Below are positions 1 to 64,000 of a stretch of DNA of 64,000 bases, in pieces. Source of the DNA: Cucumis sativus (lineage: Eukaryota > Streptophyta > Magnoliopsida > Cucurbitales > Cucurbitaceae); contig NC_026657.2 of the NCBI RefSeq assembly GCF_000004075.3, positions 10,850,001 to 10,914,000 of the forward strand. The letters are read 5' to 3'. Position numbers and translations under genes: made by a program. The notes beneath the pieces are model-generated. The model was not told the origin of the DNA. It saw nothing but the letters and a program-made list of their open reading frames with translations, and did no database searches. Numbering within the stretch: the first letter of the stretch is position 1; the number at the start of each line of letters is the position of its first letter.

Positions 1-2677
1 GGAATATGCAACAAATTTTCTGTTGCAACAAGAAATGAAGATGAAAATGAAAGAAAGCAATGCTGACAATGACCAATGGTTGGCTTCTGATTCCTTGAAT
101 GATTCGTCGAGTGACATAGAAATGGCCAGTCTTCTCCTTGGATTATACATTTTTGGGAAGAACCTCATTCAGGTGAAGAAATTTGTTGGAACTAAACAGA
201 TGGGGGATATTCTCTCATTTTATTATGGGAAATTTTACGGATCCGACAAATACCGTAGATGGACAGCATGTCGTAAAGCAAGAGGCAAGAGATGTATATG
301 TGGACAGAAGTTATTTACTGGCTGGAGGCAACAGGAGTTGTCATCTCGCTTGCTTTCCTCATTATCAGAGGAAAAGAAAAATACCGTAGTGGAGGTAGAG
401 TTCAATTTTTACTTCATGCTAGATTATATAACAACCGATCCTCACATTGGCAACCTCATCAATGTAAAAGAGTTCAGAAATTTATAGATTACCCGCAGTG
501 AAACTACCACATGCTTTTGTACATAGTTATTTAGAGTCAGCTGAAGTTGTCCTGCCCACATTTTCCTAAAGAATGCAGAACTAACACCCCGATTTTTCAG
601 CGCAAAGATAGACACATTACATTTCCATGTAGTTTGCTAACTTGAACACTTAGATCCATGTTCCTATCGAAGCAAGACACTATATATTGTTGTTCTTCTT
701 CAGTTTCACTAACATTTTGTATACTCTCAGCCTCAATAACTTATTCACTGTTGTGAAGTATATTGTGCCAATATTTTTTCTTTAACATTTTGACTTATGG
801 TCAAAGAGATTGTTCAGTCGGCGAAGGGCTTTATCTCGATTTTCTATCCTGCATTTATTACCTAATTCCTATCATTAGCGATAGCTGATGCATTTTGTTT
901 CCCTAGATCTCAAGTTTTGATGTATTGACAGGTTTGTAGGGGATTTATTGAGGGTAAAATACTGCTGGAGGAATATGTATTCTCTTTGAAAGCTACAGTT
1001 GGGTTGAATGCCCTTGTAGAGGCCGTTGGAATTGGTAAAGGAAAACAAGATCTTACCAGCACCACCATGGATCCAATTAAGTCTAATCATGCTCATCCTG
1101 CCCGGCCGGAAATACCAGTTGGTAAAGCATGTTCGACACTTACACCTGTTGAAATTGTCAAATTTCTTACTGGAGATTTCAGGTTGAGCAAAGCACGATC
1201 AAGTGATCTCTTTTGGGAAGCTGTTTGGCCTCGTTTGTTAGCAAAAGGGTGGCATTCCGAGCAGGCTAACAATTATGGTAGTACTGTTGGTTTAAAGCAT
1301 GCTTTGGTATTCCTGATCCCTGGTGTGAAAAAATATTGCCGAAGAAAACAAGTTAAGGGAGAACATTACTTTGATTCAGTCAGTGATGTCCTAAATAAGG
1401 TTGCTTCAGACCCTGGGCTTCTTGAACTTGACAATGTTGTAGAAAAACAGTGCAGTGACAAGGAAGAGTGCGAGTTGAGTGGCAAAATAAAACAGGACCA
1501 GGAAGATTTCCCTAGTCAGCAACGTTATTGCTATCTTAAGCCACGAACTCCCGTTCATATTATGGATACAATCAAATTTATGGTTGTTGATACAAGTTTG
1601 GCTGATGGAAGCACATTCAAGATCCGTGAACTACAAAGTTTGCCAGTTGAGATTACAAATAAATATGTTTCCAAAAGTCATTCCGAAGAGGATGAGCAAA
1701 TTTCTTCAGAGATTTCAATGGATGATACTCATTCTGATAATACTATGCATTTTGATAAGGAAGTAAGTGACACTTCCAAAGGCACCAGAATCAGCTTGGA
1801 CAAAAAAGTTTATATTGATGAGGAAACTTGTGTAGGAAATTCTTCAAATAAAGAGTCTTCAAATGATGGCCTAGATGGCCTACATTCTACCAGTATAAGC
1901 ATGGAAGTTCAGGAGGATAAACAATCTTTATTGGACAACACACAACAAAGTGATATTGTTCTGGACCAAATGAGCGAGGGAAAACCCAAATCTGAAATTG
2001 ACTCCACCGATTATACCAAACCAAGTTGGGAATTAAACACTTGCACTGAACAAGTAAGCTGCAATGTAATTAAAATCTTCGCTGATCCTGAACTGAAAGA
2101 GGAGGACAGTTCATCCGATCATTATGATTTAAACCATAATATTCTCCTTCAAGTTGATTCGTCGAAGGAGAATTTGCCTTGGTCTTCTTTATCCAGGAGC
2201 AGTACAATTACTAGTTATGGTGATGTCCTTAATGTTGTTGAAGTTCCACAAAGTAGACATGTACCTCATACTTTTATTGACCTTAATTTGCCTATTCCTC
2301 AAGATTCCGACAGCCATGGAAGCTCCACCACGGAAACAAAAGGACAGAAAAATATACCAAACAAGTGTTCTGAAAGCCTCGACATCTCAGATCGTGACTC
2401 CACCATGATTTCTCGAAGACAAAGTAATCGAAATCGACCTCCAACAACTAGAGCTCTGGAAGCTCATGCTTTAGGACTATTGGATGTAAAACAGAAGCGG
2501 AAGAGTAAGGACGTCTTTCTAGAGGAGAATTGTATTTTGCGACCTTCCCAGCACGCTCATTCAAAGGCGAGACACACGGATAAGTTTGGGAATGGCATTG
2601 TGGATTTCCAACTAGAGGACAGAGAAAGTAATGTCAGCGATGACAATGGTAACATGTTCCATAAGCTGGAAGTTTAA
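1..2677 (+). CDS. ELM2/SANT-type nuclear protein, 3' part (5' end outside window)
   Basis: The coding region is open at the left edge in frame 2. Exons seen are 1-394 and 932-2677, joined in phase 0 over a GT-AG intron (395-931) and ending in TAA; about 712 residues are in view. The first exon holds a SANT-like domain (LLLGLYIFGKNL ... ILSFYYGKFYGSDKYRRW, nt about 128-275). The second exon opens with GKILLEEYVFSLKATVG and then VEAVGIGKGKQDLT, both characteristic of the plant family that includes Arabidopsis At1g09040, At1g09050 and At2g47820. The rest is acidic and Ser-rich. A DLNLP motif (nt 2279-2293) fits an EAR-type repression motif, and a basic KQKRKSK stretch near the C-terminus could be a nuclear signal. 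By family it is probably a chromatin or transcription co-repressor component; the exact role is not known. The apparent ATG-less start at 986 is an internal TTG, not a real start. Confidence 0.88.
395..931 (+). other. Intron of the SANT-type gene
   Basis: The donor is GAG|GTAGAG and the acceptor is TTGACAG|GTTTGT, both in phase 0. Joining them restores the family's conserved EYVFSLKATVGLNALVEA region directly after the SANT block. The intron carries stops in the reading frame and no other coding signal. Confidence 0.8.
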
Positions 2678-4024
2678 CTTAACATTGAAATCTCCATGAC
2701 CTGGTTTCCTAAACTGGTAAAGGTGCCTTAGTGCGTACTTTTGCACGAGAACGAAGGTTACTTTGTAATCATATCCATCTGAAACTAAACTATCAAAGTG
2801 TTATGGTGGAGCAGAAACTCTGATGACTGCCGTCTTCTCTCATCCTCCACGTTCAAGCAGTGTGTTTCACTTCATAACTGTAGCAGTTCTCTGTGGAAAT
2901 TCAGAAACTAAGCTCCTTTACCCTGTGAACTTGAATTAGTTGCTTCTCTTAAATCATTTTTTGCTGCCGAGTTCGATTACTCTTCGATGTTTCTCTTCGG
3001 TCGTTCGAATCTTGGACTCTCCTTGTGTTTTGCACCTGTACAGTGTCCAGTGGTGATAGTAAAACATGTCACATGAGTTATGACTTCATCTTCCCATCCA
3101 CAGAAAGATGGCTGAGCCTTGTGCTATGCTCCATCGGCCCATCTATGGCGAATGTAAATACACACAAAGGTCAGAATCCATAAGGTTGCCGTATCTGTTC
3201 TTTTTCACTGCATACAGATCAAACGGGTAATGTTAGTGTATTTATTTGTCTTTGAAAAACAAAAAGATTAGACAAAGAAACAAACATATATGTGGATTAA
3301 CTTAAACGCAATTACTAATGTGTTAAACTATTAGGATTTCGCATGATTTGAATTGGTTTGTGGTCATATCATTAATCCAGTCCCTGTGCTTAAAAGTCGA
3401 ACTTAGTCCCTACTAGAATTTAGGTAGGAACTCATTGCGATGATTTTATCAAACTAGATGGACTATTTATGACACCGTATCAAACTACGATGATCTAAAT
3501 TCTGGACCAAACTTGTAATTTCACCCAAGTTTGCTGCCCATTTATTCTTTACTAAAATTCTTATTTGTATGATATCTTTGTTAAGTAGTTACAAACTATA
3601 TTTCTTTTAAAAGTTTTACTTAGCCAGTAGTTAGTACTTATACACACACACACATACATAGAGTTTTTGTAATGTTGAAGATTCAGTACGATATGTTTAC
3701 ATTGCATGGTTACCAAATACCAATAAGGCCAAATTTTGGTGAAAGTCTTTGTCATCTCTTAATTCTTTTTTGTTTTGGAATTGGTATCATATATGTTTGT
3801 GAGCACTTAAATACATCTTTTAATTATTGTTATTATTATTGATAACATGCGAGAGAGAAAACTGAACCTCCAGTTTTGTAGTTGATATTACAATCAAGAA
3901 CTATTCTCATCTTGACTTTCCATTCATGAAGACTAATAAGAGATTTACTAATATATTTTGCCAACTACATAATATTTATATCCCTATCTATTATAATTAA
4001 TACTTAGAAGAATATTTGTTTTTT

Positions 4025-4130
4025 ATTTGACAATATATTTGAGGTGGAGAATCGAATCTCACACTTTGAGATTATTGATACAAGTTCATGCTAGTTGAAC
4101 TATGTTCATGTTGACAGACTAGTTGATTCA
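4025..4130 (-). mobile_element. tRNA-derived SINE candidate A
   Basis: Read on the minus strand, the segment has a box A-like sequence TAGTTCAACTAGC (4102-4090) followed about 30 nt later by a box B-like sequence GAGATTCGATTCTC (4060-4047), the spacing expected of an internal RNA polymerase III promoter. There is no acceptor stem or cloverleaf, so it is not a functional tRNA gene. Similar pieces occur at 20.6 kb and 23.95 kb on the same strand. Its ends and target duplication are not clear. Confidence 0.5.
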
Positions 4131-6051
4131 ATTCCTTATAAAAATATTTACTAAATACCAAAACGACATCGTTCTAATTCAACGTATAAAAAAATACATC
4201 AACAATAAGATTGGATAATCTAATTAGATCAATCAAATGAAAATTTTCTACCATTTCCTCAAAATGAGCTTAGGTTATTGCTAATTGACTTGACTTCATC
4301 ATCTCCATAATTATTATACTAAAAAAAGTTTCCCACCACCTTAAAAAAAAAAGCCTTAAAATGGTTGACAACTTATATGTATTTTAGATGGTTCGTTAAC
4401 CAACATGACAAAAATTAAGTTGAATATTTTGTTTAGTTACAATAATTTAATTGGAAGTGATGTACATCACCTCCTACATCTTTATTTGGTTATAGATTTA
4501 ATAACCAAATGGATATAAAGAAATTCAATCTACATATAAAGTTTGTAATTAAGTTTATTACAAACTTTTATAAGTGCTCATGTCTTTTATTATTATTTTT
4601 TAGGGAACTATCGTTACTTTCTATTTTGGTAAAAAGAAATAAACAAATTCTTTCATGTTGTTGAGGTGATAATATTAATGTATATTATTAGCTGTGAATG
4701 GAATTCGTTCTCAGAAGCTTCCAATCAAATGTTATTTCATACAATATCTCTAAATTATTTCTTTATTATAATGTTTCTTTTCCCTTTTGAAGGTTTCCAA
4801 TGTCAACACTTTTCCTTTACAAAGAAAAGAAAAACTTGAATGTGACTTAGGAGTTGTCTATTTTTTACATGTTAATAAAATGTTCGATAAATGTCACGTG
4901 ATAAATTTTACGTTTTTCTATAAATATTATAACGTTTTTTGGATAAGTAAATCAATTTTAAACTTATGCTTTATAACACACTTTAATTTAGTCATTTATC
5001 AACCTAACGGACAGTTTAATAAATATAAATATAGTGATATCTTTTTTAAAAAGAAAATTTATTTTAAAATTAATAATATTTTGTAAATATTTGTTATATT
5101 TAAAAGTAACCTTTAAAAAATTAGAAAAAGGTTTAGTTGGAAAAATTTGATGAGAGGGAAAGTTTATGAGTATTTAAATAATAATATGCTTTAGTTTATT
5201 GCAAAGTTAAAAATTTTATAGTATAGATTTGTACATTTTTATATGATAATTGTATGTTTATTTAGTTGAGATTTTATTGGTATGAATCATAATTAATCAT
5301 AAGGACTTAGGTGGGAGGGAGGACCAATTCTTTTTTGACATCTCAATAACTATGTTTCAAAAATTCCAATCTATTTCATTTCATATTTCCTTTTAGAATT
5401 TATTGCATTTTCTTTTATTTTCTTTCTTCTTCATTTTTTTAAAAAAAAATCAAATTAAAGAGGTAACCACACCCATATTTATATTCAAAGAGATTTATCA
5501 TAATAGATTAAAAGAATCCCTTTTCTTCTTTCATTTGTCAATTATCGTCAAATTTTTATCAATTAAATTAGGCTTTCGTTCAATATTATGAAATTGAAAT
5601 GCTTGTTGAGCCAAAATCCTTTAATTACACTTTCACCGATCATGATAATAACGACATTTACCTAATTTTAATTAAAACCTACTCATCCATTTACTAAGAT
5701 AGACCAGACCAATAAAGGAAAAGAGTCAACAAAAATAAAAAGAGAGAAAAATAAATAGGCAAACAAATTATAGGACAATTACACCTAATATTATCATTTT
5801 TCTTTTTCTAAATTTATTAATCTTTACCAAATATTATATAAAATCTTACCAGTTTATCTTAGTAAATCTCTAAGAAATAAATATGGATTCAATTATATTT
5901 TTTGTTAGTAACCAAGTTCTAAAAACAAAATAAGTTTTTAAAACATAGTTTTTTAGTTTTCAAATTTTAATTTGACTTTTTAAAATTATTTGTAAAATCA
6001 AAATTGGGAGTAGAAGTTGTGTTTACAGGGATTCAAAAATTTCTTTCTAAT

Positions 6052-6128
6052 GGTTAGGGAGAAATTGAAGTTTGTAAAGAACACATTAGGGAATTAAAAT
6101 TAGGTTAGGGAGAAATTGAAGTTTGTAA
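6052..6128 (+). repeat. Exact 26-bp direct repeat, 51-bp period
   Basis: The 26-mer starting GGTTAGGGAGAAATTGAAG occurs at 6052-6077 and again, identical, at 6103-6128. It lies about 265-340 nt upstream of the SRC2 start codon, just before the DRE core. Identity without drift implies a recent duplication. Confidence 0.85.
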
Positions 6129-6159
6129 TTTATCTAAACCCAAATAAAAATGAAAAGAA

Positions 6160-6165
6160 ACCGAC
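6160..6165 (+). promoter_or_regulatory. DRE/CRT core (ACCGAC) upstream of SRC2
   Basis: ACCGAC lies 227 nt before the SRC2 ATG, inside the context GAAACCGACCGG. This hexamer is the core recognised by CBF/DREB factors in cold and drought responses. SRC2 was first described as a cold-regulated gene, so the placement is meaningful, though a hexamer can occur by chance. Confidence 0.5.
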
Positions 6166-6217
6166 CGGTGTGGGAATTTCCGAGAACCATCCGGAGAATG
6201 AATAAACCGGTTCATCA

Positions 6218-6223
6218 TTGACC
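6218..6223 (+). promoter_or_regulatory. W-box (TTGACC) upstream of SRC2
   Basis: TTGACC matches the WRKY-binding W-box core. It lies just upstream of the probable TATA box (6233-6241, CATATATAT), about 170 nt before the start codon. Confidence 0.35.
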
Positions 6224-6232
6224 TAAGAATCT

Positions 6233-6241
6233 TCATATATA
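6233..6241 (+). promoter_or_regulatory. Probable TATA box of SRC2
   Basis: CATATATATTATT at this position is the only TATA-like run at a suitable distance (about 155 nt) upstream of the SRC2 start codon. It is followed by a CT-rich leader typical of plant 5' UTRs. Confidence 0.5.
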
Positions 6242-6391
6242 TTATTCATACCTTCCTGTGAAGAAACCCAAATTATAATCTAAACCTGACTCTGCCACGT
6301 CTCTCCGCTCATCTCTCTCAACCTCCCGATTCTCCGACCTTTGATTCTCTTTCTTTTTCCCTTCCCAATTTAAGAAAAAATATCTCCCAAT

Positions 6392-7465
6392 ATGGAAAGA
6401 TCTATGGAGATCAAGGTCGTATCCGCCAGGGATCTCAACAACGTCAATCTCCTCATGAAAATGGACGTTTACGTCCTCGTCAAACTCCTCGTCACCGACA
6501 TCTCCGGTAAATCCAAGCCTAAATCCGCACAGAAATTCATGACTCCTGTCGATAAGGAAGGCGGAAGTAACCCAATTTGGAATTTCTCCGTTAAATTTTC
6601 TGTTGATGAAGCCGCCGTTAGGGCAAACTGTCTTACCCTCGTTTTTAAACTCCGATGCCAACGGAATCTCGGCGATAGAGATATCGGCGAGGTCTATGTT
6701 CCGGTAAAAGAGCTTCTAGATTCCGCCGGCGAGGGTAAAGGCGATTTGATGCAACATCTTAGCTATCAGGTGAGAAAACCGTCCGGAAGTCCCCAGGGAG
6801 TCCTGAATTTCGCTTTTCGATTTGGGGAAAATTCCAACTCCGGACCGGTTAAACCGGATCAGATTCATTCTCACAACCCGGTTCCCACCTACCCGCCGCT
6901 GGAACCGAGTCCGGTCGCCGTCTCTCACGGTGGGGGTTATCCTCCGCTACCGGAGCCGAGTCTCGTCGCCATCTCTCACGGTGTGGCTTATCCACCGCCA
7001 CCGTCTCTTCCTCCGCAGCCAGAAGTTCATTCTCAGCCTTCGAATTTGTATCCGGTCCTCCCTCCGAAATTGGCGGAACCGGAGATTGTATTTACTGCAT
7101 ACCCGCCGCCGCAGCCGGCGGCTGTATATAGCGTGTACCCTCCCTGTACGTCATACCACTCATACGCGCCGGCCCCGACATACAGCGCGTACGCGCCAGC
7201 ACCGACTCAACAACCAGGGTACGGATACAATCATGTACCGCCGCCACCAACGACAGCGACGTATGGGTACCCACCGCCACCAACCTACGTATATCCGCCG
7301 CCACCGTCGTATTACCCACCTCCGATGCAGAATAAGAAAAGCAACATGGGGTTAGGATTGGGAGCTGGGTTGGTGGGTGGAATGTTGGGAGGGCTTTTGA
7401 TCGGAGATATGGTGTCGGACGCCGCGGACGGTGGATTTGGTGATTCTGGTGGATTTGACTTCTGA
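6392..7465 (+). CDS. SRC2: SRC2-like C2-domain protein
   Basis: This intronless gene encodes 357 residues. An N-terminal C2 domain (about residues 5-143, starting MEIKVVSARDLNNVNLL) is followed by a Pro/Tyr-rich region (about 150-315, with runs such as YPPPPSYYPPP). The C-terminus is a Gly-rich hydrophobic segment (GLGLGAGLVGGMLGGLLIGD) ending in a GFGDSGGFDF tail, the family signature of plant SRC2 proteins. Residues around 170-202 contain an internal duplication (EPSPVAVSHG / EPSLVAISHG). SRC2 proteins are membrane-associated, moving from ER to vacuole, and have been linked to cold response and Ca2+-dependent stimulation of NADPH oxidase; this is family knowledge. The start at 6392 is preferred, with a second in-frame ATG four codons later. 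It is somewhat longer than Arabidopsis SRC2 because of the Pro/Tyr region. Upstream it has a DRE core, a W-box and a TATA box. Confidence 0.94.
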   Translation: MERSMEIKVVSARDLNNVNLLMKMDVYVLVKLLVTDISGKSKPKSAQKFMTPVDKEGGSNPIWNFSVKFSVDEAAVRANCLTLVFKLRCQRNLGDRDIGEVYVPVKELLDSAGEGKGDLMQHLSYQVRKPSGSPQGVLNFAFRFGENSNSGPVKPDQIHSHNPVPTYPPLEPSPVAVSHGGGYPPLPEPSLVAISHGVAYPPPPSLPPQPEVHSQPSNLYPVLPPKLAEPEIVFTAYPPPQPAAVYSVYPPCTSYHSYAPAPTYSAYAPAPTQQPGYGYNHVPPPPTTATYGYPPPPTYVYPPPPSYYPPPMQNKKSNMGLGLGAGLVGGMLGGLLIGDMVSDAADGGFGDSGGFDF

Positions 7466-10400
7466 TTGAAACGATGCCGTTCTGCGTATTTGTTTTGTAT
7501 CTCCCCCAAGAGTTGGTTACCGTTTTGGTTTGTGCAAAATTCAACCTTCTTTCACCTTTTCTTTTTCTTTCCTTTTTTTTTGTATATGATGAACATTATT
7601 TCTTTTATTATTTTGTTTTGTTTATGTTTCTTCTAAAGGTAAATTTTTATTTTTCTTTCTATTAGAATGGTTGGTTGTGAATTAGCATTGGTGATTTGAT
7701 TGGAACAACAACAACACTCTTTTTCTACCCCTCGATTTGATTGGTACAAAATCCAAGAGTTGAATTAAGGTGGAGAATTTTAACACATAATCACACTCTT
7801 TTTGTTTAATACCTTTTTTTATAATCTAATTTTGTGTCTTAACATACTTCTAATAAATTTTACGTTTTACTTGGGTTATGAATTAAAAATGATAATATCT
7901 TAACTAAGTTATATTTAAATTGACAATAAATAAAGAACTGTTCATGAACCCTAAGCTATAAGAAAAATAATAAAAACAAAAGAGTGAACTAAGTTGATGA
8001 AAGAACTATCAAAATTCAAATTAGTCAAACATATATACACTCTTAGAAGACAACATACATAGAGAAATTTTAAAAAGAAAAGAAGATGATTTTCTTTTTC
8101 TTTATTATTATTATTTGTGGTGACATAAGGAAGAAGTAATGGTTGAATATGAGGCTTGAGGAAGAATTTTGAAGGCATAAGAAGGAATACAATATCTTGA
8201 AGAACTCATGTGTTTGACTTATTAAACTATCTATTCTAACCTAATAGCTTTAGTATATGTGAATATTTCGTTACTAAATTTTTATGTTAGTAAATATCAG
8301 TGAGTCTCGTCTTAATATGGCATACAAAAAAGTATATAATATGTTGACATAACACGTAATAAATAGATAAAGACTAAAAATAAAAACGTTTCAAATGTGG
8401 TGATTGTCTAATTTATATGTAGATTGAGTAATTAAGAAGACATTGTTCTTCTTACCATTGAAATGTAAAAGAAAGATAAAAATAATTTTTTGTCTTAGAT
8501 TTTAGATACAGTTTCTATTTTCGGTTTGAAACGTTTCATGTTTAGCAACCATGGTTCAAATTGCATTATGAATTCAATAGGTACATTTTTAAAATGCTAT
8601 AATTTTATCTTTCAATTTTGAGTTGTTTTCAATTTAATTTATAAATCGAGGTTTTGAGTTTTATACTTTTAACTCTAAACGACGTTCACTCTCAACTTTT
8701 AACATTAATATCAAGTAATTAATTTAGAGTTACTAGTAATTAAGTTTCCTTGTTTCTTTTCGTCACTATTAAAATTAGGTTTAAAATCTCACGTCATATT
8801 TATTTGAAATTAATTAATAGACATTAATGACAAATTTTAAATTGTATTTAGTAAAAAGCGATTAAAATTGAAAGTATAAATTTTTTACCAATTTAAAACA
8901 AGACTCAAATTTGTAATGTGACAACTTTCTTTTTTGGAAAAAAAAACTATTTCGTAGAGTGACAAAAGTTTTACATTAACGACAAATAGAGACTAAAATA
9001 TAACAAAATACACGTTTAGGGATCAATGTACGAATTTAATCGTATTGTTATTATTATTTTCCACGAGGTCATTAAATAATTTTTTAGAATTGAAGACTCA
9101 AGAATGGAAATACCATTCATTGACTAAAGTTATTTGAAAAGTATATTAAAGAAAGCTATTAAAAATAATTAGACATATCTTGCATAATTATTATTTTGAT
9201 GTAAAATATGTTATAAATAGCAAACAAAAATATTTACCAAAATAGTTTTAATATTTTACATTTTTTAAAAAATACCCGGAAAACGTTTTTTAAAAATATA
9301 TTTGAACAACTATTTCAAGAACATATTTGCATTGTTGTAACGCAATTGTAATGTATAACACTTTTACCGCTGATAATAATCAAACATATGATTTTTTTTA
9401 AAGAATTATAAATATATAAAAAATTATATTGACGATAGACTCTACCATTAATAGGCTCTAGTTAGCGATGAATAATTTTTTTGAGTTTGATCTAAATTTT
9501 GCCATATTTGATATTCTTTTTAAAAATTATATAATTATAATATATCTAAAAAAAATTGAGTGTTATTATTACATTTGTATTTGTCTTGTTGCTTTAATTT
9601 ATTCGAGTATGTTTGGGTTGAAATTCATATCTCTCTTTATACGCACATGTAAATACTTTTACTTCTAAATTAAAACTATAATGCATTTGTTAAACAATTT
9701 TTTAAAAAAAATGTTCAACTCAATTTCAACCGTGATTTTTAAACCTCTAATATAGTGAAAATTCTCCTTTCGTAACTCTTTTTAATGTCTTAAAATTAAA
9801 ATTATCTCACAAAAGTTAAAATCTAAAACCGTAAAAATAAAAATAGTTATCAAGCTAATAGTTTATCACCATATACTTAATAAATTGTTCTAATATAACG
9901 ACTACAAAATGAAAACTTGAACATTTAATCTCTAAAATAGGTTATATTAATTACCGTTGAACTATACTCACTTTAACAATATATTAATAATTTTAATATT
10001 GTTTTTAGGTAAAATTTTATAAAAAATATTTTTAATTCCAAATATTTAGATACACAATTATATTTTGTTTTTATCATAGTAAAATAGAAACTAAATTATA
10101 TATTTTAGTGATTTCAAATGTTAGAAGAGAAAAACAAAGTTAATAAAATGGGAAAGAAGAATAAATAAGAAAGACCCTTCGCGAATTTAAATCCATAAAT
10201 TTATTTCGTTCATTTGACGCAACTCTAAAGTTTGATTTGATTTGAATACTAATTAACGATGATGTTGATATCTATAACATTCTCAATCGTGCATCTCTAA
10301 TTAATAATGACATTACTTCTAACCAAAATTTTAATTAAATTTTAGGGTTAATTTTTAATTAGTTAGACCTCCATGTCATGATAAAAATATTAAATCTTTT

Positions 10401-11871
10401 CTTCTTCAAAGATTATTTTCTTTTTTAAAAGAATTTGTTGAAATTTACATGGAGTAGGTGAAAATTTTAAAAGCAAAGAAGACTTGGGAAAGGAAAAGGA
10501 AAGTCGTGTAATATAAATTTATAATAAGACCAATCGACACCTTAATTAATTTATGTTAACATAAACGAATAACTCAAATGTCATGAAACTTAGCTTATCA
10601 TTAATATCTATTATCGAGTTAAAAAAAGTGTCCATATCAACCCGTTGACAAATATACTCAAAATAAAATAATAGTTATTTTGTATAAGATATTTTAAGTC
10701 TTGAAATAAGTTTTATATCTCAAATTAGTTTAAAATAATTACAGCAACAAATAAGTTTATACGAATTAAATAAATACTTTGTCGAATTTCTTCGATAAAA
10801 TATTAAATTTTTTAAGTTTTTAAGGAGTGACATCAGAAAATAAATTTTGTTTAAAAGAATATATTTAATTTTTTTATAAAAAATATTTGAAGTCCACTTT
10901 TATGGTATAAAACAATAGTTATCAAATTTATAGTTACTACGAATAACAAATAATTTTGCCTAAATTACGGAAATTATTAGTGATTTTCATTTTTAAAAAA
11001 CCACAATTCACTTTCTAAAATTGATTGATGTTTCATAAAACTTTCAAAATTACCACTTAAACAACGGTTTATTAAAATGTTGAACGAAAGTTGAGATTTG
11101 AAATAATGGGATGACATTCCAAAGTGAAAATTTTAGTTAATTTTAATGGTTTTGAATTACAAGAAAAAAAAGTAACATTTTGCATAAATAAGAGTATTTC
11201 TAATTTAATTTCTTTTAAAACGTAGTCTAAAACGTTTTCATTCTTTAATCTATACGAACTTTTCTAATATATATATTAGGTACACGATTTGATAATTGGA
11301 GATAGGAATAGAAAAAGTTTAGAATATATTTAAAGTACAAGTAGGAGTCGGGAGAAATAAGAAAGGAAACACATGCACAAATTTACAGCTATTAATAAAG
11401 TTTCTTACTATATAATGTGATAGTATGTTTGTAAGATCTTTTTGCTTTTAATGATTCATTGTAGTTTTGTTGACTTTCAATCTTGCTTTGGGGACTTTGG
11501 AGAATTGGCATAAGAGCTTGACCAATGAAAAATAACGACCAACTATATGAACAAAAAAGTGAAGATTTAAAAGTTAATCGTTAAAGATTCTAATGCTTTC
11601 TTAAATTGTCCAGAAGTAAGTTTGTTTAGAGGATATTGACATGATCATAATTGACATAACAATTGAATCTCAACATTTATAAAGATGCTAAAATTTGAAA
11701 CTCAAGCTTATAATAATAATAAAAGTTTGATTTACAAATAATAGGAACGAATCACTAAACTTATATAATCATTAAAATTTATACAATTAAGGTTAAACTT
11801 AATTTTATAATTTGAGAAAGTTGAAATTGATTTTGAAAGTTTAAAACTATAATTATAGTTGTGTATGTGTG

Positions 11872-11894
11872 TTTTTTTTTTTTTTTTTTTTTTT
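11872..11894 (+). repeat. Poly-T run, 23 nt
   Basis: An uninterrupted run of T about 180 nt upstream of the NIP7 start codon. Read on the minus strand it is a poly-A tract, which could be the tail of an old retroposed element; the neighbouring sequence is repeat-like. Confidence 0.8.
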
Positions 11895-12011
11895 GCATTT
11901 TGATCCTTTTCTAAAAGAAAATAATAATTGATTTTAGAATTTAGTCCCCAATTTGATAAAATTCACAAATCCTCCCTTCAAGTTGTGAAAGATATTTACA
12001 TATAAAGTCAT

Positions 12012-12020
12012 AAACCCTAA
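12012..12020 (+). promoter_or_regulatory. Telo-box (AAACCCTAA) of NIP7
   Basis: AAACCCTAA lies 55 nt before the NIP7 ATG, probably at or near the transcription start. Telo-boxes are common in promoters of plant genes for ribosomal proteins and ribosome biogenesis, which is the class this gene belongs to. Confidence 0.7.
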
Positions 12021-12074
12021 AACCTACAAAATTCTCCGCGTCACCGCTCACGCCTTCTTCTCCGATCGGCGACG

Positions 12075-12638
12075 ATGAGGCCTTTAGACGAGCAAGAGAC
12101 CACCGTCGTGTTCGAAAAGCTTCACAAATTCACAGGTAACAACCTCAAGAACATCGTCGAGAATCCCTCTCACGAGGGCACCGAACCAAATCCCGGCCGC
12201 TACTGCTTTCGCCTCCACAAGAACAAGGTCTATTACGTCAGTGACTCCCTCGTCAAGCGAGCTACCAACGTAGCCCGCTCCAACCTCGTCTCTCTCGGAA
12301 CCTGCATCGGAAAGTTCACTCATGGCGGCAGTTTTCATCTCACTGTCCAGTCATTAGGGCTATTGTCCCCCAATGCCAAGCACAAGGTTTGGCTTAAACC
12401 AACCTCCGAGATGTCCTTTCTGTATGGAAACCATGTTTTAAAAGGCGGCTTAGGACGGATTACTGAAAATATTGTTCCCGGTGATGGGGTCGTCGTGTAT
12501 TCTATGTCGGATGTGCCTTTGGGATTTGGAATTGCGGCAAAATCCACGCAGGATTGTAGGAAATTGGACCCAAATGGGATTGTGGTTCTACACCAATCGG
12601 ATATTGGAGAGTATTTGAGGATGGAGGACGAGCTTTAA
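12075..12638 (+). CDS. NIP7: 60S ribosome subunit biogenesis protein NIP7
   Basis: A single exon encodes 187 residues, close to the roughly 180 usual in eukaryotes. It starts [19 protein letters not shown], the canonical NIP7 N-terminus, followed by the N-terminal alpha/beta domain. A PUA RNA-binding domain covers about residues 95-175, with [21 protein letters not shown] and a [13 protein letters not shown] core. NIP7 works in the nucleolus on pre-rRNA processing and 60S assembly. The start is fixed by the family N-terminus. A telo-box just upstream matches its ribosome role. The 3' flank contains CCAGGTATAC (12688-12697), so an intron in the 3' UTR is possible but not shown. Confidence 0.96.
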
Positions 12639-13516
12639 AGAATCAAGGATGAAGCTGAATTGAGTTTATTGGGAATCGGCTTCCTGTTCCAGGTATACTC
12701 CAGTTGTTCTTGCAAAGTTTGTTGATCAATAGGATTTTGAGCTCAAATTGATATACTGTTTTAGGCATCAAGTCAATTTTGTATCTTTTGAACACCATGG
12801 TGTTGAGATTTGTCTCTTTAATTAAGTGTTTAAGTTAGGTGAATGATGAAACTATTGCTCTAATCCGAGCTATCTAATATCATAGAGATAAGATTGTGCT
12901 TATTCTTTGCTGCAAACTAACAGTTTCTTTTTTTTTTATGATAGTATTGAATAATTATCTCTGATGGGCTGTTGTTAATCTACTTTGACAAGCACTGGAA
13001 ATTTGGTTTAGTTGTGTGTGCTTATTTTTGTAGCAAGATATCGTCTTCCCATTTTTTGTATCAGTTATTTCTATTTGCACGTAAGGCCAATACGTACATT
13101 TATTTGATCATCAATACTTTTGGCGAATTGAGCTACAAGGGTCTTCACTAGAAATGAGTTTCCTTTGTTAGGCTTTAAGCTAGGCTCCTTTATGCGATGG
13201 CGGTTTCTAAGGATTTGTGTAATATCTTAGATGATTAGTTTTCTTCTTCTTCTTCTTCTGTCTATGGTTTAAGTTTCTGTTTGGGGTTCATTTGGTAACT
13301 CTGTTTGTATTATCTAATTATTCTCATTGAGAAGTGCGGTTTTTCATAAAAGAAGAACTAGATTCATTCATGCTCTGTTTTCTACGTGTTAAAGACGAAC
13401 TGTTTACACTGTAGGAGTCTGGCTGAGATAGGTTTATCGGTTGGGTTGTTTTGATGGGCTTTGTTTTCTTGTATGCTATTGTGTTCTTTCATTTTTTTTT
13501 CTTCTGAATGAATGTT

Positions 13517-13519
<3 letters not shown>

Positions 13520-13549
<30 letters not shown>
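13520..13549. repeat. (TA)n microsatellite
   Basis: An uninterrupted TA dinucleotide run of about 15 units, likely length-polymorphic. Confidence 0.9.
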
Positions 13550-13551
<2 letters not shown>

Positions 13552-13871
13552 CTACCTACTTGTCGCTTGCAATATGCACTACATGCATAAATAGGGGACT
13601 CTGTAATTTATACTCAATACTTTCCTAAGCACTTAATGATCCAAATTTTGTCATCCGTATCATCTCAGTCTTTAAACTTGAATGAAGGGCAGAATTTTTT
13701 ATGGGTGGCAGTTATGAGCCAACGTTTTGGTTGTTGTTAGATGGGGTTATTTCTTTTGGTGGTTTGGTTTTTCTTACAGTGCTAGCTAGTTAGTTAGGTA
13801 GTTTTTGTTGTTGGTTTATTTAAGATTGAGGGCTTTTTTGCCGGCGGTGTGTTATTTCATTTTTTCACTCA

Positions 13872-13935
13872 ATTTTGTGAGTAGATTCAAAAAAAAAAAA
13901 CATTTTGTGAGTAGATTCAAAAAAAAAAAAAAATT
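13872..13935 (+). repeat. Tandem duplication ending in poly-A
   Basis: ATTTTGTGAGTAGATTC followed by an A run occurs at 13872 and again at 13902, a period of 30 nt. Each copy ends in 12 or more A. This can arise by slippage or from the end of a retroposed sequence. Confidence 0.75.
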
Positions 13936-16900
13936 CAACAAAAAATTCTATTAGGGCAAACACTACTCAAGTTTGGAATTAGTGTTATTTGTTATCTAAA
14001 CTTCCCATAGCACTTTTTGGAACTGAAAATTTAAAACATTGGTCTAAAATGATCGTTTGACCCCTAGTTTGTTAACATTTAGATGATTAGGTGTTGACTG
14101 GATTGTTAATTTGTCCAAATGTGTTGATTTAGTAATATTTTTGAGTGATTTTTCTCTCTTCTCCCTTTCTTCCTAACTTCAACAAACCTTGTGGCCGCAT
14201 GCCTTCTTTGAAAGACATCGCTGCTATCTTTGAACGATTGTTAGGTGCCTTCATTGTTCATTTGTCTTGAACTAGAACAGTAGTTCTTGTTTGTTCTAGA
14301 TTTGTTTGGAATGGAGGAGGATCTGCCTATAACTGGACCAAAGGTGATCCTCTACTTCATTTTACACTAAAATACTGAATTCAGATTATATGAACCTAAA
14401 TTTTCCATGATGGTTAATATCAAGAGTAAAGAAAATTTGTTTCTAGACTTTGTTTTGAAACACTCTACAACATAGCTTCATTCAAAAACTAGATGGCTAT
14501 TGTGATACAGCATAGTTGACTTTATTAAACCAACAAACTAAAGTGCCCTAGGTGTGGATTTAGATAAGGCTCAGCCCTTCTGCTCTTTATTTATTTATAT
14601 ACAGAAGCAACCTAGAAAAGAAATGTTGAAATGACTTGAAAAACTAAAACTTGCATGATGGTGAATATGAAGTCCGAAGTTGAGAATTGTACTTTAGGTT
14701 GTTGGTATTTGTAACTTCTCAAGAATGAATGAAGCTTCATCAAAGTAGTTCAAACTATTGTTCCGTTGATTGATTGAGATTTCCTTTAAATGAAACTTGA
14801 GATGCATTATCCTAAGTCTGATACATTTAATGCAACTCTTCCTTGAAGCTTTACTTCCATCATTCTTGAAGTATTTTTTAGTTGAGTTCACCAAAGATTG
14901 AAGATGAGTATCACTGCTTATCGAATTTTCTAAGCCCTTAATCCTAGATTTTCATCATCAATACTATTCCAATAGGGAAACTGCAGCCTAAAATCTGTTT
15001 TCTCATATCATTTTGGTTTAAAATGGGCTCTTGGGCTTCGAATATCTTTCTTATTCATTCCCCCCCTCCCCCACGAAAAAGAATAAAGAGATAAATACAA
15101 TTAGGTTAAGTAGATAAGACACTTGGGTCGATTAATTTGATCATCATTTGCCACTTTATTAAAGTCCAAAGAAAAGAAAAATAGAAAACAAACAATGACA
15201 AAAACCTACCAAACACAAAAATAAATTAAAACAGACATGATTAGAAAGAACCCACCAAGAAAAACTCTTTTGGATCTTTAAGAGAGGCCCTAGACTAGGT
15301 GAAACAACAAAGAAAAACCTTAGATTGTTTAGTCAAAGTAATCACTCGAAAATGACTTAAAATGTAACGTGTTTGCCAAATATGCAAATTTCAACATTTC
15401 AAACCTTGTGATAATTTGTTTTTGCAAGGAGAAAATTATTCAAATTAAACCAATTATATTCTATTTCCATCAAACTAATTTGATCACTTCCCAAGGAATG
15501 GGTTTCAATTTAATTAATGAACCATTCTTACAATAAATTTTTTAAAGAAAATAAAGCCCTATCCCAAGCAATCAGGTTGTTGACAGTATACTATTTTAGA
15601 AGAATATATATAGATTGGTTATCAAACATACTCGCTCAAAAGTTAATATATGGAATTAAAAAAGAAGAAGCTATTGATGAAATTACGAAGAACAATGAAT
15701 TAAACACTTTTAAATTTTATATAATTAACAACGGAATAAATCCTTAATTAAACCATAGCTAAGATGCTTTGAAGTATAGACTTTATTCTCATAAACTTTA
15801 ATTTGTTGGATTGGATCCATCTGTTCTAAACCCAAACAAATTTAGGCAGAGCACCAAAATCAACCATCTCTATGGATTTGAATTCTATATGATTCCTTTC
15901 ATAATATATATACCAAATTGAAAATTACCAAAGTATTCCTTTTTAATTAGGCAGCCATTCCACAAAACCCCATATATACATATTTTAAAACAATGAATAG
16001 TTAGAGTTTTGTTTATATTATAAAGTTTTACAAACCATTTTGTTCATTAATTGTTTGAAGAGAGAAGGAAAAAAAGATGCCAAAAACCTAAAAAATTATA
16101 GAGAATATATATAATAATAATGTGTTGTCTTAATTAGCTAGGATCCCACTTACATATACATTATTGTTATTAATAAGTAGAGAAAAGAAATATTCTTAAT
16201 TGTTGTTTTTAAAAAGAGAATTATATGTGATTTAGCTCTCCTTTTCAAGTGTGCTTATACAATGCCTAATGCCTGATTAAGCATATTGAAACTCTTATCC
16301 CATCTTTGAAATGCTAATCAATATTTTATAATAATATCTTTTATTTTGATCTTTAAGTTTTGGCTTAATTACTTTCAATTTAGTTCTAGAATTAAAAATG
16401 TGATTAACTAATTTTGAATAAAAGATTGGAAGGGTGTGCATTTAAAGGTTGTTGTTGGAGAGGTAAAAAGTGATTAAAAGTAACTTTTACTGCTTTTAAT
16501 AGTGGATAAAATAGATTGAGATTATTAAATATGTTAAAATCACTTTTATACAAATACGTTAATTGCACATCTTTTAGTAAATTGTCACACATTTTATATA
16601 AGATGCTTGGACCTTGTTGCATAAAATGCCCTTGATAATTGAATCATACTATTAAATTTTTACCAATCTATGATTAATAATTTTTTTTTAATTAATAAGT
16701 TTGTGAGAATTAGTAAACAATCTTCAACGATCAAATTGAAACCTCGAGATTTTAAACTTTGAAATGCACGTCATTCTAAATATGGTACTAAATTGCTAGC
16801 ATGAACGTACCTTATTAACGCGGTTATATAGTTAAGGTTAAAAGTTCGATTTTCTAACAACATGCTTTAATCACACTGCCTTTTCACAAAATAAGAAAAC

Positions 16901-19900
16901 AAAAGCAAACCATGAAATTCTTGATTGAGTAATATATATGTTTGTGTGTGTGTGGATGGATGGATATTGAGAAAATATTGAATGTATACATAGTTACGTG
17001 AGGAATTTATAAAAGCAGAAAATAAGATAAAGAATATATTCAAAGATTTTAGTTTTCTATAAGTTACGTTTCTATTCCCTTTTGATGACCTAAGTCCCAT
17101 TGGGTAAATAAATATATCAATTGTGTCGTCATTTAAAAAGTGAGAAATGAAAATAAAATTTTGAAAAGAAAAGTCATTCTTTAATGATTTCGACATTTCA
17201 TACTTCCTTTTTATAAAACAATATGTTGAAATTAAAATCAAAATTCAACCAAAATAATGGAGGGGTTTCAAATATAACCTAAACAAATCAAAATACGATA
17301 AAAATTTTGATCTATCATTCATAAATTATGACGATTTTACGTTACAAAAAGAAAATGTAAGTGCATGATGACATAATATAAAAAAATTTAATTTTTGAAC
17401 TGTGAGGTTTTTTAAATTTTTAGTTTTGTGACTAATTGATTTCTAAATATATTCAAAATTTTAAAAAGTTGGTTGATTTGTTAGGTGTAAATTTAAAATT
17501 CATGTATATAAATATCTCGTTTTACAATAATTTCTTCTTTAATTAGCAAGTGGAAAGAAATGTTTATTTAGAAACTACCTTTCCCTAGTTTTTTAAAATG
17601 TTAATTAAAATTTAGTTCTTCTAATTTTAAAAGTTATTTATTTAGTCCATATAATTTGATTAAATCTCATATATAGTTAGGAAGTTATCAAATCATAGAA
17701 ATTAAATTCCAATTATAAATCATGAAAATTAAATTTGTAACCTTTTTTTCAAACCATTGGCATACAAACTTTGTAATTTGAAAAACATCGAGTGAAAGTA
17801 AATAATACAACATACGATTTTAATTATATGTGAAAGTAGAGTTTATATAGTGCATAATTTAGAAAAATAAAAAACATCAAATAGTTATCAAACTAAACTT
17901 ATAGAACTATTTTGAAGTTGATTTTCAAACATATATGAAATAGGTTTAGGTGTGTATCTAACATGAAATCATAAGTTTAACAAATTATTATTAGATACAT
18001 TATACAAATTAAAATTGGAAGATTGAGTTAGATATTTTTTTAAAAAAGAAAGTTTAAGAGTCAACTATGGGTTTAAATAGGAAAAGAGAGAGGAGAAATT
18101 AGGGTAAGTGATAGTGGTGAGGGGAGAGGATGGGTATCACATGGGCATGTCAAGAGAGATTTGTTTAAAGCAAAGCCATGGTTGTGAAAGTTGGTCGGTT
18201 TTAGACATAAATGAATATTTTGTAACCCTAAATGTGTAACATCTTTACTATTCAAACCAAAATATACTTTATTGTAAAAAGTTTTTGTCCTTTTTTCTAT
18301 ACAAATATTTATCATATTTTTATTAGCCCTCAATCACATTTTTTTCAATCTTCTTTCTCGAACCAATATAAAAGAATATAGAGGAGAAATTCTGTGAACT
18401 TTCTATTTTAAATTTTACGGACTTTGCAATATAATTAATATCGTCGAGAATGTGTTGCATGAACAATGAATGAATAAAAGAGAAAACAACATTTTAAAAT
18501 TTTGTTTCGTAATTAAATCATTCATAGTTTTATAACTATATCAAAATAAATTTGGTTGGGTTAGTAATTTAATTGTTTGGAAGTGACTTGTGGACCTAAT
18601 GGCATAAGCAAAGTTGAGAGAATTTCACTTTTCTTGTCTCACATTGAAGGAAATAAGAGAGTATAAATATCAAAAAGTTTAAGTGGGAAACAAAGTATGT
18701 TGGTGGTGATTACATAACTCTATCACTACGTGCTTGCTGCAACGGTCATCCATCTAGGTGGTTCGCGTAATTGCACTAGCATGAATGAAAGAAATATTTT
18801 TAATTACCTTTCTTTTTGTATTTTGAAAAACTGATTCGGTATTAATTAATTTTCTCGATTGACCTGACGTCTCCGGACTTGGCCTTTTGGATCACCGAAA
18901 TCCATCTCATCTCAATCTCTCGAAACCCATCTTTGTCATATCCTAAAAAACATCTTTGTTTCTATTCCTTGTTCCTACGAGTGTACGTCTGAATAGGAAA
19001 AACTGCGTTAATCTTGGAGAGCAACCAACAACACAATTGACACTTCAATCAATCTATTTTTGTTCGATATTTGATTTTATTTTATCACAATCCAAAAGTA
19101 ATTAAAAGCAACGTGAATGGAAAATTCCAACATTAATTTGAAAAATTAAAGTACCCCAGTATTTTTAAAATCCTAGGAAAATATGTAGAGCAATATTATT
19201 TTACTATCAAATTATTAACATCTAGCAATATCAACTTTTAGTATAGGTAAAAATTGTCTCTTTCTTTCTAAGAAAAAAAATTAACTTTGAAAGATATATA
19301 TATATATATATGAACAATTTGGTTGTAGACCTAATATACCAAGAATATTAGGTACTCCATATATGTGTCCGTAGTGTTACTTAATTAACTTATTAAATTG
19401 ATATTTCCAATGTAGAAGAAACGTAATACGTAAGGTTAATTACATATTAAATCCATATTAATTTTTGCTTTATAAGAGAACTTGATTCATTTAAATCTAT
19501 GGATTATTATTCCATGTAGAGTGGACAAAACCCAATCTAATATTCTACCCATCTTTCATTTTAATTCATCCTTACAATCACCTTAAAATTCTTGGATAAT
19601 GATTATGATTTTGTTAAACAATTAAAAACCAAAATCACATCACCATGAGTTGGTTAGTGGTAAAATAACAAGAACAAAGATCAAGTCATTTGTTAAATGT
19701 ATGTATATGTATTCTACTAACTTTCTTAACACACCAAATGAATTATACGATCATGAATTATATTGTTTGTAAAATTAGTCGACATTCACTTATAAGTTGA
19801 CCTATACATGCACGGCGGACCTCGCACACACATAAAATGGTTACAGTTGTTAACCTATAGAAACAGCTAAACTGTTACGTGACACAAACTAAATTATGAG

Positions 19901-20248
19901 ACTGTCCTTGAAGGTGGAAAGAGGGGGAACAAATGGAGAAATGGGACAGGGTGTGAGCCAAATGGACAAATGAAAAGAAAGAAATAGATATATAATATAT
20001 TGTGAAGATGATTATATGTATAGGGAATTTATATAAGAGATGGTGGGGACTGGGGGTGAGTGTGTAATGGAATTGGACCCTTTAGATACCTGAAGAAGAA
20101 GCAAAAATGAACAAAGACTATGATGACTTCAATTCATCTTTTGGTTGCCCCTAAACACTCAATTATGTTTTGTCCCTTTTAAACTTCAACTACTTTCTTA
20201 AACTCAAACCACACATTTTCTCCCCTTCAATTAGCTGTTGGAATATGA

Positions 20249-20272
20249 TCTCTCTCTCTCTCTCTCTCTCTC
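20249..20272. repeat. (TC)n microsatellite
   Basis: About 12 TC units in a row in AT-rich intergenic DNA, preceded by GGAATATGA. No gene is evident downstream that would make it a leader sequence. Confidence 0.9.
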
Positions 20273-20594
20273 TTTTCCTTTCTTTTATCATTATGCCCAC
20301 CTTTCAATTTTTAGGGTTTTCTTTTGCTCCTTTGTGGATGGACATTAGCCACTTTCAATACCTTTTTTCTTACATGTGAGAGAATATATTTGAAATCGAT
20401 CCAATTCAGTATTTAATTTGTCTGTTCATTTCTAGTAGTTTCTTGAAGATGATGCGTATATGTAAGGTGAATTGTTAGAACGGAATAATAATATTGTTCT
20501 TTATTCTTGGATAAAACTTATAAACACTCAATTGATGTGAACACGCACGTTCTATCAACTTCAAAGTTTCTTTTGTTGTCTTTTTTAGTATAAG

Positions 20595-20680
20595 TTAGGG
20601 GAAAGAATTTGAACATGAAATCACTTGATTCTCAATTCTCGATATATACAAGTGTCAGTTGAGTTAAGTTATCGTTGTTT
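20595..20680 (-). mobile_element. tRNA-derived SINE candidate B
   Basis: Read on the minus strand it has a box A-like TAACTCAACTGAC (20666-20654), then ACTTGTATATA, then a box B-like CATGTTCAAATTC (20617-20605). The order and the shared ACTTGTAT block match candidate A at 4.1 kb and candidate C at 23.95 kb. The copy is diverged and its ends were not found. Confidence 0.45.
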
Positions 20681-21356
20681 TTTAGGTTTTCTTTTTCCTC
20701 ACATATTATCACATTAAAATTAACAAAACTAATAAATACTTATACTTTTATATTATATAAATGTCTCGAACGTGAGGTCAAGTTATGAAAAAACTAAAAT
20801 GAAAAAAATATATTTCTTAAACTTTTTATCATTGAAATTTAGCTCTGAATTATTTGGATGTTAATTTTCAGAAAAGATGAAAACATTTATTTTCTTAAAA
20901 GAAACAAATAGTTATTTTTGCTTGCTTTATTATATGTATTTATTTATTGTATTGAAATTATTTAGTTTGTAAAATTAGAATATGATTTAAATTACAAGGT
21001 GTCGTGATTACTACAATATTTATATATATATACGTTTGACAATATTAATAAAAAAAAATCACTAATAATTTATAAAAGTATATAGAAAAAAGGTAGAAAT
21101 TAAATTAAAAGTAATTTTGGAATAAACATAAATAGTTACATCATATATTTTAATAAAGAAGCAATAATATCTGTTTTTGGAAACAATATATCAAATATCT
21201 TTTGAAGAAAATTTTGAAAAAAATTTGAAGACAATATAGATTGATGATGATATATATATATATCAATTCCTCCCAATATTATCATTATTCAAATATTCAA
21301 ATGACTTAGAGATATGCATTGCAAGACTGCACTGCATGTACACATGTGTCCATAGA

Positions 21357-21382
<26 letters not shown>
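21357..21382. repeat. (AT)n microsatellite
   Basis: About 13 AT units in AT-rich intergenic DNA. Confidence 0.85.
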
Positions 21383-21390
<8 letters not shown>

Positions 21391-23142
21391 TCCAAATTAC
21401 ATATTCATTTTTAATATAATTGTATATTTACAAAAATTAAAGGCAAAAAAAGTCAGCATATAAAATTCCATTTGTATAATTTTTATTCCCCATCAGCCTT
21501 GTTCAATATTTGAAAATAAAAACAATATACAATTAATGACTCGTTTAGTAATCATGTAGGTCTTCGAAAATAATATATTGGATCTAATTTCTAGGTCTCA
21601 AATATATATGTTTCGAAATATTTATAACACGTTAATATTACCATTTCTTAAACAGAGAGCAATAATATTTATTGAATTATTTTTCCTTTTTAATTTCTTT
21701 CCTTATTCTTTTTATATGTTAGTCCCTAATATTAAATTAAACTAAGTTAATACTTAAACTAACATAATGTCTACATCACATCTTACTTCCAATATTTTAT
21801 AATTAATTATAATAAAATAGTATTAAAAACAACTCTCCATTTTTAGAAGATATAATATTAAATTCTAATCTTCACATTTTCATAAATTCAATATCAATAT
21901 TGACACGAGAGGTAAATCGAATATATAAAGTAAGCGATAATTTACCACTAATTGTGAACATAATATACACAATAAATAATTTCTCATTCAAGAAGAAAAA
22001 ATTATTTACTTACTATATATAATAAATAATGTCCAATATATACCATCCTTTTACTAAGTTTGAATGTATTTGTACATGGTGTCTACATGCCATACAAATA
22101 TACATTATTAGTGTTCCAATAAGCTCACCATCTACTCACCAAATTACCTGTATTTTATGGTGGAAAATTTTAGATAAAATTTGATTATTTGATTATTTCA
22201 TAATTTGTTATATTTAATTAAAAAGGTTTGGTAATGGTAATTCCATTATTGAAAGGTACATCCACAGAGAGGAAAACATAAAGTGGGAAAATATAATTGT
22301 TGAGGGAATACACACAAACACATAAAAGACAAAGATTCCCACGTGTGGGGTTTTGAAAAAGATATTTTTTTCTTCTTCTTTTTTTTGAAAGTCTTTTGGA
22401 ATTTTGTAATATAAATGGATTCCCCATATCCGATAATTAAATACCCTATAGATTTAAAAACAATGACAAGTTTTCTTTTTTCTTCATTTCCTAAAATAAT
22501 ATGTCCCTTCTCAAATTCGTATCAATCATCAATTGTTAGGTCTAGTAATAAACTTTTTAAAAAAATTTAAAATACAAACCAAAGAACCTTTCATACTTAC
22601 CTAAGAACACAACTTGTTAATATATTTAATTTTACGAGTTTTCATTGCTTTTTTTGTTTATACTATATTCTATATACAATATTAAATCCTCCTTTATTCT
22701 AACACAATCAACATATTCAATTAATCTTCTTATTCTATATTCGTTAGAAAGTTTAGACGGAATAAATTAAATTAAATTAAATATATTTATAACGATCGCA
22801 TACCTAAAATTTAATATTCTAAATGTTATATTAAAGTGTGTAAAATGTTTTTGAAGTAAAATGCATATTTATATCAAATACATTTATATAACTTAAGATA
22901 AGATGTATATTTAAGTATTTTTCTTATTTTCAATTACTTAAAAATTTAACTTCTTTTTTTCTCTGTTGAATTTTTTTAATCCTTCTTACGAAACTTTTTG
23001 AGACCCCACTTCACATTAGCCTCCATATCCTTTGAAGAAAACAAAAACAAAAACATGGCACATTAAAGTTTGTTCTTTTGCCCAAAGGAAAAAAAGAAAA
23101 AAACTCACTTTCTCTCTTACTTCTTCTCTTCTCCTCTCTCCC

Positions 23143-23161
23143 TATATATATATATATATAA
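23143..23161 (+). promoter_or_regulatory. Probable TATA region of FPF1
   Basis: A CTATATATATATATATAAG run directly follows a long CT-rich tract and lies about 105-120 nt before the FPF1 ATG, a suitable position for a TATA box. The dinucleotide repeat makes the exact functional position uncertain. Confidence 0.5.
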
Positions 23162-23265
23162 GTACACAACCTTCTCACCAAATCAATCCCTCCATTATTA
23201 TTCTCCAAACCCAAAGAACCAACCAACGTCCAATTAAGTGTACAGTGTGAAAGAAAGGTAATAAA

Positions 23266-23607
23266 ATGTCAGGTGTTTGGATTTTCGACAACGGCGTGAT
23301 CCGGCTAGTGGAGAGAGCAGGTGCAGCAGAGACGACGACGTCCGGGGGATCAGGGAAAAGAAAAGTTCTGATATACACACCAACGAACGAGGCGATGACA
23401 TCGTATGAGGTGCTAGAAAACAAGCTATCAATGTTGGGATGGGAAGTGTACTATGAAGATGGAGAGGTTATGCAATTTCACAAACCATCGTCTGTGGATC
23501 TAATTTCACTTCCTAAAGATTTTAATAAGTTGAAGGCTAGACACTTATACGACATCGTTGTGAGGAATCGTAATCTTTTTCAAGTTAAGGACATGCAGTC
23601 CCACTAA
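23266..23607 (+). CDS. FPF1: FLOWERING PROMOTING FACTOR 1-like protein
   Basis: An intronless gene of 113 residues, the normal size and structure for the family. The start MSGVWIFDNGVIRLVE, the central LGWEVYYEDGEVMQFHK, and VDLISLPKDFNKLKARHLYDIVVRNRN near the C-terminus are the family signatures. FPF1 proteins are small proteins linked to gibberellin response, earlier flowering and organ growth; their biochemical action is unclear. A small insert (AAETTTSGGSG) sits where related proteins vary in length. The ATG at 23266 is fixed by the conserved MSGVW start. It stands alone, with more than 10 kb of non-coding DNA upstream and 5 kb downstream. Which family member it matches (FPF1 or an FLP paralogue) cannot be settled here. 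Confidence 0.96.
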   Translation: MSGVWIFDNGVIRLVERAGAAETTTSGGSGKRKVLIYTPTNEAMTSYEVLENKLSMLGWEVYYEDGEVMQFHKPSSVDLISLPKDFNKLKARHLYDIVVRNRNLFQVKDMQSH

Positions 23608-23929
23608 TTGTAGGACCCCTATACCCTTAACTATTACTATCTCTCTCTTTATAATTAATGCCTTTTTTCTTCTTCTTCTTCTTCTTTTGAGATGATGTAG
23701 TTTGTTTGTGTGATTGATTATTATTGTGTTTATGTGTGTGTTTGAAGGTAATAATATATATATAATATATATATATTGGGGGTGGTTTGATTATTATGTA
23801 AATTTTGTTGTTGAAATTACAATTCACAATGGAATTAAATTATATAAATTTGAAATTATTGTTTTTGAGTTTATTTGATTTGATAAGTCTCTCCTTTCTC
23901 TCTTTCTCTCTTTTTTTTTTTAAGTAAAA

Positions 23930-24000
23930 ATATATTCGAAACCGAAATCTCTTTTAACTCTAGAGTATATACAAGTAGTTAAACTCTTGTTGGTATATCT
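23930..24000 (-). mobile_element. tRNA-derived SINE candidate C
   Basis: On the minus strand it reads AGAGTTTAACTAC (23987-23975), ACTTGTATATA, then GATTTCGGTTTCGAA (23949-23935). Box A-like and box B-like parts appear in the same order and with the same ACTTGTAT block as candidates A and B. It is the most diverged of the three. Confidence 0.4.
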
Positions 24001-24369
24001 TTCTCTTGTTCTTGATGTATGGAAGAATTTGTCTACCATTTTTAAGATACTACTTTTGTTTTAACATATATTTGAGTTTTATACTCTCATCTATCTAAGT
24101 TTAGTTTATCTAGTTTTACTAGATCTTTTTATTATTATTATTATGAATTATGAGAAAATATATTTGTACATTGTTTTTTCTATTATGAATTTTTTTTATT
24201 ATTGTTAAAAAAAAAAAATTAGAATACAAAAACAAGACTTGAACCAATAAGTTTTTTTTATGGATGGGAGGTATTAGAATGAATGTATGAGTTATATTAA
24301 AGGAAGATATAAAGTTGATTAAACTTTGCACTTCTCTAAATAATATTTTAGGACTTGAATTAATTAGTG

Positions 24370-24373
<4 letters not shown>

Positions 24374-24403
<30 letters not shown>
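24374..24403. repeat. (TA)n microsatellite
   Basis: About 15 TA units, intergenic. Confidence 0.85.
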
Positions 24404-24405
<2 letters not shown>

Positions 24406-24840
24406 TTTAGTCCTAGTACTTTTGTGTCTACTATCACATGTGATAATTACCAATCAAATACTGAATTGGAAGTTCATAAACTTAATTAAACTTATAATTC
24501 TAACATTTTGTTTTATATTTTTAGTGAATAGGATTTGGAAATTATTGAATGTCACTATATATAAAACTATATTTTATAGGGTTGGATTATTTTACAAAGG
24601 GAAGTGAGGTTAAAGAAGAATGGGGAGTTGACACGTAGATAAATATAAAAAAATTTATAAAAAGAATAAATTAATCACATTTCCAATTTTTAAAATAAAG
24701 TCATTTTTTTTTAAATATGAATTTTGGGATGTAGCTAAGTTAGGGATATAGATATTGTCCCCACCTCAGCATCCATTTAAATGCATTATTAATCAAGCAG
24801 TATCTTCCTCAAGATTTGGAAATATTATTTTACCTATATG

Positions 24841-24974
<134 letters not shown>

Positions 24975-26329
24975 CTCTTAATGCAAATTCCCATTTTACA
25001 AATAATACCCATAAAATTAAAAATATATATATATACATTGAGTTATTTTTTTTCAATGTTTTATGTTTTACCATATAATATATTTTGTTGTATTAACGAA
25101 TATTTAATATTTTCTAATAAATATGTAATAAAGGTTATTATATACATATTTGATGTTTAAAGTAATTATATTTTTATCTGATATTTGTTGTTTTATTTTA
25201 TATTTTTTAGAAATTTCTATCAGCTGCTTCACATATCCAATTATATATAGAATTATGAGCCTAGCTAGTCACATTATTTTTTGTCTAACTCTCAAATAAT
25301 TTCTCCAAGATTTGATTATTACAGACATAAGTGAGAGAGAGAGGTTTTGATTGGAAATTCTTATGTATCCAACTTTCTGTCCTATATATGATTAAAAAAT
25401 TTACATACATACATGCATACATACATATATATATATATATAATCGATAAAATATATGGTTTGAATATTAATTAAATTTAAAACAATAAGTGATAAAAGAA
25501 GCTAAGGAAATGGTTACCATGCAAAATGCAGAACAGCCCACAGAAAAAATGGTTAAAATACAATCTCACTTCCTATACTCCAAATTGAAATGGTTAAGTA
25601 AAGAAATTGAAATGCATTTATTAGTTAAAATGAAAAGAATAGTGAATAATGATAATTGAAGAAAGGAAGGGGGGGAAAAAGCGAGGTAAGGTAAGGGTTA
25701 AGCATATGGTAAAAGTAAAAAAGGGTGGTTGAGATATGTGGGGTTAGGGTGAGCTGACATAGCACGTGCATGCGCCACAAGCTGGCGACGATAAGACTCG
25801 CCCTCATGGGTCAACGGATTTCGCCCATATCGTGGGGGAACAAACCTACCTTTTTCTTTCTTCTTCTTCTTCTTCTTCTTTTTAATACTCTTCCTCCTCC
25901 ATAGCTAATCTTCAAATTTCGACATTGATGGTGGTACACATTTTTAAGAAGGAATTATATAGAAGAACACAATTTTTTAAAAAATTAATTAATATTTACA
26001 TTGTATTGTTGATTGTTTATTTAATGTTTCATGAGTTTTTTTTTTATTATTTATTTAAATGTCAATCAATTCTTCATGTGGAGACGTGGAGTTGATATGA
26101 AAAAGAAAATGTAGGGTGTAAGATTGGGACAATAATAATGATAAGAAAAAAGAAAAAGAAAAATATTTAGAGAGAGAGGGTTTGAGAGTCACGTGTGTAT
26201 ATGAGTAAAACCCATTCCTATTTGGAAAAGAGAGAAATGGGCACCAATACTTTCTCCCATTGAGCCGTCGCTTCCCTAATTACCTACTTCATACACAAAA
26301 GAAAACGAAAAACATATCATTTGGATGTT

Positions 26330-26350
26330 TATATATATATATATATATAT
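26330..26350. repeat. (TA)n microsatellite
   Basis: About ten TA units followed by an imperfect extension (TTATATATAC), intergenic. Confidence 0.8.
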
Positions 26351-28573
26351 TTATATATACATATCCCCCAGGCCCATCGGCCATACACTTGCATGCATGC
26401 ACATTATATTATTTGGATGACCTACATTTTTGTTACGATCCATATCATCTCCCCATTTTGAATTTTGAGTTTCTTTCTGCCTTTCAGTAAATAGAGTGTA
26501 CCTGCTTACTAAGATTGTCAAAATTTTCTTTTCTTTTCAATTTTACGTGTACAGTATAGATCGACTCATTAGATACTTTTGAAAGTTACAACCAACTAAT
26601 TAAACTTGCAATTTAACTAAATCATCGTGTGTAAAAAGTAGAGTATCGAACAAATCAATTGTTGTATCGTGGATTGATAGTCACTATCTTGAAAATAAAC
26701 TACAACAATAATATGATCTCAATGCTAGATTGTTTAGTTATAGTAGGTTGAGTCTCTTCCATGGTTAATTAACACAATATCTTTCTCTCACATGACGCAC
26801 TAGTTGGGAAAAAATCAAATGAAAGTAAAAAACTTTGCTTAAATCGAAGAATTAGATCAATAATTTAAAGTTGTTTCGTTTTAGATCTAAAAAATTTAAT
26901 ACTTAAGCAAGGAGACAAAATTAAAAGTTTAATTCCATTGTTATGCACACTTTATCTATAATATGAGTTCAAATTTGATCACATTTTAGTTTCTATATGG
27001 TTTATTTCACTTTATTTACTAATTTATAACCCTATCAAGTTGATGACTTGATAAGTGACTATGTTTCTTTTTCACCAGCTCTTTTGACTTTAACCTTTAA
27101 TCTTTTTAGTGATTTTGTTGAGCATGGTACCTTCGCCCTAATCAACTTTGTTGGTACACAAAACAAACACCCATGGTTCTGTAAACGTTTAGCTTTACAA
27201 ATTATGTGAACAATTTTTTAATACAAGCACCAACGACAACGTGATATTGAAAATACAATCAAAGTTTTACATTAGTTAGATAAAATACAAGAATATAAAT
27301 TAAAGCAACCATCTCTATTGACATTAGATTCTTTAGAAGACAAAGCCACATGAGAATTATATTCTCAACGTGAACAATACATCATATTTCAAGATATTTA
27401 AAAAGGTGTTGTCCCTTGCTAACACATATATATGAGGAAAGGTTGTACGCAATGGGCAAAACTCGAGTCATTTTCAACAAAATACACAATAGCTTTTTGA
27501 GGCAAGGGATTATCCAATACTATTAGTATAACCAATTTTTGTTACATGTAAATACTATTTAAAAGTTTTCAAATTAACTATAATTATCACTATTTCAAAA
27601 TCTTTCCTTTGCTACAATATTCACTATTTAATATAGTATAAATATTTATTATCTTCAACAAATTAAAATAGTTAATCCATCAAATACTACGATAATGTTA
27701 ATAATAAAAAAAGAAAAATTGGTAATAAAATTGAAAATACAATAATTAACATTGAATAACTCCAAGCCGATTACGAAGGAAAACACTTTTTTTTCAAAAC
27801 ATTCATAACAATAAATTTTGAGAGTCTCAAATTAAAGAATTTTGAAAAGGGAATATACTTCAATTTTAAAACATTGAGAGAAAAGGAACAACAACATATA
27901 GGGGTGAAAATAATGTTTCAAAACTAAATACATTTTCATCAATCTAATTATTAATATCCAACAAATAGTTTGCTTTGTTGAAATATTCAAGTTGGTTATT
28001 CACCCTCCAATTTTATCAACTTAATTAATTGATGTTTAATTATCTATTAAATATATGATTATTATTGTTGTTGTTTTATCTTAAATTTGCTAATGAACTC
28101 TATCAAATTCAAGACTAAAATTGGAAAAATTTTAAAATATCATTGGACTCGTTTGTTCAATTTTAAAATTTAAGAAATTCTTTCTTTTCTCTTTATTAAT
28201 TTAATTTCTTTCCTTCACTAACTATTTTGTTTGTATATTGAAATTGCATAGTATTTTTTATTTTTTGGATCTAATTTGGGTATGATAGTTAGATTTTAAA
28301 ATTTTATATGACTAAGCAATTAATTAATTTAAAATAATTATATATGAAGTGAAATATAAAAAATAGTTAGTAAAGGAAATAAAAAGAAGAGTAGAAGAAG
28401 GTCGTCTTTTTCCGCACAGTTTCAGCCACGAGGAAGAGAGTGAGCAAAGTGGTGAGTGAAGCGTGGCGTTGGGTTTTGTTTTCGTTCAAATTTCAAATCT
28501 TCCACAAACTCTGTCCCCATCTTCTCTTATTTTTCTTCCTTTTTTTCTCTTTCCTCTAATCTTTTGAATTTTG

Positions 28574-28597
28574 ATTTCGATTTCGATTTCGATTTCA
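28574..28597 (+). repeat. Hexanucleotide repeat in the probable 5' UTR
   Basis: GATTTC is repeated four times, about 80-100 nt before the start codon of the coiled-coil gene and within its likely leader. Confidence 0.8.
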
Positions 28598-28675
28598 TCC
28601 ATCCCCATCCCAACCCTAATTCCCAATTCTTCACATTCTGATATTCCCCATTTCTATTTTTCGATCCCTGCTTCT

Positions 28676-30591
28676 ATGGCCGACTCCGACTCTTCCACTC
28701 CTTCCCCTGCTCCTCTATCAGCAGTGAGTTCTCTTCATTTTCTTCCTTTTCACTCTTTGATTATCCCCCATTTTTTTTTTCCACATACCCATCTTCTTCT
28801 TCTTTCAATTGCTTACTCAACCCCTTGCTTTTTCTATCTGACATTCTTATTTCTTCTGTTCACAGAAAAAGGAGAATCTAACCCCCATTGGCTCCAAAAT
28901 TACGGTATATATATTCTTTTTCTTTTTTTGGACTCTATTACTTTTATTTGTGAATTTTGCCTTGTGATGTTGAGATTATGAAGTTTAATTGTAAGATATT
29001 TGAGAACTAAATTGTACATTGTTTGAAGTTGGGATTTTGAGAATATGAATTATATGTGTTTGGGACTTTTCAGATTGTGCAGCTAAAGAGTGTTATGAAT
29101 GTAAATAAGAGATTTTTGAGTTTTCGGGTCCTGCTGATGTAGTATTAATAATTAACATGGTTTCCTAAAATGTGGGAAGTCCTGAGTTCAAATTTCTTTA
29201 GTGTCATTTCCTATTCGTTTCTTGTAATTGGATACTTGTAGGGTTATCTACTAATTTTCGAACTAGAGATGGGAAGGAAGGAGTGTTAAGAACATATAGA
29301 AAAAGTATATACATTAGCTTATTAGCTAAGTCTTTTGGGTGTGGGGTGTGATTTCAAAGTCTAACTGCCATTTAACTTTGATCTTCTGAGATTTTCCACG
29401 TTTGTTCTCAGGAATTGAACGAATCAAGATCAGAGCTGCTTAATAGAATTCAATCTCTTAAGCAGGTGAAATTTAGATTTACAGTGAGCCTGATTAAGCC
29501 CTTGCTCATTTTTAGTTGTTTCTGTTCTCTGATTTTGTAAACGTTCCCTGTGTTTGAGCATTATTTCAGGATCTCCAGAATTGGAGGTCAAAGCTAGACA
29601 CGCAAGTTCATACCTACCGCAGTGTAAGTTAATAGTAGTGAATTTTGTCTTGGCTTTTATTCTATTTGTTCATGCTTTTTTATGTATTCACATATTTCTT
29701 AAATGTAACTCCACGGTCCACCAGCCAGCTTGCCATGTTCTAAGATATTTGTGTTTGAGTTTCCTACAATGGGTCAACATGATCCATAATCAAGTTGGTT
29801 ATCCTAGAAGCCTACTGTAATCAGATCTTGTGGCTCATACAGACAGCCGGTTACTGTAGGGTAGACGTGATGTTGGTTAACTGATTCTTGGTAGTTCAAA
29901 CTTCAAAGAGATCTCAACTCAAGTCTGCTAATGTTTTCGTCGTGTAGGATATTTAATCCCTCAATACCTTGGTTTACAAGAAAATGTACGCATAGGCTAT
30001 TCATCATAATGAAATTTTCCCGTTTGTTGGTCATATCCATCGGTATCCCCCCTATTTCAATTTTATCTGTGTTCCTGCAGCATTTGATACGTATCTTCAA
30101 TGCTTCATGCAGGAACTCTCTGAACTCAAGAAATCACTTAATGTTGAAGTAGAGCACCTTCGCACGGTAAGGAGCAATGCTTCACATATTGAATATGCCT
30201 TTAAACTTTTTTATGCCATTTGGAAGGGCAATAAATTTGTAACATGAAACCAGGAATTCCAAGAACTAAGGACTACGCTTCAGCAGCAACAAGAAGATGT
30301 GACTACTAGCTTGAGGAACTTGGGTGTAAGTTCTATTTCTAACAAGTACTGACTTTCAGACTAAAATATACAAATGAATTTCGTCAAAACACCACCAACC
30401 CATACTGTCTCACCATATTCGTGACCAATATATTGAAGAAAGTTATGAAATGCTAGCAGCTTCAGGATGTTTCTGTGGACAATAATGAGACACAACATCA
30501 ACATCCAGTAGGAAGCCCCGACAAGGAAGATGCAGACGAGGCTAAGAAGGATAACTTAACAGAGGAGAAAGGTAATGAAGCTGAGAATTAA
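28676..30591 (+). CDS. Small coiled-coil protein of unknown function (7 exons)
   Basis: Exons are 28676-28723, 28866-28904, 29412-29465, 29570-29623, 30113-30166, 30254-30325 and 30460-30591. All six introns are GT-AG and phase 0. The product is 150 residues. The N-terminus is Ser/Pro-rich (MADSDSSTPSPAPLSA), then KKENLTPIGSKIT, then a long coiled coil (about residues 30-105), then an acidic, Glu/Lys-rich tail. Exons 3, 4 and 5 are each exactly 54 nt, encoding 18 residues; exon 6 is 72 nt. Their products align with each other: acidic at position 1, Leu/Phe at 2, Arg/Lys at 6, Leu at 9. Leucine-type residues are spaced 3-4-4-3-4, a heptad plus a hendecad. I recognise this as resembling an uncharacterised conserved plant protein but cannot name it. 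No enzyme motif or membrane segment is seen. Exon joins were placed by eye; every join keeps the frame open. Confidence 0.82.
29135..29200 (+). mobile_element. Weak SINE-like piece in intron 2
   Basis: Within intron 2 of the coiled-coil gene, GTAGTATTAATAATTAAC resembles a degraded box A and CCTGAGTTCAAATTTC (29181-29196) a box B. It lies in the opposite orientation to candidates A to C. The box A match is poor. Confidence 0.3.
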
Positions 30592-33500
30592 GTGGCAGTT
30601 TTAGCATGGTACGTTTCTAAGCTTTTCATTGCATGGTAAGAGAATCTTAGCAGTTCTCTCTAGGCGATGGATTTCCACATTTTTCTATTTTGCATCATGC
30701 TCTATTTAAATTTCAATCTTTGTAACGATAGGGTTCTTTCAATATTTCCCATTGAGGTGTTCTATGATATCTCCACCCTTTAGAGCTGATCTATCTCTTT
30801 GGCTATGTCTCTTTCTCTAAATAACTATGGAGTTTATGTTGGACAAACTTTCAGTACTTCATAGCATTGGTTCATTGAAGAACGACGTGTTTCTTGGTTC
30901 TATATTTCTCTCAGTTATAAAGAATTGTGGGGCAGAGTAGTTATTCTTCTTGCAAAGGCTTGGTTTTGGTAACTATTTGGTTCGTGATTTTGATTTTTTG
31001 AAAATTGTATTTGCCTTCTTGTAATTTCTTTTGCGGTTTAACAAAACATAGTAACTTATGGATGGAAGAAGTGATTATAAGTTTAATTTCTAAAAGACAA
31101 ACAGTAACCAAACCAAACACCATTCAAATACGTATATTAGCATATTGATGTAAACTCGAAGATCAATACTTTGGTATCAAAATTAGGCTTTTGTTCCTTG
31201 AAATTTTTAGCTTAACTAATTAAATTAGTATGATAGTTCTAGTTGACGTATGTTTGTTAAACTATGTCTTAAGTTTTCTTTTTTGTTATTTTGATGTATG
31301 TATTTTCAAATTTTTCAATATTTTTACATTTTTACAAGCGTTGGCATAATTTAACGAACTTTTTTGTAAAATAAGAACTCTTTAATACAAGTTTATGGTT
31401 ATATTTAAGATTTTTTATTTTATTTTTGTGAAAATCACATTTTAAGAAAATTAGTGAGTAAAGTCATGCTAAAATTTCAATAAAGAAAAAAAAGAGATAG
31501 AAGTTTGAAGGGATGAAATGCATAGTTTAAGTATAAGAATCAAAATGAAAATGATTTTAAATCAATCAAAATTATATAAACGAAATTAGAATTAAGTTAT
31601 TTTATTTTTTACTACCAATTAGAAATAAATTTCAAAGCTTCACGAAGCAATTAAATATTAAATTCAAATTTCAACCACAAAAATCATATACCCAAATGAA
31701 GCTACATACAAAAAACTGAGTTTAATAAATCTCCTAAATAAAGCTAATAACACTATAGCTTTTATTTTTTCATTCAAATCTTAATAATGGAGCATCTACC
31801 AAAGCAACCATAATTGAACTTGCATATAACATAGAACACATTGGTTGGTGATTAAGAGGCCTACATTTACAATCCAAAACTATACATATAGACTAAAAAT
31901 ATTACTAGATGTGTAAGAAGAAAAATACTTACGTTTGTTTAGGTTTATACATTTGATCAAATCATCCAACGAATGAAACGAGATCATTCAAATATGGGTC
32001 GTGTAAGAAAGATAAAGATGGTCAAATAATTGAATTTTGTACAATAATGTACGATTTGATTTGATTTATATTTATTTATTTTGGGAAAATATAGATTTGG
32101 AAAGGTTTTCTTGACATCAATGAAGCTTTAAATTTGAAATGTACTTTTAACTTCACACGCACATCAACATTATTCATTTTATTTTCCCAACGATATGAAT
32201 TTACATTTTCCGAAGCAGAGTTGGTGGGATCACTTTAATTTTCTCACAATTATTAAAATATCAATTATTATTTTCTCAACCAACAAATTTGGTCACTTAA
32301 AACTACTCCTATTTATTTCCCTTTATTACCTCTTATTAAATATTAATCCCAAAATTTAAAATAAAAAGGAAAAAAAATCTCAAAAGTTTAAAATATGGAA
32401 TAACTAGTAATTAACTTAATCAAAATTTCCACCACTTAAAAAACATACAGAGGTGGGATAATCTAAAAACTGCTTCTAACATGGTGTTGGTTTTGTTGAG
32501 TTATACTTGGATTAGATTGTGTTTGGCTGTCTAGTTTCACACACCTAACCAAACCCATATATGGTATGTGGAGATTGTTTGCTTTACCAAAGCTTGGGAC
32601 TAGCTACAAAGATGAAGTAATGTAAACCCAAACTATAGAAAATTAGAGTTATTAAGTCCATCTCTGAAGCTATATAACCAAATACAAGCTAACATAAAAG
32701 ACTTTTGAAACCTATTTTCACCTCAAAAATTCAAACAATAGGGTCATACATTTAAACTACCAAGTTCTGTAAAACTAAACTATACACAAAAGAATAAGAT
32801 ATAAGATAATGAGAGAGCAGCTAGGAGTTTAATGACAAACAAGACTTGGAAGTGCTACAAAACAGAGGAAAGGGTAAAGGGGCTGTTTGCTGTTTTCATT
32901 TATACATTGTTAATTGTGTTGTCCTTTTTACCTTCATAACTTCTGGCTGTCAATCAAAATTATATATGTTGCGTGGGAAAATGGGAGTGTTCTCTCTTTT
33001 CACTTATTTGCAAATATATAAATTCACTTACAACTGTAGGGCTGTCTGTATCAAGTTGTCATCTTAACTATGTTTGCCTTTACTCAGAGATCATCAGATG
33101 CCCCTTGGCCATGGCCGCACGTCTACCTAAAGGAAATGTGGCCTTTTTTTTCTTTTTGTTTACAGACAGAATACAACATTGGTTTTAACCAGCTCATGCA
33201 TTATGTGGTTCATTCAATGCATGAGAGAGAGAGGCCAACAAATTTATTTTTGACTCGCTATTTATTAGCGATACTAGGACTCCTACCTACTTCGTGAGAA
33301 TTCATCTAATAAATTCTCCTTAGTATACTCACAAGTTTTTCAACCTTCTTCAATAGATTGGGAGAGTGTTTAGTCCGCTGACTTCATAAGTCGGTTTTAA
33401 GTAACTTCATCAAATTCATTAGTGTTCACTATTGAAGTTTGTACATTTATTGAAAAACTTTAGCTAAACTTTGATTTTCTAACTTTAACATATTAACTAC

Positions 33501-34610
33501 ATGCTTTAGAACTCAACTTAGCACCTCTAGCACTACAAAAGGATACGTTTGGATTAACTTAATTATGAGTGTTTTAAAGCTCTATTTAAACACTTGAAAA
33601 TTTAAGGGGAACAAATGTTACGTCTTGATGTGTTTGTTCTCTTATTGCTACTTTTCGTAGTCGTATTCTTGACAACAAGAATGTAAGGTTGATTACTAAC
33701 ACTTTAATCAGATTTTTAAATTTTACTTTGTTTGTTTTGAATGTCTTTGCTTGGATTCCCTTTTGAAATCTCAATCAATTTCAAAATATGAAAACAAGTT
33801 ATTTGATAAGAACAGCTTTTCCTAGCATCTAAGGTTTGGAATTAAAAAAAAAAAATACTTGTAGGAGGTAGGGCTATACAGGACAAAGGAAAACCTAATT
33901 TGAAAACCAAAATCACTGGCAAAACCTAATAGAAAATGTAGAAGAAAAGAAATCTTAGATGGGCTGTGGCAAAGATTTCTCAACTTCCACATAAGGAAAA
34001 CCCTCATTGGACAAATCTTGGTATTCTTAACTCCTATTAATCAATCGTCATTAATGAGTCAAATAGAAGAGGAAAGGGTTGCACCAAAGTAAGCTTGAAA
34101 AGGCGAGGATGTGATTGTGAATGAATGTAGGGATTATCTAATTGGGAGAAGATAATAGTATTATTATACATTGGGTGAAAAGAGAAAAAGAACAATAAAT
34201 CTTGAAATGTGATACAAAGGAGGATTAAACAATGGGTCAATCTAGATTAAAGAGGGAGAGGGAGTAGTTCAGATAATTAAAAAGACCATTTAATGCATGA
34301 TGATTTTTTAAATTTGTTAAAAAGAGTTTTAGAGTTTCCAGGATATTTGTTGGGAGAGAGTGAAACCTGGCAGCCTGCTTTTAAATTCCACTATAATTAC
34401 GGGGAGAAAGCTAGGAAAGCTGCTACTCTTTTGTCATTTTCTTGATAGACCAGTGCTCTTTTCGAACTCCCTTCTTCAATACTATGTATATAGCAAATCT
34501 ATGGAATAATGACTCCTCGACTCCATAGTTTCACTTTCAATCTCTCTTTTTGAACCAGAAGCAGATTTTTGGTCATTCCCGTCTCTTACTGAACTGGGAC
34601 TTTCCTTCCA
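30592..34610. other. Intergenic DNA between the coiled-coil and HIPP genes
   Basis: The first 350 nt read like 3' UTR. The rest is AT-rich. A somewhat less AT-rich part at 32.85-33.3 kb contains a 10-bp hairpin (33193-33225) and the palindrome GGCCATGGCC, with short overlapping open frames that look like no known protein. No gene is supported. The last 250 nt should hold the HIPP promoter and leader. Confidence 0.55.
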
Positions 34611-35777
34611 ATGGCTGTGGTATGTTCTGAAGCAGCACCCTCACAACCACTCAGAGCACAGGTAAATAAATGCCTACTCTTTCTTACCAAGTTTTGAACT
34701 TTTTCTTTTTCTTTTTCATCTCCTCAGGCATTCCCCCGTTCATCCCCTTCTTTTCTTTGCAGGTTTGGGTCTTGAAAGTTTCTATTCACTGTGAAGGGTG
34801 CAAGAGGAAGGTTAAAAAGGTTCTACAGAGCATTGATGGTACCATTCCAAATTGTACACTTTTACTGTTTTTGGTTTCAAATGTGAGAAAATTAACAACT
34901 GATAGTTCCAATTTTTTTCCTTCCATGTTAGTTCTTTTACCAGTGAAGTATAGGATTTGGGAACTTTTACAAGTTGCCCTTAGTCTAAAGCTTTGGAAGT
35001 GATAACCTTCTTAATCTTGTAGGCGTTTATACGACCATTATTGACTCAGACCAACAGAAAGTTACAGTCACTGGAAATGTTAGTCTTGAGACTCTGACCA
35101 AGAGGTTGGGAAAGGCAGGTAAACATGCGGAAATATGGCCAGAAAAGCAAGCGGGAAAAGAGAAACAGAGCATCAAGATGTTGGAGACTAACAAAGGGAA
35201 AGACCAAGAAAATGTAAGAAGTCCAGGTACTAATAAAGCTTCAGCAAAGAAGGTTGAGTTTAAGGTCAGCCCTGTCAAGAAAAACCATGAAGAACAGAAT
35301 AACAAGTCAAAGAATATTGGAAGCTCTCCCAAGAAACCTCCGGCCAGGGAGGCCACGCCGGCTTCCGGCTCCAAGGGCAGTACTACTGGACAAGAGGGTT
35401 GTTCTCCAGACAAAAGTAGTGAAAAGAGGAAAATGAAGGGGCATCCAGGTAATAACATTAGTGATAAATCAAGTTCAATCCCCCAAAATGGACATGGGCT
35501 ATTCAATGAGGATCTAGAAGTGGGCCTAAAAAATGGTAACCCAATGACACACCAAATATACACAGGCCCAAAGGGTTATATTTTCCCTCCACCTATTTTG
35601 GGGTTAAATTACAATGCGCCTCATTTAGGTAAAGGTCCTGAATTTTTTTACCATGTCCCACCGATTCCATATTCATATTCAAATGATCCGACAGACAACT
35701 ATGAGGATCAAGCAAAGCCACAGACGTACCTGGATTATTTCAGTGAAGAGAATGCCCATGGATGCTTCATCATGTGA
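34611..35777 (+). CDS. Heavy-metal-associated isoprenylated plant protein (HIPP)
   Basis: Three exons, 34611-34661, 34763-34838 and 35023-35777, encode 293 residues. Introns are GT-AG; the second splits a Gly codon. An HMA domain (about residues 18-85) begins VWVLKVSIHCEGCKRKVKKV, and Cys27 and Cys30 form the CxxC metal site. A long Lys/Ser/Glu-rich linker follows, then a Pro/Tyr-containing region. The protein ends in Cys-Phe-Ile-Met, a CaaX box expected to be prenylated and to anchor it at a membrane. HIPPs bind metals such as Cu, Zn or Cd and act as metallochaperones or stress factors. The intron positions and the LQSIDGVY junction match the HIPP group with one HMA domain and a long tail. 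Start MAVVCSEAAPSQPL is the only ATG in frame before the HMA exon. The gene is convergent with the PP2C gene. Confidence 0.93.
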
Positions 35778-37053
35778 TGTACTAACATCAAGACAATATC
35801 GAAATCAAGGGCAAGATATGGTAATTTGAAGTCATGGTTTTATGTAGTAAAACAGCGGAGGATGAGTATAGATGTACATGAGTGAGATCCAAAATGACAG
35901 GAAGGTTAGCAAGTAGAAAAGTTTTGAAGGGCTGGGTGCTTCTAATTTTTGGTTTAAAAGAACATTTAGGTTTATTGTGCTCTCTTTCAAGTGAAACTTT
36001 CTGCAAATTTCTAATGACACTAACTAGGAGTAATCTAGAAAAATTATTCAATTTCAAGTTTGTCCCAAAAGTTCAATGATTGAACAATTTTCAGCTTGAG
36101 ATAGTTTTTCTATTTAGAACAAAAGAATTTATACTACACCATGTAAACGGTGTATACCTATTCAGCATTATGCATTTGTTTACTTTTACGCTAACATTCC
36201 ATTATCCACTCAAATCCTAACTACCCCCATCTGACATTGTCGTATCTGAAGCTAAAGAGAAAATGGCAGAATAAGTTAAAATAGTATGTAGTTACCAGTC
36301 TTCCCAGTTCCCAGTATCTTGGATCCAAGCAATTCAGAATACAATAGTATTAGCATTCAAGGACCGTTTTCCCCTCTAATATTTTGTGCATCTTGGACCA
36401 ACCAGCAAGTTAATTTAATTTAGTGCCATTGCCGAGATGGTGTAAGAATGTAACAATATTTACGTGGTAGAGGAAAGATACACTGATCCATAACTTGGTG
36501 AATATATCAAAATCAAATGCAGAATCTAGCAGATCCTATAAGAAGTGCACTACTAGCATTTTCTTAAAGTTAAAAAAAAATGTGTGAAAAATCAAACTTG
36601 TAATGTATGCCTTATCCATTTAGCGACATTTGGCTTGTTGCATATTAGAATAAGCGTATTTAACTTGAAAAGAGAGATTGACCACAATGGAGAAGAAACA
36701 ATGATCTTTGTGATTAGAATCTTCAGAGATATCATTCAGACCCTAAGACAGTCCTTTGTGGTTACATCCAAACTTTTAACTTTTCTTGGATCTTTCAGCA
36801 TTTATCTCTAAGAATAAGAGACTTCGCTATAATTAAAATGTATTTTATTGTAAAAGTACAAGAACCTGATCCGAGAACAAGAGGTTCTTTGATCAGATTT
36901 TGAGCCAAATAATGAAAAGAAACATAAGGACCCTATCAAAATCAATTGTTTCTCACTTAGATACATATAGTATGAGAACTACCACCACAGGTCTAAGTGC
37001 ATAACTACGAAATAAAAATGAGCTAATGCAGGCAAAAACAGCCAAATTTAAGC
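35778..37053. other. Convergent intergenic region, HIPP and PP2C 3' ends
   Basis: The two genes end tail to tail, 1276 nt apart, so this stretch carries both 3' UTRs. It is AT-rich with short open frames only. No additional gene, RNA or repeat is clear. Confidence 0.6.
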
Positions 37054-40000
37054 TTACATGCTAGTTGATGCCCTTGTGGTGCGCTGATTTGTTCCAAGGA
37101 TGATTATTATAACAGTTACATCATCATGATATTTCCTTCTCCTGCCGGCTGGAATGGTAATTAACTCTTCCTTGCTAAAACCTATAAAACATAAGTTCTT
37201 TCATCATCAGCTCCGATTGATTCAAACAGATATGAAAATTTCAAGTTATAGGCACAAGATTAGTCTACTTCTGAGGAAAATACTAAAACACCTCGTTGTC
37301 TTAAACAAGTAGTTATTATTTATTTATTTTTAATCCTTTTTATGAAGTAGCTGATGCGAAGAAAATAAAACACTAGGAGGGTGTTTGAGTCCCCAACTTC
37401 AAGTGGAGTGAGCTATTATACACACGTTAACTTCAAGTGAGTTATTATACACACGTCAAGTTTTACTATTTTAAATCATTTTTTGTTACAGTGCATACTA
37501 TTTCCTACTTAGACTAAAGTAGCTTACACTTCAAACTCGGACTAGTATAACCCAGATACTCTAATAAACAACCCAACACTCCAAACACCTCCTAAGATGT
37601 GTGGGTTTCAATAACTACACAATCTATTAGAAAACTCATGTTAAAAATTAAATAAAATTGACAGGTGAAATAACATGAGTACAATTTCTCCAGCCGGCCA
37701 AACAGCAGAATCAAAGGGCAGTGTTTTCACTGAACTTGTACTCAATGTCAGTATCCTTAAATAATGGCTACTGATTAGTATTTTACAATATTAAAGAACA
37801 CCTCTTCAAAAGATTATCCTAAGTGAGAACGGATAAGAGGATACAATATAGAACCGGCAAGGGTACTCTAATTCTAACCCCAATTTGTTCCAACAGTATT
37901 AGCCTTTTGGTCGGGAATTAAATGATAGCAATTGTCTCTTTTTCTTGTACGTTTACTTTGCCATTAGATTCTAAGGTTTGTAATGTTTTATCTTGTCGCA
38001 AGGAATTGACAATTCACCTTTTATTGAAAACTTGAAGGGAATGCTTAGTTTTAGACACATAAGAAACTTTTAGCATAAGAAAATGAGCAATAAAACAAAA
38101 TGAAAAGTTGACTTCTGCTAACTGCTAAAAACATCATAAATAACTAAGTTCAACACTCTAGCCCGGAGTCAACATATGACATTAAATGTAAGCTTTAAAG
38201 TCGTCTTACTCTTTTCAGTCATGCATTCGTGATAATATCATGCCAAAGATAAGTTAATAAATATTTCACACAAAACGATTTAGATTTCACCTGCACAATT
38301 AGCTGCTTTCAACAGAAGCTGCTCCAGTAAAAATTTTGCAGGATCACCAGTTGGGTTGCTCAAGATATACGAATGGACAAGGTTCACTGCCTCCTCATTG
38401 CCAAAAAAGTCAAATAAACCATCACTTCCAACTATAACAAAGCAATCTGATTTTGATATCCTATGGATAGACAATGCTGGTTGAGTGGAAATATAGGGAG
38501 GGCTTATTAGGTTACGAACTCGAAGAATACCCATCAAAGCATCATTAAATTTTTTCTGCAGAGAAAATAAATGCATAATAATCAAACTTATGATGGACTA
38601 AAATAATTTCCAGAATGCAGATGACGTTACCTGGTTCACTCAGAAATGAATACCATTTTTAGCATTGATACCACATCAACTTTGTCCTGAAAATTCATGT
38701 CCTATATATAATAAAAGTGATCATGCATATTGATTTTTCTGTCCTGAGCTGATATGGATTTTACCAAGGTCAGGTGAGGTCCGAAGTAACAGGAGAAGAA
38801 AAGATAGAATCCTTACAAGTACGGGATGGGGTGGTGGATTCAAATACAGAACGTACATACATGGTTAAGACATAGCTATAGTAAAATATCACGTAGGTAT
38901 TATCAATTAGCATGAAGACTTAGTCAGCAACCAAAAATTCTATTTTGTTTAGCAACTTGCATCCTTTTTCTTCTTTCTTTTCTTTTTTTTTTAATAGGAA
39001 CAACCTGCATCATTATTAGCATTTTAAAACAGTGCCTCTACTCTATTTATTAAATTTCTATACACTGCACAAACAGAGAAATGATATTGTGTTATATGAG
39101 AATATGGCCATACTGGCAGGCACGCAATCAATAACTGTCGCGTACCGTCTTCAAGTAGCCAACTCCAAAAGCACGAGTCACCTTCAGTTTTCCTTTGACT
39201 TTGCCACCAACGATTATTGTCGGATCATCGGGATGATCATGTTGTAACTGAGCTCTTTCAAGTTCATTATCCACAGTGTGACTCTCAGTGAGCTGGACAG
39301 CTTTCAGACCCCTATTCCTTCTCATAGAACCTTCATCAAGGGTAGCTAGTACTGCTCTACTATCACCCAAATTTAGCGTGTACAAATCCTTTCCATGAAG
39401 AAGAACAACTAAAACACATGACCCAACAGAAACTAAATCAGGGCGGTCCTCCATTTCCTGTTCTACCATGTGCAGAAAATCATTCTCTGTTTGACTAAGA
39501 GCACGCTGGAGGCTATCGAACACCCCATGCCTTAGAGGGTAGTTTTTCATTCCTGCTTTGGCATATGAATGGTTCTCTAACACATTGTGGATATCTGAAG
39601 AAATTTTACTATTGTTTCCCATAGGAGAAAATCTTCCTTGAGTAATGTTACTATCATCAAGAAGATGTGAACCATGCATGTCTAAACCGTCAGAGGTTTC
39701 ATTCTTGGCTTCCCAATCTAGTAGATTAAAATAAAATACAATAGTTTCATACAATGTGCCAGCAAGAAAATCAGCAGCATCTCTTCCGTTAAAACCATCA
39801 TAAATTGCACAAAATAGCCATCCATTTTCTTCAGAACAAACAGCTTGGACCCTGTCCTCACCAGCAGCTCCACCTGCCACTTGCACTTCCTTAACATTAA
39901 GGAAACCTTCACCTCCAGATGGAGAACTCATGGATTTCAACAAGTATGAATCATAATCAGAGGTCGGGGTAGATGGACTGCAACTTAAGTTTGACAGACT

Positions 40001-40318
40001 ACTCTGCAGAGACGTTGACAGTATATCCAACCTTGAAAGAGTAGGCGATGAGGGAACCTTACGGAAGGAGTTAGGAGAATCCCAGGTTGGCAGAATTTCT
40101 TCTCCTATCAACCCATTGCATATATTTGTGTTCGCTAGGGTGGCATTCGCACTCAAGGCAGCCCCAGATAAGCAAGAGAAACTGCTCACCCTTTGAAGTC
40201 CAGACTGAATCTCCAACTTGTCAGAAACATCATGAATTTCACCTATGTTGCCATTGCATTTATAACCGAAGCTAACTTCAAGTTCTCCCTCGGGTTTTGT
40301 TGAAGCTTCTTGAAGCAT
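37054..40318 (-). CDS. Protein phosphatase 2C (PP2C40-like)
   Basis: Exons in reading order are 40318-39146, 38555-38291 and 37181-37054, giving 521 residues. The introns are phase 0 and phase 1. The N-terminal quarter carries conserved plant motifs (SSFSCLSGAALSANATLANTN). The catalytic domain has GAAGEDRVQAV, the metal-binding YDGFNGRDAADF, LNLGDSRAVL, SDGLFDFF and YHDDVTV, so the usual Asp residues of the two-metal Ser/Thr phosphatase site are all present. Sequence and length match Arabidopsis PP2C40 (At3g16560, 493 residues, by memory), a relative of the POLTERGEIST group. The substrate is unknown. AACAG just upstream of the ATG (40325-40329) looks like an acceptor, and CT-rich leader sequence (minus strand) lies at 41.65-41.95 kb, so a 5' UTR intron of over 1 kb is likely. 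The second intron carries a MITE-like insertion. Confidence 0.93.
37376..37592. mobile_element. MITE-like element in PP2C intron 2
   Basis: The left end GGAGGGTGTTTGAGT (37376) is the imperfect inverse of the right end ACTCCAAACACCTCC (37578-37592). The interior is non-coding and AT-rich. TA flanks both ends, as for a Tc1/mariner-like insertion, but a two-base duplication proves little. The interior has a partial tandem repeat of about 33 nt, AACTTCAAGTG ... TTATACACACGT, at 37395-37458. Confidence 0.5.
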
Positions 40319-43300
40319 ACTATATGACTGTTACAACAAATACATTCATTTTTAATGCACTTTCTTAATAAAAATGGCAAATTTAAGTTAGTTAGATTTG
40401 AAAGGTCAAACTCGATTGTCTTTTCTATAGCACCAAATAAATCCAGGCATACACATACTTGAAATTTAGACTTCTAAACAGTGAAAAATGGTGGGGGAAG
40501 CTCTATGATGTTGTAAGGTCTTAAACTCAGTATGTATAATATCAATCAATTAGCTTGATGTTCATTATCTTTAACAAACATGGGGTTGATCTACATCATC
40601 TGTTGTGGGGATACCAGTTTTCTTATTCCCTTTAGAGTAAGGTTTAATTTGTCCAGAGTGTAACAAGCATTGTTGCTCTGTGATAGTGATTGAGGTGACA
40701 CTGAAGAACTCTCCTTTTCAGGATAAAGGGAGATAGAAAACCCTGTGGTAAGGCTTGTTGTTTGCTATCATATGTGAAGTGTGGTAGGACTTAGAGAAGT
40801 CGAGAGGTTTTTAGAGGAGATTGGGGAGGGCGTGCAAAGTTTAATGTGTCCTTAAGGACATCCTTTTATTGTAATTACTAATTATCCTTTGGGTATCATT
40901 CTTTATGAATACGAGTTCTTTCTTGTAGCTCAAGACTCCTTTCCCTTTGAGGGCTTTTTTTTTTTCAACACCCTAGTACATGCTTTCATTTTTTCTTAAT
41001 GAAAGCTTAATCCTTAAAATGAAAAATCCATCAATTGGCTGAAAATTGCAGTATGCATTCTTGCTATCCTATTCAACTTATAGAAAACAAAAATCCACAC
41101 AGTACTTTCCACCGACTCCCCTACAAATTGAATTTCCCGATATGAATTTAACTAAACCTAGTTGTGGTTACTCAAATATCCTTTTCACCTTACATAACCT
41201 TTCCTTTCCTATCCTTTTCACAAACTAAACCCACCCATGCAAAGAAAAACCAAACAGTAAAACAATAGCACAATTGCAGTTCCATAAACTACACAAACAA
41301 CAAAAACAACTAAATACCAAGTGCCAACTATTTCAGTAACAAACCAGAAACAAAAAAGTCACGACAACAATGACAACTAAACTCTTAACTTCAATGACAC
41401 TCATTTAAAGAAAGAAAGAAAAAAAAAAACGAATTAAACACAAACTAGAAATCCCAAAATCAAACACAACCTATATATTGACCATCAAACGATCATAAAA
41501 CAGATAATCAAGAAAACAACCCATTTCAAAGAAGAAAGGCCAGATGAGAAAAAGAGGGTAGGCAGCGAAGTAAGAACAAAAAGTAACCTAACAGAAGACG
41601 TCAGAAAACCCAGAAAACCCAGTAAACGTATGCTGCAATAAATTAGAGAAAAGAAAAGAAAAGGAGAGTTGGAAATAAAGAATGGTAAAAGCCGCCAGAA
41701 TTGGTACCGATTACTGAAAGAACATAATGAAGCAGAGAAAGGAAGAAAGAGAGAAAAGGTGGAGACAAGAGAGAGAAAGAGAAGGAGAAACAAACCAGAG
41801 AGGGTGCTGAGGATGAGGAAGGAAGTAAAGGGAATGGTGATGAAGAGAAGAAGAATGCATATGGAGAAGAAGAGAAGAGTGAAAGCAAAGAGAAGAGAAA
41901 ATGGAGAATCTGTGTATGTGAGTGGTACGTTAAAGGCGAAGGGGGTATTGGATGGACAGGAAGACGCTCTCCTAAATTTAGAGAATTTTTTTTGGTTACC
42001 AATTTTTGCTTATTCAATGTTTAGCTTTTAGTTAAATTTTAAATCAAAGAACTTCCTTATTAATAAATAATTAATTGATACAACCTTGCTTTTTATTAAT
42101 TGTTTTCTTCCTTAAATTATCATCTACTTTCTTTTTAACTCATTCTTGTTTTCTTTTTATAGTGTGTTGCCCCAACTTGCCTTCTATGGACATGTACTCC
42201 TCATCTTTGTTCTTTATTTGTTTCACTCTTTTGTAATTATCATCACTCTTCTTCTTCTCATTTCTAACCCTACACATGTTCAAAACAAACTCCTTTTTGT
42301 TTTTAAAAATTACCTACATCAAACCTCTTCTTACTTTGTTTAATAATCCTTTTTTCTAAATAATTTTGTAAACACTTCATTCTTTTTTTAAATCCACTTT
42401 TCCTCCGACTAAAATGTTTTAGATGTGTCTAAACGAGTCCCAAACACTCACATATTTAAAAAAATATGAAAATTAAGCATAGTTTGATAATTATTTGTTT
42501 TCTTTCTTTATTTATTTCAATAATGTATAATTCCTTTTAAAATTTCATTGCTACTTTTTATATTTATAGTGTTTTAAAAAACAACCTGAATATTTGAATA
42601 ATAAATATCAATAACAACCACGTCCATACACTATATTTTAGTTATTTTATTTCATTTCATTTAGAAAGTTGAATATTTGTAATTATCAAGCTTAGAATTC
42701 TAATAGAGTAGAAAGGAGATAAAATATTTATTTGCAATCATCTTTGTAATTGACGTTTATAAAAAAACAGTCATCTAATATAGTTGGCCCGTGAGTGTCT
42801 GATATATATTCCTCGTGAATATCTTACATTAATCTTAATTGTATTTGCCTCTTAAATCAATTTGGTGCAGTGATGATGCAAACAAATGACATCTCAATCA
42901 GGCACCAACACCATAATATTAGGCGTATAGTGTTTATAGTGTCCAATTAATTTGTTAAAAAAGAAAATAAAAACAAAAATATGTCCACCAGTTGATCAAA
43001 TATTTGTCGATGTGTCAACCATATATTTACTAATTGTTCAAATGCAAGTAGAACATCACTTCATCTAATGGGTAAAAATAATACTAACAATGCGAGAAAA
43101 AAAATAATACATGCAACTCAAGCAATGGACTTGAGTCAATGAATGGTGACGATGAAAGATTTTATATTGATAATTAGTAAAATTGACACAATATTAAGAT
43201 TTTATATTGATAATTTTATATGGTGACGAGAATCGTTAAAATAGTAAAATTGACAAAATTTTTACACGGTATACTTTTGCAAAACATGAACGTAGTAAGT

Positions 43301-45941
43301 AAAACAATTTTATATTTTATAAATGCATGGTATTTTTTTGTATGGATTAAAATCATGTGTATTAATTTTAAATCAAATATTGAAGTGCATGTCCTAAAAT
43401 ACTAAAACCGTAAAATGCATCATTGTGTTTTCTTGGATTATTCCACTGTTTTCAAATATCACTCACCAAGCAATAGCCTAATATCTCTGCCACATTTAAT
43501 TCGTCTCATTAGGTATAAACAAAATCCCACACAAACTAAAGAATACTATCAATATTATGATATGTATAATGAACGATTAACTTCGTACTATTTAAGACTA
43601 AGATGATATGTATTTTGTGACATCAGATTTTAACAAAAACCCAAGATGATTATATTTTGATTAACATCGATAAGAGTTGGAATGAGAACTAAAAAAGAAA
43701 TGTGATTAAGTTCCCAATGATTGAGTGTGGTGAAGTCATGTGCCAAAATGAACAATATGACTTTGTTTTTTCTTCTCGATTTTGTCTTTTTGGTTAGAGA
43801 AAGGACACAATAAAAAAATCCTAAGCAATAATGATAATAATAATAATAATAATAACACTTCTCAAGGGTTCAAATTTCCCAAACCCTAATAACTTTTCTT
43901 AGAAAATTACGAAATATATATATATATTCTTATTGAAGTATAAGTAAGCACAAACTCATTAATACATGGATTAAACTTATTAATTAGGAAAACTATAGAC
44001 ACAAAAAATAATTAATAATAGAAAATGTCAAATTAGTTTGATATTGGCCCACTGAAACTTCAAAATGATTTTGAAGCTTGGAGGAGCCAAGATTGGAATA
44101 TTTGGTATATGGCTTTTCAGCCACTGAAAGAACCAATATATGAATTATATATTAACTATTACATGTGAAACCAAAAACGTGACATAAAAACTAGATAATG
44201 ATAATGATAAAATTGTAAGAATGAAAGAAAGTAAAACAAAAACTTGAGGCTTTTATCAAATCAAATGCATCCATCATGAACATGAAAACACATATCATTT
44301 TCTTTATATTCTCCTCCACCCTAAATTATTATTATTTTATAACAAATCATAATGGAGGATTTGATTTCAAGTTCAAAGAAAAGAAACATGGGATTCGCTA
44401 ATTTTTGTGTACATATCAAATGAAAAATATTTTAGATGTTGTTCACATTGGTTCTTTGCTTTTTGATTACTTGCGAGTGGATTTTCCAAGTTAGTTTTAT
44501 GATTGAATAAAACTCAAAGTCATTCTTTTTACTATATAACACTCCCATTTGTTGGGTTTAAACAATTTTTAGACTATGATTTTAAACCTTTCACTGAATT
44601 TCCAACTTGATTTCAGGTAAGAATGGAAATGAATGGATGAAATTTAAAATAGGTGTTTCTCTCTAATCAGAAGAACCCAATGTTATAGGAATGTTCAAAC
44701 CTTTCAATATTTACAAAAAAAGTTGGTGTGAAATAATTAGTATCTTTCATATAATATGTCAAATTACAATATATTTTTGTCTCTATTATTTTAAAAATTA
44801 ACTGAAAATAATTAATGTAGTCAATTGATAGTTTAAAAACAAAATTAAGCCAGACTTTTATAGATAATAATTATAAAAAGAAATTATTATTTAAAAAACA
44901 ATAAGGAAACAAACAAAAATTGGATTTATATTTTTTGCACCCAAAAATAAAATTTGAAAAAGAAATAATATGTTTAAGATCTCCCAACCATTTTTTTTTT
45001 AAAGGAAGCACTTGTATGGTGTTCTCAAACTTGGCAAATTCAAAATAAATTACCTAATAAAAACATTCAAAAGTTCTAAATTAATAAGTAGTGAAAATCC
45101 ATGAACAAGAAAAAAAACAAAAACAAAAATATTTGAGGCATTTATTAAAATATATGGTAAAGTTGAATCCATGTGACATAATTGTATCAAAGATTAGATT
45201 TGCATTTAACAACTAGTAATAGAAATTAGAAAGTGATGCTAGGTTTTATGCTTACGAAAGCAGACAAATACATGTTCAAAGATACTAGAGTTCCACACGC
45301 AACTCCATTATTTAACATTCTCAATCACATCTCTCACTTTTATTTTTTCTTTTCTAAATCACGCTTCAGTTCCCAAGTACTATACACAAAATGCAATTGA
45401 GATGCAAGTTTAAGTTTAGATATGCAGTTCAAATGTTATCTATGGTTAATACTATGATTAAATGTTAAGGACCATGGTTAAATATTCATGTAATGTCAAA
45501 AGTTGCAATATCATGAACATTTCCAACTTCTTAAAATGTTGAAGAAAGAATCCAAATATGCATTATAATTACCACTCAAATAAGTTTAGGAATAAGGTTA
45601 CGAATATTAAAGGCGTTAGTAATTAGTTGAGGGAGAGGAATGGAGTAGAAAAGCAAGATATGGTGAGTGAATTAGGGCTCGAGAGTTGTCTCAAAATTGA
45701 GAGACTCAATATTTTTAATGGAAAATGAACTTCAACGTATTTCATTCAACTTAGTTTTGGTCCTCCTTTGACTCATCATTGCTTGTCCAGACTCAATGAA
45801 GTTGAGTTTGCATTTAAAGAAACTAACGAGTTTAAATTGTCAAAAGAAACTACTTAACTACGAGTGGTTCAAAAAATCTTAAAAGTGTATCTCTATACTT
45901 GAAAACTTTGATATAGAGATGAACCAGAACTGCACAATCAT
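40319..45941. other. PP2C upstream region and intergenic DNA
   Basis: The PP2C leader and its probable 5' UTR intron extend to about 41.95 kb; the purine-rich plus strand at 41640-41930 is its CT-rich leader read backwards. From there to 45.94 kb the DNA is AT-rich and without a supported gene. A local duplication lies at 43144-43270 and an (ATA/AAT)n run near 43830-43855. The 3' UTR of eS21 occupies the right end. Confidence 0.55.
43144..43270. repeat. Local imperfect duplication
   Basis: GATTTTATATTGATAATT occurs at about 43158 and again at about 43197. TGGTGACGA and AGTAAAATTGACA also recur nearby, so the segment looks like a rearranged tandem duplication of about 40-80 nt. Confidence 0.55.
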
Positions 45942-47582
45942 CTATTGTTGACGCACTTCAACTTTCTTCTTCTGCCAGAGGCGATCCAGTGCACTGTCAG
46001 CATCTCCCTACAAAGAATATAAGAAAGCACCATGAGTACATCAAGATCACCATAGATAGAGAACTTGAAAGCTGAGGATTAAGACAAACATCCATGAGGC
46101 CAGACAATACAATGGAATATGTAAAACCCAGTCAAGTAGGTGAAATATTCAAGCAACAGCAAAAGACATGCTTCAAGCTATGATAGGAAACATCAAATCA
46201 TATCAACTGAAGCCTCAAACATCCCCATCAGGCCAGATTCCAAAGCATGGAGATTGAACTATACAGCAAGATTCTAGACAGCTACATGGCCAAAATCAGC
46301 AGCATCAACACCACAGTGAAAAGAACAGGAAAATTTTGTACGGCTTCAACTCAGATTCCAGAGTATGAGGAAAGAAATAACAAGATAATGGATTATGGAC
46401 ATGAAAATTTTGTACACTACAATGACTTCTATCACCCTTCAAAGTGAAGTTAGAAGACAAAGGCAAATGGCAAAGGTCTTTCAAGACTCATTTCGAGGCT
46501 TCTACCCTTCCTTCACACTCTTTCATTTCCCATCAGTGAATTTCTATATTGCCTATAGTCTGTACTTTAGCTATGTTTGAGATTTCTTTTCTAGGCAGGC
46601 CATGCTTTAGTATTAAACTCTTGATTATAAATCTACAATGGCTTCTTCCACCATTCAAGAGAAAGCAAGAGGGCAGAGGCAGGAGGAGAAACCCTTTGGA
46701 GACTCATTTATGCAAACTTCTACCCTTTCTTATCATTTTCTTTCACTTCCAAGTTTCATCTAGTACTTTTCAATTACTGTCTATAGATTGTAGTTTATAA
46801 ATGTTTAAGATTTCTTTCGTAAGGCTATGATTTAGTCCAACTCTAAATTTATCATATTCTTTATTTTATTAGTCGTGATTAGTTTCAATTAACTACAGTC
46901 TACAGCCGTCCATAAAACGGTGCTTCATAATATATCAGGCAACAGGAATCACAGAAGATTGAATTAACCTGTTTGTTATTATATATAAAAACACAGCCAG
47001 TAGCCAGCAGAGAATCAAATGGCCAAGAAGAATAAGTCATTCTCAAATGCACCCCCTTTACTAGAAGAACTAAAGTCAAATACCGACGGAATCAATCATA
47101 ACCAAGTTCAATGCATCGTTCTTAAACCACGCTTTCTACGCAACAAAGAGCATAAAAATTAGTTTTAAGTGTGCAACAAGACAGAGTAAATATAAAATGC
47201 CTCGTTCCAAGTCAATGCTCAAATATATCACATATTAAAAACTGCATCCTCTCGGTACAAACCCAACAACAAGGAGAGAAATAGAGGGGAAGGACAATCA
47301 CCTGGGCCCGAATGAAACCACAGAGAGCAAAAGTAGAAAATTGCCCAGTGTAGATGCCATTCTCATCCAAATGCCCAATGTTGATCTGAACAGAAGCATG
47401 GTCCTTGGAAGTAATCAGGCGATTCGTTGCGGAGCTGCATCAACGACACAATAACCCATGAAAAAGTTCAACCCACATGAAAGTTAGTGACAGAATCATC
47501 GAAGTGAGACAAATAATAGTTGTATTACGAACCATTTTCTGGGAATATAAAGCTCTGTGATTTTACCCTCTTCGTTCTGCAT
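45942..47582 (-). CDS. RPS21: 40S ribosomal protein eS21
   Basis: Exons in reading order are 47582-47533, 47434-47302 and 46007-45942, giving 82 residues, the exact usual plant length. The protein starts [16 protein letters not shown], continues [20 protein letters not shown], and ends with [21 protein letters not shown]. Intron 1 (98 nt) splits a Cys codon; intron 2 (1294 nt) is phase 0. eS21 is part of the small ribosomal subunit, on its solvent side near eS/uS2, and is needed for 18S rRNA maturation. Two telo-boxes lie upstream of the start, as is common for plant ribosomal protein genes. Intron 2 contains a duplicated segment. No box C/D snoRNA was recognised in either intron. Confidence 0.95.
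46440..46860. repeat. Duplicated segment inside eS21 intron 2
   Basis: A segment starting near AGACTCATTT (46484) and running past GAGATTTCTTTTCTAGGC (46580) recurs, diverged, from AGACTCATTT (46700) past AAGATTTCTTTCGTAAGGC (46807). The shared order is GACTCATTT, CTTCTACCCTT, TTTCATT/TTTCACTT, CTATAG, TTT(G/A)AGATTTCTTT, then a TTTAGT block. The period is about 216-228 nt, so small indels have accumulated. Confidence 0.7.
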
Positions 47583-47752
47583 CTTGATAAGTGAATGAAA
47601 CCTAAATTTTGGAATCAGATTAGCGAACAAAAATGTGAATGAGATTGAAGAAGTAAAAGAGCAAATGACTCTTAAGGGTACAGAGAGAGAACAAACCGCA
47701 AGCACAACAGAGGAAACGAACTATCCGAAAGGGAGAAAGAGGCGTGGTGAAG

Positions 47753-47761
47753 AAACCCTAA
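47753..47761 (-). promoter_or_regulatory. Telo-box of eS21 (proximal)
   Basis: AAACCCTAA on the plus strand (TTAGGGTTT in the gene's sense) lies about 171 nt before the eS21 start codon. It is a common element of plant ribosomal protein promoters. Confidence 0.65.
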
Positions 47762-47773
47762 AATTTAGAAGAC

Positions 47774-47782
47774 AAACCCTAA
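47774..47782 (-). promoter_or_regulatory. Telo-box of eS21 (distal)
   Basis: A second AAACCCTAA 21 nt from the first, two helical turns away. The pairing strengthens the view that both are functional elements of the eS21 promoter. Confidence 0.6.
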
Positions 47783-50294
47783 GCCTAAATATATCTTTGG
47801 ATTATTTGCATATTTTAACTTTAAAAAAATAATATTGATTTCATTGAATATTATCAAATATCAATTTATAAAATACACTTTTCAACATCATTTGGACCAT
47901 AACTATCCTAAGATGTAATAATCACATATTGCTTTACATTTTTCAAATTTCAATTCCTATACTTTTGATAAATCATAATTTAGTCCTTCTTATTTATGGT
48001 TCGTTTTTCTTTTCTTTTTCTTTCTTATCATCACTATAATTTTGAAAATATATATTAACATATTATATTTTTTCCATTCAAGTTATTGTAATTATTTTAC
48101 AGGTTTTTAATTTTAGAAAAATTATCTTTTGAGAAACTATATTGAAAATTTGTTAAAAGAATAATATGAATTTCAAAATAATATTTAAAGTATACGAAAC
48201 TAACATTTAACCTAGTTTTCTTATCTAATTATTATTGTTATTTAAAAAATAACTTATTACTATGGTTCTTATTATATAAAAAATAAGAAAAACAGAAAAA
48301 TAAGAAGAAAAAAACCATCAGTAAAACAGATTTGAGTTTTTTCAAAAATAGAAAAATCGGACCAACTATTTACAACAAAATCAGACTATATTTTTAACAC
48401 ATTTTAATAGAAAATTACCTATATAAAAAATAAAACTAAAATAACTAGTAAAAGATAAATTGGTTTAATTTCTTTTACTTACAAATTTCGATAAAATATT
48501 TAATTCATATAATTGTACGAAGACGAGCATAACTAATTTACATATGAACACAAATTAGATCCAAAATTTCATGTTAAATGCATTACTTTATATGAAGATA
48601 AATTTTTCGCTCTACATTTGTATCATATATGTATATATACTTCTTGAACTTTAAAAAGCATTCATAAGATATATTACATATGGATTTATGTATCTAATAT
48701 GCATATTATGCATTTTTCCATTGGCTATAAAAGTTTGATATGATACAAAGGGTAATTTTTAAGCATTTTTATATTTATGATATTTCATGATAATATTAAA
48801 AGTTTATACATCTATTAAGCATTTTAAAACGATTTATTAGGACTAAAATCAAAGGTTATATTTGTTAATTTTAAAAATGAATGATTGAATTTATAAATTT
48901 AAAACAAAATTTTAGATGTGAAATAGTGTTTATTTTGAGTATGAAATTTCGTCTCTACGAAGAAAGATGTATTTTGAAGTAAATAGTAAAATTTTTCAAG
49001 TACCGTTTTGTAACAATCATGTTTCCATTAACGAAGCTACAGGAGATGTTGGCCAAACTTATATACATCTTTTAATTCATACCATATTCTCTCCAAAGGA
49101 AAGGATCTCATGCCTTGTGATTAGCAATTTATGGACAAAAAAATGAAATTAGAAGTCAATTAAATGGAGAAAAGAGCTATAAGAAAGAGTCGATTAAATG
49201 GAGGCAATTATATGAGGGAAAATAGAGACGTTGGAAAACAAGGAAAAGAAACTGAGACTCGTTATATACAAAAGTATCAAGAGGAAAGAGCTAAAAAACA
49301 AAATCGTCAGACGTTTTGTGGAACGTGTTTTCTTCGATTTTCTGTATTACTGATTAACTGAATTTTATCATCTCAAGTACAATAAGATTTAATTGAAATC
49401 GCTATACTTTTTTCAAGTTATCTATATTTATTATGCTATAAATTTAATAAACTTCAAGATATTGTGATCGATATTTGTACTTTACTAATATAAATATAAT
49501 CTAAAATATCACGTTTGTACTATACTTTGAAATTTTACTCTCTCATCCTTGTCTACCGTTCACTTTCTAATTTCTGTTAATACTGACATTTTTAATAAAA
49601 GTTTTGAAAAAATGTAAATATATTCGTATTTTTATAGATTAGGATAAATTAAACATATTTAATCGTGGAGGTACAAAAATTGAACATAATACTAATAATA
49701 ACATTAGTTACATTACTATAATGATTAAAGATCGGAAATATTTTGTTTTGATAAAATGGTGAAGAAAGACAAACCAAACAATTGTTAAAAAAATAAAAGA
49801 GAGAAGCATTGCAAAGTGACAAAAAGACCTAATAGCTTTTCAAAGAATTGTGATATAAAAGAAGTGTTGGTTTTGTATATAAACAACAAACAAAATCATT
49901 TTATTTACATTTTACAAACTCTTTTAAGTTTCAATTTTAGAAATAATCTTCAAAGCAAGATATGATGCAATAAAAGGGAAATACCAAATTAGTCCCCACT
50001 TAAAGTTGACTGAATTGAAAATACGAGAATGTTTAAGGGTGTAAATGAAAAGGAATTTAAAACAGAGGACTAAAGTGTAAGGCTAGAATATTATGAGTTC
50101 TTGGAAGAAGAAGAAATTTCGCCATGCAGATGCAACGGAAGGTCCTTAAGAAATAAACACCTGAATTTTCTCCGTAACGTTCAATCTTCCTTTTAATATC
50201 TCAAATTTCATTCCCGTTTTTCGCCCTAATTTTTCCAATTCCCTCTTTTCATAATCTCCCAATCCTCTCTTCCTCTCTCTCTCTCAAATTAACA

Positions 50295-50813
50295 ATGCCT
50301 TCTTCCAATCCTCCGTTCAAATCCCGACCAGAATCCAAATACACCAAGGCCAAGAGAGCTCTCCGTTCTCTCGCCGTCTCCGTCGCCATTCCTGTTTCCC
50401 TCACAATCGCCGCCATCTTCCTCTTTGGCCGCTCCTCTCGCCATTACCCCAACCGTAACCGCCCGATTTGGATAGGCCCACTCTGGCTCATCCAGCTTTC
50501 CTCCATTGGCTCCTCCTTTCTGGTTGGCCTCGCAGCTTGGCTCGTTTGGGCGGACGGTGGTTTCCATGGCGGTTCCAATGCTCTTCCGCTCTACATCGCG
50601 CACCTTTCTCTCAGCGTCGTTTGGAATCCTCTGGTGCTTGTGATTCGGTCTGTGGTGATTGCGTTTTTGTTCTGTGTTTTGGATTGTGTGACCCTGTTTG
50701 CGTGTTATCTGGCGTTCAAGCGAGTTAATCCTTTCGCTAAGGATCTGATGAAGCCTTGTTTGGCTTGGACTGCGTATCTCTCTGCTGTTACGTATGTGTT
50801 CATTGATCTTTGA
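50295..50813 (+). CDS. TSPO: Translocator protein homologue (TSPO)
   Basis: An intronless gene of 172 residues. After a basic N-terminal tail (PPFKSRPESKYTKAKRALRS), five membrane segments are visible at about residues 25-45, 59-85, 97-116, 119-141 and 154-172, the TSPO/MBR fold. HLSLSVVWNPLVL and the C-terminal CLAWTAYLSAVTYVF match the conserved fourth-helix and fifth-helix motifs. Plant TSPO is a stress- and ABA-induced protein of the secretory pathway that binds porphyrin or heme and is removed by autophagy; this is knowledge from Arabidopsis TSPO. The protein here is a little shorter than the 196 residues known there, mainly at the N-terminus, so a further upstream start was considered; no in-frame ATG was seen upstream. 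A CT-rich leader precedes the ATG. Confidence 0.94.
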   Translation: MPSSNPPFKSRPESKYTKAKRALRSLAVSVAIPVSLTIAAIFLFGRSSRHYPNRNRPIWIGPLWLIQLSSIGSSFLVGLAAWLVWADGGFHGGSNALPLYIAHLSLSVVWNPLVLVIRSVVIAFLFCVLDCVTLFACYLAFKRVNPFAKDLMKPCLAWTAYLSAVTYVFIDL

Positions 50814-52947
50814 TTGAGGTTTTTGATCATTTGGTGATTTTTGAAAAGATTTGTTTATCACATTGTTTTTTTTTTTTTTTTACTAGGACGTTGTAGAACT
50901 TTTTATCACAGTACAAAGAAATTGTTAGGAGATGATTGAAAGGAAAGTTTGTAGAATTAGTGGTATAATTATTTCGGTTCATGCGTTCTTGATCGAACCG
51001 TAGGAGATTTTTATGATGAATTTCTTGTTTCTTATTTGACAGCGATCTCGATTTCATGTTTACTTTTTACTTCATAGTCTATTTTATACATACGTTTTGT
51101 TCAGTTTTAATGCGTATATTTTGAACGTCCAATCAAAATTGGCTAAATAATTGTAATAATCAACTGATGAAGGGATTAAATCAAGATTTATTGAAAAACA
51201 CATCACCCTTTGTAGTAATCTAATGATTTGAAGATAATTTGAGTTAAGAAGATCGTTTTTTTTTAAAGTAAAAAATAAAACTAACTTATTTTTTTATCTA
51301 ACAAATATTTTTTTAAAAAATGTTTATAGGAAGATCACTCTCAACAATATTTCATGAAAAATATTATCATCAAACTTCCAAACAATATTTCATTAAAAAT
51401 ATATTAATCTTTATTTATTATTCCTTTAATTTATGCAAATTTTAAATCCAATATTTACATTACAAAAAAATGATCACGTGGAAACTGTCGTTTCCTTATT
51501 ACTATGTCAATGTTATTGGAGCATGAAATGTTGTTTATTATACAGTGTCAGATAACTCTATATAAAAAATTTTAATCCTACTTTTCTTTCACACCATTAA
51601 ACATTCTTTTTGTAATTTTGTTTACAAAATTATTTAATTTGTGCTACTTATTTTCTATATTAAGAATATCTTACAACAATCCCTAATCGAAATAACAAAT
51701 TAATTTGTAAATATTTTAAATTATTGTGTTACTTTTAAAAATATTCCTAATCCAAATCTAGCTATTTAAACTCATGTATCCTAATCCTTTACACATTTTA
51801 CTTTCTATGTTGGACACTTTTATATATTGCAATTTGGTTCCTAATTTCAAAATCGTATTTATTTGATTCATAGACAATAAAAAATAAAAAATAAATAATA
51901 GTTAATAGTTTTAACTTTCAATTCAATGCTAATACATCCTCTTATGTCGATGATATATAGAGATCTTTTTTCTTTTTGTTATATTTTATGATGCCTTTGA
52001 AAACATGTATATTGAAGAAATTAAACAGTATAAATTTCATAAAACTTCGTTGCTAAAACTAATCAAACGATTGTTTTTTGTTCATATTTATATCAAACTA
52101 ACACTATTTTTACCTCACATTTCTTCCAAAAGCTATTAGGTTTTGTCTCTGTAGTTAGAAATGCTTCTCTTAGTCATCTTCCATTTTTTGTTTTGTTTGA
52201 CATTACGTTTCTTATTTTTGTCGTTGTTTTTCATAGATGAAATTTCACAAATTTGTGATTCTTTCATCTTCGAAAGCTTGCTCTTAATGGTATTATATAT
52301 CTACATTCAAATCTCTATTTCTCATCACTCACAGAATAAACCCCACAAAGTACTGTATGACGACTTTGTTTTCAAGCTATTTCCTTTTTACAATTTTGTA
52401 TATAACAAGCCTCAATTTCTCTTGCCTTCTTTTCCAGCGCTTCTATCTTTGCCTCATATAATTCCCTTCATTCAAACGAACTTTTCTTACGTTGCATCCT
52501 CTCAATCACATAATTAAAATCATTGATCTTACCAAACTTTTTTCATAGAAATTTTTTAACAAATTGTTAGTCACACACATTATATCCCTTTTTTTGGAAG
52601 ATTTTTTAACAATAGGGGATAATAGACTCAAAAAGATGTATATCAGATTGGCCAACATCTCCCAGAAAATTGAGATTAGGTATAGCTTCGTTAATGGAAA
52701 TATGATTATTATTAAAAAAGGATTGAGATATTTTACTTACTCACATCTTTCTTTACTTTGGTAGAGATGGAAAACTGTTCTTACGAAAGGGAAGAGAAAG
52801 AGTGCTGATTGAAAGGCTTTTTCTTTTGTTAGTGTTAGGATTGTTCAATTTTATTATTTTTATACCTCACCATTTAAATGTTTGATTTTATCATTAATTA
52901 CTCTTGAAAATATAATATATTTCTATGCAGTGAAAATTAGAGAGGAT

Positions 52948-53420
52948 CGTTGGTTCAATTTGGTTGGTTTTGGAGTCTACCAAGAACAAAACAATCGGTT
53001 TTACAAAAAAACCAATAGATTGGTTTATTATTGGTTTGGTTTTCGGTTTTTAATACTTCCTCTTTTTTCTTTTGATTTTTTATTCTTACATTCTGATTTT
53101 TTTTTTAGTACTTTTCTAAATAAAGAATAGGTGCGTAACATAATAGTTAGTCTTTTTTTTTTCTTTATAAACAACAAATATACATGTACCATAACAATTA
53201 TAATACAAAAAGATACCAAGTGAAGAATTTGTTTTTAGAGATATATATATATCTATACCATTTGGTTTTCATTGGTTTTTTCAACCAAAATTTGATTTGA
53301 ACCAATAATTTTTGTTTTTTCTATGGATACAAATCAAGAGATCCAATTTGATATTAAAAAACAAAACCAAACAATTGGATCCGTTTGGATTGATTTGGTT
53401 TTTCGATTATTTGTATCACA
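52948..53420. mobile_element. Decayed element with GGTTTGG-type inverted motifs
   Basis: The left side carries CAATTTGGTTGGTTTTGG and TTGGTTTGGTTTTCGG. The right side carries the inverse AAACCAAACAATTGG and another TTGATTTGGTTTTTCG. An internal ATTGGTT ... AACCAAT pair occurs at about 53271-53306. No open frame, clear ends or target duplication were found. Confidence 0.3.
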
Positions 53421-54002
53421 CCCAATAAAAATGTAATTAAATTAAAAATATCAATACAATTTGAAGAGTAATTGAATAAGTATTACGAAGAGTTTAGTAT
53501 TAAAGATAAATGAAAGTGTTTAAAAAGAAATGGTTTACCCAAAACATTTTTATTAAAATCAATATAAAAAAGAAAAAGAAAAAGAAATATAATAAATAAA
53601 ATTGGACAAATGGAGAGTTTGAAGGCAATGGAATGGTAATGAAGTGGGGATGGGTAATGTAAAGTATAAATGAGGTTAATAAAGATATTAGGTGCCAAAT
53701 GCCGCGTTAATACACTACATTGACTCTTGACTTCCTTGGTTGGATCCACGTTTTTATAGCCTCACTATTCATTAACCTTCTAATTAATTTCCCATAATTC
53801 AAATCATATCAAGTTTTTATAACCATATAAAATCCCCTCATGTGGGCCCATTAACCACATGCTATGTTTCTTCTACTTCTTTATTATTATTATTATCTGC
53901 TTTTTTTAAGATGTAAAAATGTTTTAGGAGTTAATATATATCACTCTATAATCTTTTTTAATTTAATAATTATTATGATAATCAAATTAAGTTAGCATAG
54001 TA

Positions 54003-54005
54003 TTT

Positions 54006-54036
<31 letters not shown>

Positions 54037-54037
54037 G
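54003..54037 (+). repeat. T13-G22 homopolymer run
   Basis: Thirteen T are followed directly by 22 G, about 430 nt upstream of the XXT start. A G run of this length can form quadruplexes and is prone to length error in both replication and sequencing. Confidence 0.85.
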
Positions 54038-54467
54038 TTATATTTTTAAGACTTTTAGAAAAGAAAAAATATAAGAAAAGAATAGTCCATTGATTAATGA
54101 CGTAAAGGAAGAAATGATAACTAAAAAAAGAAAAGGAAAGAGAAAATAATGATAAAAATAATAAAAGTGGGTCCCAGTTCCTAATAGGAAAAATGGTTAA
54201 ATAAAAAGGAGAAGAAAAAAAGAAAAAAAGAAAAAAAAGGAAAATTGTCCGAAGCGCTTTCTTTGTAAATCGCTTAATTGCTCTGTTTTCTCTTTAGGAT
54301 CCCTTCTCTCTTCCACCGACTCCGAAAAACCCTCTTCTCTGTCGATTCCACCGTCACAGATCCAAATCTAAATCCCCAATTCCCAATTCCTCCATTGTTA
54401 TTCCCTTTTTCTCATTTACATATTTTTCAAGGCTCTCTGCCCTCGCTGCACGAGGAGTTTCACAATC

Positions 54468-55838
54468 ATGATTGAGCGCATTCTCGGACCCACCCGCTTC
54501 CGCCGCATCCAGCGTGCCTTCCGCCACAGCGCTGTCACCGTTCTATGTCTCTTCTTAACCGTCGTTGTCCTCCGTGGCACTGTCGGCGCTGGTAAGTTCG
54601 GTACTCCCGAGCAGGACTTCAACGAGATCCGTTCCCATTTCTCCTCTCGTGGCCGCCGAGTCGAGCCTCGCCGTGTTCTTGAAGAGGCTCAGCCGGAGAC
54701 TACCAACAAGCCGGCGGAGCAGTCCAATAATTATGCTACATTCGATATTTCGAAGATTTTGGTGGATGAAGGTGAGGATGAGAAGCCCGATCCGAATAAA
54801 CCCTTTAGTCTTGGCCCTAAAATTTCTGATTGGGATCAACAGCGAGGTGAATGGTTGAAGAACAACCCTGATTTTCCTAATTTCATTCGACCTAATAAGC
54901 CTAGAGTTCTTTTGGTTACTGGATCCTCCCCAAAGCCTTGTGAGAATCCTGTCGGTGATCATTACCTTTTGAAATCGATTAAGAACAAGATCGATTACTG
55001 TAGGCTTCATGGGATTGAGATTTTTTACAATTTCGCGCTTCTTGATGCTGAAATGGCGGGTTTCTGGGCTAAGCTTCCATTGATTAGGAAGCTCTTGTTG
55101 TCACATCCGGAGATTGAGTTCTTATGGTGGATGGATAGTGATGCTATGTTCACTGATATGGCTTTTGAGGTTCCATGGGAAAGGTATAAGGATCATAACT
55201 TTGTGATGCACGGATGGAATGAAATGGTCTATGATCAGAAGAATTGGATTGGGTTGAATACTGGAAGTTTTCTTCTAAGGAATTGCCAATGGTCACTCGA
55301 CATTCTCGATGCTTGGGCGCCGATGGGGCCAAAAGGGAAGGTTAGAGAGGAAGCTGGGAAGATCTTGACCAGAGAACTGAAGGACAGGCCCGTTTTCGAA
55401 GCTGATGATCAGTCAGCCATGGTGTATTTATTGGCAACACAAAGGGATCAATGGGGGGAGAAAGTATACCTTGAGAATGCCTACTATTTACACGGATATT
55501 GGGGCATTTTGGTTGATCGTTACGAGGAGATGATTGAGAATCACCATCCAGGTCTCGGTGATCATCGGTGGCCTCTCGTCACCCATTTCGTCGGGTGTAA
55601 ACCATGCGGGAAATTTGGAGATTACCCAGTTGAAAGATGCTTGAAACAAATGGACAGAGCATTCAACTTCGGGGATAATCAAATTCTTCAAATCTATGGC
55701 TTTACACACAAGTCATTGGGTAGCAGGAGAGTGAAGCGAGTTCGAAACGATACGAGTAATCCATTGGAGGTGAAGGATGAACTTGGGTTGCTTCATCCAG
55801 CATTCAAAGCTATAAAGGTATCATCAACAACTTCTTGA
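54468..55838 (+). CDS. XXT2: Xyloglucan 6-xylosyltransferase (GT34)
   Basis: An intronless gene of 456 residues, about the length of Arabidopsis XXT1/XXT2. The N-terminus MIERILGPTRFRRIQRAF is the family start. One membrane anchor lies at about residues 21-39 (type II, Golgi). The stem is acidic, and the catalytic domain starts near KPRVLLVTGSSPKPCENP. The metal-binding DxD motif is DSD at 223-225 in WWMDSDAMFTD. The C-terminal part has THFVGCKPCGKFGDYP. The enzyme moves xylose from UDP-xylose onto the glucan backbone of xyloglucan in the Golgi. I assign the XXT1/XXT2 type from the N-terminus and length; which of the two it corresponds to is not certain. The gene is convergent with the Ile-tRNA ligase gene. 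Confidence 0.95.
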   Translation: MIERILGPTRFRRIQRAFRHSAVTVLCLFLTVVVLRGTVGAGKFGTPEQDFNEIRSHFSSRGRRVEPRRVLEEAQPETTNKPAEQSNNYATFDISKILVDEGEDEKPDPNKPFSLGPKISDWDQQRGEWLKNNPDFPNFIRPNKPRVLLVTGSSPKPCENPVGDHYLLKSIKNKIDYCRLHGIEIFYNFALLDAEMAGFWAKLPLIRKLLLSHPEIEFLWWMDSDAMFTDMAFEVPWERYKDHNFVMHGWNEMVYDQKNWIGLNTGSFLLRNCQWSLDILDAWAPMGPKGKVREEAGKILTRELKDRPVFEADDQSAMVYLLATQRDQWGEKVYLENAYYLHGYWGILVDRYEEMIENHHPGLGDHRWPLVTHFVGCKPCGKFGDYPVERCLKQMDRAFNFGDNQILQIYGFTHKSLGSRRVKRVRNDTSNPLEVKDELGLLHPAFKAIKVSSTTS

Positions 55839-57471
55839 TAGCCATGGAAATAATGCTTGAAATTACAATGGTTGTTATAAATGCAATATAGAGTTGCCTT
55901 TTGGTGGGGTTGGGGATGTGTTGTTTCTTCTTTGAAAAGGTGTAATACAGTGTTCAAAATTGTATGGTTTATCAGTTACCCATAATATTGGAGATTTGTA
56001 AACTTTTCTTTTGGGGGGCTAAAAAAAAAACAAAACTGTGTTATTAATGTCTAAATTTCATTGATTTTTAGAAAATTTTCTTTCTTAGGTCAACACTTTG
56101 TAATGGAAAATCTAAGAGATTTATGAATGATAGGGAGAGTTCTGGAACAAATTTGTCTTATCAATATATTTCCTTGTCTTCTCAACCACCTTTTCTGGTA
56201 GCTTTCACTATTGATTGTGTTTTATATTATTGCTTCAAATTTCTGTTTTGGGAGTGGGATTTCTTTTTTTCTTTTTTTTCTCTTGCCCATCACTCACTTC
56301 ATTTATATTGTAAAATTTTCAATTTTATTCATGAGTTTTGTAGTTATTACATATGAAATTTACAAGATTCAACTGGAAAGAAATTCAAAAATCACTTTAA
56401 TGAAATGGCTAAATCCAAGCACATGAATATCCAAACATAGCCACCAAATCAAGTAGAGGGTAGACACTAAACTTGGTAATTTTTTTTATTTTATAACATC
56501 TATTTGTGTAATGAATGTTCATTACATTATCAAACATCTTTAATGATGAAAACAATAATAAAAAGAAATAGCTATGTTTTGTTAGTTACTTTAATGGTGG
56601 TAATAATTGCAATTGCCTATAATGTCAATGGTCATTAATATTATTAGACTCGTTGAAAAACTTGTAAGTTAGAAAACTGAAGCTGTGAATGATAAAAGAG
56701 AGATTAACGTATCATTTCCAGCTTAGTGATTAAATTTCATCGACATTCCTTCCTGAATTAAAGTTCATAGGTTGTATCAATTAAAAGTTTGAATTCTAAA
56801 CTTTTATTTCTAAATTAGATCAACTATTAAAGTTATAAGGGATAGAACCAAATATTACAACTTTTCCCATATAGATAAGTAAGTCTTACATGGAGATATT
56901 TTTTTAAAATTTATATGAATACAATTATAAGTTTGAATTTATATGAAAATCAAAATTTATTTCACAAAATAATAATGATTCAAACGTTAGGCTAGTTAAT
57001 CCTAGTAATGTATTCGTATTATATAAAATTCAGTTGAATTGTAATTGAGCAATAGAATTATTCTAACGTAAATAAAATATTTCATTTCGACATTCTAATA
57101 TTAAATTCACCACAAAAAAGATCGAGGAGTTATTACAAATAAAATTAAAAACAATATATCATTTCGACGTCCTATGGTCTGTCAAACTTCCCAGCTATCT
57201 GAATGTGAACATTTGGTGTATTCGATGGCAAATCACAAGAGCTAAAGCTAAAGCTATGCTGTATGAATTGAGTCTGAGCCTACTAAAGAAAATGCACCAT
57301 AATTTAATGTCATCAATACAATTTAATGGAAAATAATATACACCATTATTTCAAAGAAAAAAAAATGGAAACCAACCACCATTGTAACTTCTCATCTTTA
57401 GCAAGGGAGGGCAAATACCGGGTGAAAAGAATGGAACTTTTGTCAAAAATCAATAACCGTCATCAAGAGTC
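55839..57471. other. Convergent intergenic region, XXT and Ile-tRNA ligase 3' ends
   Basis: The two genes end tail to tail, 1633 nt apart. The left part is the XXT 3' UTR and the right part that of the ligase. The sequence is AT-rich with short open frames only. No further gene, RNA or clear repeat was found. Confidence 0.6.
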
Positions 57472-63983
<6,512 letters not shown>

Positions 63984-64000
63984 CTAACATACAAAAAATA
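63984..64000 (-). other. Start of the intron at the right edge
   Basis: The last bases lie upstream of the exon that begins after the acceptor TTAG at 63987-63984 on the minus strand. The 5' part of the gene continues outside the window. Confidence 0.6.

Follow-up and report, generated by a model that had tools for sequence, protein, structure and literature searches.

The analysed window, a 64,000-nucleotide stretch of the cucumber (Cucumis sativus) genome that begins at 10,850,001 of its contig 3, contains a predicted gene of seven exons that would encode a protein of 150 residues (Table 1). The exons were joined across the region 27500-32500 by splice consensus and frame, and their borders are based on splice consensus, reading frame and the repeat itself. 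The six introns, of 142, 507, 104, 489, 87 and 134 nt, all have GT-AG borders; as a sequence-only reading of this DNA had claimed, every one lies in phase 0. That reading had also described three exons of exactly 54 nt (exons 3, 4 and 5) and four aligning exon units starting at 29412, 29570, 30113 and 30254 and ending at 30325, and its coordinates are exact. Reading through the introns brings in-frame stops in five of the six; the first has none, and its length is no multiple of three. Exon 7 has two candidate acceptor AGs in the same frame (30454-30465), the unused one 6 nt further downstream, and the choice between them would add or drop Leu-Gln.

Table 1. Exons of the cucumber gene, with positions counted from the first letter of the window
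Feature	Position	Strand	Length and content	Borders and phase
Exon 1	28676..28723	+	48 nt, MADSDSSTPSPAPLSA, start rich in Ser/Pro	ATG, GT donor, phase 0
Exon 2	28866..28904	+	39 nt, KKENLTPIGSKIT, KEN and TP within	AG/GT borders, phase 0
Exon 3 (unit 1)	29412..29465	+	54 nt, ELNESRSELLNRIQSLKQ	
Exon 4 (unit 2)	29570..29623	+	54 nt, DLQNWRSKLDTQVHTYRS	
Exon 5 (unit 3)	30113..30166	+	54 nt, ELSELKKSLNVEVEHLRT	
Exon 6	30254..30325	+	72 nt: unit 4 EFQELRTTLQQQQEDVTT, then SLRNLG, 6 residues that keep the pattern	
Exon 7	30460..30591	+	132 nt including TAA, acidic tail	

Outside the units, exon 2 encodes KEN followed by TP, which we take to resemble a KEN-box degron; the chance expectation for KEN in the shuffled protein is 0.096, and the degron reading may serve as a lead only. 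With its 39 nt (28866-28904), the same exon falls inside the 51-nt upper limit for microexons that some papers use (PMC8831610). The tail past residue 105 has 13 D+E vs 4 K+R, and the part encoded by exon 7 is probably disordered.

Upstream, a scan of 28100-28676 found AACCCTA at 28612 and TATA words at 28339 and 28355; E2F, MSA and site II words were not found in this interval. Eight neighbouring open frames were compared with Pfam, and six gave matches above cutoff, namely 12075-12638 (+) with NIP7/UPF0113, 39128-40318 (-) with PP2C, 50295-50813 (+) with TspO/MBR, 54468-55838 (+) with glycosyltransferase 34, 6392-7465 (+) with C2 and 986-2677 (+) with DUF7650. Frame 35106-35777 had no Pfam match. 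Frame 61812-62276 (-) had a sub-cutoff match to class I tRNA synthetases (19.4 bits, cutoff 22.7), and may be an exon from a gene of that kind.

The protein itself appears to belong to no recognised family. Among the best 25 of its 87 Pfam matches (E up to 10), which include YwqH-like, DUF4795, Apolipoprotein and DUF1664, none passes the curated cutoff. A sequence search of the PDB returned no convincing relative, the best matches being ferritin (E 0.0043) and the outer capsid protein sigma-1 (E 0.032); none of the pattern matches obtained from prokaryote genomes (84) or viral contigs (21) was confirmed as a relative, and Rfam gave no match across 27500-32500. When the protein was searched against its own genome (226,625,048 bases, 88 contigs), seven matches were obtained, five of them exons of this gene and two at other places (E 2.14 and 8.58). 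This is weak evidence for a single-copy gene, because the self-match of exon 3 reached only E 0.22, with exons 1 and 2 missed altogether. Peptide strings were not found in the literature searched, and the gene is not named in the titles and abstract starts listed for papers on 54-bp exons, coiled coils, plant exon duplication, and intron positions and heptads.

Four units of 18 residues

The units begin at residues 30, 48, 66 and 84. In agreement with the earlier reading, all four have an acidic residue at position 1 (E, D, E, E in units 1-4), Leu or Phe at position 2 (L, L, L, F), Arg or Lys at position 6 (R, R, K, R) and Leu at position 9, and in most of them positions 13 (I, V, V, Q) and 16 (L, Y, L, V) are hydrophobic. 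Their alignment, checked by shuffling, has a four-unit sum-of-pairs BLOSUM62 score of 116, with 27 of 108 pairs identical; the score was matched by none of 20000 within-unit shuffles (mean -46) and by two of 5832 rotations, the true one counted. It was attained by 28 of 20000 shuffles that preserved the hydrophobic/polar pattern, and the observed likeness by 4018 of 20000 that preserved hydrophobic, acidic, basic and polar classes. When the residues of the core and those of the surface were each shuffled among themselves along the full helix, that likeness was reached in 92 of 20000 cases; for the surface alone the figure was 73 of 20000. The surface repeats too, by charge, but with class held constant, exact residues add no further likeness.

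A comparison of residues 30-107 with themselves at 43 lags gave the same period. Lag 18 had the highest mean BLOSUM62 (1.15; 15/60 identical), a value attained by none of 3000 shuffles, and lag 36 was the runner-up (0.98; 11/42 identical). Lags 43, 29, 25, 11 and 7 were also high, and these are near-multiples of the helical turn, so that part of the repeat signal is plain helix periodicity. Among surface residues only, lag 29 (1.09) was as good as lag 18 (1.05); the charge pattern is therefore partly a plain helix property. Cutting the protein into 18-mers from other starts gave scores of 96-116 (starts 21-30), 95-113 (starts 31-36), and 61 and 62 (starts 39 and 40). Since the maximum of 116 is common to starts 29 and 30 and near values occur elsewhere, total likeness alone does not pick out the exon borders.

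These results bear on the possibility that the exon lengths are coincidental and the repeat is ordinary helix periodicity only, which would fit both the success of 4018 of 20000 class-preserving shuffles and the high values at lags 29, 25, 11 and 7. We consider it very improbable, given that the successive exons measure 54, 54, 54 and then 72 nt (54 + 18), all in phase 0, and that the exon start falls at one repeat position in 4/4 units. Across both strands of the window there are 131 open AG-[54 nt]-GT stretches (62 + 69), and the top three by unit pattern are exons 3, 4 and 5, a partly circular test in that the pattern was derived from those exons.

A regular core that is not heptad-based

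The spacing of hydrophobic residues had been read as 3-4-4-3-4, a heptad plus a hendecad, and the analysis bears this out. That register places hydrophobic residues at 19 of 21 core positions, a count that no shuffle among 3000 attained, vs 11/22 in the best heptad register (attained by 111/3000 shuffles) and 12/21 in the best hendecad register (20/3000). This core takes in all but two of the helix's 21 hydrophobic residues, and the two breaks in it are S at position 5 of unit 1 and Q at position 13 of unit 4. Hydrophobic power has its maximum at 3.58 residues per turn (17.41), and the peak at 3.58-3.60 was attained in none of 3000 shuffles. At 3.60 (18/5) the power is 16.89, compared with 7.29 at 7/2 and 7.79 at 11/3; 25/7 fits slightly better than 18/5 (17.16 vs 16.89). 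A regular non-heptad core of heptad plus hendecad, that is, 18/5, is thus supported. This periodicity has been described, and PMC4786415 places it between heptad (3.5) and hendecad (3.67) and near the 3.63 of a straight helix; 14 + 4 = 18 is a known way of spreading a stutter (PMC9369452).

On a helical wheel with a step of 100 degrees, the core residues fall on a single line. Next to this line stand R, R, K, R and K, R, R, T on one side; on the opposite side come R, Q, E, Q, with E, D, E, E, S further out. The hydrophobic stripe holds 19 of the 21 residues within ~60 degrees of one line and 16 within ~40 degrees. An alternative is that the helix is amphipathic and, in place of forming a coiled coil, rests on the surface of a membrane or lipid in the manner of apolipoprotein helices. 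An 18-residue period corresponds to exactly 3.6 residues per turn, and there are weak matches to the Pfam apolipoprotein family (20.3 bits vs a cutoff of 90) and, in the PDB, to apolipoprotein A-I (E 6 to 6.7). However, the narrowness of the stripe, a hydrophobic fraction of only 0.28 and flanks charged as in helix pairing all speak against this, and matches to as many as 87 Pfam families at E up to 10 are typical of helical repeats, so we regard a lipid-bound helix as very unlikely.

The charged residues form columns whose spacing had not been pointed out before. Positions 1 and 6 carry opposite charges in 4/4 units, acidic at the former and basic at the latter. When two helices run parallel and in register in a coiled coil, residue i of one lies opposite residue i'+5 of the other, as g and e', and the two columns have this spacing, like that of a g-e' ion pair. 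A full acidic column with a full basic one five places on arose in none of 40000 surface shuffles, and both full columns anywhere in 23. Positions 6 and 17 are basic at 7/8 places. Both charge tests were picked once the columns had been seen. Positions 12 and 17 fall off the rule, forming an opposite-charge pair in one unit of four and a like-charge pair in another. Given the g-e' spacing of positions 1 and 6, the signature common to the units may reflect the needs of the helix and not a trace of copying.

Origin of the equal exons

The sequence-only reading had further proposed that the protein grew by exon duplication. One 18-residue unit per exon, phase-0 borders and an 18/5 core stand, and growth by duplication is less secure, because hydrophobic and charge classes can explain the likeness of the units and make physical sense for a coiled coil. 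No residual likeness is seen among the flanking introns, which, once a trivial overlap of neighbouring flanks is set aside, have just 10-base matches (E 0.37) in common.

In the DNA itself, pairwise comparison of the four exons over their first 54 nt gives 138 identical bases of 324; 0/5000 codon shuffles attain this identity, which mostly follows from the protein. When synonymous codons were permuted over the gene, identity at all bases was attained in 187/10000 cases and identity at third bases (38/108) in 63/10000 (51/8000 in a repeat run). With edge codons excluded, the two identities were attained in 132 and 176 of 8000 synonymous permutations, and with permutation restricted to the helix, third-base identity was attained in 158/10000. 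Plotted by lag, third-base identity was 0.28 for lag 18, 0.33 for lag 36 and highest, at 0.35, for lag 41. The third-base identity hints at shared descent, and we give it little weight because there is no peak at lag 18.

Alternatively, a helix that was already periodic could have received its introns singly, at proto-splice-like sites that would return with each acidic codon at position 1, leaving the equal exon lengths as a by-product of the 18-residue period. All four units start with GAA or GAT, with G as the preceding base in three, and both the explanation of unit likeness by residue class and the absence of likeness between introns of different units are in keeping with such insertion. 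Yet four insertions at one helical position would be required, and the rarity of success when core and surface are shuffled separately places the units somewhat above a bare amphipathic helix. We regard single insertions as somewhat unlikely.

Duplication is favoured because there are three equal exons and a fourth of 54 + 18 nt in a common phase, and because the exons start at an equal repeat position. Equal exon lengths and intron placement make a real argument for it, and the alternative account is not fully convincing; growth by exon duplication is thus plausible. To our knowledge, runs of equal-length exons like this are rare in plant genomes.

We propose that residues 30-105 form a single long, nearly straight helix of 18/5 periodicity, as the sequence pattern suggests, and that this helix would pack beside another copy or a partner in a parallel, in-register coiled coil. 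Each unit would contribute five positions of the core, together with an acidic-1/basic-6 pair set like a g-e' salt bridge, and every phase-0 exon would add five helical turns with the register undisturbed. The equal exons would most likely have arisen when a phase-0 exon of 54 nt was duplicated in tandem. Head (Ser/Pro-rich) and tail (acidic) are both probably flexible, and may carry binding or regulatory motifs. Judged from the helix, head and tail, the likeliest role would be that of a small oligomerising adaptor or a scaffold subunit. Taken as a whole, this account, from the 18/5 helix and the parallel in-register coiled coil to the small adaptor and the tandemly copied exon, seems to us evenly poised between right and wrong.

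The feature is real, neat and correctly read, the earlier interpretation of it is supported in part, and it belongs to a protein of an ordinary kind in which exon and helical period coincide cleanly. Should the 54-nt exons prove common to distant plants, the gene would offer a compact and testable example of protein lengthening by exon copying, in which the exon is a full structural period of five turns, and structural studies would gain a regular, naturally occurring 18/5 coiled coil. Otherwise it is an ordinary small coiled-coil protein.

Comparison with known systems

Collagen is a triple helix with a Gly-X-Y repeat and is unrelated to the cucumber coiled-coil protein. Fibrillar collagen genes contain many 54-bp exons, the length of exons 3-5 here, and a title cited in PMC5395295 interprets these as amplification of a 54-bp exon. 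By analogy, and only tentatively, the cucumber gene might parallel, among plant coiled coils, the 54-bp exon array of collagen: an old phase-0 exon for exactly five turns, with core and one g-e' ion pair, would have been copied in tandem, allowing the helix to lengthen by whole registers.

Coiled coils of the 18/5 type likewise have 18 residues over five turns. In PMC4786415, a stutter is spread over two heptads, giving 7+7+4 = 18 across 5 turns. That paper describes a heptad coiled coil with a delocalised insertion, whereas here the period is repeated over four units and matches the exon borders.

Among plant proteins, the K domain of MIKC-type MADS proteins is a coiled-coil domain lengthened through exon duplication (PMC10178880). 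It differs from the cucumber protein, for which no MADS or K-box model occurs among the best 25 of 87 Pfam matches. By description, the likeness is to plant LSU proteins, which a review (PMC12699172) presents as short coiled-coil proteins of ~100 residues and unclear function; at 150 residues the cucumber protein is longer. In the same review, short plant and animal coiled-coil proteins are described as facilitators (PMC12699172).
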